Shown here: positions 1 through 64,000 of the stretch, piece by piece
How the letters are laid out: the number at the start of each line of letters is the position of its first letter
Position numbering within the stretch: position 1 is the stretch's first letter
From: a virus
IMG/VR virus record: IMGVR_UViG_3300036944_001167
Span: 20,478 to 84,477 of that record
Strand: one strand, 5' to 3'
Length of the DNA: 64,000 nt
Notes under the pieces: generated by a model
Told to the model about the DNA's origin: nothing
The model's database searches: none
What the model saw: only the letters and a program-made list of their open reading frames with translations
Translations under genes and position numbers: made by a program

Positions 1-132
1 TTTGTTTGCGCAAACAACCCACACATCGGTGAGTATTCCAATGGGTAATATATACCCGATTTCTTTTCGAATACGATTCAGGTGACCGATAGCGATCATG
101 CATCCTAAATCCCTTGGCGGAAAACCCACCAA
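1..132 (-). CDS. Partial unknown protein running off the left edge
   Basis: An open frame runs leftward off the window. From a TTG at 130-132 it reads NLVGFPPRDLGCMIAIGHL and later ILPIGILTDVWVV, which has a protein-like mix of hydrophobic and polar residues. An in-frame ATG lies at 97-99. The frame is open further upstream to a TAG, and a short overlapping frame starting at ATG just after the neighbouring gene's stop ends in TAG at about 140, so the true start is unclear and a frameshift is possible. The Shine-Dalgarno-like GAGGA just after the upstream gene is too far from the TTG. No function recognised. It may be the continuation of the small minus-strand operon headed by the 192-497 gene. 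Confidence 0.35.
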   Translation of the reverse strand, partial: MVGFPPRDLGCMIAIGHLNRIRKEIGYILPIGILTDVWVVCANK

Positions 133-191
133 GTTGTATTCGTCTATACCATAGGTGAGAATGTAATTAAATATCTAATCCACATTCTTCC

Positions 192-497
192 TCAAAGCTC
201 AACACGACGATTCTCAGCCGTAACCCAATGACAGTAGCCCTCTTTGCGGGCTGCTTTCTTAGCTTCACATTCGGCACCCAGTTCAGAGATCTCTTTACTG
301 TAGTACTCGAAGTCAAACGGGTTACCATAGGGAACGCCTCCACTATCTAGGTGGCGAACCTTGAGTCGTACATACTGCCGCTCTTTCACATACCCTTTGC
401 TATGGGTGTTTTTATTTACCAGGCCGGTAGGGTTACCAAAGCGCTTAACAGCAAGGGACAGAGCACGTTCCAGATCCTGCATCGCTTGAGATGTCAT
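192..497 (-). CDS. Small hypothetical protein, 101 aa
   Basis: The ATG at 497 is preceded by a clear ribosome-binding site (AAGGAAGAATC then ATG). The product is basic in its N-terminal two thirds (KRFGNPTGLVNKNTHSKG, then VKERQYVRLKVRHLD) and ends with an alanine/lysine-rich helix. I recognise no domain. Its promoter should lie in the 498-589 interval shared with the divergent plus-strand gene. It ends with TGA at 192 and could be the first gene of an operon continuing left out of the window. Confidence 0.7.
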   Translation of the reverse strand: MTSQAMQDLERALSLAVKRFGNPTGLVNKNTHSKGYVKERQYVRLKVRHLDSGGVPYGNPFDFEYYSKEISELGAECEAKKAARKEGYCHWVTAENRRVEL

Positions 498-541
498 GAT
501 TCTTCCTTATAGAGAAGTGTTAGCGGTACCAATTCACGTGG

Positions 542-549
542 ATAGTATG
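542..549 (+). promoter_or_regulatory. Candidate late promoter element ATAGTATG
   Basis: ATAGTATG lies 41 nt upstream of the ATG at 590. The same octamer, or ATAGTATA, precedes two other plus-strand genes (13769-13776 and 34270-34277). The late promoters of phiKZ are reported to contain little more than TATG. The assignment is an inference from position and repetition only. Confidence 0.3.
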
Positions 550-589
550 TAGGCCAAATTCTTTTAAATCGCATTTTTCTGGGGGCTTT

Positions 590-1681
590 ATGTATTCCCT
601 ATTCAGCAAGGGGGAGTGGGGTAACCGGGGTGGTGCTCCTACCTACCTCAACTATCGCTACTCCTTAAAGGGTTTGCGGAGCAACCTGGAGCGCGTGGTT
701 CACTATAACCGAATCTACCCACGGGCTGTCAAACCTAATCATTTCCTCGTACGTCTCATTCACTCCTTAAATGTACCCATGACCATGGACCCCCAACGCA
801 TGGTGGACGTGGTCTCTGAACGGACAGAAGGTGTGGGGATGGCGATGAACATCACCTCACCATTGAACAAAGGGCGGATCTTCCACCCAGGGGTTCTTTA
901 CGGCGAAGGGTCTCAGGAAATCCTGATTGCCGACTCTGCGTACTTTGATGTCAGGGAACACCAAGATTCGTGGGAAGAACTGCGGCCCCTTGAGTTCCTG
1001 TACCACCCCAAAACAGATTTGGGTATGGATCTGCCTTGGGGTCTTCAGAACAACGAAGAGTCAGGGCTATCGGTGATTCGCATCAACGTACCCATGTTGG
1101 CGTTTCAATACCAGCAATGGCGTCAACGGGAATGGTCGTTCAATCCTGAGAATCAACGCACCGTGATGCAGTTCATTGCCTCCTACCCACTGAACAATCT
1201 ACTGTACTCCCAAGTGGATTGGGCGATCCTGAACCGCATCATACACACCTATCGGGGTTTGCCTTGCGCAGACAGTCAGGTGCGTAAACCATTTCAGTTA
1301 ACCGATTACACCGATCGACTACAGGTAGCCATCGATCAGATGGTCCATGACTATCGGACTCGTGCCTTTACCATGGAGCAGTTGTTGGACAGTATCCAGC
1401 TGCTGGGCGCCCCGACTGCGTTGGAACGCGTGGCGCTACCTAAACTGTTGGCTACCCGGCAAGTGAAATGGGCGCTGATGATGGCTCGAGAACCCTTGGT
1501 GCGTTTTCTGGTGGATTGGAACAATGAAACCGGCAACAAGAAAAATCGAGCACAACTGATCAAGGTTCGACAAGAACTGATCAGGTTTCACAACGACAAT
1601 GTCCTTCGAGGTTCTGTACCTAAAAAGGCAGTGCCCTATTGGGAACAACGTTTCAAAGAACTGATCGACTTGACGTCATAG
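590..1681 (+). CDS. Hypothetical protein, possible virion component, 363 aa
   Basis: The ATG follows GGGGGC, a usable ribosome-binding site with 4-5 nt spacing. The product is soluble, rich in Arg, Gln, Trp and Tyr, and has no signal peptide or membrane segment. The C-terminal third (from about residue 250) is helical and basic, with a KNRAQLIKVRQELIRFHND stretch. No family is recognised. It stands alone on the plus strand, with a candidate late promoter upstream and a bidirectional hairpin terminator immediately after the stop, so it looks like a single-gene late unit. A virion role is only a guess from context. Confidence 0.75.
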   Translation: MYSLFSKGEWGNRGGAPTYLNYRYSLKGLRSNLERVVHYNRIYPRAVKPNHFLVRLIHSLNVPMTMDPQRMVDVVSERTEGVGMAMNITSPLNKGRIFHPGVLYGEGSQEILIADSAYFDVREHQDSWEELRPLEFLYHPKTDLGMDLPWGLQNNEESGLSVIRINVPMLAFQYQQWRQREWSFNPENQRTVMQFIASYPLNNLLYSQVDWAILNRIIHTYRGLPCADSQVRKPFQLTDYTDRLQVAIDQMVHDYRTRAFTMEQLLDSIQLLGAPTALERVALPKLLATRQVKWALMMAREPLVRFLVDWNNETGNKKNRAQLIKVRQELIRFHNDNVLRGSVPKKAVPYWEQRFKELIDLTS

Positions 1682-1684
1682 GTG

Positions 1685-1714
1685 GCTAGGGAGGGGCGAC
1701 CCTCCCTAGCTTTT
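1685..1714. terminator. Bidirectional hairpin between convergent genes, with TTTTATG tail
   Basis: GCTAGGGAGGG and CCCTCCCTAGC pair around a short GCGA-type loop. On the plus strand the hairpin is followed by TTTTATGTCGCC, a variant of the TTTATGCC tag seen after many hairpins in this window. The minus-strand DNA polymerase stop codon (1713-1715) lies in the tail. Confidence 0.8.
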
Positions 1715-3884
1715 ATGTCGCCGTTTCCCACTCTTGAACGAAATCACTCACCAGCTTGGTGTTGTTTCCATTCACCAAGAAGATCCCAAGGGCTTCAAGG
1801 ATGAGGTAGAACGGCCGAACGGTTGAGTAGACAAGTTTACGGATGTTCATTGCTTGCACCACTTCTTTAGGCAATCCTCGACGCTCCACATTGTCCTTGG
1901 GGAGGAGTAGTGTAGTCATTCCAGGTTTGTTGGCGAAGTGCTTGGCAATTTTAGCAGCAACCTCCGGGTTTTCAATAGAAGCGATCCATTCCTGAATGGC
2001 TGTCTTGTTGGAAAGATCTAGCGATACCTTAATGGCTGGGTAGGGTAGCTCAGGAGCGTCCCCATAGTGCGGGGCAAAGATATCCTGCCAATACACGTAA
2101 TGTTGATACGGGGACTGGCTCGGGTTGGTGTAGGAGTTGGCCGTCTTAACCGATGAACGGGCCAAGTATTCAGACTTACCTTTAACCACAGAGTCGATAA
2201 TACCGAGTTCGATATTGGCAATTTTGCGGTAAAGGTCAATCATCGAGATTTGTTGGTCTGCGATGACCGTGTCCATGATCTCCTTGATGGTCTCCGTCAC
2301 CACCGCCATAATCTGTGGCGGACAGTTCGAGTCCTTCAGGTAAACCCCTTTGATCTCCTCCTCGAGGTGTTTGAAGACGTTGCCTTCTCGTGCTGCCTTG
2401 TAGGCGAAGTAGTGTTTAGCCATAGAAGTCAGACCGAACACCGAGAATGCAAACTCATTCTTCATGGCCAGAACGTTCAGCTTTTCGGGAATAACACCCA
2501 AGATGGTCGACAGTTTAGCCAAGACATGGATAATTGACTGAGATGCCAAGTACACCATGGTGTAGTTGATGCTAAAGGCTTCTTCGCTGAAGTCCACCTT
2601 GCCCAAGTACCACTCCACCCAGTTCTCTACCGCAAAGATCGTGGAGTCCGTATCAGAGGTGATTGCCACATGACGCATGGAGTTACGAATCCGTGCGACG
2701 GATGCAGGGACGTTGTCCGTTACCCAAAACGCCTCGATCAACAACGCGTATTGCTCAAGGGTTTCGATAACCTTCTTCGCAAATTCACCCATGACGCAGA
2801 TGCCATGAATGTCGTTAGCATTCCCTTGTTCAGCCGACTCCTGTAGTTTCTTCAGGGTGCGTCCGTCCAACTCTTTGGCACAGATCAAACTGACGTAGGC
2901 TTTAAGGTCATTGTCCATCCCCTTCACATAAACCTTGGCATCTGTGTATGACAGGGTGGTGCCGGTAGGTTTGCTGGACATGATTTGGAGGAAGGTGTGT
3001 ACGAAGGTTGGGTTGTACTTTGCCAGATGCCACATGTCGCCTACGTAAACAAAGGCTGCACGTTCTAAGGGTTGGAGACCCTCTACCAACTTACGGACTT
3101 CCAACTCCTGCTTATTGTTACGCCAGTAATGGCGGGTACTGTAGAGGATGACATCCATAACCTGATCGACACTGGGGATTGTCAACCCGTAGGTCTCTAC
3201 TGCTTTGCCCACCAGGTTGTAGTCGACATGACCGATGATGGAGGTGATGTTAGCCAAGACCACATCAGGGGCCCAGTAGTGACGATTACCCGCCAAGAAC
3301 TTCTCGTTGTTGGCATTACCGTAACTTGTAGCTACACGGCAGGTAGACGTCAAGCTGGAGTGGGCCGACTTATTGTAGAATATTGTTGAAGCCGAAGCTT
3401 GACCACCAGAGATCGAGTTGTTGGCGATCTTGTACGTGGACTGTTCGTTCTCCTTAATGTCCGCCACCACCATATTACCCGCCATTTTAGCATCGAAGGC
3501 CTCGTCTTTAACCTTAGCGCGACCCTCAATGTTACCGGTAACGTAGATAGAGAGGAGCGACTCTCGGCGATTGGGGTTCTCGTATACGGTCATGGCAGGC
3601 GAGAACAACAACCTACGGTCTTTGATGTTGTTAAGGTATTCGGTGTACGTTAGGACCTTTTGTTCACGGTCACCGTTTTTATTACGGGCCAGGTGCAGAA
3701 CTTCTGGATCTTTGATCTCCAAACGACCGCCACGTGCCGTCACTTGGTTAACCCAGGCCTGACAAACCTCAAGAGGTTTACCGGTGCGCTTGGACAGATA
3801 AAGAGCCATGTCACTGCGATAGTTTCCCAGCACATCCAAGTCACGGTTGTAATGGCTGGCGGGCTTAATGAATGCATTGTTCAT
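1713..3884 (-). CDS. DNA polymerase, family B-like palm subunit, 723 aa
   Basis: This is the replicative polymerase, or its catalytic C-terminal piece, of a phiKZ-type phage. Motif C is visible as ITSDTDSTIF (DTDS at residues 411-414), the metal-binding strand-turn of family B polymerases. A motif B-like segment lies near residues 152-160 (YKIANNSISGG; K, N, S and G in the right order), followed by a Ser/Tyr-rich stretch. I find no clear motif A (DxxSLYPS) and no 3'-5' exonuclease motifs, and 723 residues is short for an enzyme carrying both domains. The exonuclease domain and motif A may therefore be on another polypeptide; this is inference. The gap of about 250 residues between motifs B and C is unusually long. 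The start ATG at 3884 has a moderate CAGG site upstream. Confidence 0.8.
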   Translation of the reverse strand: MNNAFIKPASHYNRDLDVLGNYRSDMALYLSKRTGKPLEVCQAWVNQVTARGGRLEIKDPEVLHLARNKNGDREQKVLTYTEYLNNIKDRRLLFSPAMTVYENPNRRESLLSIYVTGNIEGRAKVKDEAFDAKMAGNMVVADIKENEQSTYKIANNSISGGQASASTIFYNKSAHSSLTSTCRVATSYGNANNEKFLAGNRHYWAPDVVLANITSIIGHVDYNLVGKAVETYGLTIPSVDQVMDVILYSTRHYWRNNKQELEVRKLVEGLQPLERAAFVYVGDMWHLAKYNPTFVHTFLQIMSSKPTGTTLSYTDAKVYVKGMDNDLKAYVSLICAKELDGRTLKKLQESAEQGNANDIHGICVMGEFAKKVIETLEQYALLIEAFWVTDNVPASVARIRNSMRHVAITSDTDSTIFAVENWVEWYLGKVDFSEEAFSINYTMVYLASQSIIHVLAKLSTILGVIPEKLNVLAMKNEFAFSVFGLTSMAKHYFAYKAAREGNVFKHLEEEIKGVYLKDSNCPPQIMAVVTETIKEIMDTVIADQQISMIDLYRKIANIELGIIDSVVKGKSEYLARSSVKTANSYTNPSQSPYQHYVYWQDIFAPHYGDAPELPYPAIKVSLDLSNKTAIQEWIASIENPEVAAKIAKHFANKPGMTTLLLPKDNVERRGLPKEVVQAMNIRKLVYSTVRPFYLILEALGIFLVNGNNTKLVSDFVQEWETAT

Positions 3885-3950
3885 GACAGATACCTGTTTG
3901 AGACCACTCTTATCAGATAGGTCAAACTAAGATTTATTTACAGCGGGCAT

Positions 3951-3974
3951 ACACCCGCCCGAAGGCGGGTACAC
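3951..3974 (-). terminator. Hairpin terminator after the CYTH-like gene
   Basis: GTACCCGCC-TTCG-GGCGGGTGT reads on the minus strand and is followed by ATGCCC, a variant of the TTTATGCC tag. It lies between the minus-strand gene ending at 3979 and the polymerase start at 3884, separating the two transcripts. Confidence 0.7.
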
Positions 3975-3978
3975 ACCT

Positions 3979-4566
3979 TTAGCGTTTAATCGCCCAAGTT
4001 TCAAACAACTCGCCCACCTTTTTGTACTCTTCCGGAGTACGTTGAGAGGACTGACTCATGATGGTCTCGACGGTTGGAATCGGCAAGGGTGGAATTTCCA
4101 TGTCCTTGTCTTTGAGCAACACCTCAAGATCAATTTTCACCCAGTCGTAGGGTTCGCCGTCAATGTTTTCAAAGACGTCCACCTCATACTGGTAGTCAGA
4201 ACCTTCAATGGGGTAGCAGTAACGCTTCTTGCGCAGCGAATGGGGTGCCATCAACAGCATGAGTTCGAACATGTCTTGAGTGACAGGCTTCTCAGCTTCT
4301 TTCTTACCCAACTCGCCGGGGGTCTTGAACTTCAGACACAGTTCGTAGTCGCGGTCATTGACTGCCCGTACCCGAATTTGACCAAAGCCTTTCTCGCCCT
4401 TGTCCACATGGATCTCAGCCTGCTCCTGCTGCTCCTTGAGGAGTTCAGGATTGATCCAGTCAAAGTTCTCTACACGAGCAAAGAACGTGTACTCGATTTC
4501 TTGCTTGGCTTTACCTTCGCTTTCTGCGAGTTCCTCCAAGCTGATCATTAGTCGCCGTAGTCGCAC
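3979..4566 (-). CDS. CYTH-fold (triphosphate tunnel) protein, about 195 aa
   Basis: The strand order and charged motifs match the CYTH superfamily (class IV adenylate cyclases, thiamine triphosphatases, polyphosphatases). With a GTG start at 4566, residues 23-27 read EIEYT, an ExExK-like signature with Lys replaced by Thr. It continues with IRVRAVN, YELCLKFK, an arginine at KKRYCYPI, and acidic strands YEVDVFEN and KIDLEV. These alternating charged strands line the triphosphate-binding tunnel in the family. I chose GTG 4566 because AAAGGTGA sits 4 nt upstream; the ATG at 4548 lacks a site, and the longer TTG form (4614) would run through the preceding terminator. The Lys-to-Thr change leaves catalysis uncertain. 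Confidence 0.6.
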   Translation of the reverse strand: MRLRRLMISLEELAESEGKAKQEIEYTFFARVENFDWINPELLKEQQEQAEIHVDKGEKGFGQIRVRAVNDRDYELCLKFKTPGELGKKEAEKPVTQDMFELMLLMAPHSLRKKRYCYPIEGSDYQYEVDVFENIDGEPYDWVKIDLEVLLKDKDMEIPPLPIPTVETIMSQSSQRTPEEYKKVGELFETWAIKR

Positions 4567-4590
4567 AGGATCACCTTTTGAAAAAACGGA

Positions 4591-4637
4591 AAAAATAAAA
4601 GGCGGTGCACCCAAGCCGAAGCTTGAGCGCGACCACC
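4591..4637 (-). terminator. Intrinsic terminator with T-rich tail
   Basis: On the minus strand, GGTG...CTCAAGC-TTCG-GCTTGGG...CACC forms a hairpin, followed shortly by TTTTATTTTTT. It ends the transcript of the overlapping gene run 4654-7631 just upstream of the CYTH-like gene. Confidence 0.75.
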
Positions 4638-4653
4638 CATCAGTCGAACGTCA

Positions 4654-5073
4654 TTAGATAGCGGACGACTGTTTCACGATTTCTACTTGGTTAAATCCGT
4701 TAGCAGCCAAAGCCTCGAGGATCTTTTCAGCCTCGCCTGGATTGACATTGCCTACACGAACCATGACGTTGGTGTAGTCCAGCACTTGTACAGACGAGGC
4801 CTTGATCCAAGGCAAACCCAGAATGGATTGTTGTCCGTTACTGTGTTTGACTCGGACGTAGAGGTACTCATCGTACGCATCTACCGAGCCTGGTGGCAGT
4901 GTGGGATAGACGTTGGCATGCATGGCCGGTGCATCCAGACCCAACATACGTGCGGTGTCGGCATCAACGATACCCATCACCTTAACGTTTTTGAAGTTGT
5001 TACCCAGGATCAGACTGGGGTAGACTTCAAAAGAGACTTGCTTTGAGAGTGGGAATTGGTCTTGCGTGGCCAT
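4654..5073 (-). CDS. Hypothetical small beta-rich protein, 139 aa
   Basis: The product is mainly beta-strand by inspection, with regularly spaced Val/Tyr/Ile strands (EYLYVRVKHSNGQQSILGLPWI, then VMVRVGNV) and a final amphipathic helix (PGEAEKILEALAANGFNQV). The middle resembles small SH3-like or carbohydrate-domain folds seen in phage accessory proteins, but I cannot name a family. The start ATG at 5073 follows CTGGAG with 10 nt spacing and lies inside the end of the preceding gene (47-nt overlap), implying coupled translation. It is last in the 4654-7631 operon. Confidence 0.7.
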   Translation of the reverse strand: MATQDQFPLSKQVSFEVYPSLILGNNFKNVKVMGIVDADTARMLGLDAPAMHANVYPTLPPGSVDAYDEYLYVRVKHSNGQQSILGLPWIKASSVQVLDYTNVMVRVGNVNPGEAEKILEALAANGFNQVEIVKQSSAI

Positions 5074-5431
5074 TGTGTTTGGACTCCAGTTCGAGAAGGA
5101 TCAAACCCTCATCGTTAAGAAAAGTGATGTCGCGAATCTTACCTTGCTTAAGCAAGGGTTTAAGTAGCGGATCTTCGGCCAACTGTTGGACATGGTGAAT
5201 TACTTTATCCAACAGTTGACTATCGAATTGTTCGATCTCCCCCGACAGGCTCGGTTCGTCGTAGGGATCAATGGCTTCGTAGATCGATTGGACGATGTAG
5301 GCCAACAGATGCTTAACCGCCTGACTCAACCCTGGGATGTCATTAAGCGCATCTTGGTTCAGGTGTCGACTCACTAGCTGAAGGGCTTCTTCAATATCCT
5401 CAGAGGTGGTTGAGACGTTTATGAGCTTCAT
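5027..5431 (-). CDS. Hypothetical helical protein, 134 aa
   Basis: Acidic, almost entirely helical by inspection, with one long central helix (AVKHLLAYIVQSIYEAIDP) and an amphipathic leucine-rich helix (LLDKVIHHVQQLAEDPLLKPLL). A short beta hairpin (IRDITFLNDEGLILLELE) follows. It overlaps the upstream gene by 32 nt and the downstream gene by 47 nt. No family is recognised. The length, acidity and nested overlaps resemble small assembly or chaperone proteins, but that is only context. Confidence 0.7.
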   Translation of the reverse strand: MKLINVSTTSEDIEEALQLVSRHLNQDALNDIPGLSQAVKHLLAYIVQSIYEAIDPYDEPSLSGEIEQFDSQLLDKVIHHVQQLAEDPLLKPLLKQGKIRDITFLNDEGLILLELESKHNGHARPIPTLKASLF

Positions 5432-5816
5432 AATGCAGATTAACCTCGAGTTTAGAAGTAATCAGCAATTTAGGTTTTAACACCAACAGTTCCCCGACGA
5501 AACGATCGAGTTGGAAAAGGCTCTCGCCTTGGGGTGTGTAGACCTGCATGGCCGACAGACGATGTTGTAAGGTATTGGCAAGAACGGAGATAGCCGTTGA
5601 AAGGATCATCCCGTCGTTATTGGGGTGTTGGGTAGAATGTCCATACACCTGATAGGAGAACACGTAACCATTTACCGCCATAGGATCATAGCGGCGTAAC
5701 ATGATGTCGGTCAAACTGACTACGATCTCAGCAATGTCGTAGTCCATGTTAGTCATGGCTCGTGTGGCGCCTGTGAAATCCGATACTGCATCGCGCAAGT
5801 CAATGACTAAATTCAT
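5400..5816 (-). CDS. Hypothetical protein, 138 aa
   Basis: I chose the ATG at 5816 (MNLVIDLRDAV) because CCGGAG lies about 10 nt upstream. The frame extends further 5' to 5900, but that extension would run through a strong hairpin at 5837-5858 and the end of the preceding gene. The protein mixes helices and strands (DIAEIVVSLTDIMLRRYDP, then YVFSYQVYGHS, then ISVLANTLQHRLSAMQVY). No family is recognised. It is part of the co-directional run of unknown genes between 4654 and 7631. Confidence 0.7.
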   Translation of the reverse strand: MNLVIDLRDAVSDFTGATRAMTNMDYDIAEIVVSLTDIMLRRYDPMAVNGYVFSYQVYGHSTQHPNNDGMILSTAISVLANTLQHRLSAMQVYTPQGESLFQLDRFVGELLVLKPKLLITSKLEVNLHYEAHKRLNHL

Positions 5817-5836
5817 TCTATAAAATCTCCGGCATA

Positions 5837-5858
5837 CTAGAGGGCCTAAGCCCTCTAG
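5837..5858 (-). terminator. Perfect 9-bp hairpin followed by TATGCC
   Basis: CTAGAGGGC and GCCCTCTAG pair around a 4-nt loop. On the minus strand TATGCC follows directly, the same tag seen after many gene-end hairpins here. It overlaps the last codons of the 5855-6310 gene and sits just before the ribosome-binding site of the next gene. It could attenuate, terminate or be a processing site. Confidence 0.55.
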
Positions 5859-6310
5859 GATCTGCGGCAGACTTTGACTAGCATATTCTGACCTCGCCAA
5901 CCGACCACACTGCGATACAGCATCGGGTGGTTTGCGATTTTGTAAACCTCCATGAAGTTCACGAGTTCATAATACACTTCTAAAGCCAACGCAGTAAGTT
6001 GATGGTGGACGACGGCGTCGTTCACGTCTTCATAACAATTCGTTGGATTCACGTGTTGTATTTTTTGCTCGAACTCAGCCAGAATGGTGGTGGATCTCGG
6101 GGGAGTACTGGGGAGGGGGAAGGGACTTGAGAAGTCCAAGTAGTATGCAGGGTGACTGCAGTAACTACGTTGGTCGGCTATCTCAACTTTATCCATGACC
6201 GTAACCGATGTTTCCATGAAGTCCTTGAGAGACATCTTATTTTGCTCAAGGTGTGGCTCCACGTGTTCGTACATCGCTATCAGGTGACTCAAGGGGATCG
6301 ATAGGATCAT
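5855..6310 (-). CDS. Hypothetical protein, 151 aa
   Basis: The start ATG at 6310 has GTGGAATG upstream and lies 65 nt inside the preceding gene. The product has two helical parts separated by a proline-rich linker (FSSPFPLPSTPPRST, around residues 60-74). The second part reads VVHHQLTALALEVYYELVNFMEVYK, which looks like a membrane-peripheral or dimerising helix. No family is recognised. The neighbouring genes are of similar size and all unknown. Confidence 0.65.
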   Translation of the reverse strand: MILSIPLSHLIAMYEHVEPHLEQNKMSLKDFMETSVTVMDKVEIADQRSYCSHPAYYLDFSSPFPLPSTPPRSTTILAEFEQKIQHVNPTNCYEDVNDAVVHHQLTALALEVYYELVNFMEVYKIANHPMLYRSVVGWRGQNMLVKVCRRS

Positions 6311-6656
6311 AGTGACATTCCACGACTAGCACAGCTTGGGTTTGTTTACTGACTCGAAGGTCACACTGACTCATGTGCTCTCCTAGGTAGTGGAACAGTA
6401 CGTGCTCCAACGCATTCATGTAATCTAGGTACTGTTGGTGTAGGTGGGTCACCGTTTCCGAGTACGCCACCCCTTCATCACCTAAGACCCGATCAAAGAA
6501 TAAGTCGGCTAACACTTGACCGTCGCCCCTATTACCTAAGAGTTTCACAGCCAAACAACACAAGCTTTGCGACGACTCATTTAAGTACGTCAAGAGTTTA
6601 AGGGAGGGAGGTGGTAGTTCGGAGTTCGGGATTGCCAACACCACCACCGGACTCAT
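6246..6656 (-). CDS. Hypothetical protein, 136 aa
   Basis: Starts at ATG 6656 in an ATGA overlap with the stop of the upstream gene, a typical sign of coupled translation. The N-terminal half is helical (LLTYLNESSQSLCCLAVKLL) and the C-terminal part contains a strand pair (SQCDLRVSKQTQAVLVVECHYD). The last 65 nt also encode the start of the downstream gene in another frame. No recognised domain. Confidence 0.65.
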   Translation of the reverse strand: MSPVVVLAIPNSELPPPSLKLLTYLNESSQSLCCLAVKLLGNRGDGQVLADLFFDRVLGDEGVAYSETVTHLHQQYLDYMNALEHVLFHYLGEHMSQCDLRVSKQTQAVLVVECHYDPIDPLESPDSDVRTRGATP

Positions 6657-7153
6657 CGCATTGCTTCCAGAGCACGGCGCACGCGTTCGGGTACGTAGTC
6701 ACCGTTGTCTTCTGCTTCTTCCAACCACTCCTGTGCTTGTTCCTCAATATTGAAGGTGACAGGCGCAGCTCGCTCACGAAGGATTTCCACTAAGGTATCT
6801 CCCCGTCGAATCAGACGAAAGTTACAGACGTACTCGCTGATGTCGTACTCGAAGCTGAGGTTGAAGATTTGGTTCATCTGGTCACGCACCGCATCGAAGA
6901 TCTCTTCGAGTTGGGTCGTCTCCAGTCCGTAATCAGCGATTTGTTTCTTGATGACTTCACAACACGCCATCACATTACCGCTTATACGGTTCTCTACCAG
7001 TTGGTAGAGGATCGACTCCAGGTTCAGGTACTGAGCAGCGGCACCGAAGTGATCGCATAGCGCAGTCTCCATAAACCCCAAGACCCGAGAGGTCTCAACC
7101 ACCACCCGTCTAGGGTTTGATGGTGCTTCGGTATTTGTCCCAGAATAGTGCAC
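6653..7153 (-). CDS. Hypothetical helical protein, 166 aa
   Basis: Starts at ATG 7153, 44 nt inside the upstream gene. Mostly helical (RVLGFMETALCDHFGAAAQYL, LESILYQLVENRISGN, TTQLEEIFDAVRDQMNQIF), with a beta segment near residues 104-120 (YDISEYVCNFRLIRRGDTLV) and an acidic C-terminal helix (EEQAQEWLEEAEDNGD). No family is recognised. It belongs to the overlapping operon that runs from 7631 to 4654. Confidence 0.7.
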   Translation of the reverse strand: MHYSGTNTEAPSNPRRVVVETSRVLGFMETALCDHFGAAAQYLNLESILYQLVENRISGNVMACCEVIKKQIADYGLETTQLEEIFDAVRDQMNQIFNLSFEYDISEYVCNFRLIRRGDTLVEILRERAAPVTFNIEEQAQEWLEEAEDNGDYVPERVRRALEAMR

Positions 7154-7631
7154 GGTAATCTTCCCCGCGATTCAAAATGTAACTGTTACCCATCTGCTTG
7201 AGTGTGGCGTGATGCCAACTGGGTTCAATTGAGAAGGAGCTGGCAAGGTGGTCTTGGAGGAAACTGTCCAGAGGTTCGATCACCTCAAGCTCAATGATTT
7301 CACCCCATTTGAGCAAAGACGGGTTGGGATTTTTGGTTACGCCGACCACATTGGCAAAACCAGGAAAGATCCGTGCGATCAGACTCTCCATAACCTCGAC
7401 TTCAAAGGATACTAACATATCCTTACGGTCCACCAGATTCAGCTCCTGCTCATCTTCATACCACAACATTAGATCACGCAAACGCATGATAAAGAGGTGC
7501 CGCACCACGTGGGTACACACCGAGTTGCTAAAACGCAATTCTTCTTTCGGGATCATCCCTTCTTCGATGATGTCGTGAAGTCTTGCCTTTAGGAACTCAA
7601 CCCAATCACGGGTGGGGATAACGTATTTCAC
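7110..7631 (-). CDS. Hypothetical protein, first gene of an overlapping operon, 173 aa
   Basis: The start codon is GTG (7629-7631), preceded by AAAGGATTAACCT. The protein has an N-terminal helical half (WVEFLKARLHDIIEEGMIP, then VVRHLFIMRLRDLMLWYEDE) and a mixed C-terminal half that ends with a basic WDKYRSTIKP. No family is recognised. It leads a run of six co-directional genes whose ends overlap by 4 to 65 nt, so the products are probably made in fixed proportion and may act in one complex. Confidence 0.7.
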   Translation of the reverse strand: MKYVIPTRDWVEFLKARLHDIIEEGMIPKEELRFSNSVCTHVVRHLFIMRLRDLMLWYEDEQELNLVDRKDMLVSFEVEVMESLIARIFPGFANVVGVTKNPNPSLLKWGEIIELEVIEPLDSFLQDHLASSFSIEPSWHHATLKQMGNSYILNRGEDYRALFWDKYRSTIKP

Positions 7632-8204
7632 AGGTTAATCCTTTCTTTAAAGGGGTCGGCCACTTCACTAAGATGTTATAGGTTTGAAACTTCTTAGGAT
7701 GCGTTACAAGGGGTTCTCTATAAAATACGTGGTCAGGTATTGTTTAACAGACGAAAACGTTATCTGGCGCTTCCTAGAGGGCTTATAAAGGATTTAAGGA
7801 AAAGGCGGCATAAAGGGAGGGGCGAACCCCTCCCTCTACACCCCACCTTCTGGGTGGAAAGGAGTAAACTGACCGGCCTGGTAACGTACGAAGACTTCCC
7901 CTTAAGCAGCCCTGTACCTACCAGCGATGTTCTCTGTACGACACAACACCGTTCCCGAGTCGTTGTTGCATCAGAACATACACCAGCCTCGTTCACCCAC
8001 TGAAAAACCGCTACCCCGCCCTACGGATTGTAATAACTTTGCTCGCTCCACCGTGCGCAAACAAACAAATGAACGGTGGCAAAGTCCGGGTCACTTCTGT
8101 ATTCATCCACACAGCTTTCACCGAGACCCATAACTCGGTTATCCGTACACACGGAGCAGCGCCATAGACGTTGCCAGCGGAGAACACTCGGTGTTAATCC
8201 ATTG
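7632..8204. other. Gene-free interval with several hairpins
   Basis: I find no convincing protein-coding frame here: the available frames are arginine/proline-rich and run through hairpins. The interval contains a strong hairpin at 7814-7835 preceded by GGCATAAA, a second hairpin near 7843-7857 (CCACC-TTCTG-GGTGG), another at 8119-8139 (ACCGAG...CTCGGT), and on the plus strand a terminator with ten T at 8205-8232. A plus-strand non-coding transcript ending at that terminator is possible. Confidence 0.5.
7814..7835 (-). terminator. Strong hairpin with GGCATAAA/TTTATGCC tag
   Basis: AGGGAGGGG and CCCCTCCCT pair around a CGAA-type loop. On the minus strand the hairpin is followed by TTTATGCCGCC. 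No gene is visible just upstream on the minus strand, so it would end an RNA reading from the gene-free interval to its right. Confidence 0.55.
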
Positions 8205-8232
8205 TCCGTGAAAGCCAACGGATTTTTTTTTT
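8205..8232 (+). terminator. Intrinsic terminator with ten T, no gene upstream
   Basis: TCCGT-GAAAGCCA-ACGGA is followed by a run of ten T on the plus strand. There is no plus-strand gene in the preceding 500 nt, so it implies a non-coding plus-strand transcript, or transcription reading through from the left. Confidence 0.5.
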
Positions 8233-8273
8233 CAGTACCGATTAGATCGCATACTATAGGGCAAAGCCCCGAG

Positions 8274-8300
8274 AAAAAAAAAAGGAGGCCGAAGCCTCCT
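8274..8300 (-). terminator. Intrinsic terminator of the 8318-8740 gene
   Basis: On the minus strand AGGAGGC-TTCG-GCCTCCT is followed by ten T. A textbook intrinsic terminator, 18 nt after the stop codon. Confidence 0.9.
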
Positions 8301-8317
8301 GAGGTTTTTGTGCCACC

Positions 8318-8740
8318 TCAGGGAATCTGAGGCAGTCCAACGAGCTGAGAAACAAGGTTGCGGCGGTACTTATACCATCCATCTGGGTGGGTGTGTAATC
8401 CGGCTTCTTGGCTAGCACGACGGATGCTGTCATCGTCCTCAAAAAGCAGGGGTACCGGAAAATAGCGATAGCAACCAGGTTGACCTGAACGTACCAGTGT
8501 GTGTTTGGAACGTCCCTCCCAATTACCAGTTTCAATACCTCGCTTGATCAGTTCGATCATGGAGGTGCCTTCATTAGACAGGCTCTGAATGTTGGTGTAG
8601 TGGGTGTGAGTCCGCGCAGGGTCATCCAGTTGCGGGGTGATGTTACGGATGAAGACAGTCCCTTCTTCATCATGTTCAATCGTATTGCCGTTATTAAGCC
8701 GCACGTAAGACTTATCGGCATTAATGGTAATATCTACCAT
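8318..8740 (-). CDS. Hypothetical protein, 140 aa
   Basis: I chose ATG 8740 (MVDITINADKS) because GGAG lies 8 nt upstream; the longer form starts inside the membrane protein gene without a site. The N-terminal half is beta-rich (YVRLNNGNTIEHDEEGTVFI), the rest mixed, with a charged EDDDSIRRASQEAG and an aromatic WYKYRRNLV near the end. No family is recognised. It overlaps the upstream membrane protein gene by 20 nt and ends at a strong intrinsic terminator, so the two form a small operon. Confidence 0.7.
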   Translation of the reverse strand: MVDITINADKSYVRLNNGNTIEHDEEGTVFIRNITPQLDDPARTHTHYTNIQSLSNEGTSMIELIKRGIETGNWEGRSKHTLVRSGQPGCYRYFPVPLLFEDDDSIRRASQEAGLHTHPDGWYKYRRNLVSQLVGLPQIP

Positions 8741-9092
8741 GAGTTTTACTCCACGTGTATTTCCGTACGAGTTGATAGGACTGGTATTCGAATGCAAACG
8801 ACACGCACCCGAAGGCCAAAGGTCCCCACCACCCTAGGAAAATGAAAGGGATGATACCGACCACAACAGTCATAAACGTCAAGCTGGCTTGGTCAGTTGC
8901 TGACTTCAACCAAATCTCAACGGCCTTCCCCCCCAACACTGCTAGGCAGAGTGCTCTAGCGCCCGCATAGAAAGTCCACACCATTGCGATACGATGAGTT
9001 AACGCAAGGCCTGCCCATTTATATATCCCCAGCATCCCTACTGCTATGATGAGGTAGATCACAAAAGGTATTACACCCTTGCTAGTTTTCAT
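8721..9092 (-). CDS. Small integral membrane protein, 123 aa
   Basis: Three or four hydrophobic segments are visible: residues 7-27 (VIPFVIYLIIAVGMLGIYKWA), roughly 38-56 (VWTFYAGARALCLAVLGG), 71-89 (LTFMTVVVGIIPFIFLGWW) and 91-105. The C-terminus is basic (VRKYTWSKTHGRYYH) and probably cytoplasmic. No family is recognised. It should sit in the inner membrane; roles such as lysis control or superinfection exclusion are possible but unsupported. The ATG at 9092 lacks an obvious Shine-Dalgarno sequence. Confidence 0.65.
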   Translation of the reverse strand: MKTSKGVIPFVIYLIIAVGMLGIYKWAGLALTHRIAMVWTFYAGARALCLAVLGGKAVEIWLKSATDQASLTFMTVVVGIIPFIFLGWWGPLAFGCVSFAFEYQSYQLVRKYTWSKTHGRYYH

Positions 9093-9148
9093 GTTGGCTA
9101 CTTCTTATTTCCGTTTTAGTTTTAGTCTCACCGTTAGGAGCACGTCCC

Positions 9149-9760
9149 ATGACGGCTAAACTTACTTCCCTCTTCGACACAAATCTCAGTTTGGTTTATA
9201 GTGCCGAAGGGATCGAGTTGGTTGATGCGGCTAAACGCCGTGACGCACCCTCGATTTACATTCTGTTGACGGACACCAAGACCCAGTTTAGCAAAGTCAG
9301 TAAACTGATTACGGGTGATCCCTACAACCATGTGTCCTTGATGTTAACCGACAGTTTCGACGATCCTATCTACACCTACGCCTTGAACAACGGCATCAGT
9401 TCACTTAAGGGCGGTTTCATGGTGGAAGATCGTTCTAACTTGTACGGTTCATTTTATTCGCTTTACGAGTTAAAAGTAACAGGCGCAGCGTACCGTCAGA
9501 TCAAGGAACGGGTAGAGTACCTTGCGGCAAATCCCAATCAGACTCGGTATAACCATCTGGGTTTGTTCAACGCCATCTTCCGCAAGAATATCTTTTCCTC
9601 TGAGGACGGGCAGATCTCCATCTGTTCTGAATTCGTGGTTGAGGTCTTACGCTTTGGCGGCATAGAACTCTTAAAGGGTAGACTCGGTAGCACCATCCGG
9701 CCTTACGACCTGGTGCGCTCCAAGCTACTGAAATTTGTACGCCGAGGCAAAATCAACTAG
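9149..9760 (+). CDS. Permuted NlpC/P60-like (YiiX-type) hydrolase, 203 aa
   Basis: The layout fits the circularly permuted papain-like fold of YiiX/YycO and related proteins. An N-terminal strand (IYILLTDTKTQFSKVSKLIT) leads to YNHVSL with His61, and a late segment ISICSEFVVEVLRFGG carries Cys159, the expected nucleophile. In permuted members the His precedes the Cys. Such enzymes hydrolyse or transfer amide and thioester bonds on lipids or peptides, including peptidoglycan. There is no signal peptide, so the protein acts in the cytoplasm or as part of the virion. The ATG is preceded by TTAGGAGCACGTCCC. It is the only plus-strand gene between 1.7 and 13.8 kb. Confidence 0.6.
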   Translation: MTAKLTSLFDTNLSLVYSAEGIELVDAAKRRDAPSIYILLTDTKTQFSKVSKLITGDPYNHVSLMLTDSFDDPIYTYALNNGISSLKGGFMVEDRSNLYGSFYSLYELKVTGAAYRQIKERVEYLAANPNQTRYNHLGLFNAIFRKNIFSSEDGQISICSEFVVEVLRFGGIELLKGRLGSTIRPYDLVRSKLLKFVRRGKIN

Positions 9761-10135
9761 ACGGCATAATTAGGAAACGCCCCCGTCTCGACTCGAGTCA
9801 GGTCTGAGTGTCTTTTGCTTCGCTGCTGCCTCAAAGGGCTGCTGCTAGCTTGGACTACTGCCTGGGCTGCGGCCGAGGGGGGGTGTTCTTTACTGCTTTT
9901 GAAGCTATCAAGCAAACCCTAGGGGGGTGGACAGCTGATAGAGGCCGTTCGTCCTAGGTGTGTTACTATTAACGACTGCTGGGTTGGTAAACCCTTTACT
10001 GCCGAACTTAATCGGTTCATATATATAGCGCATCAATAGACGCTTCTATCTTAAACCATGGCCCTGAACCCTGTGAACTGGCGGGGGGTTTTATGCCGCG
10101 CGTTAAAAGGCCGCGGACTCACCTCAGATATATGT
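9761..10135. other. Gene-free interval, 375 nt
   Basis: No plausible coding frame on either strand. GACGGCATAA follows the stop of the plus-strand gene, without an obvious hairpin next to it. Near the right end, at 10074-10097, TGAACTGGCGGGGG leads into GTTTTATGCCG, which resembles the TTTATGCC terminator tag. The 14-mer TGAACTGGCGGGGG recurs on the minus strand at 16024-16037 in another gene-free interval. I see no tRNA. Confidence 0.45.
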
Positions 10136-10576
10136 TCAAAGATAGACGCTCCGTTGACCGCCAGCACTGACCGAACCACCCAAATGACTTGGCGCCATTG
10201 GTAGCATAAGGTCAGCATGATGAGTAGCAGAAAGAAAAAGATTCCTTGTATGCTCGCATGGACGGTTGATGGGAAATAGGAGACGTCTGCGCCTTACAGG
10301 CACCTTAAGCCTGGGGTGCGAATCTCCCACCAATGTGCGTCGCCTAGGCCAACTCTCATCCACTACAAACCCGTAAGCTGTTTTAACACGGGGAATATCG
10401 ATTCCTTCTCGTGTTACTGCCTCGTGTTGAAAGGACCGTAAAGTGTAAGCCTTCTGCGACCAGCCGTTGGAGGTGGTATAGTAGCCGACATCCACACCCT
10501 GAACTTCAACCCCCGCTGGGATTCCCTGATTCAGCAAGTGCGCCAACGCCAATGCACCCATACCACCGATGATCAA
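10136..10576 (-). CDS. Doubtful gene; first 80 codons look coding, the rest does not
   Basis: From a TTG at 10576 the frame reads LIIGGMGALALAHLLNQ, a Rossmann-like strand-loop-helix, then a convincing stretch (VDVGYYTTSNGWSQKAYTL, then VKTAYGFVVDESW). After about residue 82 it becomes Arg/Pro-rich and unlike a protein. AAGGGG lies 6 nt before an in-frame ATA, which would give IRVLIIGGMG. It may be a real gene that has been truncated or frameshifted near 10330, or a decayed gene. There is no function call. Confidence 0.35.
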   Translation of the reverse strand: MIIGGMGALALAHLLNQGIPAGVEVQGVDVGYYTTSNGWSQKAYTLRSFQHEAVTREGIDIPRVKTAYGFVVDESWPRRRTLVGDSHPRLKVPVRRRRLLFPINRPCEHTRNLFLSATHHADLMLPMAPSHLGGSVSAGGQRSVYL

Positions 10577-10600
10577 GACTCTTATACAAAGCCCCTTATT

Positions 10601-10661
10601 AAAAATGGTGGGTTGGTAGAGCGACCAGGAAAAGGTATCGCTCTAGGCTCCAACCCCACCA
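10601..10661 (-). terminator. Long imperfect hairpin with T-run
   Basis: TGGTGGG(G)TTGG and, further in, TAGAGCGA pair with TCGCTCTA and CCAACCCACCA around a TTTTCC-containing loop; on the minus strand it is followed by TTTTT. The paired part is about 20 bp, much longer than needed for termination. It follows the stop at 10667 directly. Confidence 0.8.
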
Positions 10662-10666
10662 AAACC

Positions 10667-10828
10667 TTAACAGACCATCTCGGGAACCGGGATGCCCAAC
10701 TCTTCGCACCGTTTCTCCAAATCAGCTTGGGCTTGTTGAAACTGCTCAATCCGCTTCAAAGTCTCTTCTCGAGCCTTCGGATTCGGTGTGGGTAGCTTCA
10801 AGTCGCTTAACTTGATTGGACGGAGCAT
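10667..10828 (-). CDS. Short hypothetical protein, 53 aa
   Basis: An ATG at 10828 with AGGA 6 nt upstream begins MLRPIKLSDLKLPTPNPKA and continues as a charged helix (REETLKRIEQFQQAQADLEK) ending IPVPEMVC. It overlaps the end of the upstream membrane protein gene by 22 nt and is followed by a strong terminator hairpin, both typical of a real gene. The helix may form a coiled coil. No family is recognised. Confidence 0.7.
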   Translation of the reverse strand: MLRPIKLSDLKLPTPNPKAREETLKRIEQFQQAQADLEKRCEELGIPVPEMVC

Positions 10829-11025
10829 GTGGTGTCCTCATATGGATAACGTTCGAGCATCGCGATTCGCTTGCGAGTCAAACCCATACACAGTACAAAC
10901 TGGAACAATCCCAGCCCCACTGCCGCATGCCAGGAAAACAAACTTCCAATGGCTGCACCTATCACTGCACAGAATACGACGAACAAGGTGCGTAAAACCA
11001 AATACTCTTTTTGCTCTTGCGTCAC
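10807..11025 (-). CDS. Small membrane protein with two segments, 72 aa
   Basis: A GTG start at 11025 follows AGGACTTCATCATC. Two hydrophobic segments are visible: residues 9-28 (VLRTLFVVFCAVIGAAIGSL) and 32-48 (WHAAVGLGLFQFVLCMG), with a basic TRKR after the second. This fits a hairpin in the inner membrane with both ends in the cytoplasm. The class is unknown. The next gene (10667-10828) starts inside its end. Confidence 0.65.
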   Translation of the reverse strand: MTQEQKEYLVLRTLFVVFCAVIGAAIGSLFSWHAAVGLGLFQFVLCMGLTRKRIAMLERYPYEDTTCSVQSS

Positions 11026-11068
11026 GATGATGAAGTCCTATTTCAATGGTGGTGTTTAAGACAATGTA

Positions 11069-11548
11069 TTACCAACCAGCGCTGGGCGGTGGATTGTTAT
11101 TAATCGTAACCTTCTTCGTACGGACCCAACTACGAATGTCTATCCGTGTGGGTGCTTTGGTCATACGAATGGTCTCCTTTGTTTTGTATTCACTCTGGAA
11201 GTTATTGACCGCATTCCCAACTAACTCCCAGTGGTCTGTCGACTTGGGTTTAAACTCGTGGAGGAATACTGGACACTCCAAAAGTTCCTTAAGTCCCACC
11301 TGTCGATGTTTGGACGATAGTTCAATCACGAGTATGTCACCCTCGATCTTAAAACGATCTAACTCAAAAGACTTCTCGATAGACGACGCCCATCCGAGTC
11401 CTATGGCCGATTCTTTATCCGTGGTAGCGTAAAGGTACCGGTTGGATTCAGTCTCATCCCATTTAATTTCTTTTCCCGTGTGTTCATAACCTGGCTTTAA
11501 TACAAGGTCATTAAAGCCAGTGCCGTGATATAATTTACTGGGAAGCAT
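11069..11548 (-). CDS. Possible ADP-ribosyltransferase-fold protein, 159 aa
   Basis: Residues 6-20 read LYHGTGFNDLVLKPG, and residues 38-54 read YLYATTDKESAIGLGWA. This pair (YHGT... L-P-G, then an aromatic strand with A-T and an Ala helix) is the hallmark of ADP-ribosyltransferase-like folds such as the PARP/Tpt1 and related phage families, where the His binds NAD. Downstream strands (DILVIEL) are consistent. The expected catalytic Glu is not obvious. The function is inferred; it might modify a host protein or be a non-catalytic relative. SD AAGGATGTCAG precedes ATG 11548. Confidence 0.45.
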   Translation of the reverse strand: MLPSKLYHGTGFNDLVLKPGYEHTGKEIKWDETESNRYLYATTDKESAIGLGWASSIEKSFELDRFKIEGDILVIELSSKHRQVGLKELLECPVFLHEFKPKSTDHWELVGNAVNNFQSEYKTKETIRMTKAPTRIDIRSWVRTKKVTINNNPPPSAGW

Positions 11549-11561
11549 CTGACATCCTTAC

Positions 11562-11762
11562 TTATCCCAAACCGATGCCCGAAGGACGATTAACCACCAG
11601 ATGTTTCTCGGGGTCGTACTTTTCTTGCGGGAACTGGTTGTGCCAGGGTTGGCTCATGCAGCAGGTACAGAGCCACTTACCTGACGGCCACGGTTGTGAT
11701 ACCGGTGACAGCTCATCAAGGTCAACCGTTCCACAATTGTCGCAAACAAACAAGTGGCTCAT
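11562..11762 (-). CDS. Zinc-ribbon-like small protein, 66 aa
   Basis: Two CxxC pairs (CDNCG at residues 7-11 and CTCC at 32-35) are spaced as in small zinc ribbons. The C-terminal half is polar and probably unstructured. It may bind nucleic acid or a protein partner. ATG 11762 follows AGAGGTACTAT. It lies in a co-directional set between the putative ART-fold gene and phuZ. Confidence 0.65.
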   Translation of the reverse strand: MSHLFVCDNCGTVDLDELSPVSQPWPSGKWLCTCCMSQPWHNQFPQEKYDPEKHLVVNRPSGIGLG

Positions 11763-11772
11763 ATAGTACCTC

Positions 11773-12753
11773 TTACAGAACCAAACCGTCGTCTTGTGCT
11801 TCGTCCAGATCCACGATCTTGCGGGTCTGTACGCGGCTATCGCGACGAGCGTTGTAGTCGTTACGGGTTTCCTCGAGCTTCTCGTAAGTCGCGCCGAGGT
11901 GTTGGGTCGAGATCACGAAATGGATCTCTTCGATGTCCTGCACCTTGTGCTGGAAGTAACCAGTTGCCGAGTAGTCCGGCACCGGATCGGTAAGATGCGG
12001 TTGGTCACGATCAGCGTAGAGGCTGGCCACCGAGATCGGATCGGTGATGCTCTTGGCCGACTTCTGGTCGATGAAGATGTCCAGCAGCGAGAGCTGCGGC
12101 GCCACTTCGGTCGAGTGGTTGTAACGCAGCCAGTGACTGACGTCTTTGGTATCCAGCTCGGCATTCTGACGCGAAGCCAGGTACGACAGGCAGGAGGTAG
12201 CGAACGCCAGCTTTTTGTCCACCGCGCTGCGGGTGTTGTCGCCACCGTTGTGCAGGTAGTAGGTCACGACAGGGGCCGATTCCTTCTTACTGATAGCCGC
12301 CAACGATTTCAGGGTGTTGACGGTGTTGTTGGCAGTGATGTTCGATTCCGAAGAACCGGCAGTCAGTACCACGACCGGCAACCCGCGCGCCAGCAGTTCG
12401 GAGACGATCAGCGGACCCAGAACAGAACCCGAGCCACCGGAGGCCGAGAACACGACGATGTTGAACTCACCAGGCTGCTGCGATTGCAGGATGTGCTTGA
12501 TGGAGCTGGAGATCTGAGCGTGGTTCTCACGACGCACCTTACCGGAACCGTCGGTGTTGTCGAGGATGTAGATCTTTTCCTCGGGGATTTCCGGAGTCAG
12601 GTTGGAGCGACTGGTGTCGATGAACGCCGGATCGATCGCAGCGAACCCATCACCTCCCTGACTCTTCAGGTAGTTTGCAGCGAAATTGACCCCGAGGCCC
12701 CCACACCCAAAAATTCGAACGGTACCGACACCAGAAACGTTTTTATCGCTCAT
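11773..12753 (-). CDS. phuZ: Tubulin/FtsZ-like GTPase PhuZ, 326 aa
   Basis: PhuZ forms a dynamic filament spindle that centres the phage nucleus and carries capsids to it. Visible features: the N-terminal strand-loop FGCGGLGVNFAANYL (residues 15-29), the glycine-rich phosphate loop SASGGSGSV (103-111), and a region around HNGGDNTRSAVDKK (168-181) where the catalytic T7 loop lies. The length fits the family (about 310-345). The C-terminus is acidic and ends DEAQDDGLVL, like the tail that PhuZ uses for longitudinal contacts. The signature reads GGSGS rather than GGTGS. Codon use is visibly more C/G-ending than in neighbours, as in the sheath and tube genes, suggesting high expression. AAGGTG precedes ATG 12753. 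Confidence 0.9.
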   Translation of the reverse strand: MSDKNVSGVGTVRIFGCGGLGVNFAANYLKSQGGDGFAAIDPAFIDTSRSNLTPEIPEEKIYILDNTDGSGKVRRENHAQISSSIKHILQSQQPGEFNIVVFSASGGSGSVLGPLIVSELLARGLPVVVLTAGSSESNITANNTVNTLKSLAAISKKESAPVVTYYLHNGGDNTRSAVDKKLAFATSCLSYLASRQNAELDTKDVSHWLRYNHSTEVAPQLSLLDIFIDQKSAKSITDPISVASLYADRDQPHLTDPVPDYSATGYFQHKVQDIEEIHFVISTQHLGATYEKLEETRNDYNARRDSRVQTRKIVDLDEAQDDGLVL

Positions 12754-12880
12754 ATGAATTCACCTTGTATTCAGGTTAAGTTTAGTACATAGGGATTACC
12801 GTTTATAGGTTGGGTAGATCCCTACATGGGTTTATGCTGGCATCTCTTCAAAGAAATACCAAACACATATCTTTTTTTAC

Positions 12881-13480
12881 TTACAACAAATCCACGAGGT
12901 CGCGTTGTTCTTGAAGCTCCTGTTTAAACGCCTGTGTGTACAGGTTTGGATAGCGGGCATAACCTTGACTACCAAACTTCTCTTTAATGTGTGTCAATGC
13001 TCCTTTACGGGCGGCTTCGTGATTATCCCCTCGATGGAGTCGATACTCAATGGCGCGTTGGAGCATGCCTTTAAGATTCTTATCCGGGAACCCCCGATCT
13101 GCTGAGGACATCAATTCAGCAAACTGGTTGGTAAACGGCTGCTGGTTAGACGCCCGGTGTTCACGACAACCTGAGGCCACCAAAGAACGCTCTTCAGGGT
13201 CCAATTGAGCGATCAGTGGGTAATCAGTAGTCATGATCCACTCACCGGACATCAGGTGGTGGTTGTAACGACTCCACGAAAACAAGTCGTGGAAATAAGC
13301 AACCAACAGAATAAGTTTGGGGTTAAAACCCAAACGTAATTTATTGTTGATGTGGAGTCCTGTCAACTCTACGTTGCGGAAATGGTCTACTCGATGGGCG
13401 GCATCATTCAACGACCACGCATGAGAGAAGTCACTGATGATGGTGAGCCGCATGTCATCGAGTTCATCTTTGTTCGACAT
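12881..13480 (-). CDS. HD-domain phosphohydrolase, 199 aa
   Basis: The metal-binding motifs of the HD superfamily are present: His29 and His33 in AHRVDHFRNV, the His-Asp pair in YFHDLFSW (64-65), two His in RYNHHL (74-75), and GCREHRAS (Glu107-His108). HD proteins hydrolyse phosphates from nucleotides or cyclic nucleotides; this could alter host nucleotide pools or remove a signalling nucleotide. The start is the second of two close ATGs: AGGAG is only one base from the first but 8 nt from ATG 13480. The ribosome-binding site is in the loop of a hairpin (13485-13498). Confidence 0.75.
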   Translation of the reverse strand: MSNKDELDDMRLTIISDFSHAWSLNDAAHRVDHFRNVELTGLHINNKLRLGFNPKLILLVAYFHDLFSWSRYNHHLMSGEWIMTTDYPLIAQLDPEERSLVASGCREHRASNQQPFTNQFAELMSSADRGFPDKNLKGMLQRAIEYRLHRGDNHEAARKGALTHIKEKFGSQGYARYPNLYTQAFKQELQEQRDLVDLL

Positions 13481-13484
13481 CTTC

Positions 13485-13498
13485 ATTCTCCTAAGAAT
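13485..13498 (-). promoter_or_regulatory. Ribosome-binding site in a hairpin tetraloop (HD gene)
   Basis: ATTCT-TAGG-AGAAT on the minus strand: 5-bp stem, with AGG of the Shine-Dalgarno sequence in the loop. The stem differs from the GTTCT...AGAAC version seen elsewhere, but pairing is kept (A-T in place of G-C). Confidence 0.6.
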
Positions 13499-13511
13499 TG
13501 CTGGGTTGGGT

Positions 13512-13724
13512 TTATTTATCGCTGAGGGCAAAAGCCTTGTTAGCGAACTCGAGGGCTTTTTTCATACAGGCATCTTTAACCGGACCTTCACGATGACTGT
13601 CAGCTTCAATAACCATCAGGTCGGCCTGTTGAAAGAACTGCTCCGCCTTACGACGGTTCTCCCAACGTTTGACTGCATGTGCTGCACGCTTTCCCCAATG
13701 TACAGGGTTAATCCATTTGAACAT
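13512..13724 (-). CDS. Small basic helical protein, 70 aa
   Basis: ATG 13724 has GGAG 7 nt upstream. The product begins MFKWINPVHWGKRAAHAV and consists of two or three Lys/Arg/Ala-rich helices (RRKAEQFFQQADLMVIEAD, then KKALEFANKAFALSDK). It could bind nucleic acid or be a small assembly factor. The family is unknown. It precedes the HD-domain gene by about 30 nt on the same strand. Confidence 0.6.
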   Translation of the reverse strand: MFKWINPVHWGKRAAHAVKRWENRRKAEQFFQQADLMVIEADSHREGPVKDACMKKALEFANKAFALSDK

Positions 13725-13768
13725 GATAGTGCTCCAATCGACTGAAGGCTGGACATTACTTCCCACAG

Positions 13769-13776
13769 ATAGTATA
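13769..13776 (+). promoter_or_regulatory. Candidate late promoter element ATAGTATA
   Basis: ATAGTATA lies 78 nt upstream of the plus-strand gene at 13854, between it and the divergent 13724 gene. It matches the ATAGTATG element at 542-549 and 34270-34277 except at the last base. Because it is nearly palindromic in its core (GTATAC), it could also act on the minus strand. Confidence 0.25.
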
Positions 13777-13853
13777 CACCTGAATTATTTTCCAATAAGA
13801 GATTGACTTACCCGCAATTTTATAGAAGGGGAAACTAACGTAGGACCTTAACT

Positions 13854-14672
13854 ATGAACGCCATTCAAAAAGCTCTAAAGGACATTCGAACCAGTATCCC
13901 CAAAGAGATCCTGGAACGTACGTTCTTAACCCAAAACATGTCTGCCTTCGGTGGACGTCATAACTTCCAACCTTTGTCGTTGGATCAACGCATTCGTGAG
14001 GCTGTGATCGATGGAATTGTTTTGCCGGATTGTCATCTTGTGGGTGGCACTGAAGTCACTGTCCCGCTTGGCTCAGTACGTCCCGAGTACGTCAACTCGT
14101 ACAACCTCGTTTATCGGGTGCCGAAGCACCTCACCCAACAGCGCAGTATCGTCCGTGTTCTCCATATAACCTTCGGTGATGGCGGTATCGCAGGGTCGAT
14201 GAACCTAGGCCTTCAAGGCCGCTCTGCGGTATTGGACAAAGCCCAAGGGGTTTTGCAGTCACGCCTGCCGATTCCGATTGTCTCTACCGCCAACATTGAG
14301 TTGATCGGTGAAAACACTGTACTGGTGCGAGAGAACATTGCCATGCCAGGCAATCCGTACCTGCGGTGTGTGGTCGAGAACGATGCTGAACTCAATGGCT
14401 TCTTACCTGCAGCCATTTTGGTGTTTGGTAAGATGTGTGTGTTGGCCTGTAAGGGCTACATCTACAACAACATCAACATCAGTATGGACCAAGCCCAGCT
14501 CTCGGGTGGTATGGCCTTAGGTCGGTTTCGTGAAGTGGTGGACGGGTATTCCGACGCCATGGAACAATACCAAACCATGTTCGATGAACGCTGGCGAAAG
14601 GTGGCGCTCCTCAGTGACCCGAGTCAACATTCAAGACACCTTAAAATGATTACTGGTGGTCGTTGGGGCTAA
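13854..14672 (+). CDS. Hypothetical, possible virion protein, 272 aa
   Basis: Soluble, with alternating beta-strands in the middle (HITFGDGGIAGSMNLGL, IPIVSTANIELIGENTVLV) and a C-terminal helix rich in Met/Gln (DAMEQYQTMFDERWRKVALL). The strand pattern with glycine turns is typical of structural phage proteins such as neck or baseplate components, but no family is named. It precedes the ParB-like gene in a plus-strand pair, separated by a hairpin. The ATG is not preceded by a strong Shine-Dalgarno sequence (ACGTAGGACCTTAACT). Confidence 0.7.
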   Translation: MNAIQKALKDIRTSIPKEILERTFLTQNMSAFGGRHNFQPLSLDQRIREAVIDGIVLPDCHLVGGTEVTVPLGSVRPEYVNSYNLVYRVPKHLTQQRSIVRVLHITFGDGGIAGSMNLGLQGRSAVLDKAQGVLQSRLPIPIVSTANIELIGENTVLVRENIAMPGNPYLRCVVENDAELNGFLPAAILVFGKMCVLACKGYIYNNINISMDQAQLSGGMALGRFREVVDGYSDAMEQYQTMFDERWRKVALLSDPSQHSRHLKMITGGRWG

Positions 14673-14680
14673 CACAACCA

Positions 14681-14703
14681 GAGGAGGGGACGGTCCCCTC
14701 CTC
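14681..14703 (+). terminator. Hairpin between two plus-strand genes
   Basis: GAGGAGGGGAC and GTCCCCTCCTC pair almost perfectly. No T-run follows; TAAGGA, the ribosome-binding site of the next gene, lies directly downstream. It may be a weak terminator or an mRNA-stabilising 3' end. Confidence 0.5.
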
Positions 14704-14717
14704 GTAAGGATTTCTTT

Positions 14718-15473
14718 ATGACTCTTAAAAAACCCCCGTATCAAGAAGGTCCCGATAGCACCTTCCGTCATATGGACAAAGATTACCAACTCGACCCCCT
14801 ACTAGCCGATGCTGCGAAGTTACCTGTCAAACAAGTCCATACCAACCAATTGGAATGGAACTTACGTTTCGGGGAACCGGACCCCATCCGCTTGAAAGAG
14901 GCTGATACCCGGTACCCCATCATCATCACTGAAGAGCCTCGGTTTGGTTGGGTGATCCTTGATGGCTTTCACCGCTTCTGTAAGCTGATCGAACAAAAAC
15001 GCACTACCTGTTCGGTACGGATCATTCCCAGAGAGTGGCTCAAACGCTACAGGGTGTCTCTGGAGAGCGATTCACCCATCACGGTAGGTCGAGCTACCTT
15101 AGATCAAGCTAAAGCCTTCCTGGAGCCTCTGGGGATCATTTACAACCTCCCTCAAATGGGTGCCATCAACTACTCAGACGTCCCGCACCAATACACCTTC
15201 GCCTACCAGCAAGAACAACCCGTAGGACTTCTGATCACCACCACCTTACACAACGACTTCGTGTCTTTGAACGTCAACCCAGAAGCAGACTACATCCACG
15301 TAGGCGGTACGCTGTTAAATTCTGTAAGGATCAATCAGGTATTGGTCAGGACAGAGGACGAGGCGTTAAACAGCCTACTCAAGTATGCAGGGTATCGCCT
15401 GGCTGAGTCTTTGGTGAAGTATAACCTTTACCGTAAAGTCTTCTCTGCCTCTGAGTTCCTCTCTATTCAGTGA
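14718..15473 (+). CDS. ParB-like domain fused to a GNAT-like domain, 251 aa
   Basis: The N-terminal part (about residues 35-103) is a ParB/sulfiredoxin-fold domain: VKQVHTNQLEWNL, then YPIIIT, then GWVILDGFHRFCKL with the DGxHR motif at 82-86. In phages this fold is used for DNA binding, nicking, CTP binding or as a kinase-like module. The C-terminal part (about 120-250) resembles a GNAT acetyltransferase core: QPVGLLITTT followed by FVSLNVNPEADYIHVGGTLLNSV, where the acetyl-CoA loop would lie, although the usual R/Q-x-x-G-x-G/A signature is degenerate. The ATG follows TAAGGATTTCTTT. The function of the combination is unknown. Confidence 0.55.
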   Translation: MTLKKPPYQEGPDSTFRHMDKDYQLDPLLADAAKLPVKQVHTNQLEWNLRFGEPDPIRLKEADTRYPIIITEEPRFGWVILDGFHRFCKLIEQKRTTCSVRIIPREWLKRYRVSLESDSPITVGRATLDQAKAFLEPLGIIYNLPQMGAINYSDVPHQYTFAYQQEQPVGLLITTTLHNDFVSLNVNPEADYIHVGGTLLNSVRINQVLVRTEDEALNSLLKYAGYRLAESLVKYNLYRKVFSASEFLSIQ

Positions 15474-15497
15474 AAAAAAAAAGCAGGGCATAAAAGC

Positions 15498-15522
15498 TAC
15501 AGGGGAGCTAGGCTCCCCTGTA
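15498..15522. terminator. Bidirectional hairpin flanked by GGCATAAA and TATGCC
   Basis: TACAGGGGAGC and GCTCCCCTGTA pair around CTAG-type loop bases. On the left GGGCATAAA, on the right TATGCCG. A run of A at 15474-15483 serves as a T-run for minus-strand transcripts. It separates two convergent genes. Confidence 0.8.
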
Positions 15523-15527
15523 TGCCG

Positions 15528-15857
15528 TTACCACACGTAGTTACGAGCAGCAGTAGCCGCTTGAGAGAAGTCCAAGTCGAACAAGAACGTTCCCACAGGC
15601 GTTACCGCCTGATACCGATGTGCACTCGGGGTTGGGTTAGACCGACGAGCAAAGAACTCAGGGTCTTCCAACTGTACCAAGACTTCATGATGACGTCCTA
15701 CCACGTCTACCAGAGCACCCAGTACTTTAGGTTCCAGTCGCCCAGTCAGCTCCAGGTTACGACTAGGGTTTTCGCCGATTTTCTCACGGATGACCCGTAA
15801 GGCTTGAGCGTAGCGTGCACAGACGACTTCGTTATCTTTCCAGACGTTGTTTTTCAT
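15528..15857 (-). CDS. Hypothetical protein, 109 aa
   Basis: The protein has an N-terminal helix (CARYAQALRVIREKIGENP), a strand-helix part (LELTGRLEPKVLGALVDVVG) and an aromatic C-terminus (VGTFLFDLDF, then ARNYVW). No family is recognised. No Shine-Dalgarno sequence precedes ATG 15857. Upstream lies a 475-nt gene-free region with an early-type promoter-like element at 16173-16180, so this gene may have a long leader or be read through from a non-coding RNA. Confidence 0.6.
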   Translation of the reverse strand: MKNNVWKDNEVVCARYAQALRVIREKIGENPSRNLELTGRLEPKVLGALVDVVGRHHEVLVQLEDPEFFARRSNPTPSAHRYQAVTPVGTFLFDLDFSQAATAARNYVW

Positions 15858-15979
15858 GTTAAGTGTTGGCTCGTTGTTGTTGGTTCACTTACACCCCAAC
15901 TCCACTGGAGGTTACGTTGGTTAGGTGCTTGTGTTTAATAGGGTTAGTTAACAGTAGAGACGTAAAAGGTTTTTCAAAA

Positions 15980-16172
15980 GCATAGGAAGGGAATCTTCGA
16001 TTCCCTGCTCTTTAGCCCCCTTTCCCCCGCCAGTTCATGGCCTTTACGCTACGCTCCAAGACCATTCACGCGAGTGAAATGGGATTGGTTTAGCTGTCAG
16101 TCAGTCCTAGTATCTCCGCTTACGCTTCGCTACTACTCCTTCCTTCCGCTTTTATGTCAAAGCCATACCGAA
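15980..16172 (-). ncRNA. Candidate early non-coding RNA of about 190 nt
   Basis: On the minus strand an AT-rich segment with TACATTAC (16173-16180) resembles the TATATTAC early promoter. Downstream there is no coding frame but several hairpins: TTCAC-TCGC-GTGAA near 16069-16082 and a strong 8-bp hairpin AGGGAATC-GAA-GATTCCCT at 15987-16005. The latter is followed by TTCCTATGCTTTT, resembling the terminator tag of this phage. GCGAAGCGTAA and GCGTAGCGTAA repeat within it. The boundaries are inferred. Confidence 0.4.
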
Positions 16173-16180
16173 GTAATGTA
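16173..16180 (-). promoter_or_regulatory. Candidate early promoter TACATTAC
   Basis: Differs at one position from the TATATTAC element found upstream of the early operons in this window. The flanking upstream side on the minus strand is T-rich (AGTATTTTTT), as at the better matches. Confidence 0.4.
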
Positions 16181-16297
16181 AAAAAATACTGACACAGGAA
16201 AACAAGACTAGATAACCCTAAGAGATACCCCAGAGGGGATCTAAAAAAGCAAACATTTATCTATGCCCCGCCGCCCCGCGCTGCCCGCCGGCATAAC

Positions 16298-16326
16298 CGG
16301 GCGCAACGGCCGAAGCCGCCCGCCCA
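16298..16326 (-). terminator. GC-rich hairpin followed by TTATGCC
   Basis: On the minus strand GGGCG...GGC-TTCG-GCC...CGCCC forms an imperfect GC-rich hairpin, followed by GGTTATGCCGGC. It lies directly after the stop of the 16333-16821 gene. Confidence 0.6.
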
Positions 16327-16332
16327 GCCTAC

Positions 16333-16821
16333 TTAGCACGCTGTGGCTACGTACAAGGCAGCATCTTCCAGAGAAGTCACTACCGCGATGCCTTTCTGTC
16401 GCAATGCGTCCACCGCCAGCGCCTCAGGACGCTTGGTGACCACCACCGAGTTCTCAGGGTTGTTCATCGCAGCGTTCAGAAATTCTTCCTGAACAGCCTG
16501 ACCCAGATCCTCTTCAGGCAGTACATACACCTGAGTGGCTTCACTCAACAACTCTTCGGTGAGTTCGGCTGCATGCTCTTGAAGCTGGATGGTTTCCAGC
16601 GAAGGGATTTCTACACCCCGCCCAGGTAGATTCCATACCCGGAACTCTTTGTAAGAGTCCTGGAGGATCTGCTCCCATTCACCCGATTGGATGTTGCCAT
16701 GGAAGATCACACTGCGTTCAGGCTCGAAGCCCTCGAAGAGAGGATGTTCGACGCTGTCGTCGTCCACCACGCTTTCTTCGTGATTTTCCATACTGAGTTG
16801 GAAGATGTCACGGACGCTCAT
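16333..16821 (-). CDS. Possible nucleoside 2-deoxyribosyltransferase-like protein, 162 aa
   Basis: After an acidic N-terminal tail (about 35 residues), the protein reads SVIFHGNIQSGEWEQILQDS, a strand-G-W-helix start, then a central TQVYVLPEEDLGQAVQEEF and a final SVVVTKRPEALAVDALRQK then GIAVVTSLEDA. The order resembles flavodoxin-like nucleoside deoxyribosyltransferase relatives. The catalytic Glu of true enzymes cannot be placed with confidence, so this may only share the fold. It is the last gene of the early operon 18206-16333. GAGGTACCGACA precedes ATG 16821. Confidence 0.4.
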   Translation of the reverse strand: MSVRDIFQLSMENHEESVVDDDSVEHPLFEGFEPERSVIFHGNIQSGEWEQILQDSYKEFRVWNLPGRGVEIPSLETIQLQEHAAELTEELLSEATQVYVLPEEDLGQAVQEEFLNAAMNNPENSVVVTKRPEALAVDALRQKGIAVVTSLEDAALYVATAC

Positions 16822-16856
16822 TGTCGGTACCTCAGCTAGTGGCTAAGAATGTGGAT

Positions 16857-16902
16857 AAAAAAAAGAAGAGTCGAGCGCATCCCTTAGGATGCACCCGACT
16901 TC
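16857..16902 (-). terminator. Intrinsic terminator in the early operon
   Basis: On the minus strand GAAGTCGGGTGCATCC-TAAG-GGATGCGCTCGACTCTTC forms a long hairpin with small bulges, followed by TTTTTTTT. It should limit read-through into the 16333-16821 gene. Confidence 0.85.
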
Positions 16903-16909
16903 ATAGGTA

Positions 16910-17416
16910 TTACGTTGTGGTGATGAAATTGCGCAGATAGACTTTACGGCTGAAACCAACGTTCTGAGCAAAGAGGATCAGGAGGTGTCCGTCACCACTT
17001 TCTTCTGGACACAAGGCCACATTGATACCCGCAGCTTCCAAGCGAACCAGGTTCTTACGGATTAGGCCTACATCAGACACCAACAGTGCTCGAGCCGAAG
17101 TCATCATCGCATTGATGTGGCTAGAGAGGTCCAGGCGCAGCTCTGGGGTGTCTTTACCTTGCAGTGCAGACTTCAGGACATCGAAGCGCAGGATCAGGCT
17201 TCCTACGGCATCGGTCTTGAACGTTGGACGAATGGCGTCGGTTACCACACGCTGTTCTTGTGTCGGTGTCGCCTCATGGTGCGCCATGTCCGCAGCCAAG
17301 TCATTACCCTTGTGTTGAGACCCTTCACTTTCCATAAAGGTCTGTAGGTTCTGGTTCAATGCATCCATGTCCAGATGGAAGTGGGTATCGGTGTTCAGAG
17401 TGTCGATGGTATTCAT
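16910..17416 (-). CDS. Hypothetical early protein, 168 aa
   Basis: An acidic, His-rich N-terminal part (about 50 residues, with THFHLDMDALNQNLQTFM) is followed by a mainly helical domain (SSHINAMMTSARALLVSDVG) ending in beta-strands (INVALCPEESGDGHLLILF). No family is recognised. It lies downstream of an early promoter, with the gene order 17754, 17445, 16910. The ribosome-binding site is in a hairpin loop (17420-17435). Confidence 0.65.
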   Translation of the reverse strand: MNTIDTLNTDTHFHLDMDALNQNLQTFMESEGSQHKGNDLAADMAHHEATPTQEQRVVTDAIRPTFKTDAVGSLILRFDVLKSALQGKDTPELRLDLSSHINAMMTSARALLVSDVGLIRKNLVRLEAAGINVALCPEESGDGHLLILFAQNVGFSRKVYLRNFITTT

Positions 17417-17419
17417 GGT

Positions 17420-17435
17420 ACTTTTCCTTAAAAGT
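17420..17435 (-). promoter_or_regulatory. Ribosome-binding site in a hairpin tetraloop
   Basis: ACTTTT-AAGG-AAAAGT on the minus strand: 6-bp stem with the core AAGG as loop. The stem sequence is unlike the others of this kind in the window, yet pairing is complete. Confidence 0.6.
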
Positions 17436-17444
17436 CAGACAAGT

Positions 17445-17702
17445 TTATTCTTCGAAGCGTGCTTGGATATTCTTCAAGGTTTCAGCAGCTGCTTCTTCAC
17501 CGTACTCTTTGCGTACGATATCGAGCATCTCCACAATCTCATCACGCAACATGATGGTGGCGTTATAAGCAACGGTGACGTGTACCGCCTCATCGAAGTA
17601 GCGTTCAGAATCCTCCACCATCGGGAATCGGCGGAAGAGGTCAAACCACATACGGGCAACTGCTACTTCAAACAGATACAGCTGTTCCAACAAACGGACC
17701 AT
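17445..17702 (-). CDS. Small hypothetical early protein, 85 aa
   Basis: An amphipathic, mostly helical protein (MVRLLEQLYLFEVAVARMW, then DEAVHVTVAYNATIMLRDE, then an acidic Glu/Ala-rich end). AGGAGG lies 7 nt before ATG 17702; a GTG one codon earlier is less well spaced. No family is recognised. It is the second gene of the operon starting at the early promoter 18266-18273. Confidence 0.65.
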   Translation of the reverse strand: MVRLLEQLYLFEVAVARMWFDLFRRFPMVEDSERYFDEAVHVTVAYNATIMLRDEIVEMLDIVRKEYGEEAAAETLKNIQARFEE

Positions 17703-17708
17703 CACACA

Positions 17709-17720
17709 CCCTCCTTAGGG
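17709..17720 (-). promoter_or_regulatory. Ribosome-binding site in a hairpin tetraloop
   Basis: CCCT-AAGG-AGGG on the minus strand: 4-bp stem with AAGG as loop, followed by TGTGTG and ATG. Confidence 0.55.
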
Positions 17721-17729
17721 CTATAGACT

Positions 17730-17745
17730 GGGGTCCGAAGACCCC
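17730..17745 (-). terminator. Short hairpin after the first gene of the early operon
   Basis: GGGGTC-TTCG-GACCCC on the minus strand, between the stop at 17754 and the next gene. There is no T-run after it, so it may be a processing or partial termination site. Confidence 0.5.
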
Positions 17746-17753
17746 GACGGTTT

Positions 17754-18206
17754 TTACTGACCGACGTTCATCTGAGCGTAGGCTTTCTTGTTATAGCGAT
17801 CGACCATGCTCTTCTGCATCTCAACCAAACGCAGACCGAGATTGGGGTTGCCGGGAATGCCGAGAATGGTATTGAACTCGTCGGAGGTGAGTTCGTTAGG
17901 ATACATCCAACGCAGCTCCCGTGGTAGGTTGGTCACCACGATCACAGCATCGTGTGGTTGAACCTTATCAAGCTTCCGGGCACGGCGCTCGAATATCACC
18001 AGATTGCCCAGAGGACTGCCGATGATGATCCCATTACGCATCATGTTGTCCACGAAGCGTACCACTTCACCGTCTTCCAACTCAAGGTCATCATGGACCA
18101 AGTGATCGAAATACCCGGTTCCGTTATTCCACTTGGGATCGAATGGTACGAAGCGTTCGATCTTGGCCAACACATTGTCGATCTGACGGATAGTGGGGTG
18201 AGTCAT
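17754..18206 (-). CDS. Hypothetical early protein, 150 aa
   Basis: The first gene after a TATATTAC-type early promoter. The product has a mixed fold: VVRFVDNMMRNGIIIGSPLGNLVIFERR near the middle, then a strand HDAVIVVTNLPRELRW and a C-terminal helical part. No family is recognised. Being among the first genes read after injection, it may take part in host takeover or protection of the phage genome; this is an inference from the promoter only. The ribosome-binding site is in a hairpin loop. Confidence 0.7.
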   Translation of the reverse strand: MTHPTIRQIDNVLAKIERFVPFDPKWNNGTGYFDHLVHDDLELEDGEVVRFVDNMMRNGIIIGSPLGNLVIFERRARKLDKVQPHDAVIVVTNLPRELRWMYPNELTSDEFNTILGIPGNPNLGLRLVEMQKSMVDRYNKKAYAQMNVGQ

Positions 18207-18210
18207 TGTG

Positions 18211-18224
18211 AATCTCCTGAGATT
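18211..18224 (-). promoter_or_regulatory. Ribosome-binding site in a hairpin tetraloop
   Basis: AATCT-CAGG-AGATT on the minus strand: 5-bp stem with CAGG as loop. Compared with GTTCT-NAGG-AGAAC, two stem pairs differ and both keep complementarity. Confidence 0.65.
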
Positions 18225-18265
18225 ACGAGGGTTAATGAATAAGAGTTTGTAACTTATTCCCTTGA

Positions 18266-18273
18266 GTAATATG
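18266..18273 (-). promoter_or_regulatory. Early promoter, CATATTAC
   Basis: AT-rich sequence then CATATTACTCAAGGG on the minus strand, one base from TATATTAC, the element reported for phiKZ early promoters. A hairpin GAATAAG...CTTATTC follows within about 10 nt. It drives the 18206-16333 gene set. Confidence 0.6.
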
Positions 18274-18329
18274 TATTTGAAAATATTTTATTTGGTATCC
18301 TGTGACTCCCAAGCCTTAGGACATAAACC

Positions 18330-19553
18330 ATGGCCTCCACTATCAAGGACACCTTCAAGAAGGAATTGTCCTACCTTGAGATTGACAGTAAGTTGGTCAA
18401 ACGGTTGGCCAATTTCAAACACAGCTTCATTAACCGCAACGACGACCACATCAAGTTCTTTGGGGGAAACCTCCTCGGGGTTGAAGTCGTCCGTTATCTG
18501 CAAGCCGACCGGGACACGTGGTTCGGGGAAGTGTTGGATATTGACGATGACGCCCTGACAGAATCACTCTACTCCTTGGAAGTGATCAACGAAGAATACA
18601 AACGTACCTCGGACGTGGTGAACCTCACCAGTGCGTGGTTGCTCCATGCGCTGTACACCTCCAGTAAGCTGACGGTGCGTGAGAAAGAACAAGCCATGAT
18701 CGATGTGGCGTACATGCTTCAGGTCAAGTTCATCACCAGCATCTTCGCCCACTACTTCAAATACCCAGCCGACAAAGAGTTGGCCCAAGCGGTCTACGAG
18801 TCGTTGAGTAAGAAGTATGCCTTGAAGCAACACGGTAGCTGGCATGCGTTGTTTACCGCCCGTTCACAAGACATCATAGCTCGCAACGGTATTCATCATA
18901 AGACGATCAAAGACTTTACAGACGATGATGCAATTTTGTACCTAATTACAGACGTGCAGGGTCGTATCCGTGAAGTCGTCAAAAAGATGTATGCGGTAAT
19001 GATCGAGCTGAAGGACAATCAGCAACGCATTTCGTCGACCAGCAGTACGGTGGCCATCGATGGGGAGAATATCCTCAAAGACCGCCAGCGCAGCATCAGC
19101 AACTACAAGCGGTATATCCACACGATCATCGTAGACCGCGACACCTTCATTCGCAATGAGGTTTTGTCGGTGATCAACGATGCCATGCACACCATGCCTC
19201 CGAAGCTTCTAGTCGAGGTGTTGGAATACTGTTCGGCGAACTATGGTAAGGCTCGACATGAGAACATCGGTGAACTCTGTGACGAGACCCTGCTCCATGC
19301 GTTTGAGTTCTTGTCACAAAACCGTGCCTTGATCCGCAACCAATCGAACCTCTCGAGTCTGGTCAGTCGCCTTCGAAACCTGTACATGGCATCGAAGATG
19401 AATGACCCAACCCTCCTCAAGATGAAGAGATTGGCTGAAGAGATCGTCTCTAAGTCAGCTACCACCAAGTCCAGTTCGGTTCAAGCGAGTCTGCGTACAG
19501 GCTTGCAACTGTATATCGTCTTGCGCACGTTCACCATGGAGTATTACTCATGA
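18330..19553 (+). CDS. Hypothetical helical protein, possible virion component, 407 aa
   Basis: Almost entirely helical by inspection, with many Lys/Arg/Glu heptad-like stretches (VREKEQAMIDVAYMLQVKF, VQGRIREVVKKMYAVMIEL, KDRQRSISNYKRYIHTII). The central part has a Ser/Thr-rich linker (ISSTSSTVAIDG, around residues 234-245). There are no membrane segments. No family is recognised. CCTTAGGACATAAACC precedes the ATG. It overlaps the next gene by ATGA, so the two products are made together. Its place on a rare plus-strand unit is like that of the known virion genes. Confidence 0.65.
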   Translation: MASTIKDTFKKELSYLEIDSKLVKRLANFKHSFINRNDDHIKFFGGNLLGVEVVRYLQADRDTWFGEVLDIDDDALTESLYSLEVINEEYKRTSDVVNLTSAWLLHALYTSSKLTVREKEQAMIDVAYMLQVKFITSIFAHYFKYPADKELAQAVYESLSKKYALKQHGSWHALFTARSQDIIARNGIHHKTIKDFTDDDAILYLITDVQGRIREVVKKMYAVMIELKDNQQRISSTSSTVAIDGENILKDRQRSISNYKRYIHTIIVDRDTFIRNEVLSVINDAMHTMPPKLLVEVLEYCSANYGKARHENIGELCDETLLHAFEFLSQNRALIRNQSNLSSLVSRLRNLYMASKMNDPTLLKMKRLAEEIVSKSATTKSSSVQASLRTGLQLYIVLRTFTMEYYS

Positions 19554-19879
19554 TCAAATTAGGTCGTAGTAGTGACACGGTGTTCGAACATTACGCTGCG
19601 TACCCGAAGTTACCTTTTGGTCGGGCTCGAGAGTTCCTTGAAGTCAAAGATTCTCAAGTGGTGATCAAACGACAAACCACGACTGAGTACGTCCATTGGG
19701 GTATTTTCTCGTGGCCCAAGCGTAAGAAGGTCAGCTTCATCATCTACGTGACACATTACTTCCGCAACGGCCTAACCGGCGGGGTAGCAATGTACAACGT
19801 GGATAAAGGCGTCTTGGAAGAACACGTAGAGAAGTGTTACCAGCATCCACCGCGTCCTAACTGGATTGTGTTGACATAA
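19550..19879 (+). CDS. Hypothetical protein, 109 aa
   Basis: Starts in the ATGA overlap at the end of the 18330-19553 gene. Beta-rich (DSQVVIKRQTTTEYVHWGIF, then KKVSFIIYVTHYF) with many aromatic residues and a short C-terminal helix ending HPPRPNWIVLT. This looks like a small beta-sandwich, as in many virion accessory proteins. No family is recognised. A terminator hairpin follows at once. Confidence 0.65.
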   Translation: MIKLGRSSDTVFEHYAAYPKLPFGRAREFLEVKDSQVVIKRQTTTEYVHWGIFSWPKRKKVSFIIYVTHYFRNGLTGGVAMYNVDKGVLEEHVEKCYQHPPRPNWIVLT

Positions 19880-19885
19880 AAGGCT

Positions 19886-19916
19886 AGAGAGGAGGCGTTG
19901 CCTCCTCTCTTATGCC
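19886..19916 (+). terminator. Hairpin followed by TTATGCC
   Basis: AGAGAGGAGGC-GTT-GCCTCCTCTCT then TATGCCGCTT; GACATAAA precedes it. Perfect 11-bp stem. It ends the 18330-19879 unit and faces the convergent gene ending at 19919. Confidence 0.8.
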
Positions 19917-19918
19917 GC

Positions 19919-20632
19919 TTACCAATTGGCGTACAGCTCATCGACCTCTGCTTGCGACAACAACTTGTTGTAAATCACCAAATCAGACACCAACCCCACG
20001 TTCTTCTCCCCCGTCTCCAACTCGTTAATCGAGCCGCACAGGTAATTACCCAGAGGCGGTCTGTAATTGGAAGCCTGAAGCAACGACAAGACACCATTGA
20101 TGTAAATGCGATAGTTGCTACCGTCATAGGACAACGTCAACATGTGCCAACCTGTTGCTCCGATGGCATCAGGTGCTCGGTAACTAATGCCGTTGAAATG
20201 AATGTACGGACGCCCAGGGTAGGTCGGACTCAACTTAAAGGTAAAGTTTGCCTGATTACCTGAGTAGGTAAAGAAGTGTTGATAACCGTCAAGACTTCGT
20301 GCGTGATACCACAGGTTTATTGTCCATTGTGCCGGTAGCTGAAGATCAGTCATCTTGATCCAGCCGGCGTTGATAAAGTCAACACAATCGCGACCATTCA
20401 ACTTACGTTCAAACGCATTAAGTCCTAACGTGGTGCTGGGGTCATACAACTGGGCTACGCTCATCCCTGTGGCATAGTGTCGCAACTTATTCTCTTCTAG
20501 GTAGTAATTGACCCCAACCTTCAACCACTTCGCATTGTGCTTCTGCCATGTCGACCGCGGCTTAAGCCAGGCTCCTTGTCGTTTAAAGCGGGTAAGCCCA
20601 ATTCCCCACTTACCGTTAGCTTTAACTTTCAT
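19919..20632 (-). CDS. LamG/concanavalin-like virion protein, probable tail fibre or decoration, 237 aa
   Basis: Residues 1-40 form a module (MKVKANGKWGIGLTRFKRQG, then WQKHNAKWLKV) that recurs in the genes at 24193, 24832 and 25364. Residues about 85-235 form a LamG-type jelly roll: WTINLWYHARSLDG, FTYSGNQANFTFKL, GWHMLTLSYDGSNYRIYING and the final VSDLVIYNKLLSQAEVDELY, which is the typical end of LamG domains. Such domains bind glycans, so receptor or capsular sugar binding is likely, with the shared N-terminal part as an anchor to the virion. No strong Shine-Dalgarno sequence precedes ATG 20632. Confidence 0.75.
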   Translation of the reverse strand: MKVKANGKWGIGLTRFKRQGAWLKPRSTWQKHNAKWLKVGVNYYLEENKLRHYATGMSVAQLYDPSTTLGLNAFERKLNGRDCVDFINAGWIKMTDLQLPAQWTINLWYHARSLDGYQHFFTYSGNQANFTFKLSPTYPGRPYIHFNGISYRAPDAIGATGWHMLTLSYDGSNYRIYINGVLSLLQASNYRPPLGNYLCGSINELETGEKNVGLVSDLVIYNKLLSQAEVDELYANW

Positions 20633-20695
20633 GTCGGCTCCACCGTTTTAAAGCGGGTTAGGTCTACCCATTCATACGATTTCTGGACCAAGGCG

Positions 20696-20730
20696 GCAAA
20701 AAAAAACAAGGGAGCCTAAGCCCCCTTGTT
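20696..20730 (-). terminator. Intrinsic terminator
   Basis: On the minus strand ACAAGGGGGC-TTAG-GCTCCCTTGT is followed by a run of nine or ten T. It ends the 22086-20745 gene pair. Confidence 0.85.
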
Positions 20731-20744
20731 AAAACGAACATCGT

Positions 20745-21074
20745 TCATTTGAAGAACTCGACGACCTCATAACGGTCATTGACTTGGGTTTGTTGGATGA
20801 TGCGGCCTTGTGAGTCGACAATCAGACCGATACAGAGTTGCGGGAAGAGGTAAAAGCGTCGCGAGGAACGACTGTCGGCGAGAGTGATGCGGTGATACAT
20901 ACGGTCATCCCACGTACCGATGGTTCTCGACATCGCGTCGGTTTCCAGACTTTGCATAGGTTTGAGCGCAGTATCGACCTTCTCTACGATGTAACCGTTG
21001 GACACCATTTGGTGACCGTAGCGCAGTTCCATCACAGGAACTAATTGGGAGGTTTTTGCTTCTTTAACTTTCAT
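20745..21074 (-). CDS. Hypothetical virion-associated protein, 109 aa
   Basis: I chose ATG 21074 (MKVKEAKTSQL), 4 nt after the stop of the upstream gene and within its ATGGAATAACGCC context. The first residues MKVK match the start of the neighbouring fibre-like proteins, though the rest of their N-terminal module is not obvious. The protein is beta-rich (GYIVEKVDTAL, YHRITLADSRSSRRFYLFP, GLIVDSQGRIIQQTQV). It may be a small fibre or chaperone protein. Confidence 0.6.
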   Translation of the reverse strand: MKVKEAKTSQLVPVMELRYGHQMVSNGYIVEKVDTALKPMQSLETDAMSRTIGTWDDRMYHRITLADSRSSRRFYLFPQLCIGLIVDSQGRIIQQTQVNDRYEVVEFFK

Positions 21075-21078
21075 GGCG

Positions 21079-22086
21079 TTATTCCATAGAGTTTGGGGTG
21101 TATTGTGGGTTGAGTACAAAGACATCGTTGTCACGAACTTCGTAGTCCGTACAGTAGGTGCCCCTCCCGACGATGTCAAGTTGACCAATCAGGCGACGGA
21201 TCAGGAAGGGGAGGTTTTGCCAATAACCTTGTTTTACCCTTAGAAAGGCGTAGGCTACGTCGTTGGTGGTGTAACACAACCGTTCTTCTTCGTCGCGGTA
21301 GAACGACAGTTTGAAGGCTAAAGGTTGTTTAATGTTGGGATGTACGGTGAAGTTCTCAATCTCCACCACAACTTCATCACAAGACAGGTACTGACCCACC
21401 ACGGTCAGCTCTGCCCAGTCGGGCGTACCTGGGTTGTCGTTCTTCAGCGCTTCGAAAGCACCACCCTCCATTCGGTCACAGAAGTAGAGATACTCCTCCC
21501 CTATTTGAGCATAGTCAACGTAAGCGACCGGCGTAGTGTTCAACAACACATTCAAGTCGGTGCGCTCAACCTGCTCAAGTTCGTTGGTGTAGTAAACTCG
21601 CTCTATGGTGAAATCGGGGTAGATGGTCTCAAACTCGCTAAGGGAGTGACCGCTAGGGTTAATCACCTTCAACGGACTGTAGAACCAAGTACTTCCGGAG
21701 CCGTAAGAGAAGAGTTGGTAAGGACGTGCATAGTCAGCCAACTCCCCTGCAATGTATTGTTTGTTGAGTAAGAGGTAGTAGTACCACCCCATCAACCGAA
21801 CCGGCTCTGGTAGCGTGGTGTTGCTACGCTCGTTCTTCTTGAAGTGAACCTGCCCGTAATTCTCTGCTGGGTTTTTGTAGATCATGGCGTGGACTTGGCT
21901 TTTCGGACCGCGTCCTGCCACCATTTCCCAAAACAAACGCCGTTGTTCTTCCTGACCCAGTATATCAATCTGGGTGGCCGTAAGTCGCAGGGCTTGTTCG
22001 ATGCCAGGGATCATACTGGCCATCCCTGAAGATGAGAGGATTGATTGAGCGATGTCTTTACAAGCCCGACTGTAATCATTGTTCAT
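21079..22086 (-). CDS. Hypothetical virion protein, 335 aa
   Basis: A short helical N-terminus (CKDIAQSILSSSG, then IEQALRLTATQIDILG) precedes a largely beta-structured body rich in Tyr and Phe (WYYYLLLNKQYIAG, then VYYTNELEQVERTDLNVLL, then YLYFCDRMEGG). There are no membrane segments. The composition and size suit a tail or baseplate component. The ribosome-binding site GAGGATATCCTCC is itself palindromic. It is followed closely by the 20745-21074 gene, and a LamG-type protein lies just beyond. Confidence 0.65.
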   Translation of the reverse strand: MNNDYSRACKDIAQSILSSSGMASMIPGIEQALRLTATQIDILGQEEQRRLFWEMVAGRGPKSQVHAMIYKNPAENYGQVHFKKNERSNTTLPEPVRLMGWYYYLLLNKQYIAGELADYARPYQLFSYGSGSTWFYSPLKVINPSGHSLSEFETIYPDFTIERVYYTNELEQVERTDLNVLLNTTPVAYVDYAQIGEEYLYFCDRMEGGAFEALKNDNPGTPDWAELTVVGQYLSCDEVVVEIENFTVHPNIKQPLAFKLSFYRDEEERLCYTTNDVAYAFLRVKQGYWQNLPFLIRRLIGQLDIVGRGTYCTDYEVRDNDVFVLNPQYTPNSME

Positions 22087-22112
22087 GGAGGATATCCTCG
22101 TTGCGTTTAAGG

Positions 22113-22727
22113 TTAGGCTGAAAGCTCTGCGACACGCAAAGCTTCTTGTGCAATTGGGGTGTTAAGGAACTGACTAGCCCAGACTTGACCTTCAGGGGTG
22201 TACAGATTGATCCGGTGTTTAACCTCGGCCTTTTTGGCAATCTGTAGGGTGGTATTGGTACCACCGCGCACTTTCTCGGTTTTACCCACAGGAATGGCCC
22301 AATACACCAAGTACTCAACCTTGTCTTGAAGACTAGCCCCATGTATCTGCATGACGTTGCGACTGTGAAGATTGATACCCCAGTCATCCAACCCATGAAA
22401 GCTTCCGCGCGCTTCGAGTGCCATTTGTTTGGCCTTCTCAAAGGTTGGGAACCGTTGAGCATTGTAGAAAAAGTTCTTCGGATCAGCTTTCCTGCCCCGC
22501 ACCCACTCATCACACAAGTAAATACGTGCACCGATCTTACGGTAAAAAGGACTCAACAGAGCACCCTCCCAGAAGGCTCTATCAGCCCCTCTGGCGTCAC
22601 CTGAAGATAATCCGTACCCTAGGGCATAAAAGACCACAGCAAGCTTCTGCATGAGCTTACAGACGTCTTCCGGTGTATCCCGACTCCCAACCCCTGCGAA
22701 CCAACCTTTGAACTCGGGTGTGGACAT
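22113..22727 (-). CDS. SLOG/DprA-like Rossmann protein, 204 aa
   Basis: Residues 9-15 read FAGVGSR, and residues 40-56 GLSSGDARGADRAFWEG. This pair (G-x-G-S-R, then G-x-x-x-G-x-A-x-G-A-D) is characteristic of SLOG-fold proteins related to DprA/LOG and YspA, which bind nucleotides or nucleic acids. Phage members are common and mostly of unknown role; possible functions are nucleotide-ligand sensing or hydrolysis. I chose ATG 22727 because AAGGA lies 6 nt upstream; a TTG two codons earlier is less likely. It overlaps or abuts the upstream gene. Confidence 0.7.
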   Translation of the reverse strand: MSTPEFKGWFAGVGSRDTPEDVCKLMQKLAVVFYALGYGLSSGDARGADRAFWEGALLSPFYRKIGARIYLCDEWVRGRKADPKNFFYNAQRFPTFEKAKQMALEARGSFHGLDDWGINLHSRNVMQIHGASLQDKVEYLVYWAIPVGKTEKVRGGTNTTLQIAKKAEVKHRINLYTPEGQVWASQFLNTPIAQEALRVAELSA

Positions 22728-22729
22728 GG

Positions 22730-23173
22730 TCAATCCTTAACAAGCTTGAGTTCTTTACGAGCATTCATTGCTACCTTGCCCAAGTAGTCCTTCTTATCGA
22801 AGGGGATACGGTAAACAATGGCTACGTGGTCTGTTGTGTCGGTGCGATTCATGACGTAGTGTTCAATTGAATCGACATCGCCCACGCGAAGGTGCGTAAA
22901 CACCTCGGTCAAACACCCCTGCATCCAATCCGCATACTGCAACATGTCGTTGTTATCAGCATCGTACATGATCACATGAAGGTCGTTACAGGTGTGCTCA
23001 ACATCATTGACGATGAACAAACACCCCTCTCCCCGAGAGAGTTCTATCTCGCGGTATTTAAAACCCATTTCAAAATGCTTACCACTAAACGTTTCGATAC
23101 ACCCCAAATAGTTCAAAGGGTTGGTGGGTAAGATCTTCTCGTCACGAGCAAAGACAATAAAGACAACAGACAT
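22730..23173 (-). CDS. Hypothetical protein, 147 aa
   Basis: Starts with a strand MSVVFIVFARDEKILP and alternates strands and helices (GCLFIVNDVEHTCNDLHVIMYDAD, then HVAIVYRIPF). Acidic, with no recognised family. It begins at ATG 23173 behind a ribosome-binding site in a small A/T hairpin and directly precedes the SLOG gene, suggesting a joint role. Confidence 0.65.
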   Translation of the reverse strand: MSVVFIVFARDEKILPTNPLNYLGCIETFSGKHFEMGFKYREIELSRGEGCLFIVNDVEHTCNDLHVIMYDADNNDMLQYADWMQGCLTEVFTHLRVGDVDSIEHYVMNRTDTTDHVAIVYRIPFDKKDYLGKVAMNARKELKLVKD

Positions 23174-23179
23174 AATTTA

Positions 23180-23191
23180 TTTTCCTTAAAA
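23180..23191 (-). promoter_or_regulatory. Ribosome-binding site in a small hairpin
   Basis: TTTT-AAGG-AAAA on the minus strand: 4-bp A/T stem with AAGG as loop. The weakest example of the series. Confidence 0.4.
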
Positions 23192-23203
23192 GAGGGCATA
23201 AGT

Positions 23204-23225
23204 AATCGGGACCGAAGTCCCGATT
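23204..23225 (-). terminator. Hairpin with GGCATAA-type tag after dcd
   Basis: AATCGGGAC-TTCG-GTCCCGATT on the minus strand followed by ACTTATGCCC. It lies between the dcd stop and the next gene. Confidence 0.75.
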
Positions 23226-23253
23226 GCCAAGGTTATTTACAGACAGCTTCCCT

Positions 23254-24078
23254 TTAAACGCGCGGAGTGACGACCCCGGTCTGGAACATATATTTGCCTT
23301 CGCGGTCGGCGTAGGACGTTATGCAGTCTTGGTCGCTCTCGAAGAACAAGAACTGTGCAATACCCTCATTAGCGTAGATCTTCATCGGTAGGTTAGTGGC
23401 ATTAGAAATTTCAATGACCACATTACCTTCGAACTCAGCTTCGATCGGCGTCACGTTGACGATAGCACCGGCACGCGCCAGGGTTGATTTACCAACAGCG
23501 ATAACCGTAACGTTACGCGGAATGCGGAAGTATTCCACAGTACGGCCCAAAAGGTACGAGTTCGGAGGTAGGATCACGTACTCGTCGCCGGTTTCATCAG
23601 TGTGGACCACCGCATCTACCAAACACTGGGTGTCAAAGCGCTTAGGGTCGATGATCGCTGAGTTGAGGTTGGTAAAGAGTTTGAACTCGGTAGACAACCG
23701 CACATCGTAGCCGTAGCTGGAAGTACCGAAAGAAATCAGCCGTTCCCCTTTGCGATAAAGACCACCGTCCTTTTCCACTACCTCGTCTTCCAACAATCCA
23801 TTATAGTGATCGAACTTATCAGACTCAGACAACGGACTGTCTTCACGGTAACGCACTTGGACACCTACGAAGGGTTCGATCATCGGCTTCCAGTCGATCT
23901 TGGCAAGATCCTCAGGACGCAAACGAGTTGCGATGTAACGCTGTTCTTTACTTTCGAGTTCTTTGGGGGTATGGGTGATACCTTCCCACGCCAGTGTAGT
24001 GTCACGACCATGAACGGTGTGAAGGGCATGGCTGGGAGGAGTAGATTGAGTAGCAATCCATTTGTCGGATTTGATCAT
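23254..24078 (-). CDS. dcd: dCTP deaminase with two insertions, 274 aa
   Basis: Converts dCTP to dUTP, the usual first step of making dTTP, or of producing dUTP in phages that tolerate it. The protein begins [11 protein letters not shown] and later reads [38 protein letters not shown], then [19 protein letters not shown] and [13 protein letters not shown]. These match the bacterial, Pseudomonas-type Dcd nearly block for block, including the GKST loop and the catalytic Glu region. The bacterial enzyme is about 188 residues. Here about 50 extra residues lie between DKWI and MIEPFV, and about 30 between VRYRE and the [11 protein letters not shown] block. I chose ATG 24078 for its AAGGACACTACC site and fit to the family start. 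Confidence 0.9.
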
Positions 24079-24117
24079 GGTAGTGTCCTTAAGGTTAAGG
24101 TCAGTTGAAGATTCCTT

Positions 24118-24145
24118 TATATAGTTTAGGTTTTTAATATTTTTT
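24118..24145 (-). promoter_or_regulatory. Candidate AT-rich promoter upstream of dcd
   Basis: On the minus strand AAAAAATATTAAAAACC is followed by TAAACTATATAAAGGAATC. The AT-rich block and TATATAAA resemble the early promoters, but the TAC end is missing. Confidence 0.3.
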
Positions 24146-24165
24146 AATGAGGGGTGGGGTGGCAT

Positions 24166-24189
24166 AAACGGGAGTGTTACCTCCCGTTT
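24166..24189 (-). terminator. Hairpin followed by TTTATGCC
   Basis: AAACGGGAGG-TAACA-CTCCCGTTT on the minus strand, followed by ATGCCACC. It ends the 25873-24193 fibre gene cluster before dcd. Confidence 0.8.
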
Positions 24190-24192
24190 AAG

Positions 24193-24822
24193 TCAGTGTC
24201 TGAGTGTGAACTCGAAGTCCCGCATACCACGCAGGGATGAGGGGTAGTAACGATTCTCTGTATACGCCGGATAGGACAGCACATCTAACCCTGTGACATA
24301 TACACCTTCAGGAACCGTGTAGGTGTAGCGTTCGCCGAGTACGTTGCGCGTTACCTTTTCTTCAAAACCTGCATCCCCTTTGTATATTAGTTGTCCTGAC
24401 GGACCATGAGCCCACGCATCGATGGTTCCGATGGTTTGAGTCGTCCCGTTACTCAAGTGAATCCTGATGTAGTTGAGGTGCAAACCTTCCACTGGGTTGT
24501 TGTAATACCCGGTGAATGTTGCACTAACCTTACGGATTTTTGATAAGGTGTCGACAGAAAACTTGCTAACCATAGGCGGGTAGTTATTTTGAACGGTCGG
24601 ATAGACATCGCGGTACCATCCGCGCACACTGTCGTATACCCACCCAGAAGGGTTTGCGATAACGTCAGAGATTTGAGTGAGACTCAGTAACTCAATTCCG
24701 TCAATGACTCGCCACTCCCCGCTTTGTTTTAACAAGGTGCTCTGAGGAGTGATCCAACCAAGGTTTGTCAATCGGGCCTTAAGGGAACCTTCCGACCACT
24801 TCCCTCCTGCTTTAACTTTCAT
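24193..24822 (-). CDS. Probable tail-fibre/decoration protein, 209 aa
   Basis: The N-terminus carries the shared module (MKVKAGGKWSEGSL, then a Trp and a K-x-x-GEWRV ending). The body is beta-rich and aromatic (GWYRDVYPTVQNNYPPM, VSATFTGYYNN, IRIHLSNGTTQTIGT, YTYTVPEGVYVTGLDVL), as in galactose-binding or jelly-roll domains. The end is EFTLRH. Adjacent 24832 and 25364 genes share the same start. Carbohydrate binding on the virion surface is a reasonable inference. Confidence 0.65.
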   Translation of the reverse strand: MKVKAGGKWSEGSLKARLTNLGWITPQSTLLKQSGEWRVIDGIELLSLTQISDVIANPSGWVYDSVRGWYRDVYPTVQNNYPPMVSKFSVDTLSKIRKVSATFTGYYNNPVEGLHLNYIRIHLSNGTTQTIGTIDAWAHGPSGQLIYKGDAGFEEKVTRNVLGERYTYTVPEGVYVTGLDVLSYPAYTENRYYPSSLRGMRDFEFTLRH

Positions 24823-24831
24823 GACGACCCC

Positions 24832-25344
24832 TTAAATCAAAATGCGATGTTGTACTTGTGTGGTCGGTAGATCCCGATAGGTTCTATACCACACCCGAGT
24901 AGTCCCGTACTGTGGCTGCCAGTTATTACTAACGAAGTGAAGCGGAATGTCGTTAAACATACCAATCTGTGGCCACGGAATATGCGTTTGGTTTCCCGCC
25001 ATGTGGAACGTAAACCATCGTAGCGCACCTACGCCAATCTGTGAGTCCATACCCCACTCACAACTCGCCCAGATGATGTTGTTGTCAAACAGGTTAAAAC
25101 GATCAGTGCTAATGTCCCCAGTGGGTACGTAGGACTGCGCATAACCGAAACGTTCTCCATAAGACGGAAAGACGTGTGTGGGGATAATCAACAGGTCAAT
25201 GATGCTAGCCGGTTTGTGCGGTTCACTGACGTCCTTCCACTGACCCCCGACTTTGGTAAACACGTGTTCGCCTTTGCGCCACACGTTGGCTTGCTTGAAA
25301 TGGGGCAGTGTCTTTCTCCACGCCCCACCGGTACGTAGTCTCAT
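24832..25344 (-). CDS. Probable tail-fibre/decoration protein, 170 aa
   Basis: Starts MRLRTGGAWRKTLPHFKQAN and then VFTKVGGQWKDV, the clearest copy of the shared N-terminal module (basic start, G-x-W, then GGQWKDV). The remaining 125 residues are beta-rich (SIIDLLIIPTHVFPSYGERF, WTFHMAGNQ-like strands, TRVWYRTYRDLPTTQVQHRI). No enzymatic motif. It probably attaches to the same virion position as its paralogues. Confidence 0.65.
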   Translation of the reverse strand: MRLRTGGAWRKTLPHFKQANVWRKGEHVFTKVGGQWKDVSEPHKPASIIDLLIIPTHVFPSYGERFGYAQSYVPTGDISTDRFNLFDNNIIWASCEWGMDSQIGVGALRWFTFHMAGNQTHIPWPQIGMFNDIPLHFVSNNWQPQYGTTRVWYRTYRDLPTTQVQHRILI

Positions 25345-25363
25345 GTTGGTATCCTAGAAGTTG

Positions 25364-25873
25364 TTAAACAGGGTCGTGGATGAGTTTGATGGTGAGTGTT
25401 TTACCGTACTGGCTCTTCAAGTACTGATGAACGTTCTTAACGCCATCTGAAAAGTATCGACGTGTGATCGTGTCAGAACTTCCCTGGTTCGTACTTTTGA
25501 ACGGTAGTCGTCCCAAACCCTCGATTTCAACAGCGATGACTTTAGACGAGTCACCTTTAGCATACAGACCAAACTGGAAGCCTGTTTGATTGTCATCGGG
25601 TGAGTTGAAGTCACGGATCTCGAGACCACGGTAATACGCAGGAGAAACAGTGCCTGGGTCAGGACTGCCTTGTTTGTAGAAGCCGTACCACACCTGTGGG
25701 GCGTTGAATGTTCCTACCCTTATTTGAAACGTTTCAATAATTTCATGTCGTCGAGCTATTGTCCAAACCCCGTCGATTTTGTAGTAAACAATATTTCCTC
25801 TCACCCAACTATTCAGGCGCTTGAGTTTGAGGTCGTTAACGTCTAACCAACCCTCGTTAATTCGAATCTTCAT
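25364..25873 (-). CDS. Probable tail-fibre/decoration protein, 169 aa
   Basis: Starts MKIRINEGWLDVNDLKLKR and then YYKIDGVWTIARR, a diverged copy of the shared module. The body has strands IIETFQIRVGTFNAPQVW, GFQFGLYAKGDSSKVIAVE and ends with TLTIKLIHDP, typical of a beta-sandwich. It is the first of three consecutive related genes, each separated by 9-19 nt. Confidence 0.6.
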   Translation of the reverse strand: MKIRINEGWLDVNDLKLKRLNSWVRGNIVYYKIDGVWTIARRHEIIETFQIRVGTFNAPQVWYGFYKQGSPDPGTVSPAYYRGLEIRDFNSPDDNQTGFQFGLYAKGDSSKVIAVEIEGLGRLPFKSTNQGSSDTITRRYFSDGVKNVHQYLKSQYGKTLTIKLIHDPV

Positions 25874-25943
25874 AACAACCTCTGTCGTGTCAGGGGATTA
25901 GAAAAAGGTACCTTCATAAAATTTCTGAGGATTGCCGGCATAA

Positions 25944-25967
25944 CCGGGAGGTTACCCTCCCGGCTAG
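25944..25967 (-). terminator. Hairpin overlapping the GGCATAA tag after terminase
   Basis: CCGGGAGG-GTAA-CCTCCCGG on the minus strand followed by TTATGCCGG. On the other side TTTATGCCG lies over the terminase stop codon, so both tag copies flank the hairpin. Confidence 0.8.
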
Positions 25968-25971
25968 CTCT

Positions 25972-28188
25972 TTATGCCGCCCGACGCCCGGTAAGGCCAC
26001 CACGCCCCATGATCTTACCCCACGGGTTGAGGCTCTTCTGAACATGCGCCGCGTTGTGTGCACGCGCAGCTTTGATGTTGCGCAGACTACGTTCTTCCGA
26101 GGCCTTCTGGATCAGGCTGGACAAGCTGGTAACGGTGTCCTCATCCACACTGTCCATAGCGGCCAGTTTACGCGTGAGGTGTTCAAGCTTGGCTTCCAAC
26201 CGCGCCACCACAAAGGTCTCTTTGGCATTAACCAACAGTTCGTAGACTTCTTCCATCTCCTTCTTCATCTTGTTAAACTGTGCCCGCTGATACAGCTCTT
26301 CAGGCGTCAGTTGTTTGTTGTTGCTAGTCACTGCAGACAACAGCTTACTGGTATCGATTCCATAGTGATCCAAATTACGACCCATGGTCACCAACCACTG
26401 TGCCAACAACCACGCAATGACCGTGTCATCATGACCGGAGGCCGCGTGATCGATTCGACCCTTCTTCACCACCAACCCACGAATCTCTTCAGACAACTGC
26501 TTGTCGTGTACCAAGTGCCCGCTGTCTTTCGCCGCATTCTGAAGAACCGGTCCGTAGAGTAGCGCACGGGTTTCGGCATTCGTGTTAAAGCCAAAGTAGC
26601 CTTTAGTCTCGTCGTAGAATTGTTCCGTCCGAGTACCCATGGGTTTACAGATGGTCTTGTAAAGGTCTGCTTTCTCATTGGAGTTCTCCACAATACGGTT
26701 GAAGATACGACGGAACGGATCTTCGCCCATGGCTGGCAACTTCAGGATCAAGGCATCAACGATCATCTGACCAGTCGACTTCTTCTCAGGAATCAAGGTG
26801 ATGTTCTTAAACCGCACCAAGAACTCTGCCAAGAAGTTAGAGAACCGAATCAGGTTAGTCTCATTGACATTGAACGCACCCACCACCGACAAGTCCTTGG
26901 TGTTAATGATCGTCCCTGCAATCCCGTCTCGACCCACCGCTTCAGAGGTATCCAACCCCAAGATGAACTGGTCGGTCTGCGTCAAGCGCTGAAGGCTGAC
27001 TTCATCGACATACCAACGCACCACGTACAACTCTTTGGACACGAAGTTGTACATCACATCCCGTACCGAGTTTTTGATCATCTCGTTGAGCTGTGGGGTC
27101 AACGGCGAGCTTTGTGTACCAGACGTCCAGACGTTGAAGAAGTCGCGGTTTGCTCCATCACCATAGGAGTTTGCCTCCGCCATGGTCTTGTACAACCACT
27201 CGTCGGTGTAACCCAATTGGCGGTGCGAGAAGGTTGCGTTGATCAGGATCTTACGACCAGGGTTGTTCTTCGCCACCATCTCATGGAAGGCTGCTTTGTC
27301 TACACAGTCAAAGTACAGTTCAGTCCACTTAGCACCGCCGTGGATCATGTCGTACATGTACTTGCCGTCGCGGTCATCCTTCTTACCAGCGGTTGTGGTG
27401 AAGATGTTACCGTGTGGACGGTTGTGTTTACGGGCTTCTTCACGCGCTGCGTTACCGGCCGCCAGCGCAGCAGGCAAAGTGATGCCAATGAAGTTAATGA
27501 ACGGACCTTCGTCGATGTGGCTGATTGGTGAGGTCTGTCCACGACCCAGGTTGTTAGCACTGGATTCGGAGTTTTGAGCAACACCTGTGGAGTAGGTGTT
27601 CTCCCACTTCTTACAGGTGACTTCGAATTGGTTATCAGAGTCTGTACGACCCTTAGCGACCAAATAAGGTGGTAATAGATCCCGGATTTTCTTCAGACGT
27701 TCAACGTTAGCCTTACGCAGAGCATCGTCCTTTGTGATCATGTTGATACGAGAGTTACTCGTACCCAAGAACAGTAACCAGATCATCAAACAGTCAGTAG
27801 ATACCGATTTACCTGTCTGACGAGGTTGGATCAAGGCGATGTCCATGTTGTTGATAAAGGTCCATGTGGTCGCCATGTTCCCCCGGTTGGCTTTGTAGGG
27901 AACCGGGTTAGGGCCTGCCACAGGTGGAATGCGCACTACTTCACGTAAGTAGTACCAAATGTTGTACCGGCACTCCAAACCAATCTTCATCTTGTAGGCA
28001 TCGGACAACACTTCAGAATGTGGGTCAACCCCAATCAATTCCGGTTGCATAATCGCCAAGGGCCACAGGCAGTTTTTAATCCCCATCTCTTTTAGCAGGG
28101 AGCTGTAGCGTAGGAAAGATTCGTTCTTTGTGGAATAATCCACTCTGGCCATCGGGTAACGATGCCAATCGTTTCCAAACAAAATCAT
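25972..28188 (-). CDS. terL: Terminase large subunit, 738 aa
   Basis: Packages DNA into the prohead. The ATPase has Walker A QPRQTGKS (residues 121-128) and Walker B HIDEGPF with Asp-Glu at 226-227. The coupling segment is near FTTTAG (263-268). The RNase H-like nuclease has ILGLDTSEAVG (Asp413), IPEKKSTGQ (Glu468) and the late ASGHDDTVIAW (Asp587, Asp588). All the expected acidic residues are present. The C-terminal about 100 residues are a charged helix (KMKKEMEEVYELLVNAKE, then a basic tail) that may bind the portal. No intein or intron is visible. The gene lies next to three large virion genes and the sheath, as in phiKZ. Confidence 0.95.
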   Translation of the reverse strand: MILFGNDWHRYPMARVDYSTKNESFLRYSSLLKEMGIKNCLWPLAIMQPELIGVDPHSEVLSDAYKMKIGLECRYNIWYYLREVVRIPPVAGPNPVPYKANRGNMATTWTFINNMDIALIQPRQTGKSVSTDCLMIWLLFLGTSNSRINMITKDDALRKANVERLKKIRDLLPPYLVAKGRTDSDNQFEVTCKKWENTYSTGVAQNSESSANNLGRGQTSPISHIDEGPFINFIGITLPAALAAGNAAREEARKHNRPHGNIFTTTAGKKDDRDGKYMYDMIHGGAKWTELYFDCVDKAAFHEMVAKNNPGRKILINATFSHRQLGYTDEWLYKTMAEANSYGDGANRDFFNVWTSGTQSSPLTPQLNEMIKNSVRDVMYNFVSKELYVVRWYVDEVSLQRLTQTDQFILGLDTSEAVGRDGIAGTIINTKDLSVVGAFNVNETNLIRFSNFLAEFLVRFKNITLIPEKKSTGQMIVDALILKLPAMGEDPFRRIFNRIVENSNEKADLYKTICKPMGTRTEQFYDETKGYFGFNTNAETRALLYGPVLQNAAKDSGHLVHDKQLSEEIRGLVVKKGRIDHAASGHDDTVIAWLLAQWLVTMGRNLDHYGIDTSKLLSAVTSNNKQLTPEELYQRAQFNKMKKEMEEVYELLVNAKETFVVARLEAKLEHLTRKLAAMDSVDEDTVTSLSSLIQKASEERSLRNIKAARAHNAAHVQKSLNPWGKIMGRGGLTGRRAA

Positions 28189-28251
28189 AGTCGTTACCTA
28201 TTGACAGGGAAGCTGTATAGTCTATAGGATTGGGGAGCCCCTACAAAAGGC

Positions 28252-28276
28252 AAAAAAAAAGAGGCCAGAAGGCCTC
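28252..28276 (-). terminator. Intrinsic terminator after the 28279-28566 gene
   Basis: GAGGCC-TTCT-GGCCTC on the minus strand is followed by TTTTTTTTT. A standard intrinsic terminator. Confidence 0.9.
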
Positions 28277-28278
28277 TC

Positions 28279-28566
28279 TCAGAGTTGCTCCACCACGTAT
28301 GTGGCGATGCCGTGATCCCGGAACTCCCGAAACAAGATCTCTGAGTACTCGGTGGCCGATTCCAACAAAACTTCTTCGACCTTGTAGTTGGTTGCTTCTA
28401 GTACCAGCAAAACTAACTCTTCAGACAAATCCAGGCGCTGTACATCATCAGTCGCCTTTTCAAGTTGGGTCAGTAAGTTCACGACTTGAGTGTGCTCTTT
28501 CAACTCATAAACCCGACTTTTCATTTCGGATGTCAGACTTCGCAACGTAACATTTACCATATCCAT
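28279..28566 (-). CDS. Small hypothetical early protein, 95 aa
   Basis: Helical, with a leucine-rich central region (VVNLLTQLEKATDDVQRLDLSEELVLLVLEA in parts) and an acidic net charge. Starts at ATG 28566 after GGGGAAGAGAAC; a second ATG two codons in is possible. No family is recognised. It follows the 28606-28920 gene in the transcript from the early promoter at 28979-28986 and ends at an intrinsic terminator. Confidence 0.65.
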   Translation of the reverse strand: MDMVNVTLRSLTSEMKSRVYELKEHTQVVNLLTQLEKATDDVQRLDLSEELVLLVLEATNYKVEEVLLESATEYSEILFREFRDHGIATYVVEQL

Positions 28567-28605
28567 GTTCTCTTCCCCACTTTACGAATAAGAACTGTAT
28601 AAAGT

Positions 28606-28920
28606 TTAAGCTGGAACGCCCAGAAACGCCAGACGATCTTCAATCAGATTCAGGCGCATTTCCAGAGCGACGATATTATCGCCGCTCAGTTGGGCATGTA
28701 GACCGTGATCGAAATATTCATCGATCACCGATTGGATCATTGCGACTTCATGACGAAGCTCAGCAGCCTGTTGTTTACGGCTTTCCAAACGCTGTGTGCG
28801 TTCAGCAGCCGCCATTGCTTTAACCTCAACCGGATCTACTTTTTCGATGGTGCGATGGATCTGCTTCATCTGGCGATCAAACAGCTTATCCAGGGCAGCT
28901 TCAAAGCTCATGGTGTTCAT
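28606..28920 (-). CDS. Early coiled-coil protein, 104 aa
   Basis: A long charged helix is visible (AALDKLFDRQMKQIHRTIEK, then KAMAAAERTQRLESRKQQAA, then ELRHEVAMIQSVIDEYF), likely to form a coiled coil, followed by a shorter helix (VALEMRLNLIEDRLAFLG). No family is recognised. It is the first gene after one of the best early promoters and its ribosome-binding site lies in a hairpin loop. Confidence 0.7.
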   Translation of the reverse strand: MNTMSFEAALDKLFDRQMKQIHRTIEKVDPVEVKAMAAAERTQRLESRKQQAAELRHEVAMIQSVIDEYFDHGLHAQLSGDNIVALEMRLNLIEDRLAFLGVPA

Positions 28921-28924
28921 GATG

Positions 28925-28938
28925 GTTCTCCTAAGAAC
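28925..28938 (-). promoter_or_regulatory. Ribosome-binding site in a hairpin tetraloop
   Basis: GTTCT-TAGG-AGAAC on the minus strand: 5-bp stem with TAGG as loop, then CATC and ATG. Confidence 0.65.
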
Positions 28939-28978
28939 TCAAGGGTTAGATACAGGTTGTTGTATCCTATTCCTTTAA

Positions 28979-28986
28979 GTAATATA
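28979..28986 (-). promoter_or_regulatory. Early promoter, TATATTAC
   Basis: AAATAAAAAAATTTCAGATC then TATATTACTTAAAGG on the minus strand. Exact match to the phiKZ early element with the AT-rich upstream block. The leader then has GATACA-ACAACC-TGTATC, a 6-bp hairpin. The leader is nearly the same as at 40281-40288. Confidence 0.8.
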
Positions 28987-29019
28987 GATCTGAAATTTTT
29001 TTATTTGACCAAACGGCAT

Positions 29020-29043
29020 AAACGGGAGGTTGCCCTCCCGTTT
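29020..29043 (-). terminator. Hairpin followed by TTTATGCC
   Basis: AAACGGGAGG-GCAA-CCTCCCGTTT on the minus strand followed by ATGCCGTTTGG. It ends the 34201-29057 operon just before the early promoter. Confidence 0.85.
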
Positions 29044-29056
29044 AGTCCAATCAGGG

Positions 29057-30736
29057 TTAACTGATCTGTTTGGTGTACATGACACCCATACCCAACTGTA
29101 CGTCGGTCACTGCGGTGCGTCGGAAGAAACGGATGATAACCGGCTCTCCTGACTTAATGGCGTGTGGCGACACCAGTTCGTGGTTCCACATCTCAAGTGG
29201 GTACTCGAAGTTCTCACCGTTGATGTAGAGTGCGAAGTGGGTCGGTTCCGGCGCACGTTGCTCCACAGCAGGATTGAACAATGGTTCGGCGCGGTAGAAC
29301 ACCTGGTCCAACCACACCGCGTAGTTGCTCAAACCGTTACTGAGGTCCAGCTTCCAGTTGTTGACGTTCTCCATGCGGGAGGTGGCTTTAACACCCGAAC
29401 CGTACATCGGGTTTTGACCCGGCGTGTAGCGGATAGCCCAACGGTCTTCGCTGACCAAGCTGTCCGGTTGACGCAGTACGATACCGATGGTTTGGCTGTG
29501 ACGGTAGTTTTTGAACTGACCATCCACTTCCTGCATGTTGATACCAACCGTGAGGTTTTGCAGCACCCCATAGTCCGTTGGACGGAACTCGGCAGACCCT
29601 ACAGCGAAGGACACCAAGTGACTCACTTCGAACCATTCTTCTCGGTCCAAGTTCATCAAGAACCAGCGCAGCCGGTAACCGTAGATGTTATCCACCCACA
29701 CCGGTGCACAGAACAGCTTCACACTGTACGCCCCGTCCATCCGCAACGTAGTGGCCTTGTAGGCCGTCGAGATGTGCTTGCCCTGGTTAGCAGTCGCCCC
29801 GTAGCAATACTCATCATCACCCAGACGGTACGTCAACACCAAGTCCAACCGCTGACCTTGTTGGGTGGCCATGTAGTTATTCAACCCATACAGGTTAAAC
29901 TTACTACCGTCCACAGCCATGCGAGTTTGACTGTTGTCACTGTACGTCACCACGCCAATTGCATTGAGTGCCGACACCGGAAGGTTAATCGGGAACTGAA
30001 GTAACGACTGGTCCACTTCCGAAAGGAAGGGAGATTCCAGATGAATCGCGGTGATGTACTTGCGGTACGCATCGGTGGTGCGAGCAAAGGCACTGTTACA
30101 CACCAGTACCCGCGCCATCGAACGTACGTTACCGACTTGGTCATACGCCACGACCGTCAGCACTTCGTTGTCTGGGAGTTGACGCATGGTGTAAGCAGCC
30201 ATCGGTACCTTTACCGCCTTGTTGTAGGCAGCCGGTTGTCCATCCGGGTTGTTCGGTACCTGCGCCAGCTCAAGCGGAATGTTTTCACCCAACATCTGAC
30301 CGTTTTGGTCATACATGGCCGAGATGACATTCGCGCTGTCACCGATATCTGATCCCAAGAACACCTTGACGTATTCAACCGTCGTACCTTTGAACGACAG
30401 ACGAGAATCCAACGCCAACGTGAAAGGCACCACCGAGGTGTCAATGAACGCCCGGAACGACTCGCTTTGATAGCCAGGTCCCACACCCAACAGGATGTCC
30501 TCATCGTTCAACGAATCGCTTTCCAGCGGTTCTTCATAACGCCGAAGACGCGACAGCCCCGTGGTGTAATCCACACTCACCACACGCCACAGGCCCGTGG
30601 CCCAATCCCAAACTTCATCGTCCAGGTTCGGGCAATATCGACCGGTCCCATCCGGTCCGGTGTACAGCTCAGATTTGCGCCAGCGACGATGTCCCCGATC
30701 GGGGTTAATCACTGGCACCATTGGGGTAGTTGACAT
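29057..30736 (-). CDS. Large virion structural protein, 559 aa
   Basis: Beta-rich with many Tyr, Trp and Asn residues and no membrane segments. The N-terminal 90 residues start with a basic part (DRGHRRWRKSELYTGPDG) followed by a WDWATGLWRVVSVDY strand pair. Later strands include VWVDNIYGYRLRWFLM and THFALYINGENFEYPLEMW. It lies between terminase and the sheath together with two more large genes; in phiKZ the equivalent interval carries virion genes 26-28. I therefore infer a tail or baseplate part. AGGTGAGTT precedes ATG 30736. Confidence 0.7.
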   Translation of the reverse strand: MSTTPMVPVINPDRGHRRWRKSELYTGPDGTGRYCPNLDDEVWDWATGLWRVVSVDYTTGLSRLRRYEEPLESDSLNDEDILLGVGPGYQSESFRAFIDTSVVPFTLALDSRLSFKGTTVEYVKVFLGSDIGDSANVISAMYDQNGQMLGENIPLELAQVPNNPDGQPAAYNKAVKVPMAAYTMRQLPDNEVLTVVAYDQVGNVRSMARVLVCNSAFARTTDAYRKYITAIHLESPFLSEVDQSLLQFPINLPVSALNAIGVVTYSDNSQTRMAVDGSKFNLYGLNNYMATQQGQRLDLVLTYRLGDDEYCYGATANQGKHISTAYKATTLRMDGAYSVKLFCAPVWVDNIYGYRLRWFLMNLDREEWFEVSHLVSFAVGSAEFRPTDYGVLQNLTVGINMQEVDGQFKNYRHSQTIGIVLRQPDSLVSEDRWAIRYTPGQNPMYGSGVKATSRMENVNNWKLDLSNGLSNYAVWLDQVFYRAEPLFNPAVEQRAPEPTHFALYINGENFEYPLEMWNHELVSPHAIKSGEPVIIRFFRRTAVTDVQLGMGVMYTKQIS

Positions 30737-30743
30737 AACTCAC

Positions 30744-33308
30744 CTAATCGTCAGAAATGGAAACAAAGTGGTTGACGTTGACCTTATCCTCGAGATAATA
30801 CTTGATAGCCCGTTTCAAGAACGTCAGCTTGTAGATACTCAACTCAAAGACCGAGTTGTACGTGTGGGGATGAACCACCACGTAACGGTCGTCCACAGCC
30901 TTACGAGTGGGTTCGAAGTCCAACAACCATTCGTAGCTTTTGAGCAGACTGCGCATGAACGGGATGTCATATCGACCAATCATCCGATTGTCCCACAACA
31001 CCCCACGGTCCAAATCGGATATCAACCGAGCCACAAACGGACTGTAAACTCGGTAACGGTCTGGGATAGGTGTGATGCCGGGTAGTTTAGGTTCACGACG
31101 TTTCCCGTTGACATACGTCTCCACAATCACATCCACCGCTTGCGATTGTTCTCGCAAAACGTAGGTGTCTGTGGGTGTGTACACACCTAACGGGTTAACG
31201 ATTTCATCCACCTGATAAGGACGCCCATTTTGCAGCAGCTTGGTGGCATCAACGTTTGGATAGTCCTCAACGAAAGCGACCTCCGAACGGTGTTTGGCAC
31301 ACCCACCCACCACGATCCGCACGTTCTTGTCATCGCGCAGGTTGATGGTTTGGTTCATACTGAGCAAACCGTACTCCACAAACCCAACGTCCGGCTGAGC
31401 TTCCGGCGTCATGTCGTCTTGACAGAACCCTTCGGCCATCACCACCACATCTTGAGTCCCGTCGACCAAATACTCTTTGTTAGTCAACACCACTTTGGGC
31501 CAACTTACAAAATAGTCGAGGTTCTCAATCAGACCGTACCCGTTCAACCACACACTTACCCGCCGTGGTGGCAGCGTCAGGTCACCGTCGGTATAACCAT
31601 TCCCCGAACGTTCTTCTTTGCTGCGCAGAGTCAGGTGGTAGATACCAGCATCCATCGCCAATTGTTGACGATATAGCAGGAAAGCTTCGTCAGACTTCAC
31701 CAGTCCTTGCCAGTTGACCGCATTGAGGGTCCAAGCCAGTTGACCGTTTTGGAAACTGAAATCCACTCCTTCTTTCGCAGGAACCCAATTACCAGTTACC
31801 ACACCCGCCACTTTAGGCGACTTATAGAACCGATAATTGTGTCGCGTGTCTAGGGTTCTCGCCGTCAAGCCATGGATAGCGCTTACTTGTCGACTACCAA
31901 TCCCACGGTGGGCTTCAATCATCCGAGTCCTACGTTCGATGGGGTTGTAGTACTCACCCCCGTTGTGAACATGAAAACCCAGCAGCTTACCCTGTGCATC
32001 AAACTCCAGCATTGTGGAGGGGTCATAGAAGCCGACAGGTAGCTTGACGAAACGAGTCCCGGCCATCAAGTCCACCTTTTGCGGTGTCGGCACCACTAAC
32101 TGCGTGATGGCGTTATAACCGTAGGCCTTCTCCACCATGGCGTTGGTGATTTGACCGTCCTGCGCCCGCATCATTGCCGTATACCACGACTGCTCCAGAT
32201 GGTCAGCCCGCCAGTTAGGTACTGTCGATTCCAACCCCAACATCGCCTCTTGGATCTGTTGGTCGGTGAGCTTATACAGCTCATGAAGACGGTTGTGTTC
32301 AAACACCAACGGGCGCTTGTAACCAGACTCTCGAATAAACAGGTGCAGTTCCAAGTCGTTGATGTCGGACCACTCAGGGTGGTCATTGACATAACCCTGA
32401 ACATAGGTCACAGGAATCGAGTACGTGTTGTGCGTTACCATCCGCACCGCGTCTTCTTTGTTACGGTGATAGAACACACCTGAGAAACGCCCATTGACCC
32501 CCGGTTTTACCAGATAGATGTCAATGTCGTCGCGGTAATCAATCCACGCATCAGCGTTAGCTTTGTCGCGGTAAATCAAAAACTTACGCTTCTGATCCAG
32601 TACGCTGTCAAAGGTTGGAAGATCCTTGACCTTCAACACCACTCGCCGCCGCATTGAGGCATCATAAAAGAATTCCGCCTCATCACCCAACCCCATTCGC
32701 CCAGGCTGTACATCATCGACGTAACGACCGTTGTGAAAGGTTAGGGTTTGTCCGACTTTGGCTTTGAAGCTATTGCGCAGGTTTTGGAACGACACCAGAT
32801 CTTGCGTGCTACCCCAGTGGGTATAACCCGTACAGGTCAGGGTTTCAGACTGTCCATCCGAACGCCGCGAACTGTAGTACGCATTCGAGTAGAAGCGCAC
32901 AAACAAAGGTTTCACGTAACGACCGCTCAACACATCCACTTGCCGCAGTGCGATCACCACATTGCGATCACCCATCACCATCACGTAGGCCAGCTTCCGA
33001 GGGAACTGAAAACCGTCTTTGTGATACAGGTTGATGGTCACCCCTTCGTTCTTTGCCAGCTGGTCCACCGATTGCCAAACCTTTTGTTTAGCACCAATCC
33101 CCAAATGACGGGGATGAACCTGACCAACAGAGAACACGTGATAGATGTCACCACTGGTGGGGAGTGGAATAGTTTGCCATTCCACCGCACACACCTTAGA
33201 AACCCCGAGGTCTCGAGTGATGCGTGCGACTTGGAAGACGTGTTGATAGTCCTGATCTGGAGTGCACCAAACGTTTTTGGTTCCGTGCAGCGCCAGAAAA
33301 TTAGACAT
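30744..33308 (-). CDS. Large virion structural protein, 854 aa
   Basis: The largest of the three genes before the sheath. Beta-strand segments alternate regularly (SGDIYHVFSVGQVHPRHLG, RVVLKVKDLPTFDSVL, AGIYHLTLRSKEERSGNGY, RVSVWLNGYGLIENLDYFV). The YGLIENLDYFVSWPKVVLTN stretch resembles repeated beta-domains of wedge or fibre proteins. No enzymatic motif or membrane segment. The start ATG overlaps the stop of the preceding gene (TAATG), so translation is coupled. Likely tail or baseplate component by position. Confidence 0.7.
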   Translation of the reverse strand: MSNFLALHGTKNVWCTPDQDYQHVFQVARITRDLGVSKVCAVEWQTIPLPTSGDIYHVFSVGQVHPRHLGIGAKQKVWQSVDQLAKNEGVTINLYHKDGFQFPRKLAYVMVMGDRNVVIALRQVDVLSGRYVKPLFVRFYSNAYYSSRRSDGQSETLTCTGYTHWGSTQDLVSFQNLRNSFKAKVGQTLTFHNGRYVDDVQPGRMGLGDEAEFFYDASMRRRVVLKVKDLPTFDSVLDQKRKFLIYRDKANADAWIDYRDDIDIYLVKPGVNGRFSGVFYHRNKEDAVRMVTHNTYSIPVTYVQGYVNDHPEWSDINDLELHLFIRESGYKRPLVFEHNRLHELYKLTDQQIQEAMLGLESTVPNWRADHLEQSWYTAMMRAQDGQITNAMVEKAYGYNAITQLVVPTPQKVDLMAGTRFVKLPVGFYDPSTMLEFDAQGKLLGFHVHNGGEYYNPIERRTRMIEAHRGIGSRQVSAIHGLTARTLDTRHNYRFYKSPKVAGVVTGNWVPAKEGVDFSFQNGQLAWTLNAVNWQGLVKSDEAFLLYRQQLAMDAGIYHLTLRSKEERSGNGYTDGDLTLPPRRVSVWLNGYGLIENLDYFVSWPKVVLTNKEYLVDGTQDVVVMAEGFCQDDMTPEAQPDVGFVEYGLLSMNQTINLRDDKNVRIVVGGCAKHRSEVAFVEDYPNVDATKLLQNGRPYQVDEIVNPLGVYTPTDTYVLREQSQAVDVIVETYVNGKRREPKLPGITPIPDRYRVYSPFVARLISDLDRGVLWDNRMIGRYDIPFMRSLLKSYEWLLDFEPTRKAVDDRYVVVHPHTYNSVFELSIYKLTFLKRAIKYYLEDKVNVNHFVSISDD

Positions 33309-34201
33309 TAGAGCACCTCGAGCATGCGTGCCAAGTTGATGGTGAATTGCTTACCGGCACCGTTGCGATCATTGATCTGAACAACGTTGGCGATCGGTGC
33401 CTTACGGAAGCTCCGATCAATCAGGGCCGTATAGATGATGGCGTACCACGTCGGAATGTGTTCCAGCGCCACAGCCACCACTTCCCGTGCGTTGAAACCA
33501 AACCATCCACCACCCAACATGGCGTATAGCAGCGCCACATCAAGTTGTTCCAGACGACGGTTGGGAATCACTTCTTTGACCACCGCAACGAAATCAGTCA
33601 CCCCATCCATATAACGAATAGGACCGATGTTGTCGAAGATCCACTGGGCGTTGAGCTTGGTGCAGCGCGCCACACGGGGGACCATACGCTGAAGATCGCT
33701 TTCCGTCAGTTCTGTCAGCTCCCGCATACCACAGAGGTGCCAGAAGGAGGCTACCATCGCCAGCTTCATTTGCTCTTCGGGGTTGAGATTCAGACGACGA
33801 GTGATGTTCTCGGAAACGTAACGGGCAAAGGTGGTCAGTGCCAAATCACCCAAATTGCCGATGTCTTCCATGCTGTGACGATGGGCATACAACGTCAAGG
33901 CTGCACGCGTCACATTGAATTGAAACTCGGTGTGGTTGGCCACTTTATAAGTGGAGCCATCTTCACGGATGAGTGCGCGGGCATCGATAACGACAACCGT
34001 TTGCCCGGCATGTTCGATCAATACTGGATGGGTAAACGGTTTGATCTCGCGATTGCGTGGCGAGACCAAGTAGATACCGTTGAGCGACGTGCCTTCAAGG
34101 CTGTAGAGAGTACCCTCCACAAACGCCAAACGAAGGTGTTTGAGCGTGTCGGCCATGTTATACGACGCGCAGGGCTTGGTATCGTATGGAGAGACTTTCA
34201 T
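33308..34201 (-). CDS. Virion-associated protein, 297 aa
   Basis: First gene of the 34201-29057 operon. The N-terminal half is beta-rich (GTLYSLEGTSLNGIYLVSPR, HAGQTVVVIDARALIRED), the second half helical (GNLGDLALTTFARYVSENI, LRQ-like ELTELTESDLQRMVPR). No family is recognised. The spacing to the next gene is zero (TAATG). Divergent from the sheath gene across a 210-nt regulatory interval. Confidence 0.7.
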   Translation of the reverse strand: MKVSPYDTKPCASYNMADTLKHLRLAFVEGTLYSLEGTSLNGIYLVSPRNREIKPFTHPVLIEHAGQTVVVIDARALIREDGSTYKVANHTEFQFNVTRAALTLYAHRHSMEDIGNLGDLALTTFARYVSENITRRLNLNPEEQMKLAMVASFWHLCGMRELTELTESDLQRMVPRVARCTKLNAQWIFDNIGPIRYMDGVTDFVAVVKEVIPNRRLEQLDVALLYAMLGGGWFGFNAREVVAVALEHIPTWYAIIYTALIDRSFRKAPIANVVQINDRNGAGKQFTINLARMLEVL

Positions 34202-34250
34202 CTATTCAATCTCCTGGTTTACTGGGACGTAAAAGTTTACTAAACTTAGG

Positions 34251-34277
34251 TATGTAGTTCGTCGCTGGAATAGTATG
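34251..34277 (+). promoter_or_regulatory. Candidate late promoter region of the sheath-tube operon
   Basis: TATGTAG at 34251-34257 also occurs at 546-552, and ATAGTATG at 34270-34277 matches 542-549. A 13-nt palindrome GATGTA-C-TACATC follows at once. The sheath is a very abundant late protein, so a late promoter is expected between 34202 and 34413. The exact start is unknown. Confidence 0.35.
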
Positions 34278-34413
34278 ATGTACTACATCAGTGTACGGCA
34301 ACTATACCATTCAAGTTATTTCTCCTCCGATAAGACCATGGCTTGGACGAAGAGTAGATTTGTTTGGTCCTTTAATCGCGATTAATGATCAACGTTTGAT
34401 CACGGGAGCTGTT

Positions 34414-36471
34414 ATGATCACAATCAAAAACGCTGCCCCTCGCGCCATCCTGAACGGTATCAAGGATGAGTCTGGTCGCGCTCCGGTCTACCAACCGGAA
34501 GCACGTCCCACTCACATGCCGCATGTGTTTCTGTTTGCACAGCGCGGTCCTCTGGTTCCTCAGGTTGTCGTGGGTGACAGTCTTGTCTCCACCTACGGCG
34601 CGGAGTCTTTCGACTACCGCTCCAAGTACGCTACTCACCAGACGGTGCTGATCAACACCGTTAACGGTCGCGGCAACATGATGGTTGCTCAGCGTGTAGT
34701 AGCCGAAGACGCAGCCATCGCTGCACTGGTTCTGTGGGCTGACTACGTGGCCGATGACGTTCCGGACTTCCAGCGTACTGAAAACGGCCGCTTCCTCCTG
34801 GACGCCGAGGGCAAGCGCATTCCGACCGGCCAAACCGTTCCGGGTATCCGCGTTCGCTACGAGATCAGCGGTCTGGAAGCAGAACAGGATCTGCACACCC
34901 TGGAGCCTCGCGTAGGTACCCTGGTGGCTGAATCCGACGGTACTCAATCGACCATGGTTCCGCTGCACGCTTGGCGTGTCTCGTCCCACGGTTCGTTCGG
35001 TGACCTCGTCGGTATCCGTCTGTCGTCCCCGACCATCGACTCTTCGTCGCCGGTTAACGACGAACTGATCGAAACGGCTCGTGCCTACATGTACCGCCTC
35101 GCGATGGTTGAGCGCCCCTCGATCAACAGCCTGCCGGTTGTGAAGGAAACCCTGTATGGTGACCAGTTCATCGACTTCACCTACAAGCCGGGCGTGATCA
35201 ACGCCAAAACCGATACCGAAGTGTCGGTTGATGACATCCTGCTCCAGAGCTGGAACCAAGAGGCCTCCAACGGTCTGCCACCGACCATCGGTCTGATCAA
35301 CGATCAGCACGTCTACTTCGACAACATCGAAGCCCTGCTGACCAAGATCCAGGAAAACGAAAGCCTGCACGGCCTGGTCTCCGAGTCCGAAGACGACCTG
35401 CACATGGTCAACTTCATCGGCGGTCACGACTACAACGGTACGCCGTACTACAGTCTGGTCATCGAAGGGCCTTCGGCGGGTGGTATCCTGCTGAACGAGA
35501 ACTCGACCCATTATGCCCGTGGCGGTGCTGACGGCACGATGGATTTCGAAACCTTCGATCGTCTGGTCGGCGACATCTGCGCCAACTACGGTGAAGGTGA
35601 ATACCACTTCCTCGACAGCGCGGTCTACCCGCAGTCGATCATCTGGGATTCGGGCTTCAGCCTGGAAACCAAGAAGAAGTTGCTCACCGTTCTCGGCCGT
35701 CGTAAAGACATCGCTGTGATCCTGTCCACCCAGGACGTGTCGCAGCCGCAGAACAGCAACTCGGAAGAATCCTCGATCGCCGTTTCGCTGCGTACGGCTG
35801 CCCGCATGTTCCCGGAATCGGAAGTCTACGGTACCTCCGTTTGCCGCGCCATGGTTGTCGGTCATTCCGGTTATCTGGTCAACTCCAAGTGGAAGCAGCT
35901 GACGCCGCTGACCATCGAGCTGGCGGATAAGTGTGCGGCTTACATGGGTGCCGGCGACGGCGTCTGGAAGTCCCGCGCCAAGTTCGACATCTCTCCGGCC
36001 AACCAAGTCACCATGTTCCGCGGTGTGAACTCGACCTATAAAAAGGCCAACGTTCGCTCCAACGATTGGGACGCAGGTCTGGTCTGGGTACAGAACTTCG
36101 ACCGCCGCAGCCAGTTCTTCCCTGGTCTGCAAACCGTGTACGACGACGACACCAGCATCCTGAACTCCATGTTCAACATGCTGATCGCCGTTGAACTCGA
36201 GAAGGTTGCTGAAATCACCTGGCGTCAGCTGACTGGTATTTCCGGTCTCACTGAAAACCAGTTCATCACCCGTTCGAACCGTCTGATCGAAGAAGCCGTC
36301 AAAGGTCGCTTCGATAACCGCGTTGTGATCGTCCCGGATACCTTCGTATCCGAAGCCGACCAGCAGCGTGGCTTCAGCTGGGGTTGCAACATCGTGATGT
36401 ACGGCAACAACATGAAAACCGTGGGCTCGTTCACCATCGTAGCCCGCCGTCGTGAGGACCTCGAACAATGA
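34414..36471 (+). CDS. Contractile tail sheath protein, 685 aa
   Basis: Forms the outer contractile tube. The length is close to the phiKZ sheath (about 695 residues), and the next gene is the tube. The protein opens MITIKNAAPRAILNG, then has an SLVSTYGAESFDYRS segment typical of the N-terminal sheath region, and ends with the conserved sheath C-terminal domain pattern (FITRSNRLIEEAVKGRFDN, then NIVMYGNNMKTVGSFTIVAR), which supplies the strand-swapped arms. I chose ATG 34414 because GGAG lies 5 nt upstream; the frame extends earlier without a site. Codon use is strongly C/G-ending, as for a very abundant protein. Confidence 0.9.
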   Translation: MITIKNAAPRAILNGIKDESGRAPVYQPEARPTHMPHVFLFAQRGPLVPQVVVGDSLVSTYGAESFDYRSKYATHQTVLINTVNGRGNMMVAQRVVAEDAAIAALVLWADYVADDVPDFQRTENGRFLLDAEGKRIPTGQTVPGIRVRYEISGLEAEQDLHTLEPRVGTLVAESDGTQSTMVPLHAWRVSSHGSFGDLVGIRLSSPTIDSSSPVNDELIETARAYMYRLAMVERPSINSLPVVKETLYGDQFIDFTYKPGVINAKTDTEVSVDDILLQSWNQEASNGLPPTIGLINDQHVYFDNIEALLTKIQENESLHGLVSESEDDLHMVNFIGGHDYNGTPYYSLVIEGPSAGGILLNENSTHYARGGADGTMDFETFDRLVGDICANYGEGEYHFLDSAVYPQSIIWDSGFSLETKKKLLTVLGRRKDIAVILSTQDVSQPQNSNSEESSIAVSLRTAARMFPESEVYGTSVCRAMVVGHSGYLVNSKWKQLTPLTIELADKCAAYMGAGDGVWKSRAKFDISPANQVTMFRGVNSTYKKANVRSNDWDAGLVWVQNFDRRSQFFPGLQTVYDDDTSILNSMFNMLIAVELEKVAEITWRQLTGISGLTENQFITRSNRLIEEAVKGRFDNRVVIVPDTFVSEADQQRGFSWGCNIVMYGNNMKTVGSFTIVARRREDLEQ

Positions 36472-37337
36472 GCCGCCTAGCAGATACGCTCCTTGACAAC
36501 AAGGGGTTCAACCAGTACGGTCAGGCGCCTGCCGTAGACATCCGTAAGGGTGGTCAAATGGGCCATGCTCCGGTATTCGACTCCTACGTGTCGAACGCTT
36601 CGTACATCCGCCGCAACCTGATCGCGATCCTCATCGAGGCACCGCGTGGGTTCCAGGACCTCGAAGACCCGGAGTACTGGGTAGCTACGCTGAAGAACCT
36701 GGTCGAGCTGGCTCCGCTGACCATCGAAGGGCTGAATCAAACCCTCTCGGTGGAACACAGCGAGAACCCGTTCGGTGGTGCTGGTGAGATGCAACAAGAC
36801 ATCACCAACGTCACTCGTCAGCGTTCGACGCCGTCGTTCACTTGGAACGAGAAGTACGGTCGCTCGGTCGCCAACTTCCTGAACGGTTGGACTCTCAACC
36901 TGATCATGGACCCGGAAACCAAGTACCCGCGTGTGGTCAAGCTCGCCAGCCGTCCGGTTGACCTGCTGCCCGACTACACCGGCATGACCGTACTGTTCAT
37001 CGAACCCGATCCGACCCACTCCAAAGTGGTAACGTCGTGGCTCTCGACGAACATGCGTCCGAACGGCACCGTGGCTGAAATCCAAGGTCGTCGTGAACTG
37101 ACCGCCGCCGGTGACAAGACCGACTACACGGTTGAGTTCACTGCGCTGACTCAGGTCGGTGAAGGTGTGGACCTGCTGGCTCAGGAATTCCTGGACCGCA
37201 TGACCCTCACTGGCGCCAACCAGAACCTGCGTCAAGCCTTCATCACCGAAATCGACGCCGACGTCGAGGCCGCTGGTGCAGACGGCAACGGTTACAGCGA
37301 GCAGATGGAAGAGATCGCAGCTGCGGCTGTCCTCTAA
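36468..37337 (+). CDS. Tail tube protein, 289 aa
   Basis: Starts in an ATGA overlap with the sheath stop. It is beta-rich with a long N-terminal arm (MSRLADTLLDNKGFNQYGQ) and strands WTLNLIMDPETKYPRVVKLA and KTDYTVEFTALTQVG, compatible with the inner tube fold of contractile tails. The gene directly follows the sheath as in phiKZ, where the pair is gp29/gp30. Codon use is as biased as in the sheath gene. A hairpin follows the stop, which would let it be made in large amounts without the downstream gene. Confidence 0.85.
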   Translation: MSRLADTLLDNKGFNQYGQAPAVDIRKGGQMGHAPVFDSYVSNASYIRRNLIAILIEAPRGFQDLEDPEYWVATLKNLVELAPLTIEGLNQTLSVEHSENPFGGAGEMQQDITNVTRQRSTPSFTWNEKYGRSVANFLNGWTLNLIMDPETKYPRVVKLASRPVDLLPDYTGMTVLFIEPDPTHSKVVTSWLSTNMRPNGTVAEIQGRRELTAAGDKTDYTVEFTALTQVGEGVDLLAQEFLDRMTLTGANQNLRQAFITEIDADVEAAGADGNGYSEQMEEIAAAAVL

Positions 37338-37349
37338 CCCCTGGGCTGA

Positions 37350-37378
37350 GTGGCGGGCTTCGGCCTGCCACTTATGCT
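37350..37378 (+). terminator. Hairpin with TTATGC tag after the tube gene
   Basis: GTGGC..GGC-TTCG-GCC..GCCAC followed by TTATGCTGTTATG. It has no T-run but carries the tag seen after other hairpins here. Confidence 0.7.
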
Positions 37379-37442
37379 GTTATGTACCAACGCTATTTAA
37401 TGAGCTTGTCTCTTAACTACAACCAATTTTAGATAGGTGTAC

Positions 37443-37526
37443 CATGCTTGCCGATCTATTCAAGGACGCACAAAAAGTTCCGGGTATTCGGATTTTGGCC
37501 AGCCGCACCATCGCTACAGCCAAGTA
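37443..37526 (+). CDS. Possible 27-aa peptide
   Basis: GATAGGTGTACC gives a good ribosome-binding site for ATG 37443, followed by MLADLFKDAQKVPGIRILAS and TAA. It is a short amphipathic helix with no known relatives that I recall. It could be a real small peptide, a leader that regulates the next gene, or chance. No cleavage signal. Confidence 0.35.
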
Positions 37527-37577
37527 ATTTCCACAAAGGGGTAGAACCATCTACCCCGTTACAGTTAGGTGATCCCC

Positions 37578-38822
37578 ATGCTACAGAAACTGGCGCGTCC
37601 CAACCCACGCCCCACCAACCTCTCCATTGATCAGTTGCACATGATCGTACACACCAACCAAAACTGGCTGGTAAGTATGGAAGAGTTGGCCGATACGGTT
37701 GATGAATTGGATCATTTGGAAGTCACGCTGGAGAACCTCGATCAAGCCGGTGCGTTGAACCACGGTGTGGGTATCTTGGCCATGGAGCGCATTCAATCGC
37801 TGGAGAGCATTACCGGACGCATTCTGGGTACGCTCCCCTCGCTTGAAAGCGATACCTATAGCAGCGAAGACTTCAAAGACAGTGTCCTGCCTGCACTACA
37901 GAGTGTTGCGCAAATGACCAGCAAGGCCTACCACGACAACTTCGCCAGTGTCCTCACGGCGTTGTCCAACGTCTCACTCGGTAGTATTCATACTGCCAAG
38001 TCGGGCCTTAAGCGCACCGATGTACTTAAGCAAAAGCTTAAAGCTGCAGACATCAAAGGCAGTCTTGAAGTTGCTCTCTCGGGGAAGAACGTGGGAAATG
38101 CGTTTACCCGTGATGGCAAGGCTGTTCGTGAGTTGCTCCCTGCGCTGAAGAAAGATTTGGCACAAGCCAAGATCCTGATGGAAGTGATACCGGCTCAAGT
38201 GCTGGCGTTTGCCAATGAGTTCCACAAGCTGGTTGAGGGAATTGACTTGGATTCGGACGAAGGCTTCAAACGTACGGTCCTGGACAAAATCCAAAACCTA
38301 ACCCACCCCATCGAGGCTTTCTCCAAGAAGATCTCTCCAACCGAGGAGTTGCTTTTCAACACGTCGTTGTACGTGGTTAAGAAGAACGCTCCGAAGGCTC
38401 GGGGTATCAGCAACGACTACGTCCATCTAGCAGACCTTGCAACGAAGCAGGTGGTGCGCGAGCGCGGCGGTAAGCCCCTACAACGGTCTGACTCAGCAAA
38501 GCTCACCAAGAGCGATTTAGAGGCCTTGCTGGAGTGCTCGGCGGCCTACTGTGAACTGGTGATCTCTGGTTGGGGAACTTATCGGAAAATGTCCAGTGCT
38601 TTGCAACGAGTCATGCGCTCGATTCAAAAGCTGGACTACAGTGCCGGTGAGTTGAAATCGTCGGATAACATCCACGCCCTCAAGCAGTTGGTCAAGATCT
38701 CCAAACACATCCCCCAGTACTACCGCAGTCCACTGGCGGATGAGACCGATCGCTGCATCAAGATGGCGCTGGCCACTCGTGTTGTGGTATCACGAGCAAT
38801 CAAAAGCGACACGCCGGCATAA
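37578..38822 (+). CDS. Hypothetical virion protein, helical, 414 aa
   Basis: I chose ATG 37578 (MLQKLARPNP) because AGGTG lies about 7 nt upstream; the GTG 9 nt earlier overlaps that site. Almost fully helical, with heptad-like stretches (MEELADTVDELDHLEVTLEN, LDKIQNLTHPIEAFSKKISP) and a basic C-terminus. No family is recognised. It follows sheath and tube on the same strand and ends in GCATAA within a terminator tag. Its position suggests a head or tail assembly role. Confidence 0.65.
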   Translation: MLQKLARPNPRPTNLSIDQLHMIVHTNQNWLVSMEELADTVDELDHLEVTLENLDQAGALNHGVGILAMERIQSLESITGRILGTLPSLESDTYSSEDFKDSVLPALQSVAQMTSKAYHDNFASVLTALSNVSLGSIHTAKSGLKRTDVLKQKLKAADIKGSLEVALSGKNVGNAFTRDGKAVRELLPALKKDLAQAKILMEVIPAQVLAFANEFHKLVEGIDLDSDEGFKRTVLDKIQNLTHPIEAFSKKISPTEELLFNTSLYVVKKNAPKARGISNDYVHLADLATKQVVRERGGKPLQRSDSAKLTKSDLEALLECSAAYCELVISGWGTYRKMSSALQRVMRSIQKLDYSAGELKSSDNIHALKQLVKISKHIPQYYRSPLADETDRCIKMALATRVVVSRAIKSDTPA

Positions 38823-38831
38823 AAGCAAAAA

Positions 38832-38866
38832 AAAGAAAGGGGCGAGAGTCCCTTTCTTTTTATGCC
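38832..38866. terminator. Bidirectional hairpin flanked by GGCATAAA and TTTTATGCC
   Basis: AAAGAAAGGG...CCCTTTCTTT forms an A/T-closed stem; the stop of the plus-strand gene lies in GGCATAA on the left and TTTTATGCC follows on the right. It is used by both convergent transcripts. Confidence 0.8.
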
Positions 38867-39084
38867 ACGAAGCGAAAGACAACAGTCTTTTCCTCACGGC
38901 GATCTACTTCGTACAGCTCTACGTGAACACCCAAATCCGACACAGCGACTGTAAGGATCACAGCAACCGAGACTTTCAAGGCGATGGTGCGAGCCACCAC
39001 TTTATCCAAGCCGGCTTTGATAAGCTCTTTGTAGTTTTCGATTATACGCATTTGTTTCAAAGTTAACATTTTTTCCATTTTCAT
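38860..39084 (-). CDS. Small hypothetical early protein, 74 aa
   Basis: A basic N-terminal helix (MKMEKMLTLKQMRIIENYKE) leads to a hydrophobic stretch (VARTIALKVSVAVILTVAVSDLG, residues 30-52) that could be a membrane segment or a strand pair, and a charged end (DRREEKTVVFRFVA). ATG 39084 follows AGGAAAAAGAAA. It is last in the early operon starting at 40281. Confidence 0.6.
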   Translation of the reverse strand: MKMEKMLTLKQMRIIENYKELIKAGLDKVVARTIALKVSVAVILTVAVSDLGVHVELYEVDRREEKTVVFRFVA

Positions 39085-39149
39085 TTTCTTTTTCCTATTT
39101 AAGGTTAAATTGGGCGTAGACGTCTAAGACGCCTACGCCACTGTTTTCG

Positions 39150-39527
39150 TTATGCCGCTTTAGCAGCAGAGTCTTTAACGGGGATGATCTCGAGGAATTT
39201 CCCCAGCCGACCTTCGTCGTCATTGTAGCGCTGGCAGCGCTCATCCATACTCAGACTGACGAACTCCACAGTACCCCCTACCGAATTGCGGCTAAGGGTG
39301 ATCTCGTCATCGGTGATGTCGATGTGGTTGATGCAGAACAGCACCCCGTCAAGCAGGGCAACCAGAACCGGGTTCTTTGCCTGCGGTCCCTGTTGAAAAA
39401 CACCCACATGGGTGATCTGAATCTTGCCATTAGGACGATGCTCATCCCCGATCAAGCCATTGCAGGCTTTGATCTTAGCGATGGCGGCTTCATGATGACG
39501 CTTGATGTTTTCGCTGGTGTAGGACAT
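39150..39527 (-). CDS. Hypothetical early protein, 125 aa
   Basis: I chose ATG 39527 (MSYTSENIKRHHEAAIAKI) because AGGAG lies 8 nt upstream in a hairpin loop. A first helix is followed by beta-strands (KIQITHVGVFQQGP, NPVLVALLDGVLFCINHIDITD, VEFVSLSM). The second half resembles a small beta-barrel but no family is named. It lies between the 39590 and 38860 genes in an early operon. Confidence 0.65.
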   Translation of the reverse strand: MSYTSENIKRHHEAAIAKIKACNGLIGDEHRPNGKIQITHVGVFQQGPQAKNPVLVALLDGVLFCINHIDITDDEITLSRNSVGGTVEFVSLSMDERCQRYNDDEGRLGKFLEIIPVKDSAAKAA

Positions 39528-39532
39528 TGTTT

Positions 39533-39546
39533 GTTCTCCTAAGAAC
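39533..39546 (-). promoter_or_regulatory. Ribosome-binding site in a hairpin tetraloop
   Basis: GTTCT-TAGG-AGAAC on the minus strand, followed by AAACA and ATG. Identical to the site at 28925-28938. Confidence 0.65.
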
Positions 39547-39589
39547 TTGAGGTTAGTGGGTAGGTGCTTCTGCACCTACCTAAGGGGTC

Positions 39590-39946
39590 TTACTTCAGGA
39601 AGAACTCTTTCAGTTCATCCATTGGCAATACAAGGACCAGGTTCTGCAGCTCGTCGACCGAGTTAATCTCGATCTCACCGAGCGACCAGTTGCCTTTGTG
39701 GTGGGTCAGGGTGATGCCCTTGGCGGTCAGCTTGAAGACGGTGGTGCCCGAGGTTTTGAATTCACCTTGGGCCTTGGAGTAGGCAACGTCTTTGAAATCC
39801 CAAACCAACTGAATTTCTTCAACCTTGAATTCACCCTCACCTTTGACGGCGAAGGCGAAGTTTTTCAGTTTGATACTGCCATTACCACTGCCTTTGTAGT
39901 CAGCGACGATTTTGGCTACGATGTTCATTGCGATTTGCTTGTTCAT
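39590..39946 (-). CDS. Hypothetical early beta-rich protein, 118 aa
   Basis: A short N-terminal helix (MNKQIAMNIVAKIVADYKG) is followed by regular strands (SIKLKNFAFAVKGEGEF, VEEIQLVWDFKDV, TTVFKLTAKGITLTHHKG) and a C-terminal helix that ends LPMDELKEFFLK. The order suggests a small beta-sheet packed on helices. The lysine content is high. No family is recognised. It is the second gene after the promoter at 40281-40288. Confidence 0.7.
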   Translation of the reverse strand: MNKQIAMNIVAKIVADYKGSGNGSIKLKNFAFAVKGEGEFKVEEIQLVWDFKDVAYSKAQGEFKTSGTTVFKLTAKGITLTHHKGNWSLGEIEINSVDELQNLVLVLPMDELKEFFLK

Positions 39947-39950
39947 GGTT

Positions 39951-39964
39951 GTTCTCCTTAGAAC
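39951..39964 (-). promoter_or_regulatory. Ribosome-binding site in a hairpin tetraloop
   Basis: GTTCT-AAGG-AGAAC on the minus strand: 5-bp stem, AAGG loop, followed by AACC and ATG. Confidence 0.65.
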
Positions 39965-39973
39965 TGGGGTTGG

Positions 39974-40222
39974 TTAGAAGCCGAGGGTTTGTTTAGCGTT
40001 GCGTTCTGTCACTTTGTCACCTACCCAGACTTTAGCAGTGGTCTGGATGAAGTAACCATTCTCATCAATGCTGGTCTGAGTCATGTCACAAAAGCCTTCG
40101 GAGCAATTGCTCAGAGGCGACTTGTAGGTCAGGTCTTTGGTAACGTTGTAGGTGGCGACTAGAGAGATCAGAGTACCGATCACAGCGATGATGGAGATAG
40201 CGCGGATGATGTTGAAAGTCAT
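39974..40222 (-). CDS. Early membrane-anchored small protein, 82 aa
   Basis: An N-terminal hydrophobic segment (IIRAISIIAVIGTLISLVA, residues 5-23) acts as signal anchor, with the remaining 60 residues outside, in the periplasm. Two cysteines (CSEGFC, residues 39-44) could form a disulfide there. No lipobox is visible. The first gene after the early promoter at 40281-40288. It might protect against superinfection or act on the cell envelope, but that is a guess. Confidence 0.7.
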   Translation of the reverse strand: MTFNIIRAISIIAVIGTLISLVATYNVTKDLTYKSPLSNCSEGFCDMTQTSIDENGYFIQTTAKVWVGDKVTERNAKQTLGF

Positions 40223-40225
40223 GGT

Positions 40226-40241
40226 TAGTTCTCCTTAGAAC
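40226..40241 (-). promoter_or_regulatory. Ribosome-binding site in a hairpin tetraloop
   Basis: AGTTCT-AAGG-AGAACT on the minus strand: 6-bp stem with AAGG as loop, followed by AACC and ATG. The longest perfect GTTCT-type example. Confidence 0.7.
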
Positions 40242-40280
40242 TGATGGGTAGATACAGTTTATTGTATCCTATTCACCTGA

Positions 40281-40288
40281 GTAATATA
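40281..40288 (-). promoter_or_regulatory. Early promoter, TATATTAC
   Basis: AATTAAAATTTTTTCAGATC then TATATTACTCAGGTG on the minus strand. Followed by GATACA-ATAAAC-TGTATC, a 6-bp hairpin. Sequence from the AT block to the hairpin is nearly the same as at 28979-28986, so the two promoter-leaders are duplicated. Confidence 0.8.
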
Positions 40289-40325
40289 GATCTGAAAAAA
40301 TTTTAATTGGCATTTTGGCCATAAC

Positions 40326-40357
40326 GCACTCCTAGGGGCAAAAGCCCCTAGGAGTGC
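40326..40357 (-). terminator. Strong 14-bp hairpin after the 40363-40887 gene
   Basis: GCACTCCTAGGGGC and GCCCCTAGGAGTGC pair perfectly around TTTT. On the minus strand GTTATGGCC follows, a variant of the tag. It lies just upstream of the early promoter at 40281, insulating it. Confidence 0.85.
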
Positions 40358-40362
40358 AGGTA

Positions 40363-40887
40363 CTACTTACAGAAGTCAGCGTAGTTGAAGACCGCCGTCT
40401 TTTTGCCCATGGTGATTACGTAGAGTTCGGCTGGCATCAGGATTTGTATCCCACGTTCCCCTTCACCCACGTACACCGATTTCCACGCACCTTCGCTCAA
40501 CCCCACGATGTTCATAGCTGTGCCTCGCACATCCACCTCAGTACTTTCAGTGACCTTCTTACTCTCACGGTATTGGATACCGAAGAACTCTTTTTGCATG
40601 TAGGAGTATTCGCGTTTACCCGTCAGTTCGAGGTTCTGTTCTTCACTGACGTACTTACAGGTGCGGTAGTCAGTAACTCGTACGCCCGGCTTTTTGTACT
40701 CAAGGTACACCCGGTACCCTGCCGCCGAGACCGCAGCAATGAGGAAGAGAGTAAGGACAGTCAGTACTATCCAAAGTACTTTGCGGGACTTACGCTTGGA
40801 TTCCAAACGCTTTCGAGCCTCAGCCCCTGCGTCGCGATTCAGTTCGGAAGTCTCAACCAGCTTTTCAATGTCGCCCATATGAGTCAT
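40363..40887 (-). CDS. Membrane-anchored protein with periplasmic domain, 174 aa
   Basis: A charged cytoplasmic part of about 35 residues (SELNRDAGAEARKRLESKRK) is followed by one membrane segment (VLWIVLTVLTLFLIAAVSAAG, residues 37-57) and a soluble domain of about 115 residues with two cysteines (TCKY and DFCK). ATG 40887 follows CTGGAG. The topology would be N-in, C-out. No family is recognised. It resembles the 39974-40222 product in architecture, and the two are neighbours, so related roles at the envelope are possible. Confidence 0.7.
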   Translation of the reverse strand: MTHMGDIEKLVETSELNRDAGAEARKRLESKRKSRKVLWIVLTVLTLFLIAAVSAAGYRVYLEYKKPGVRVTDYRTCKYVSEEQNLELTGKREYSYMQKEFFGIQYRESKKVTESTEVDVRGTAMNIVGLSEGAWKSVYVGEGERGIQILMPAELYVITMGKKTAVFNYADFCK

Positions 40888-40930
40888 GTCACAATGCTCC
40901 AGTTTAAGGTTAGGTATTACACGGCATAAA

Positions 40931-40950
40931 GGGCTAGGTTAACCTAGCCC
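40931..40950 (-). terminator. Hairpin followed by TTTATGCC
   Basis: GGGCTAGG-TTAA-CCTAGCCC on the minus strand followed by TTTATGCCGTG. Confidence 0.85.
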
Positions 40951-40960
40951 TCGATGTTTG

Positions 40961-41368
40961 TTATCGACGATAGCCCAAGGCCAGATATGGATCTTCACGA
41001 TCCTCGTCATTAGAAACCACCAGCACCGGTTTAGGGAGCTTAGGCGGTTCCGGCTGGGTATCCTTGATGGCACGATCCAAGTCGCTTGCCGCCAAGATCT
41101 TACCCATCCAGTCGACATTAAAGCCCGCGAAGGAGCGCTTGCCTTTGATGCTGATTACCCCACGCCGAACATGGAGATATTGAAGCAGTTGGTGAATACG
41201 AGCTTCTTCAGCCATCACTTCGTAATAGACAGCTTCCGGATACCGTAGACACAACTCTGACAATTGGCTCAGAGGAAATGCTTCGTTAACCTGTAGGATA
41301 TCGAGCACCCGCTTAACTTCATCGTCATTGTCCGCCAAGACGATATTGAGACCTTGCTCATTACGCAT
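40961..41368 (-). CDS. Hypothetical protein, possible winged-helix-like, 135 aa
   Basis: The central part (about residues 20-85) runs helix-helix-helix-strand (VKRVLDILQVNEAFPLSQL, then EARIHQLLQYLHVRRGVISI KGKR in two pieces), compatible with a small winged-helix. The C-terminus has a proline-rich linker (PEPPKLPKPVLVV). The DNA-binding idea is inference only. GGGGGAGTTGTGCT precedes ATG 41368. Confidence 0.55.
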   Translation of the reverse strand: MRNEQGLNIVLADNDDEVKRVLDILQVNEAFPLSQLSELCLRYPEAVYYEVMAEEARIHQLLQYLHVRRGVISIKGKRSFAGFNVDWMGKILAASDLDRAIKDTQPEPPKLPKPVLVVSNDEDREDPYLALGYRR

Positions 41369-41404
41369 AGCACAACTCCCCCAACGATGCCCAATGGGCG
41401 ATAG

Positions 41405-42301
41405 TTAATTGATCAACACAACATCCAGGTCCAGTTGGCGCTGACCTAGAAAGGCATAGAAGGCTGAACGTCGAACTTTGGTGAACACCAAGGTCGCGTC
41501 ATCGACGTATACTCGGTCAAACCGTTCACGCAGTTCATCACGACCGTAAGGCTTGCGCATTTGGTCGATGGCTTCTTGGAGTTCTTCTTCGGTATAGACC
41601 CGATCACGAACCGTTCTATCATAGTGTTGATTGAACGCTGCGCTCAAAGGCTCGCGCACAATGGCAATGGCCTCAGGGTTGTCTACCAACTCTTCTAGCA
41701 CCCAACGGGTTTTCCCCGATTGTCTTGGTGCAGTAAAGCCTACGGTACAAAAGTCGCTTAAGTATTGCCCCCGACTAACGCCTTCAGGAATGCTTCCAGA
41801 GCGATTCCGTCGAGCCGTCGTGAGCATGGTTTGTACGATGCTACTAAAGATGTTGTCCGGTTGTTTTGGTGAGTTCACTTCATTAATCCTTCCCCGTGCA
41901 TGATTCTGCCGTTCGCCGGGACCCATGGTCAATTCTCCCATCAGTCTCAGCTCAACGCCCTCTTCCTTCGCATAGGATTGGAAGTAGCTGGCGAGCAAGT
42001 GACGGTGACAGAACTTACCGGAGGAGCAGAAGCAGGCAAAAGCAAAACGAGGCAAAGCTAATAACTCACGCCATTTATCAGCGTTGGCAACAACACTGTA
42101 ATCCAACATCCGGATGTAGGTATTGGTGTATTCCTCCTCGGTGATCTCTCCGGACTTGACGCCCATGACGATATCCCACGAAGGAGCAAGAAAACCATAA
42201 CCTGATTTAGGGGCTGATTTAACTGTGGTGTCCACCACCACGATGTTCTTGGATTGGGCCAGTCGCCAGCGTGCCAGTTGGACAGTATAGAGTTCAATCA
42301 T
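41405..42301 (-). CDS. DUF488-like domain fused to a P-loop NTPase, 298 aa
   Basis: Residues 1-125 resemble DUF488: a start with MIELYTVQLARWRLA, a middle EYTNTYIRMLD and the hallmark FACFCSSGKFCHRHLLA (Cys-His-Arg at 98-100). Residues 185-298 form a P-loop domain: VGFTAPRQSGKTRWVLEEL (Walker A at 191-198) and FDRVYVDDATLVF (Walker B-like Asp267-Asp268). The P-loop part is short and lacks clear helicase motifs; it resembles the front part of terminase-type ATPases or a nucleotide-binding fragment. I chose ATG 42301 for the GAAGG site upstream. A fusion of these domains is unfamiliar to me. Confidence 0.6.
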   Translation of the reverse strand: MIELYTVQLARWRLAQSKNIVVVDTTVKSAPKSGYGFLAPSWDIVMGVKSGEITEEEYTNTYIRMLDYSVVANADKWRELLALPRFAFACFCSSGKFCHRHLLASYFQSYAKEEGVELRLMGELTMGPGERQNHARGRINEVNSPKQPDNIFSSIVQTMLTTARRNRSGSIPEGVSRGQYLSDFCTVGFTAPRQSGKTRWVLEELVDNPEAIAIVREPLSAAFNQHYDRTVRDRVYTEEELQEAIDQMRKPYGRDELRERFDRVYVDDATLVFTKVRRSAFYAFLGQRQLDLDVVLIN

Positions 42302-42346
42302 CACACAAACCTTCAAAAAGAAAAGGGCGACCAGCTAGCATAAAAC

Positions 42347-42370
42347 CCAACGGGGGCGAACCCCCGTTGG
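42347..42370 (-). terminator. Hairpin with ATAAA/TTTATGC tag
   Basis: CCAACGGGGG-TTCG-CCCCCGTTGG on the minus strand followed by GTTTTATGCTAG. It ends the 42382-42861 gene. Confidence 0.85.
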
Positions 42371-42381
42371 ATCACGCAGGC

Positions 42382-42861
42382 TTAGTCGGCCAGAGCAGCG
42401 GCAGCCAGGGCACCGATGTGGGTGCGCACTTTCTTCAGCTCACCCTTGTTACCGTTGCTGGCCACTTCGTAGCTCGCTTCGATAACGCCGTACTTGGTGA
42501 TCTTCGCGTTCGGGTCACGAACTTCACCTTCCTTCGGAATGCCACCGGCCGGGTATTCGCGGCTGCGGATGACCGCGGTGGAGATCTTGTCGCCCACTGC
42601 CGGGATTTCAGCAGTCACGCGCTGCAGGTCTTTGTCGGCCTTGAAAGCATCGATGGCCAGCTCGCCAACCGCCATTGCCGAAGCGGCAACCAGTGCGGTG
42701 TTGTGCTGTTGGATTGCCTTGATCTGGTCAGCGGTGATCCCTTCGGGCAGGGACTTCTCGTAGAGACCTTCTTCGGCCAGCACCACGCCGTTGTCGGCGA
42801 GGGTGAACATCGGCTTGATCTTGGCGGCCAGATCTTGTACAGCTTGCTTGACGTCGGACAT
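42382..42861 (-). CDS. Highly biased early protein, 159 aa
   Basis: A single-gene unit between an early promoter (42981-42988) and a strong terminator. The product starts MSDVKQAVQDLAAKI, is Ala/Lys/Glu-rich and has an N-terminal helical half and a beta-rich C-terminal half (ITKYGVIEASYEVASNGNK). Codon use is markedly C/G-ending compared with all neighbours, at the level of the sheath and PhuZ genes. This suggests very high expression early in infection, as for a DNA-binding or shell-associated protein. I cannot name a family. AAGGAAACATTGCA precedes the ATG. Confidence 0.75.
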   Translation of the reverse strand: MSDVKQAVQDLAAKIKPMFTLADNGVVLAEEGLYEKSLPEGITADQIKAIQQHNTALVAASAMAVGELAIDAFKADKDLQRVTAEIPAVGDKISTAVIRSREYPAGGIPKEGEVRDPNAKITKYGVIEASYEVASNGNKGELKKVRTHIGALAAAALAD

Positions 42862-42980
42862 TGCAATGTTTCCTTGTTTGCGTTTAAGGGGTTACGGGTC
42901 TTTCATACCCTTGGGTGTGACGATAATCTTTTATCGACAGACAACCCAATACGAAGGTTCAGCGCTGAATCTTCATGTAG

Positions 42981-42988
42981 GTAATATA
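42981..42988 (-). promoter_or_regulatory. Early promoter, TATATTAC
   Basis: AAACATAGACC then TATATTACCTACATG on the minus strand. A palindrome GAAG-a-TTCAGCGCTGAA-c-CTTC follows within 7 nt. It drives the 42382-42861 gene through a leader of about 120 nt. Confidence 0.75.
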
Positions 42989-42991
42989 GGT

Positions 42992-43279
42992 CTATGTTTC
43001 TTTTGAATCTGATTGTGCTTGGGGTCGTATTACCTCCACGGTTCGAAGGATGCGAGGTCTTTGAAGGATAACCTTTAAGCGACCTTGGGGATCACGGTAC
43101 AACAAGCTGGCATCGTGTGCCAGTAGGATGCGACCATCGGAGAGGGTATATCGTACGTTACGAATCGAACGTTTGGACACCCCGTAACGTTGAGGCTCCA
43201 CTCCTGTCACGATCGCACCCAAGATCGGAAGGTAGTCGTTTACTTGTAGCTTGAAGAGGTCAACGTTTAGGTTTTGCAT
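42992..43279 (-). CDS. Hypothetical protein, 95 aa
   Basis: Beta-rich small protein (LPILGAIVTGVEPQRYG, RNVRYTLSDGRILLAHDASLL, RLKVILQRPRILRTVEVIR) with basic character. Starts at ATG 43279, inside the end of the Ntn-hydrolase gene (13-nt overlap), so it is co-translated. No family is recognised; a small OB-like or SH3-like barrel is possible. Confidence 0.6.
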   Translation of the reverse strand: MQNLNVDLFKLQVNDYLPILGAIVTGVEPQRYGVSKRSIRNVRYTLSDGRILLAHDASLLYRDPQGRLKVILQRPRILRTVEVIRPQAQSDSKET

Positions 43280-44034
43280 TTAGCCCCCTTCTTGGTAGGG
43301 ATTTTAACCGGTACCTGTTCGGGCGGATCAATAGGCAGTTTATCATCAGGGATTTCTGAAACCTCGCTGACAGTACCTTTGAACATAGCACGAATGTTGG
43401 GGTGTAGGCTATTTATCAACACCTCTGGATCAACGGGAGTATCGAAGTGCTTGATCTCCCGATCCAACACCCACTCTCGTTTCTCCTCGTTATAGACAGC
43501 TTCAATGTAGGACCCGTCGCTGGAGCTAGGGTCAACTGTTGAGGCCATCCGAAAGAGCAGGACAGGGTCGGTTTGAAAGATGTTCTTACTGGCATCGAAA
43601 TAAAAGCTCCCACTCCCGCAGGCTTTCACTTTCCGGTTGGCAGGGCTCTTGTGAAAGATTCGTTCGTTAATGAACAGTCTCACACAGTCACCGGTTTCCA
43701 GACACAGTAGAAATGTGGAGGGTGTGGGCAAACCAACGATTTTGTAGATCATCTCCTCGCTACCCGAGAAGGAGTCCAGAAATTGTTCTAAAGGACACTG
43801 TAGTCGCTGCATGAACTCACCAAAGGCTTTCATGCCTGACGTAGTGCCTGCTGCCCCCATGAGTTGGATTTGTCGACAACTGTCCCAGAAGAAACCTGGA
43901 CCAAAGGTTTCTAACTTGGTCGTTCGATCGTTTACGAGATCGGTGTCGCCTTTGACCCCCACGAAGCCCTTTTGTCGAATCGATGCACGGGTGTCGGCAA
44001 TGATGCGATCACCCAGATAAACTACTGTGGTCAT
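43267..44034 (-). CDS. Proteasome/HslV-like Ntn hydrolase, 255 aa
   Basis: The N-terminus TTVVYLGDRIIADTRAS (from residue 2) matches the start of HslV and proteasome beta subunits, where removal of Met frees a catalytic Thr. Asp14 in ADTR, Lys40 in TTKLETF and the glycine loop LMGAAGTTSGMKAF (59-72) lie where the family has its Asp17, Lys33 and Gly47 regions. The later part has GSGSFYF and is less like HslV, and there is a proline-rich, lysine-rich C-terminal tail. Phages often encode such proteins, whose target is unknown. No unfoldase partner is visible in this window. It starts at ATG 44034 under an early promoter. Confidence 0.6.
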   Translation of the reverse strand: MTTVVYLGDRIIADTRASIRQKGFVGVKGDTDLVNDRTTKLETFGPGFFWDSCRQIQLMGAAGTTSGMKAFGEFMQRLQCPLEQFLDSFSGSEEMIYKIVGLPTPSTFLLCLETGDCVRLFINERIFHKSPANRKVKACGSGSFYFDASKNIFQTDPVLLFRMASTVDPSSSDGSYIEAVYNEEKREWVLDREIKHFDTPVDPEVLINSLHPNIRAMFKGTVSEVSEIPDDKLPIDPPEQVPVKIPTKKGAKCKT

Positions 44035-44091
44035 GGTCTGACTCGCTTAGAGTTTGATAGTGTAGGAGATGAGCTTCATCTATTCGAATAG

Positions 44092-44099
44092 GTAATATA
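44092..44099 (-). promoter_or_regulatory. Early promoter, TATATTAC
   Basis: AAATATATTTAAACC then TATATTACCTATTCG on the minus strand. Two hairpins follow in the leader: CTATTCGAATAG and GATGA-AGC-TCATC. It drives the Ntn-hydrolase gene. Confidence 0.75.
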
Positions 44100-44129
44100 G
44101 GTTTAAATATATTTTCGATGACGGCATAT

Positions 44130-44147
44130 ACCCGCCCGTAGGCGGGT
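44130..44147 (-). terminator. Hairpin followed by ATATGCC
   Basis: ACCCGCC-TACG-GGCGGGT on the minus strand followed by ATATGCCGTC. It ends the 44153-44869 gene just upstream of the early promoter. Confidence 0.8.
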
Positions 44148-44152
44148 ACAGG

Positions 44153-44869
44153 TTACCAATGGGCACTCGGCGGCTCTTGGTAGGAAAGCATGTCGGCGTG
44201 TAGGACCTTGATGCCTTTGTACTCCGAACTGCTGAGCTGTCGGACATTCTGGGCGTCTTCGGTATCCCACTCTTTCATCGACCGAGTAAAGGTCATGATC
44301 CAATAACCTTCCGTCAGGGTCAGTCCTTTGAAAGCACGAACTTCGCAGCCTCGATTGACTTCGAACACCACCTCCACTTCCCAGATGCTGTTGCCTTTAA
44401 GAACGTTCTGGGTACTGACAGTGCGGTAGAAGAACTTACCGATTACCTTGGCAGGGTAGCTCCACTTCTTAGCCGTGTAGGGCACCAACCAGCGCTCATC
44501 GCTGATGCGTACATCGTTAAGAAGCTTCTTCTTAGGCAGAAGGCTGATTTCACTTTCAAACCCATAGATGTACCACCCACCCCTCCAACCATCGTCTACA
44601 TCGTTATCGAGGAACTCGTTGATGTCGTTCTGGTAGCCCAAGATACAACCAATGATCGTAGGTGCGGTCGAAATACGCGGAACCGTGCGGTCTTCTTTCT
44701 GTGCAGTGCGACGCGTCAGCGAAGGAACGAACTGCTTGATCTTAGGGTCGAGTGAGATGTGGTAAAGCCACCGCTGACCCAGTTCGCTGGGGGATACGAT
44801 CGTGACGTTCTCAGCGACTCCGTTGTTAAAGTTGGAGAGGTATTTCTCCATCAATTCTTTATCATTCAT
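44153..44869 (-). CDS. Conserved-type phage protein with YHIS...PR...AP motif, 238 aa
   Basis: Near the N-terminus the protein reads RWLYHISLD, then KQFVPSLTRR, then RISTAPTIIGCILGY. This order (YHIS, then P-x-x-P/T-R, then R-I-x-x-A-P-x-I-x-x-C) resembles a widespread phage/bacterial family of unknown role with similarity to ADP-ribosyltransferase-like folds; I recall the pattern but cannot name it. The rest contains strands around WYIYGFESEISLLP and WEVEVVFEVNRG. No Shine-Dalgarno sequence precedes ATG 44869. It stands between two terminators as a single gene. Confidence 0.5.
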   Translation of the reverse strand: MNDKELMEKYLSNFNNGVAENVTIVSPSELGQRWLYHISLDPKIKQFVPSLTRRTAQKEDRTVPRISTAPTIIGCILGYQNDINEFLDNDVDDGWRGGWYIYGFESEISLLPKKKLLNDVRISDERWLVPYTAKKWSYPAKVIGKFFYRTVSTQNVLKGNSIWEVEVVFEVNRGCEVRAFKGLTLTEGYWIMTFTRSMKEWDTEDAQNVRQLSSSEYKGIKVLHADMLSYQEPPSAHW

Positions 44870-44933
44870 TTCAGTTTACCGTAGCAGGCGGGTAAGTGGA
44901 ATCATAGATATCCCTTGTTCAACGGGGCATAAC

Positions 44934-44959
44934 AAAGCTGCTGGCGAACCAGCAGCTTT
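44934..44959 (-). terminator. Hairpin followed by TTATGCCCC
   Basis: AAAGCTGCTGG-TTCG-CCAGCAGCTTT on the minus strand followed by GTTATGCCCCG. It ends the head-gene operon 48106-44966. Confidence 0.85.
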
Positions 44960-44965
44960 GCATAC

Positions 44966-45727
44966 TTACCAGCGAGCGCTTGGGGGCAGTACCAGATCGG
45001 AACCGACCTTCTTCTTCCAACCGAAGTCGACGAAGATGGTTTTGCAGATCTCGTTAACCGACTCCATGCCTACACCCTTGGCTTCACCCAGACTCTCCAC
45101 CATCTGACGACTGAAAACCGCATCGTCAAACGATTCCAGAGAAGGCGAGTGCCACTTCTTGGCAACCGCGATACCCGGCTCATTCACGTAGTCCCACGTG
45201 ATGATGGAACGGATGTGCTTAACCAGACGACCCCCTTCAACCCGATCGTCAGTCAGACTGCGAACCGAGAAGCAGACGTTTTCATCCTTGCTCTCCAAAG
45301 AGGCACGAAGGAATTCGCCTTTAGGACCACTGGGTTTAACGCGACCCACAACAGCAACCACGCGATTGCCGTCTTTGTCTTTGACCGCGTTCTGTTCCAG
45401 ACGCACATCTTTGAAGTGACAACAGACGTTGTCTTCGTAGATGGTCGACACCCGTTGGAGGAAGCTCGACATGTTCTGGTTGGGGTCTTTCTTCGGGTGA
45501 CCGTATTCACCGCGACAAGCCCCAGTTTCAATCCGACGCATCAGAGTCGAAGACGCTTCGAACAATGAACGCGCCGTAGACAGCGGGTAGAAAGCTCCAC
45601 CGCTGTTGTAGCAGTCCAACCCACCCAGCACCAGTTCGTAGTAGCCATCGCTGTCAGCCGAAAGCTTACCCGTCTTATTGGTGCCGACTAGGGCGGTACA
45701 GCCATAGACTACCCGTTCTGTAGACAT
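44966..45727 (-). CDS. Prohead protease, 253 aa
   Basis: The maturation protease that trims head proteins in phiKZ-type and T4-type phages. Motifs: RGEYGHPKKDP with His77, then a strand VCCHFKDVRLEQ, then GRVKPSGPKGEFLRASLES and NVCFSVRSLTDD with Ser154 in FSVRS. The order GHP...SxRS is that of the herpesvirus-like assemblin fold. The start MSTERVVYGCTALVGT fits the strand usually before the catalytic part. It lies in a four-gene minus-strand block with two further head-type genes, followed by the RNA polymerase genes; the same order is known in phiKZ (protease is gp175). Confidence 0.75.
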   Translation of the reverse strand: MSTERVVYGCTALVGTNKTGKLSADSDGYYELVLGGLDCYNSGGAFYPLSTARSLFEASSTLMRRIETGACRGEYGHPKKDPNQNMSSFLQRVSTIYEDNVCCHFKDVRLEQNAVKDKDGNRVVAVVGRVKPSGPKGEFLRASLESKDENVCFSVRSLTDDRVEGGRLVKHIRSIITWDYVNEPGIAVAKKWHSPSLESFDDAVFSRQMVESLGEAKGVGMESVNEICKTIFVDFGWKKKVGSDLVLPPSARW

Positions 45728-45731
45728 ACCC

Positions 45732-46457
45732 TTACCTTCTTAAGAGTCCTTCGATCGGCTCGACCGTTTCTGTCGGATTCACCAAAGCAGAGGTGAGGCC
45801 TTCTTCCCAGTACGCACCGATCAGTTTTGCTGTGGTGTTACTCGCCCCGTAGGTGACACTACGCAACGGGATAAACGTCGGAACCTGAGTCCCCAGATCC
45901 TGCCGATCATTCAGCTGGTGGCGGAAGTACTTGGTACGGTCTTTCTCCGAACGACTGATTGCTGCCATGATCATTTCGATCACCGCAAAGTTAGCACCCA
46001 CCGAAACACCCGCATGGTGAGGCGCACTCTCAAACAGACGACCCATGTCTTCGTAACCCATAAACCAAGGAACGTTCCCCTTGGCCATGATCTCCGAGTA
46101 GATCAAATAGATGAAGGTGTCGGCCTTCACCAGTTCCGTACTGGAGATAACGGTGCTACCCGGATCGAAAACGAACTCCAGGTACTCGTCTTCTCCAACC
46201 TTAACGGTGTTTGTCACCGTGGGTTCGATGCGCATCATGGCCATGGCGGAGGAGACCCCATAGTACTGGTCATCCACCACAATGGCAAAGAGACCACAGA
46301 TGTTAGTCTCGTTGCCCAACACAGCCAATTGTTGCTCGGCGAAACGGGCCGGGATGTAGATTTTCACCCCTTTGATCGCAACGACCGACCCGTCCTCGAG
46401 TTCCTTCAATGCAGCATGAACCTTCGAAGCGTCGCGTGTCAGCTTTTTAGGGTCCAT
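45732..46457 (-). CDS. Head-associated hypothetical protein, 241 aa
   Basis: Mixed fold with strands (VVAIKGVKIYIPARF, GLFAIVVDDQYYGVSSAMAM, YLEFVFDPGSTVISS) and helices (LVKADTFIYLIYSEIMAKG, NFAVIEMIMAAISRSEKDR). No signal or membrane segment. It lies between the protease and the 46470 gene with spacing of 4 and 12 nt, so it is co-transcribed and probably acts in head assembly. Confidence 0.65.
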   Translation of the reverse strand: MDPKKLTRDASKVHAALKELEDGSVVAIKGVKIYIPARFAEQQLAVLGNETNICGLFAIVVDDQYYGVSSAMAMMRIEPTVTNTVKVGEDEYLEFVFDPGSTVISSTELVKADTFIYLIYSEIMAKGNVPWFMGYEDMGRLFESAPHHAGVSVGANFAVIEMIMAAISRSEKDRTKYFRHQLNDRQDLGTQVPTFIPLRSVTYGASNTTAKLIGAYWEEGLTSALVNPTETVEPIEGLLRR

Positions 46458-46469
46458 AACGTTCTCGTG

Positions 46470-47912
46470 TTACGCCGAAGCGTCGACTTTGATCAGTTGT
46501 GTCAGCCAGTCGGCCACCACTTCCATTGCGCCGAAGAAGGCTGCTTCACGCACCGGAAGATCCGGATGAGCTTCACAGGCACTGTCGATGGCAACCAGGA
46601 TGTCGAAGGCCATGGTGTGTGGGTAGATCACACTGCACACGGTCTTACGGACCGAGTAGTACAGGTTTTCTTTCTGCCACCCATTCGGAAGGTTACGCAT
46701 GTAGTCGTTCAGGACCGACAGGTACTTCTTGCGATCGACCAGCAGTTCGTCTTCCGGCAGCTGAAGGATCTCTTGTTCCACAGCCTTGTTCAACCCCACC
46801 AGGGTGTGGTTGTCCAGTTGCAGACGGCGCTCGCTTTGCAGCAGGCGCTGTTGGCGAGCCCACGCATTTACGTACGCTTCTTTGCGCTCAAGCAGCAGGT
46901 TGTAGTTGCTCAGGCGATCGGTACAGAATGCACCGAAGAGTACATCCGGCGAACCGCCTTCTTGCAGCCACTTGTTGTACACGTCACCGTTGACTTCGAT
47001 CACCACAGGGGTGATGCCGAGGTCGCTGACTTGATGCTGAGACCAACTGGAGACCAGTGTCTTGTTCTTGGCAGCTGCTTCGCGGCGCTCGATCTGACGA
47101 CACAGAGCACGACCAGCTTGTGCCATGATTGCGGTGATGTATTCCTTGTACTGCTCAGGGGTGGTCTTCACACCTTCCGGAATGTTGTCCACCAGTTTCT
47201 GGGCAATCAGGAATACCAGCAGCGGTTGGTTCGGGCTGACCCGCAGGTAGTTCAGATACGTCAGAATGGTCGGAACGTAGTCCTCACTCTCCGTTACGAA
47301 CAGACGGCGATACAGGTCGCTCAGGGTGCCGGGTTCCAGCGTACGAACCAGATCCATCAGCTCTTCATCGAAGCGCGTGAGACCGGTACTGATCAGCTCG
47401 AACTCGTTCTCCACGGTCGGCATCGGTACCTTGATGGACAGGCGAATGTCGTTGACAGCCGTTTCGGTGAAACGCTCCACCATCCCGGTCAGGTAGTGGC
47501 TCGACCACACCTTGTGGTAGTGAAGTGGGGTAATGCTGATCGCACCAGCATCAACCGCCTGCTTGTTGGAAACGTACTCTTGAGTCGCCTCCAGAACACG
47601 CTTGACCATCGGGTTGACCTTGTTCTGGGTCAGGTCGAGGTTGAAGTTGACAGTCTTCTCGACCACATCAACAATCTCGTCCATCACGAGGTCGTGTTCA
47701 CAGATACCCTGTTGGTTCTTGTACAGCGAACCCGAGAGCAGGCGATTCTCGAAGTCCAGACCAATCAAACCCCCTTGGTCAGGCATCGGGATGCTACCGG
47801 CACTGATCAGCGTCGCCAGCGGCGAGCTTTCAACAGGCGCCAAAGCGACATTGGCATTAGCCAACTTATCAGCCAGCGCAACTACGCTGTTGAGTGTGTT
47901 TTGACGAATCAT
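46470..47912 (-). CDS. Probable virion structural protein, 480 aa
   Basis: Helical protein with a long N-terminal region (ADKLANANVALAPVESSPLA) and many charged helices (LLERKEAYVNAWARQQRLLQ, SERRLQLDNHTLVGLNKAVE). No family is recognised. It starts at ATG 47912 in an overlap with the stop of the small upstream gene. Its place next to the prohead protease suggests a head or inner-body protein, which in phiKZ-type phages is cleaved during maturation. Confidence 0.65.
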   Translation of the reverse strand: MIRQNTLNSVVALADKLANANVALAPVESSPLATLISAGSIPMPDQGGLIGLDFENRLLSGSLYKNQQGICEHDLVMDEIVDVVEKTVNFNLDLTQNKVNPMVKRVLEATQEYVSNKQAVDAGAISITPLHYHKVWSSHYLTGMVERFTETAVNDIRLSIKVPMPTVENEFELISTGLTRFDEELMDLVRTLEPGTLSDLYRRLFVTESEDYVPTILTYLNYLRVSPNQPLLVFLIAQKLVDNIPEGVKTTPEQYKEYITAIMAQAGRALCRQIERREAAAKNKTLVSSWSQHQVSDLGITPVVIEVNGDVYNKWLQEGGSPDVLFGAFCTDRLSNYNLLLERKEAYVNAWARQQRLLQSERRLQLDNHTLVGLNKAVEQEILQLPEDELLVDRKKYLSVLNDYMRNLPNGWQKENLYYSVRKTVCSVIYPHTMAFDILVAIDSACEAHPDLPVREAAFFGAMEVVADWLTQLIKVDASA

Positions 47913-48106
47913 TAGACCACCCCGTGTTTCTTGGTCAGTTTGCGTTGAATGACAGCGACCAAGGCACCCTTGGTAGCACCGTCGTTTTGCAGCTGACCAT
48001 CGATGTGGTTGGAGACTGCATTGCCGGCAATGCGACGCATGATGGCTGCACCCAGCTCGGCGGCATTGGCGAGCACCGTGGCGTTTTGCTCGAATTTCTT
48101 ACTCAT
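47912..48106 (-). CDS. Small hypothetical protein, 64 aa
   Basis: Basic, Ala/Asn-rich helical protein (MSKKFEQNATVLANAAELGA, then MRRIAGNAVSNHI, then VALIQ-like AVIQRKLTKKHGVV). ATG 48106 follows GGAAGGTCTTCCC, a palindromic site. The stop overlaps the next start. It may be a small head or scaffold component. No family is recognised. Confidence 0.6.
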   Translation of the reverse strand: MSKKFEQNATVLANAAELGAAIMRRIAGNAVSNHIDGQLQNDGATKGALVAVIQRKLTKKHGVV

Positions 48107-48132
48107 GGGAAGACCTTCCGTTTACTAAAAGG

Positions 48133-48151
48133 GAGGGGCTTTACGCCCCTC
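48133..48151 (-). terminator. Hairpin spanning the RNA polymerase stop codon
   Basis: GAGGGGC-GTAAA-GCCCCTC on the minus strand; the TAA stop at 48141-48143 is in the loop. There is no T-run and no TTTATGCC tag. Confidence 0.6.
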
Positions 48152-51100
48152 GATAAACCTTGACGGCTTGTTTGGCAATCACCTTCAACAGGGTGGTGGT
48201 GGTACCGATCAAATCCGGCGACAACACGATACGGTTGCTGATACTGGTGTATCCGAAGATGGCATCCAGATCTTCACCGGACTCCGTGCGGTTCTCACCC
48301 GACATCACGCGCCCAAAGATGGTTTTCATTTGGTTGGCGAACACGCCCTTGTCACCGACCCCGGTCCCGATGTTCGAAGTGATATACACCCGTATCGCCA
48401 TCGAATCCAAGTTCAGGGGATTACCCCCAATACGCAGTGAACTGTCCACTTGGCCGGTCAGAACGGTTTTGTTCATCCCCTTGGCAAACTTAGCACGTGC
48501 TTTGTCTGCAGCCACGGCAACCGTCCGAATGGATTCGGACATGTCCTCCAGATCGCCGTTATAGAAGACCTCGACCTTTTCGACTAGCCCTTCGTACTTG
48601 GCTCTAGGGGTTTGTGACCCCAACAGACGCAAGGTATCGATAGAGTTTTCATCAAACAGTTCGTTGTCCGCCGTCACGGCATCTTCAATCGTACATAAAA
48701 TATCGTCCGCTTCAAGCTTTTGCCCAACTTTGACCAGAGAATGGAGCTTCTGATCAAAGGTGACCACGATATCTCGTACCTTGGTGATCTTGGTACCCAG
48801 CTTGTTAGCCAAGCGCTCAGAGATCACAGAGGAGTCTTCCAGCGTGTCAGTCGATTCCAGCAATGCCGTCTTTGCCAAGATCCCCGTCTTCATCAACAGG
48901 AATTTCGGATTCAACGGGTCGATTTGGAAATAGTTGGTGTTGTAGGCAATGGGTTCACCTACCTTGAACTTATCGCCCGCTTTCAGTGGAGTGACCACAT
49001 TGTGCGGGAACATGGTTCCGGCCACCGTACCAAACCGACGTCCTAACTGGATGCTTTTGGAAGTACCGTTCTTGTACGCGATGGTGATAGCCTCATCAGT
49101 CACCTGTACCACGGTCCCATCATCTTTAGCCGTTGTGGCGTAGAGATCATCCACTCGGTGAGCAACCATCTGCTCATAACCTGTCCGCACCATCGCAGGC
49201 TCGTAACCCTCCGAGAACATCGTCGAGTGATACTGAATCCCAACGAAGTTAACCCGCTTCGGATCGTCTCGGTCGGAACCGGGAGAGATCAAGGCGGCTG
49301 TACTGAACAGTGTAGCGGGGCTGTCGTTTTTCGGATCGTAACGGTTGCTGGTACCCCGTAGCGATTTGAAGTTTGGATCAGCCGACAGGAACGTGTTGAT
49401 TGCTACGTCCCCGGAGTCTACTGTCGCTTCAGAAATTACCCCCATGTCGTTGCGGTGATAAATACGGCTTTTCTTAACCATCGAGCGACGGCTACGACCA
49501 CCCGTACCTCCCATGGTAACGGCTTCTTGTTCACGCAAACATTCAATCGGATTGGATTCCTCCACCATCCCTTTTGAGGGGTCTTCTTGAATGGCTTGCC
49601 AGATTGCATTAGGTGGCATCTCGATCTTGTTGTTCGAGGCGCCGCGCCGTGCTTGGTGAGTCCGTATCGAACGCACCATTTCGGTGTAGACCGCTCCAGC
49701 AATACGCTCGTAACCCTTGATGCGCATGAACTCCATGTCCGTCTCTGCAGGCGACCAGTCAGTCGTCAACAGTTCAGTGGCACGAACCACCAACCCAATC
49801 CAATCGGTGGGTTCTTGCATTTCCACCAACAGGTCATGGGTGATCGGATCAATGAACATGTCTTTCAACAGGTCCAGTTCACGCAGGTAACGAATACCAA
49901 TGCCATTAGCTTCCAAGACGTTCAGGTACACGTCCTTGCGGTCGAAGTCGTAAACGTTGTAATTGCGGATGGTCTTGTGGTAGCTGTTAAAACCTGCCAT
50001 AACCAATGCGACCAAGCGATCATCACGGTGGAAGACCAGGTTCTCATCAGCAAAGCGCACCACATATTCCCCATCGGTCAATTTCAACCGATCCCCCACC
50101 TGAACACGGCGATAGGCCGAAGGCTTTAAGGCCTTGATCAGCTTCTCCAAGCCCAAGTAGTAACCGAGTACCAGACCGATTGGAATCTCTTTGTTGTACA
50201 CCTTAAGCTCAGCCACTTCGATAGGAGCTTTGCTAGTGTCCAACCCAATCAACTCCTCGATGCTCTCGATCGGTTGAGGTCCGCGGTTCTTCAACACAAA
50301 CAACATGTTGCTCGGGTCAACATAGACAACATCCGACCCTTGCTTGCCGATAGGAGTCAATCCCTTGGCTTCAGGGCGGTTGACCGCCTTCTCACCAAAG
50401 TTCTCCATCAGTTTGCTGTAGTCGAAGAAGAAGTCAATCCCCTTAACCGTAAAGCTGCGGAACTTGTGGGCCAACAGACTGTAAAGCTTAGGTGTCTTGT
50501 TGAGCGGGTTAAAGACGTTGGTGGGTTTGAGGTTTGTGACGCGATTGTCCTTACTATCCAACCCGATCGCCATGATCTGGTTACACAACCAACCTGGGTA
50601 GTTGTGTACGGCTTTCTCAGACCGCGAGATAAAGCTCTTGCCGTAGTAGCTGGTCAGTGCCACCCGATTCGGCAACACTTTACGGATGGGCATGTCGCCA
50701 CGTTGTTTACGCAGGTGGTAACGCACCCCGTTAGCGAAGTATGTACCATCTTCGTGGATCTTCGGAACGCGGAAACGAATGGTGCTACCCACACCCGTCA
50801 CAGGCGCCAGTTTGATGGCGTGAATTTCGTAATGGTTCATTACGTCTTCCACAGTCTCGACATTATAGTCGGCCACCACCACCCCTGCGTTCTGTACGGA
50901 CATCACCGAGTTCACGATGTCTTTGGGCAACACCTCCTGCACATAACGCGAATCGAATTCGAACAGCGTCGACTTCAACATGCGTTCATCAAACACCTCA
51001 GCGTTCTTCGGCATCTTGGGTGGATTGGAGATCTTAAGGACCTCAGGTTCCAACCGCATTACGTCTTCGAGTGTACCTTTTCCACCGTAGGGGTTAGGGA

Positions 51101-52460
51101 GCGTTTTGTACGTACTGGCCAAACGTTCAGCACGCTTGTATTCAGCACCGGACAACAACCCAGCATCGGCCATCTCGTTGGCCTTATCCATAATCCCTTT
51201 TTCAACATCCCGTGGGGCTCCGGTGACTTTGACCAGTTCCACAGGCGCTTCTTCGGCGAAAGCTACTTCTTCTTTGACCTGCTCAATGACTTCCAAACCT
51301 TCGAGTTCTTTCTCAATTTGGGCATCATCCAACTCGGCCTGACGGATCAGATCGTAGTCTTCTTTAAGGAGTTCGGCCAACTCGTCTTCGAAGTTGAGGT
51401 CGGAGGTGTTTTCGCTGACAGGATCGCCCTTGACTACCACCAGCTCAGGCTTGGTTGTTTTGCCCTTAACATCAAGGTCGTCTTGTTGCTTACGACGCCC
51501 ATCACTGATACGAGTCGGACCGTCATCGTCCTCGTCATCGGGCAAGATAACCTCTTCCTCTTCCTCGCTTTCCTCAACCTCCTCTTCAAGGTCAACAATC
51601 GACCGCGATTCGATGAGGTGCATCAGGCCACGCAGGAAACGCTTTTGCAAAGCAAACGAATCCAACCCCTCGGCCGTCCCTTCCTCGACATTAGCGGTTT
51701 TGCGCCAAGCATTCAACATGCCGATGTTGATGCAGAACCAACGGTCCTTATAAAGGAAAAGAAGATTCAGGCGGTCCAGGTTTTTAAGCTGGAGCCTCGA
51801 CATTGGCGATTCACTGCGGTATTCACCCAACCACGTCCAGATGTCCAAGACGTCCAGCGATTCGTTGGTTGGAAACTTCTCTAGCGTATTGCGCACAATG
51901 CTTTTTTCAGCACGGCGCAGCGCCGAGATCGAAGGCAGTACTTCCGGCAACACCACCTTCAGAAAGAGATGACGCTCTGGGAATTGAGCCGCTACCTCAT
52001 TGAGCTTGTCCCACATGGTGTGGCGAATGTTCGCCCACTTGTAATAGGAGGCAAAGAAGTTGGCGGTGTAGCGCTTCACAAACTGCAACGGAGCAAAGTT
52101 CTCCACGACCAAAATCCGTGGGTTCGACATCACCGTTTCAGGATTCAGCAGGGGACGTATCTTGCCGCGGTTGGCACGCTGGTAGTCACGTAGATGTTTA
52201 TCAGCCGACCACACCACAGGTTTCGGATTACCGATCTCGCTGCGCAGTTGAGTGATGTGATCAACGTAGACGATGCGTTCAGCCGCCTTGACCAACGGAT
52301 CATCTTTACCGATACCAATGCTGGTACTGTCTTCGGGGAGGTAACCCAACACTGCCCCACGGGGCAAGGCCAGATTCACCACGCTGTGGGTTTCGGGGGC
52401 AGTCAAGGCAACCAATCGACGAATACCGCGTCGACGGTACCAAGCAGGATAAAGAAGCAT
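48141..52460 (-). CDS. Virion RNA polymerase beta-like subunit, 1439 aa
   Basis: A large piece of the phage multisubunit RNA polymerase, equivalent to phiKZ gp178. Near the C-terminus it reads GTGVGDKGVFANQMKTIFG (GDKG at about 1369), the counterpart of the GDKxxGRHGNKG lysine motif in cellular beta subunits. Upstream are conserved-looking beta blocks (VDSSLRIGGNPLNLDSMAI; KFKVGEPIAYN). The first 250 residues form a helical part. A very acidic linker is at about 290-315 (DLEEEVEESEEEEEV), and a Lys-rich stretch follows. In phiKZ the beta N-terminal part is a separate protein (gp149), so the rest is likely elsewhere in this genome. Confidence 0.9.
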   Translation of the reverse strand: MLLYPAWYRRRGIRRLVALTAPETHSVVNLALPRGAVLGYLPEDSTSIGIGKDDPLVKAAERIVYVDHITQLRSEIGNPKPVVWSADKHLRDYQRANRGKIRPLLNPETVMSNPRILVVENFAPLQFVKRYTANFFASYYKWANIRHTMWDKLNEVAAQFPERHLFLKVVLPEVLPSISALRRAEKSIVRNTLEKFPTNESLDVLDIWTWLGEYRSESPMSRLQLKNLDRLNLLFLYKDRWFCINIGMLNAWRKTANVEEGTAEGLDSFALQKRFLRGLMHLIESRSIVDLEEEVEESEEEEEVILPDDEDDDGPTRISDGRRKQQDDLDVKGKTTKPELVVVKGDPVSENTSDLNFEDELAELLKEDYDLIRQAELDDAQIEKELEGLEVIEQVKEEVAFAEEAPVELVKVTGAPRDVEKGIMDKANEMADAGLLSGAEYKRAERLASTYKTLPNPYGGKGTLEDVMRLEPEVLKISNPPKMPKNAEVFDERMLKSTLFEFDSRYVQEVLPKDIVNSVMSVQNAGVVVADYNVETVEDVMNHYEIHAIKLAPVTGVGSTIRFRVPKIHEDGTYFANGVRYHLRKQRGDMPIRKVLPNRVALTSYYGKSFISRSEKAVHNYPGWLCNQIMAIGLDSKDNRVTNLKPTNVFNPLNKTPKLYSLLAHKFRSFTVKGIDFFFDYSKLMENFGEKAVNRPEAKGLTPIGKQGSDVVYVDPSNMLFVLKNRGPQPIESIEELIGLDTSKAPIEVAELKVYNKEIPIGLVLGYYLGLEKLIKALKPSAYRRVQVGDRLKLTDGEYVVRFADENLVFHRDDRLVALVMAGFNSYHKTIRNYNVYDFDRKDVYLNVLEANGIGIRYLRELDLLKDMFIDPITHDLLVEMQEPTDWIGLVVRATELLTTDWSPAETDMEFMRIKGYERIAGAVYTEMVRSIRTHQARRGASNNKIEMPPNAIWQAIQEDPSKGMVEESNPIECLREQEAVTMGGTGGRSRRSMVKKSRIYHRNDMGVISEATVDSGDVAINTFLSADPNFKSLRGTSNRYDPKNDSPATLFSTAALISPGSDRDDPKRVNFVGIQYHSTMFSEGYEPAMVRTGYEQMVAHRVDDLYATTAKDDGTVVQVTDEAITIAYKNGTSKSIQLGRRFGTVAGTMFPHNVVTPLKAGDKFKVGEPIAYNTNYFQIDPLNPKFLLMKTGILAKTALLESTDTLEDSSVISERLANKLGTKITKVRDIVVTFDQKLHSLVKVGQKLEADDILCTIEDAVTADNELFDENSIDTLRLLGSQTPRAKYEGLVEKVEVFYNGDLEDMSESIRTVAVAADKARAKFAKGMNKTVLTGQVDSSLRIGGNPLNLDSMAIRVYITSNIGTGVGDKGVFANQMKTIFGRVMSGENRTESGEDLDAIFGYTSISNRIVLSPDLIGTTTTLLKVIAKQAVKVYRGA

Positions 52461-52508
52461 GGGTTAAGTCCTTAATGTCAAAAACAGGAAAGGGGAAAAC
52501 GGACGACC

Positions 52509-54140
52509 TTAGTCGCCCGTCATGTTCTTCAACACCAACGTGATAGTGTCAACATCACACCCGGCTTTGAACCCCCCACGAGGATCGAGGTAAGCCGCCG
52601 TGCTATCGAGATAACGGTCCAGCTCAGCAATGGCCTCGTCGCTGTACACGATGGTGGCAGAAGCGGTGTCACCGTCGTAGTCGGCTGCAAGACCGGCCAA
52701 TCGACTGGGGTGGATCACTTGAGAATCCACAAAGGCTTCAGGTTTACGGGTAGGGAACTCCAAGGCTTTAAATTCTTCACCTTTGAGTTGCCAGTCATCA
52801 CCCAACTCGTAACGCACCTCACCGACGATGGTCGTTTTACAGTACACATGCGAAGGATAGGTCGAGCCAATACCGGCTACCGGATAACGCGTGACGATCG
52901 CCTTTAGCGTGTTCCAACGACGATACCCGCAAAGGTAGAACAGATGGACGTACGTCAATGGTTCTACGTACTGACGATCCAAGTGTTCAGGGAGTTCACG
53001 GATGTCACCGAAGATCTTAAACGTTTTGTCAGGACCGATGTAAATCAGACCCAAATAACGTCCTTCAATCTTGATGGGTTTAAAACGGATGTTGGGGTTA
53101 CGAAAGCCTTCCACCAACTTTTCCAGTCCTTCGACGGTGACCCACTTGTCACGAACGTCCAAGGGGAGGTCAACGATGTCTTGTTGCAGGGTCTTGGGGT
53201 CGATCAAACGAGCACTGGTACCAGACCCGCCTACACCAAAGACCTCACCCAACCAACCATTACGCAGTTGGTAGATGGTGACCGGCAGTGCCCCTTTCAT
53301 CACTTGGAACAAGCCAATGATGCTGTCGTTAAATCCGGGAGCATTTTCAGCATCCAGATCGGCGACCGAGGTGTCCATTGCCGAGATTACGTTACGTGTC
53401 CCGTTGAAGACGCGCCGACTGCCAAACTTCTCCTGAAAGAAGCCTTTCTTGCCCGTAATCATTTGTGAGATCGTGTCGTAGATCTCATTGAAACTTTGTT
53501 GTATGGATTTACGACTGTTGTCAAAAATGGGGGACAACTCAGCCCCTTCGGCACTGACCAGTACCTTAGAAGCACCCAAGATCTTGCGATAGATGTCATT
53601 GATCTCGTCTTGGGTACCCCGACCCGATGCATCGATGACAAAGTCACGCAAACCGGCAGGCAACACCAGGATCTTATTGATCGTGGCCACCTTGCGGTAT
53701 TTCTCGATCATCTTGATTCGTTCGGTTCGAATCGGTGACTTCGAATCTTTGAATTTGATTTTGTGCCAGTGGGTTAAAAAGAATGCGTAGCCTGTTTCGC
53801 CATCCAGTTCAGTGGCGGCTTCAAAGTCAGCTTCTTGGGCATTCCAGGTGGCATAACGCGTACCGGACATGATGTCACGGTACAAGGCTTTGAGTTGACA
53901 CAGAGCACGAAAGATCGTGGGGTGGAAGACCGTCACTACAGCGTCGATGTAACCAAAACGCTGGTCGCGCAGCTCGTCACCGACCCGCCCGAAAGTTTGG
54001 ACACTGAACAACCCGTCCTCGTGGAAATTGCCACTGATGCCATCGTAGATGTCAGGGGATTTCACTGGGCGAATCTTGGCCAACTTTTCCGGCGTCAGCT
54101 CCATGATGGAGACGTTAAAAGGAATGGAACTATTTTTCAC
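52509..54140 (-). CDS. Virion RNA polymerase beta'-like N-terminal subunit, 543 aa
   Basis: Carries the catalytic metal loop: LAADYDGDTASA, Asp residues at about 487, 489 and 491, where cellular beta' has NADFDGD. Earlier, GKKGFFQEKFGSRRVFNGTRN corresponds to the GKQGRFRxxLxGKRV block near the active site. The protein stops about 50 residues after the metal loop, so the rest of beta' must be on another gene (phiKZ gp80-type). The gene neighbours the beta-like gene on the same strand as in phiKZ (gp178 and gp180). The virion polymerase enters with the DNA and reads early promoters such as those at 28979 and 40281. Confidence 0.9.
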   Translation of the reverse strand: MKNSSIPFNVSIMELTPEKLAKIRPVKSPDIYDGISGNFHEDGLFSVQTFGRVGDELRDQRFGYIDAVVTVFHPTIFRALCQLKALYRDIMSGTRYATWNAQEADFEAATELDGETGYAFFLTHWHKIKFKDSKSPIRTERIKMIEKYRKVATINKILVLPAGLRDFVIDASGRGTQDEINDIYRKILGASKVLVSAEGAELSPIFDNSRKSIQQSFNEIYDTISQMITGKKGFFQEKFGSRRVFNGTRNVISAMDTSVADLDAENAPGFNDSIIGLFQVMKGALPVTIYQLRNGWLGEVFGVGGSGTSARLIDPKTLQQDIVDLPLDVRDKWVTVEGLEKLVEGFRNPNIRFKPIKIEGRYLGLIYIGPDKTFKIFGDIRELPEHLDRQYVEPLTYVHLFYLCGYRRWNTLKAIVTRYPVAGIGSTYPSHVYCKTTIVGEVRYELGDDWQLKGEEFKALEFPTRKPEAFVDSQVIHPSRLAGLAADYDGDTASATIVYSDEAIAELDRYLDSTAAYLDPRGGFKAGCDVDTITLVLKNMTGD

Positions 54141-54195
54141 GGTGACCGCTCCGAAAATGATATGATCAATTTAAACCCTGAGAGTGGAGTCCAGC

Positions 54196-57100
54196 ATGGC
54201 TAAGGACAAGGACCTCGATTTCGACGATGATTTCGACGATTTCGACTTCGGGGCAGATGGCGATTTTGGTACGCCTCCGCCTACCGATGATAGAAAACCT
54301 ATCACCAAGGTCGCGACCTCCTTCCTAGGGGGTGTGGCTGATGAATTCACCAACCCAACCACCGTTAAGCGCCTCACTCTGGAGTCCCTGCCGGACGGCT
54401 ATTCAAAAGCCGACAATCTGCTGGGAGAAGTAGCGGGAGCTGGACGTGATCTATACAATACCACCATTACCGAACTGAAACCGGTAATCAATGACGCCAA
54501 GCGTGTAGCACGGCGTGCATTGCCTGGGGTGAAGAATCTTCTGCCTGAAAAGCTGGCCAAAAAGCTTGAAAAGTTAACCGAGGACGACCAAGCAGGTGGG
54601 CTTAATGCCCAACAGTCTCGTGAAGCGGCTGTTCAGTCTGAGGTGGCCAGTGTCTTCGGTGCGGTGGCCGAACAGGACCAAGAAGACCGCATTATCGATA
54701 AAGCCGAAAAGGCTCGGGAGAAGGTTGAAGATCGTAAGAAGTTCAAACTGGAAATTGATGCATTATCATCGATCCACAGTGGGATCTCTCGCTTAGTCAC
54801 GTACCAAGACCAAGTCACTGCCAAGTACCAGCGCAAGTCGTTGGAGTTGGCGTACCTGCAATACTACACCTTAAAAGACACCTTCGAGTTGCATAGGGCA
54901 GCCACCCGTGAAACCAAAACACAACTCGACGTCATCGCTAAAAACACGGCGTTGCCGGAATACCAGAAGACGACGTTGGGTGAGGCAGCCGGTCAGCATT
55001 TCCGTGACCGTTTGTTGAGCGCCACACAGGCTCGGGTGAAAGATGTTGCTGGGAAGTATTTTGGTAAGTACAAAGACAACCTGGTTAAGAATGTCAAGGG
55101 CCATCTGAGCAACTTCAAGGAAGGGGCATTAGGTGCATTGTCGGGCGCTGAAATGGCGATCGACATGCAAGAACAGATGGAAGAAATGGGTGAGCGTTCT
55201 GACCCCTACAAGGCAGGCGGTCGAATGGCCGGCTCCGTGGCAGGGAATTGGGTGGGTGGTAAGCTTGCCAAACTCCTCAAGCCTATTTTGGGCGACATGG
55301 ATAAAGTCAAACGGGGTGGGGCTTACTTAGAATACGGGGTGGATAACTTCCCCGGATTGGTCGAACAGTTGGTCCGTAGCGATAAAGGCGAGAACACAAA
55401 GTTTGAGTGGGTCAACAACGCCGTTCGGTGGCTGAAAGAACAAGCTCCTAATGAGTTGGACGATCCGCTACTTGACAGTAAAAAGGAAACTGACCTGACT
55501 AAGGCGAACGATGCGGTGGCATTCAGTCACGCAGCACGTAAGTCTTTGACAGACATCATTCCAGGCTTCCTGTCTCGTATTCACCATGAGTTGGCTATCA
55601 TCCGTACGGGTGATCCAACCATCGCTCGGATTGATTACGATCTGCGTGACGGTTCATTCCGTGACACCGGATCAATCACCAAGAACCTCGTAGGGTCTTT
55701 GTTCTCTAAAGACAACTTCGAGAAAACACACGAAAGTACCGATGCTTTGATCAACGACCTGACCGGAGGAGACGATAGCAAACTGTCTCCCGAGGCCCGC
55801 AAAGCATTGAAACGACGGATGATCTCCGAAGCTTCACGGTTAACAGGTCACTATGATGCCAAGAAGTTTTATGACGTTGACGGGTGGGATGAAGAAGGGC
55901 TGTCTGATGAAGACCGCATCGCCTTGTCCGACCTCTTCCTTGATTCTAAGGATGACATCCTAAAGCAGAATGCGCAATCTAAAAAGTTCCACCAGATCCG
56001 CGATTACCTCAACAACCCGGCCGATGCCGTTAAAGCGTTGTCGATGCAAGCGGGTGCGTTGGAACATATGCGTCGGGCGGGCTTAGTGACAGGGGAGAAT
56101 GAAGACCGCAAGGTTAACTTCGACCGTATCACCGAGATGCTCGTCCAAGGAGGCTTTGGTGATAAATTTGATCAAGCAGATGGCGATCCTCGTATCGCTT
56201 CTAATCTGTTTGGTCCTGTTGGCCCTGGTGGAGGGAACTCTGGCAGTGGTTTCAATTCCTCTGGCAGTAATCGGAGCACTACTCCAAAGTCTGCGGCCGA
56301 AATAAAGGCGAAGGTGGAAGAGTGTGTTTGTGGTGATGAGTTTGATCGTCTGATCCAAGCTGTTAAAGAAGGAAACGATCGCCTGGTGGCTGAAATCACC
56401 AAGTCTCACACCGAGAATGCACAACAGGCCGAACAGATTGCGCTGTTGGCCGGAATCTACGAATACATGCAGTCAGGCCAGATGATGGTCTTCTCGGTAG
56501 ACGGAACAGGTATGTTCCAGTCCATGAAGGATCGCATGGGTCGTGGGTTCAAAGGGTTGAAAAACCGCTTTAAAGGACTTAAAGATAATCGGTTGGTTAA
56601 AGGGGCGGGTAACCTGTTCGGCATGGCTAAGACGGGTGTGATGAACACCATTAAGTCACCGATGTGGGCCGCTAACAAAGCCAAAGAAGGATTGAAGGCT
56701 GTTTGGAATAAAGCCACCGGTAAGTTCAACGACATCAAGGAACTTTATGTCCGAGGTGAGTTTGCAGCTAAACTGACTAAGGCAAAGTTAGATGCTAAGG
56801 AGTACTATGATGCCAAGACCGGCGAGCTGATCGAGAAGTGGGAGGATATCAAAGGTCCTGTTAAAGACAAGGCTGGAGAAATCGTTCTGTCTGCTGAAGA
56901 CCTTGCCAAAGGGCTGTGGACCAACCATGGTAAACCGTGGAAGGAAAGCTTCTTTAAACGTGTTGGCAATGCTTGGCTCGGTGCTAAATCCTTGGCTAAG
57001 AAGCCGGGTGATCTGATCAAGGGTGTGTATCAAGGACTTAAGAGCTTTGGTAAGTCTGTTCGTGATGCGTTTAACAAACCGCGCGACATCTACATCCCTG

Positions 57101-60100
57101 GTCGTGAAGACCCAGTAATCCTTGCTTCGGTGATGCAAGCCGGTGGTTACCGCAATGCCGATGGCAGTCCGATCAACAAGTGGACTGACATTAAAGGAAC
57201 GGTATACGACCTTGAGGGCAACGTGGTGGTGTCGTTGGAGCTATTGGCCAAAGGCATGATGGATTCGGCGGGTGAGAAACTCGAGTTGGCACGTGGCTTC
57301 TTGGGTACAGCAGTAGATGCTGCTAAGAAGTGGGGTGGTCGTGCTATCGACGGCGCTAAGCGTTTGGGTCGTGGTGCACTGAACATGGCTAAGGGTATCG
57401 GCGGCTTCCTCAAAGGAGGCTTTAAAGGTATCAGTAGTAAGTTCGGTAAGGGTGGCGGTTCGTCCGAGATGATGGAAGTGATCGGCGAATACCAAATCCT
57501 GTTGCTCGAAGAAATTCGGGATGGGGTACGTGACCTTAAGCCCAAGCGAGTCAAAGGCGATCTCAACGGCGACGGTACGCGTGACGGTTCTTGGGAAGCA
57601 ATTCAAGCAAAGCGTCAAGCAACGCGAGATGCGAAGAAAAAGGACAAGCCAGAACCGAAAGAGAAGAAGGAAAAGAAAAGCGGTCTGATGGGGTTGTTGA
57701 CTACTGCGGTTGGATTGTTAGCAGGCATCCCTGCAACGCTCTCCAACGGTATCAGTAAGTTGGGCGAGATCCTCGCTCAGAAAGCAATGCTCAAAGGGGC
57801 GGCTGATGTATTGAGTAGCGGTGCTGATCTGCCTGACGGTCGTCGTCGACCAGGTCGTGGTGGTAAGCTCGGTCGTTTTGCACGCGGTGCTTGGACGGCT
57901 GCTAAGACGGTTGGTCGAGTTGGTTTGCATGCGGGTCGCTTTGCCCTGATGGGTGGCGGTGCCATGTTGGGTGGTTTGGCCAGTGGTGCAGCAGCGGTAG
58001 GTTCGGCGGTGTTGGGTGCTTTGAGTGCACCGGTTGTCTTGGGTGCTGCGGCCGTGGCTGCTGTGGGCTTTGGAGCATGGTGGTTGTATAAACGTCACAA
58101 GCGTAATCAACGAGGTGGTTTGCTGAAATTGCGTATGGCGCAATACGGTTTTGCCATCGATGACCATGACAACATCGACAAACTTCTTGCGTTCGAAGAC
58201 TTGGTGAAACCTGCAGTCAAGTCGCGAGGAGGAGAGCCACTGATTGACTTCCAAATGTTGGAGGTTGAGAAGATCCGCGAAATGTTCAATATTAAGGAAG
58301 ATGACCAAGACGGCTTCCAACGATTCGCTCGTTGGTGTGATACCCGGTTCACACCGGTGTACCTGTCTCATGATGCAGCAACGAAGAAATTCTCCCCCAC
58401 CGGTAAGATGGAAGAGAACGATGAGAAGCTGTCTGTTGAGGACAAGCTGAAGTATCTCGAAGTGGTTAAGCTACCCAGCGACGACGCTTACGAGTTCTTG
58501 GATCACCCAATGGAAGATGGTCGTCTGGCCATGAGTACCGATCAGATCCAAGCGATCTTCACCGAACTCAAAAACGAGTACGAGAAAGAGGTGGGTCAAA
58601 ATGCTAAACCTGAAGCAGCAGCAGCCGGCGGTGCAGCGGCAGCAGCAGCGGCTACAGGGGCAGCGAAGGAGGAACCGGGTTTCTTGGCCAAAGCTTTCAA
58701 TTCGGCCAAAGACACGGCGATGACCATCCTCAAGTATCATCCCATGGTGATGTTGTCAAACGTTGCTACTAAAGCGGCTGAGAAGATTGTAGGGTTGGGT
58801 AAATCGTTGTTTGAATGGGTCAAAGGAAAGTTCTTTACGGACGAGTACAAAGTCCCGCCCATCCTCAATCGTGAAATCGATCCACTGACCAGTATTCGTT
58901 ATCGCCTCTACGGTTTGTCAGTGATGGAGTACGCCAAAGCCGTTCCGCTCTCGCGGTTGGAAGAGGCGCTGATCAAGGACATCGGTTACAGCGGTAAAGG
59001 TCAGGCTAAGTGGGACGGTGATGCCAAGTCGCTGTTTAAACAAGTCGGAGGATTGTTTGTAACCAACACCGAATCTGAAGAAGTCATGAAGATGTGGTGT
59101 GCCTGGTTCACCAAACGTTTCTTACCAGTATTCCTGTCGTTCTTGACAGCAGTACGTGGGTTTGCTAAGAATGGTAACCCGTTCGAAGCTTACGAGCGAT
59201 TCTCGGCGCCACAATCGCTTGAGATTGCTCGCTTCATGGCCCGTGCCGTCAGTAACCCTGACGATAAGCCAGAAGAGCAGGTCTCGGTTTGGATGATTGC
59301 AGACATCCCTTACGATAAACACGAACCTAACATGGACCCTGCGTCGATCACGCCATTCTTGGCAATGCTTGAAGACGATGCCCGTGTAGCCATTCTCGCT
59401 GAGAAGCGTAATGCAAACAAAGGTACCACAGGTGCTCCAACCAGTGCACAAACCACCGGCGGTAACGCTAACCTTGCTGCTGCACGTGCGGTAAACAACC
59501 CGAATGCCACCTACGCATCACCACTCCAACGGGCGATGTACAGCTCTGCACCCGTGTCAACGGAAGTGGGGCGAACGGGCGGCGGGATGCGTGTGGCTGC
59601 GATGGAAGCGCAGGGTGGTGTGTGGTCTACGTTGCCGGGTGTAGCAGGTCCAGAAGGACAATGGTCGTCGTATAAAGACTTGATTCTGGCAGCCTCTAAA
59701 ATGGCGGGTGTTGACCCAGGGTTGATGGCCACCATGGCGGGGGTAGAGTCTACTTTCCGTGGTCGTGTATCGGCGGCTGTAGGCAGTGCCAAAGGCCTGT
59801 ACCAGTTCATGCCCGATACCTGGAAAGAGATGCTTAAGAAGTACGGGAAGAAGTACGGTCTCCCTGAAGATGCCGACATTCTTGATCCGCGTGCAAACGC
59901 GTTGATGGGTGCTGAGTATCTGAAGGAAAACGCCAGGGGTATTAAACAATCCTTCGGTCGCGAGGCTACCGACATCGACCTGTATCTGTCGCACTTCTTA
60001 GGACCTGGCGATGTGAAGAAATTCCTCAACGCCAACCCGAATGAAATTGCGGCTAAAGTCTTGCCGGCGCCAGCTAAGTACAATGAAGGGATTTTCTTTA

Positions 60101-61383
60101 GCAAGGATGGTAAAGCGCGTACGATTGCACAGGTGCATGCTGAAGTCGATTCTAGGATGTCTAACTGGCGGAAAACGGCCGGTCAAGATGCGAGGGAAGC
60201 AGCCGGAATGGGTCCGCTGGAAACGTTGGCTTCAACACCAATGTTGCCAGGGATTACGTCACCGACCTCGATGGGTGGTGAACAAGCACCCACTGTCCTT
60301 CAATCCGTGACCACGGTTCCAAGTGCCTCTACCCCTGCGGCTAATCAACAGGGTCCGATCGGTATCTTGAAACCTGACCAAGGAACAGCGGTACCGGGTC
60401 CTGTAGGTGGTTATACTGCGGGTCCGAAGCCGGTGAACCCCACCGTCAATGCGACACAAGCCAAGGATGCAGGTCAGGTCATGTTGATGCGTGAGGCATC
60501 GCAAGATGACGGTACGTATGGCATCCTGACTCTTCCGGATGGTTCGACTTTCCACACACTGGAACTCCCGTGGCTTAACAATGAAACGGGTAAGTCCTGT
60601 ATCCCACCGGGTACGTACAAAGCGGAAATGCGCGATTCGCCGAAGTTCGGTCCGGTCTATGAAGTCAAAGGTGTACCTAACCGGTCAGCGATCCTGATCC
60701 ATGCGGGTAACACAGCAGGCAACGTAGACCGGGGTCTGAAATCGGACGTCCAAGGCTGTATCCTACTGGGTCTGAGTCGTGGTCGTATCAGCAACCAAAG
60801 TGCGGTACTTGAAAGTAAACCTGCGTTGGCATCATTCATGCAGAAGATGGGCGGTCGTCCATTCACGCTGAATATCGTAGGGGCTGCTCAAGACACCAGC
60901 CAAGCACCTGTTCCAACCGAAACTGTAACACCTGTGACAGCACCTGTGGTAGCACCCGGACTGAAGCCTGCGGGCAGCGTTCCTGGTGTCTCACTGAATG
61001 CTACGATGGAAGTTCCTAACCTGCTAGCACCACCGTCTCCGGCTAATGTTACACCAGAGTCGGTAGTTGAGAAACAGCGTCAAAATGCTCAGCAGGCAGC
61101 GAACACCCAGCGTCAATCGACTGAGGTGTCCAAGAAGACCCAAGCCAATACTGCAGCCGTTGAAACTTTGATGAATCAGCAGCTTCAGGTGCAAATGTCT
61201 ATGGATGCAAGCCTTAAGAACATTGACGTCGGAATCCAACAGCTGGCACAAACGATGAGCGGGTTCGGTCAAGGCCAACAGCCTGAAGCTAAACCTTCGA
61301 CGTCGTCGCCAACACCCAAGCGTGCTGAAGCCACCAAGGCCACGCTCGCTCCTGTTCGGTTCCATCGTCGCAACAGTGGTTAA
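54196..61383 (+). CDS. Giant virion protein with lytic transglycosylase and DUF5675 domains, 2395 aa
   Basis: Equivalent to the structural peptidoglycan hydrolase gp181 of phiKZ (2237 residues). Visible parts in order: acidic start (DLDFDDDFDDFDFG); helical region; Gly/Ser linker near 675-700; two similar modules at about 870-905 and 985-1020 (W-x-DIKG-x-V); a DxNxDGxxD loop near 1121; a hydrophobic Gly/Ala stretch at about 1250-1300; two related domains at about 1310-1400 and 1565-1655; a poly-Ala linker near 1475-1493; an SLT transglycosylase at about 1820-1960 with catalytic Glu1851 in AGVESTF and the GLYQFMPDTW motif; a DUF5675 domain at about 2095-2230 (IPPGTY, ILIHAGN, QGCILLG); and a Gln-rich coiled coil. 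I chose ATG 54196 for GGAG 6 nt upstream. TATGATC at 54161 may be part of its promoter. Confidence 0.9.
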   Translation: MAKDKDLDFDDDFDDFDFGADGDFGTPPPTDDRKPITKVATSFLGGVADEFTNPTTVKRLTLESLPDGYSKADNLLGEVAGAGRDLYNTTITELKPVINDAKRVARRALPGVKNLLPEKLAKKLEKLTEDDQAGGLNAQQSREAAVQSEVASVFGAVAEQDQEDRIIDKAEKAREKVEDRKKFKLEIDALSSIHSGISRLVTYQDQVTAKYQRKSLELAYLQYYTLKDTFELHRAATRETKTQLDVIAKNTALPEYQKTTLGEAAGQHFRDRLLSATQARVKDVAGKYFGKYKDNLVKNVKGHLSNFKEGALGALSGAEMAIDMQEQMEEMGERSDPYKAGGRMAGSVAGNWVGGKLAKLLKPILGDMDKVKRGGAYLEYGVDNFPGLVEQLVRSDKGENTKFEWVNNAVRWLKEQAPNELDDPLLDSKKETDLTKANDAVAFSHAARKSLTDIIPGFLSRIHHELAIIRTGDPTIARIDYDLRDGSFRDTGSITKNLVGSLFSKDNFEKTHESTDALINDLTGGDDSKLSPEARKALKRRMISEASRLTGHYDAKKFYDVDGWDEEGLSDEDRIALSDLFLDSKDDILKQNAQSKKFHQIRDYLNNPADAVKALSMQAGALEHMRRAGLVTGENEDRKVNFDRITEMLVQGGFGDKFDQADGDPRIASNLFGPVGPGGGNSGSGFNSSGSNRSTTPKSAAEIKAKVEECVCGDEFDRLIQAVKEGNDRLVAEITKSHTENAQQAEQIALLAGIYEYMQSGQMMVFSVDGTGMFQSMKDRMGRGFKGLKNRFKGLKDNRLVKGAGNLFGMAKTGVMNTIKSPMWAANKAKEGLKAVWNKATGKFNDIKELYVRGEFAAKLTKAKLDAKEYYDAKTGELIEKWEDIKGPVKDKAGEIVLSAEDLAKGLWTNHGKPWKESFFKRVGNAWLGAKSLAKKPGDLIKGVYQGLKSFGKSVRDAFNKPRDIYIPGREDPVILASVMQAGGYRNADGSPINKWTDIKGTVYDLEGNVVVSLELLAKGMMDSAGEKLELARGFLGTAVDAAKKWGGRAIDGAKRLGRGALNMAKGIGGFLKGGFKGISSKFGKGGGSSEMMEVIGEYQILLLEEIRDGVRDLKPKRVKGDLNGDGTRDGSWEAIQAKRQATRDAKKKDKPEPKEKKEKKSGLMGLLTTAVGLLAGIPATLSNGISKLGEILAQKAMLKGAADVLSSGADLPDGRRRPGRGGKLGRFARGAWTAAKTVGRVGLHAGRFALMGGGAMLGGLASGAAAVGSAVLGALSAPVVLGAAAVAAVGFGAWWLYKRHKRNQRGGLLKLRMAQYGFAIDDHDNIDKLLAFEDLVKPAVKSRGGEPLIDFQMLEVEKIREMFNIKEDDQDGFQRFARWCDTRFTPVYLSHDAATKKFSPTGKMEENDEKLSVEDKLKYLEVVKLPSDDAYEFLDHPMEDGRLAMSTDQIQAIFTELKNEYEKEVGQNAKPEAAAAGGAAAAAAATGAAKEEPGFLAKAFNSAKDTAMTILKYHPMVMLSNVATKAAEKIVGLGKSLFEWVKGKFFTDEYKVPPILNREIDPLTSIRYRLYGLSVMEYAKAVPLSRLEEALIKDIGYSGKGQAKWDGDAKSLFKQVGGLFVTNTESEEVMKMWCAWFTKRFLPVFLSFLTAVRGFAKNGNPFEAYERFSAPQSLEIARFMARAVSNPDDKPEEQVSVWMIADIPYDKHEPNMDPASITPFLAMLEDDARVAILAEKRNANKGTTGAPTSAQTTGGNANLAAARAVNNPNATYASPLQRAMYSSAPVSTEVGRTGGGMRVAAMEAQGGVWSTLPGVAGPEGQWSSYKDLILAASKMAGVDPGLMATMAGVESTFRGRVSAAVGSAKGLYQFMPDTWKEMLKKYGKKYGLPEDADILDPRANALMGAEYLKENARGIKQSFGREATDIDLYLSHFLGPGDVKKFLNANPNEIAAKVLPAPAKYNEGIFFSKDGKARTIAQVHAEVDSRMSNWRKTAGQDAREAAGMGPLETLASTPMLPGITSPTSMGGEQAPTVLQSVTTVPSASTPAANQQGPIGILKPDQGTAVPGPVGGYTAGPKPVNPTVNATQAKDAGQVMLMREASQDDGTYGILTLPDGSTFHTLELPWLNNETGKSCIPPGTYKAEMRDSPKFGPVYEVKGVPNRSAILIHAGNTAGNVDRGLKSDVQGCILLGLSRGRISNQSAVLESKPALASFMQKMGGRPFTLNIVGAAQDTSQAPVPTETVTPVTAPVVAPGLKPAGSVPGVSLNATMEVPNLLAPPSPANVTPESVVEKQRQNAQQAANTQRQSTEVSKKTQANTAAVETLMNQQLQVQMSMDASLKNIDVGIQQLAQTMSGFGQGQQPEAKPSTSSPTPKRAEATKATLAPVRFHRRNSG

Positions 61384-61392
61384 CGGAAGTCT

Positions 61393-61436
61393 GGAGGGGA
61401 GGCGACTCCCCTCCATTCTTTTTTCTTTTTTAGGTT
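61393..61436 (+). terminator. Intrinsic terminator after the giant gene
   Basis: GGAGGGGAG-GCGA-CTCCCCTCC followed by ATTCTTTTTTCTTTTTT. A clear hairpin with T-rich tail, 14 nt before the ribosome-binding site of the next gene. Confidence 0.85.
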
Positions 61437-61447
61437 GAGGTAAGTGT

Positions 61448-63430
61448 ATGTCGACTTCTCCTTTGCGTGACGTGGACTGGGTTCGACAGTCGTTCATGCT
61501 CCCCAAGCGCACGATCTCCAATTCGGATGCCCTGCGCCGCACATTGAGTGATGCACGGTTCAAATTTACCGACACCACCTTGGGGGGTAGTTTTGCGATT
61601 AACCCACCCTATCAATTCACACGCTTTGCTGATATTCCCGTACCCAGTCTCTTTGCCGGTTCGGCAGGACTTGGTCGCTACTACAGCGAAGCCATTGAGG
61701 ACAACGCCCAGCTCATCCACATGCGCTTTGGTGTTCCTCAGTTCAACTCGTTGTTGAACTACTTCTTCAATTTCTTCAACCCACAAGCTGCGCGTATGGC
61801 GCGTACGGGTCGAAGCTACGATCTGGCCTTCTCTTTAGGTAAGATCACAGGGACACTGTTCCCACTCCCGATTCAACTGTTCACCGCAGCAGGCGCTGCA
61901 TTGAATTTTCTGATGGGGCGTGATACCTCGAAGTATTACTACCTCAAACCCACCATGCCGCTTTACTGGAACGCAGTGAACACCATTGCCAACGGTATCG
62001 CCGTGAACATGGGTCTGGTGCCACGCATCATGTCTAAAGCGGAGAAGTCCACTGTTAAAGGTGAACCTGAATACACCGCTGAGATTGGTCGTCGTTATCA
62101 ACGTTTGAATCCTGAAGTCTGGCATGAAAGTGGCGAGATTGATATCTACTCACTGGCCTCTCGCGCACAACGCATTGCAAACGAACAACGTCGTGAGTTG
62201 AATAAGGCGTTGGAGACTGGGGAGAGTGCTGAAGCCGTTCAAGCCAAGATTCAATCGATGGTGGATGCTGGTCGATACACCGACACTAAACGTGCCTTCC
62301 AGTCCTACGAGGATTACCTCAAGTCGTGGCATTCGCTTAACGACCGGACTGAACAAGAAGACGACGGTAGCGTGGACGTCATTGGTAAGAAAATGACGTT
62401 CAAAGAAAAGACCTTGAAGTTCTTCGAGGCTGAGTATGAAGACGGTACCCAGTTCGTTACCTTCCATGTGGAACACACAGGGACGGTATCGGAATCGTTC
62501 AGCAACAGTGCCACCGAACCTGAGATCTCCAGTAAGTTGAATGGGTTGTCTTCGGGTGCTCGTCAGGCACGCTTCAGCTCGGCGGACGGTCAAACAGGGA
62601 TTGGCTTCATCGACGACATGTTGAAGATGGGTGGAGCGTTCATTGAAGGCATTGCCACCGCGGTGAACCTACAAGGGTTGCTCGCCTTCTCAGGTTCTGC
62701 AATTGCTGACATCCCCAAGATGTGGGACAGTTCTTCTGCGGACCTTCCGAAGTCGGACTACCAGATCAAATTGCGCACACCCTACGGAAATGATTACAGT
62801 CGTTTTACGGACCTGTTCATCCCGTTGAGTATGTTGTTGGCAGGTAGCCTTCCTATCTCCACAGGTAAGCAATCCTACACCAGCCCGTTTCTCTGCGAGG
62901 TCTATGACAAAGGGCGTACACAAACCCGTTTGGGTATGATTCAGAATCTCCAGGTTAGTCGGGGTGAAGGTAACCTAGGTTGGACTCGTGACATGAAACC
63001 TTTGGGTATCAACGTCAGTTTCAGTGTGATGGATTTGTCTTCAATCATGCACATGCCGATCACCGCAGGTTTCGATCTGAGTGATGCGGTGGAACTGGCC
63101 GGTGCTGCAGGGTTGGCTGCAAGGGCTGCTAACGCGACCAGCGTGGGTGGCGTTATTGGGCGTGCAGGTGGGGCATTGGGTCTGGCGGCAGGTACTGACT
63201 TTGCTAAGGGGTTTTTCGATTCGGACACAGTCTATTCGGATTACTTGGCAACGTTGGCGAGCCTGTCACTGACCGAGCAAGTGTACACCATGCAAAAACT
63301 GCGGATCAACATGACCCGTCAATTCAGCTCGATGAATACTTGGTTCTCGGCCTCTCACTTCACCAACTGGGTGATGGGTAGTGCACCAGCACGTTTGATC
63401 TCGGCTAAAGCGGTCGGTATGAGTATGTGA
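61448..63430 (+). CDS. Large virion structural protein, 660 aa
   Basis: Follows the giant lysin gene on the same strand, as gp182 follows gp181 in phiKZ. The N-terminal region (about 1-250) mixes helices and aromatic stretches (LNYFFNFFNPQAARMARTGR; TGTLFPLPIQLFTAAGAAL). Several Gly/Ala-rich hydrophobic segments are visible (LPISTGK-adjacent IPLSMLLAGSLP; ELAGAAGLAARAANATSVGG; GRAGGALGLAAG) that could insert into or cross a membrane during infection. The middle (about 270-350) is charged and soluble. Likely a tail-tip or baseplate protein that acts together with the giant lysin. Confidence 0.7.
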   Translation: MSTSPLRDVDWVRQSFMLPKRTISNSDALRRTLSDARFKFTDTTLGGSFAINPPYQFTRFADIPVPSLFAGSAGLGRYYSEAIEDNAQLIHMRFGVPQFNSLLNYFFNFFNPQAARMARTGRSYDLAFSLGKITGTLFPLPIQLFTAAGAALNFLMGRDTSKYYYLKPTMPLYWNAVNTIANGIAVNMGLVPRIMSKAEKSTVKGEPEYTAEIGRRYQRLNPEVWHESGEIDIYSLASRAQRIANEQRRELNKALETGESAEAVQAKIQSMVDAGRYTDTKRAFQSYEDYLKSWHSLNDRTEQEDDGSVDVIGKKMTFKEKTLKFFEAEYEDGTQFVTFHVEHTGTVSESFSNSATEPEISSKLNGLSSGARQARFSSADGQTGIGFIDDMLKMGGAFIEGIATAVNLQGLLAFSGSAIADIPKMWDSSSADLPKSDYQIKLRTPYGNDYSRFTDLFIPLSMLLAGSLPISTGKQSYTSPFLCEVYDKGRTQTRLGMIQNLQVSRGEGNLGWTRDMKPLGINVSFSVMDLSSIMHMPITAGFDLSDAVELAGAAGLAARAANATSVGGVIGRAGGALGLAAGTDFAKGFFDSDTVYSDYLATLASLSLTEQVYTMQKLRINMTRQFSSMNTWFSASHFTNWVMGSAPARLISAKAVGMSM

Positions 63431-63436
63431 CGGCAT

Positions 63437-63472
63437 ACAGGGCGGGTCACCCCGCCCTGTACGTTTTATGCC
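63437..63472. terminator. Bidirectional hairpin flanked by GGCATA and TTTTATGCC
   Basis: ACAGGGCGGG-TCAC-CCCGCCCTGT with GACGGCATA on the left and GTTTTATGCCG on the right. It separates two convergent genes. The cleanest copy of the paired-tag arrangement. Confidence 0.9.
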
Positions 63473-63473
63473 G

Positions 63474-64000
63474 TTAAACCGCTACGCGAGGATGGTCTTT
63501 CTTATACAGATTAACCAAGTTCTCACTCCGGTACATGGGGGCAACCATCACAGCCAACTGCCAACGAGGATCACTTCCCAACAGGGTCTTTGCAGCCTTA
63601 GAGGCGTAGGCAAATGGGGCCAAGTCTACAATCGATTCACCGTGACGTACATACCGGTCCCAAGACGAGTTAATCCGATTGAGGGTGTTGACCAGAACCG
63701 ACAGCTCTTCAGCCCTTTTCTCAGGGGCATTACGACTAGGTGATTTATAGAAGGTCAGGATTTGTCGCGTGGCATCTGGAACTTGAGCCAAGACTCCACC
63801 TACACCGATCTTATCGATGATCTGATTCAACAAGGGTAGGTTACTCTGGGCAATGGTCACTCGCACATTCAACGAATACGAGCGCCGGATAATCTCCTCG
63901 TCTCGCGCCGAGTTGAGAATACCTGGAATCAAATCAGTCAGTCCTGACTCGATAGCAAACTCGAGTACGGTACTGAAGGTCGCTACTTCTGTGGCCAGAT
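63474..64000 (-). CDS. Partial hypothetical virion-type protein
   Basis: The frame is open to the right edge, so the 5' end is outside the window; no stop lies between 63474 and 64000 and the visible part is at least 175 residues. It is helical and hydrophobic-rich (TFSTVLEFAIESGLTDLIPG, then QSNLPLLNQIIDKIGVGGVL) with a basic end (NLVNLYKKDHPRVAV). No family is recognised. The position next to the large virion genes suggests a structural role. Confidence 0.7.
   Translation of the reverse strand, partial: LATEVATFSTVLEFAIESGLTDLIPGILNSARDEEIIRRSYSLNVRVTIAQSNLPLLNQIIDKIGVGGVLAQVPDATRQILTFYKSPSRNAPEKRAEELSVLVNTLNRINSSWDRYVRHGESIVDLAPFAYASKAAKTLLGSDPRWQLAVMVAPMYRSENLVNLYKKDHPRVAV

Follow-up and report, generated by a model that had tools for sequence, protein, structure and literature searches.

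The 64,000-nt stretch that we analyzed (the window) contains a gene-free minus-strand interval of 475 nt, hereafter the slot, which follows a gene for a 162-aa protein and precedes a gene for a 109-aa protein (Table 1). The window comes from a phiKZ-like jumbo phage whose 84-kb virus record encodes proteins with matches to jumbo-phage families: multisubunit RNA polymerase subunits, DNA polymerase, terminase and head proteins. Identity to the nearest annotated phages is <60% for the RNA polymerase protein that we compared, and no relatives were found in sequenced bacterial genomes. A 738-aa terminase-like protein (window 25972-28188) lacks a Pfam match and is matched by PHROGs terminase families over residues 1-216 only.

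As the original prediction stated, the slot is non-coding: no ORF of at least 50 aa lies wholly within it. By crude gene calls it is the eighth longest gap in the near-twin genome described below, where the median gap is 58 nt; it is thus long but not unique, as several gaps are longer. The window had no match to any family in Rfam 15, and a tRNA search of the slot found none. Homologues of the 162-aa protein, which has no Pfam match, are confined to the twin and to seven sister contigs. The 109-aa protein has a remote homologue at the corresponding position in the sister clade (profile E 3.4e-6, from a two-sequence search). Downstream of the 162-aa gene, positions 16262-16330 form a very GC-rich patch (the genome is 51% GC), which the terminator hairpin of that gene explains in part.

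Table 1 Features of the slot, its surroundings and the sister contigs.
Feature	Coordinates	Strand	Remarks
109-aa gene, downstream of the slot	15528..15857	-	
Gene-free slot, 475 nt	15858..16332	-	Between the 162-aa and 109-aa genes
Orphan phage-type terminator (probable)	15980..16006	-	8-bp hairpin (16006-15988) + TC + CTATGC
Candidate untranslated RNA segment	15980..16290	-	Inferred; bounded by two phage-type terminators
TACATTAC, proposed promoter	16173..16180	-	Not supported
Phage-type terminator of the 162-aa gene	16291..16325	-	UUCG-capped hairpin + GG + TTATGC
162-aa gene, upstream of the slot	16333..16821	-	
Genuine early-type promoter	18266..18298	-	A-tract + CATATTAC + 6N + G; profile score 56.0, rank 6
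Sister element copies	L106:6970-7275, L107:6880-7185, L108:6907-7225, L109:6882-7190, L110:6972-7265, L111:7797-8108, L112:6872-7185	+	

We found one near-twin in IMG/VR, a 221-kb contig (G001) that carries the slot at 99% identity (468 of 475 positions, with zero differences within 15924-16223). This identity is no evidence of constraint because the neighboring genes are equally close. The two near-identical copies are the only known slot sequences. Between convergent genes (window ~15473-15539, L002 ~6319-7021), the twin has about 630 additional bases holding a possible 137-aa gene that the window lacks.

Analysis of gene ends revealed a signature shared across the lineage of this phage, a GC hairpin, in many cases with a UUCG cap, and then [TC]TATGC. 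Both TTATGC and CTATGC are enriched directly after GC-rich hairpins, some 25-50 nt past stop codons. When we counted stems of at least 8 bp with [TC]TATGC within 6 nt, there were 38 to 49 copies per genome (38 in G001, 49 in G003 and 47 in G008), and 82-87% of them lay ≤80 nt after a stop codon (32/38, 40/49 and 41/47, respectively). Under a looser limit (stem of at least 7 bp), 39 copies were seen versus 0-6 in shuffled sequences. These motifs also lie between convergent genes, a setting in which they cannot act as promoters of the next gene. The data support the signature as the terminator of this lineage.

Two hairpins of the slot match this signature. The 162-aa gene has its own strong terminator 36 nt after the stop codon, and the second hairpin lies 0.3 kb beyond it. 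The 8-bp hairpin with its tail that had been described earlier is present (AGGGAATC-GAA-GATTCCCT at 16006-15988, minus strand, then TCCTATGCTTTT) and falls within the counting rule. We estimate that ~0.005 such copies would be expected by chance in a gap of this size, given 1-3 chance-like copies per genome. Like the terminators of the lineage, it has an 8-bp stem and then CTATGC on the minus strand. Unlike most of them, it does not directly follow a stop codon (the nearest on the same strand, that of the 162-aa gene, is 347 nt away) and it has fewer G-C pairs. With 8 bp and 4 G-C pairs it is among the weakest copies by both length and G-C pairs, so we regard it as a probable, not a certain, phage-type terminator.

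The original prediction also included a promoter-like element for its candidate early RNA. On the minus strand, this motif, TACATTAC, does occur (16180-16173), within a run of seven T residues, and has 7/8 bases in common with the TATATTAC core of phiKZ-like early (virion RNA polymerase, vRNAP) promoters. However, both its frequency and the profile of the phage's own early promoters speak against early-promoter status. Its frequency is at or below chance: we counted a single TACATTAC in the window, where 1.0 would be expected, and a single one in the 221-kb twin, against an expectation of 5.4. Ten early-promoter sites of the twin gave the consensus AATTAAAAAAATTTCAAATC-TATATTAC-6N-G with a GAATAGGATAC leader, an architecture of A-tract, RAYC, TATATTAC, six N and G, and the sister genomes carry the same motif. 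On the profile of these ten sites (training scores 38.6-65.8, leave-one-out scores 15-60), the TACATTAC site scored -37.7 and ranked 15,691 of 441,974 genome-wide. The A-tract and RAYC are missing upstream of its core, the core lacks the T at position 3, and TACATTAC-TTCGGT-A has A instead of G at +1 after the six N. Published phiKZ-like early promoters have G at +1 after 6N, and an AR9 study reports that the early (virion) RNA polymerase seems to tolerate deviations poorly (PMC5312081). The site thus fails every part of an early promoter except most of the core, and we rejected an early promoter at 16180; the designation of the candidate as an early RNA gene is not supported.

Real early promoters in the window lie at minus-strand positions 44099, 42988, 40288, 28986 and 18273, and the profile scan also found weaker copies of the same kind. 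The promoter at 18273 lies upstream of the operon leading to the slot. Transcripts from several early promoters begin with a GAATAGGATAC...GTATC leader, in which a 5' hairpin could form. A second motif search, seeded with ATGGTATA, converged on early promoters read as their reverse complement and was uninformative. The slot contains no host sigma-70-like promoter and no TATGA late-type motif. The late promoter motif of phiKZ is TATG (PMC4666361), and late transcription could in principle start at one of the TATG sites.

The short repeats noted earlier are present as TTACGCTACGCT and TTACGCTTCGCT, each 12 nt long with 11/12 positions identical. Minus-strand folding of the slot gave z-scores of -2.3 to -3.0 versus shuffles. 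This folding is not unusual, because random 193-nt windows of the phage have a mean z of -0.9 (sd 1.4) and 13% of them reach -2.3 or lower.

Scans with the 407-aa and 162-aa neighbors revealed seven sister IMG/VR contigs with the same gene order. All seven (7/7) carry, as a single copy per genome, a non-coding element of about 300 nt that immediately precedes the homologue of the 109-aa gene and has its orientation. In RNAalifold, the gene-sense alignment had an energy of -61.6 versus -43.1 for column shuffles (sd 4.2), and the reverse strand had -61.1 versus -37.3 (sd 4.0). In one helix, compensatory changes altered three pairs on both sides, a result reached by 0/500 shuffles. A second hairpin has its stem rebuilt from different sequences (GAGGC/GCCTC, GATGC/GCATC, GTGGTCT/AGACCAC), and its loop is a GNRA tetraloop (GCGA or GTGA) in 6/7 contigs, from which we infer that the gene-sense strand is favored. 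A coding origin was rejected, as indels are non-triplet and no frame is common to 7/7. Between L107 and L109 the element has 81% nucleotide identity and the downstream protein 28% amino acid identity; the element is conserved independently of the adjacent gene. It yielded no Rfam family (sub-threshold matches only, all outside the element) and is absent from the twin, LucasX and FLC9. A covariance model of the element (R1) had no match in 39 further, more distant jumbo-phage records, which is weak evidence. In L111, a 268-aa ORF (6944-7750) that by eye resembles an HNH homing endonuclease separates the element from the upstream gene as an insertion.

The slot occupies the position of the sister element, between the homologues of the 162-aa and 109-aa genes, and both are non-coding and of the same sense. 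The sisters differ in having an additional gene (~134-156 aa), which separates the element from the 162-aa homologue. Model R1 had no match in the twin, and its best hit in the window (3.3 bits, E ~0.5 in 1.5 kb) is not a match. Smith-Waterman (SW), nhmmer and covariance tests of homology were all non-significant. The slot and the sister element share a place but no homology that these comparisons could detect, and we do not equate them. A 15-nt slot match in three sister genomes, whose G008 copy is in an open, coding-like frame, was treated as chance, and an exact-pattern match in L029 was likewise dismissed.

We interpret the minus strand of the slot as the possible source of a short untranslated RNA, or transcript tail, that would end at the orphan phage-type terminator near 15980 and would not be the early vRNAP gene originally proposed. 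We give this reading a probability of about 0.4. A minus-strand untranslated RNA is plausible, though probably not vRNAP-early, because its 3' end fits the terminator class of the phage and the upstream gene is already strongly terminated. The transcript could originate in the early operon (promoter at 18273), with part of the transcription passing the 16291 terminator, or at a promoter of a class beyond recognition by the present profiles. The non-coding gap, the fit of both terminators to the signature and the failure of the proposed early promoter are observations, whereas the RNA itself and its action as RNA are putative, and the decoy role originally suggested for it would be conjectural. 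The sisters keep a conserved structured element in this gap and orientation, which makes an RNA-level role here likelier without proving it for the window phage.

The slot may alternatively be an ordinary spacer, with the 15980 hairpin as a back-up that terminates transcripts reading through from the 162-aa gene, and with no function of its own for the intervening sequence. We consider this somewhat unlikely. The negative searches for early, sigma-70-like and TATGA promoters, the ordinary folding, the longer gaps elsewhere (by crude gene calls) and a sequence unrecognizable in sister phages all agree with a spacer, but a 475-nt interval is far from the median gap, and the same slot in the sister clade is occupied by a conserved element. 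A structured leader of the 109-aa gene, starting in the slot and using the 15980 hairpin as an attenuator or processing site before 15857, is less probable still. The hairpin and the gene are on the same strand, 122 nt separate the hairpin tail from the start codon, and the gene has no other evident promoter. However, elsewhere this terminator class marks transcript ends, and the sister element evolves independently of the downstream protein, unlike a gene-specific leader.

Two further readings seem very improbable. The slot could be a diverged, inverted copy of the sister element with its RNA on the plus strand, where TAGCC, TTTACGCTA, a GCGA-capped hairpin (16066-16079) and TGTCA follow the sister order. 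The best local score was 28 (shuffles ~23.6, sd 3.4), yet 17-23 of 200 shuffles scored as high, the colinearity of the landmarks is not significant, profile and covariance searches were empty on both strands, and the terminator evidence indicates the minus strand. The slot could equally be a DNA element, such as a replication origin or packaging site. It is non-coding and single copy, and in the sister element both strands outperform column shuffles in folding, as expected of palindromic DNA. Against this, the GNRA loops of the sister element are on one strand and the extremes of cumulative GC skew lie away from both the slot and the sister element; we rejected an origin on the skew result.

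The sister-clade element outweighs the slot of the window phage, both as a finding and as a lead. A more ambitious proposal, which we consider doubtful, is that the clade reserves one fixed position of the early operon for an RNA locus, occupied by a new structured family in the sisters and by a different, self-terminated untranslated RNA in the window phage. The early-operon non-coding slot, which the sisters fill with a conserved structured element that Rfam lacks, offers a concrete target for RNA-level study, and the lineage-specific terminator signature helps to delimit transcription units when these uncultured phages are annotated. Knowledge of non-coding RNAs in nucleus-forming jumbo phages seems scant, with one review sentence in the literature searched. 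According to that 2026 review, phiKZ expresses non-coding RNAs (PMC13282480), so it is unsafe to call such an RNA new for this phage type, as had been suggested. The slot RNA candidate resembles these phiKZ RNAs in being a putative untranslated transcript from the same broad phage group.
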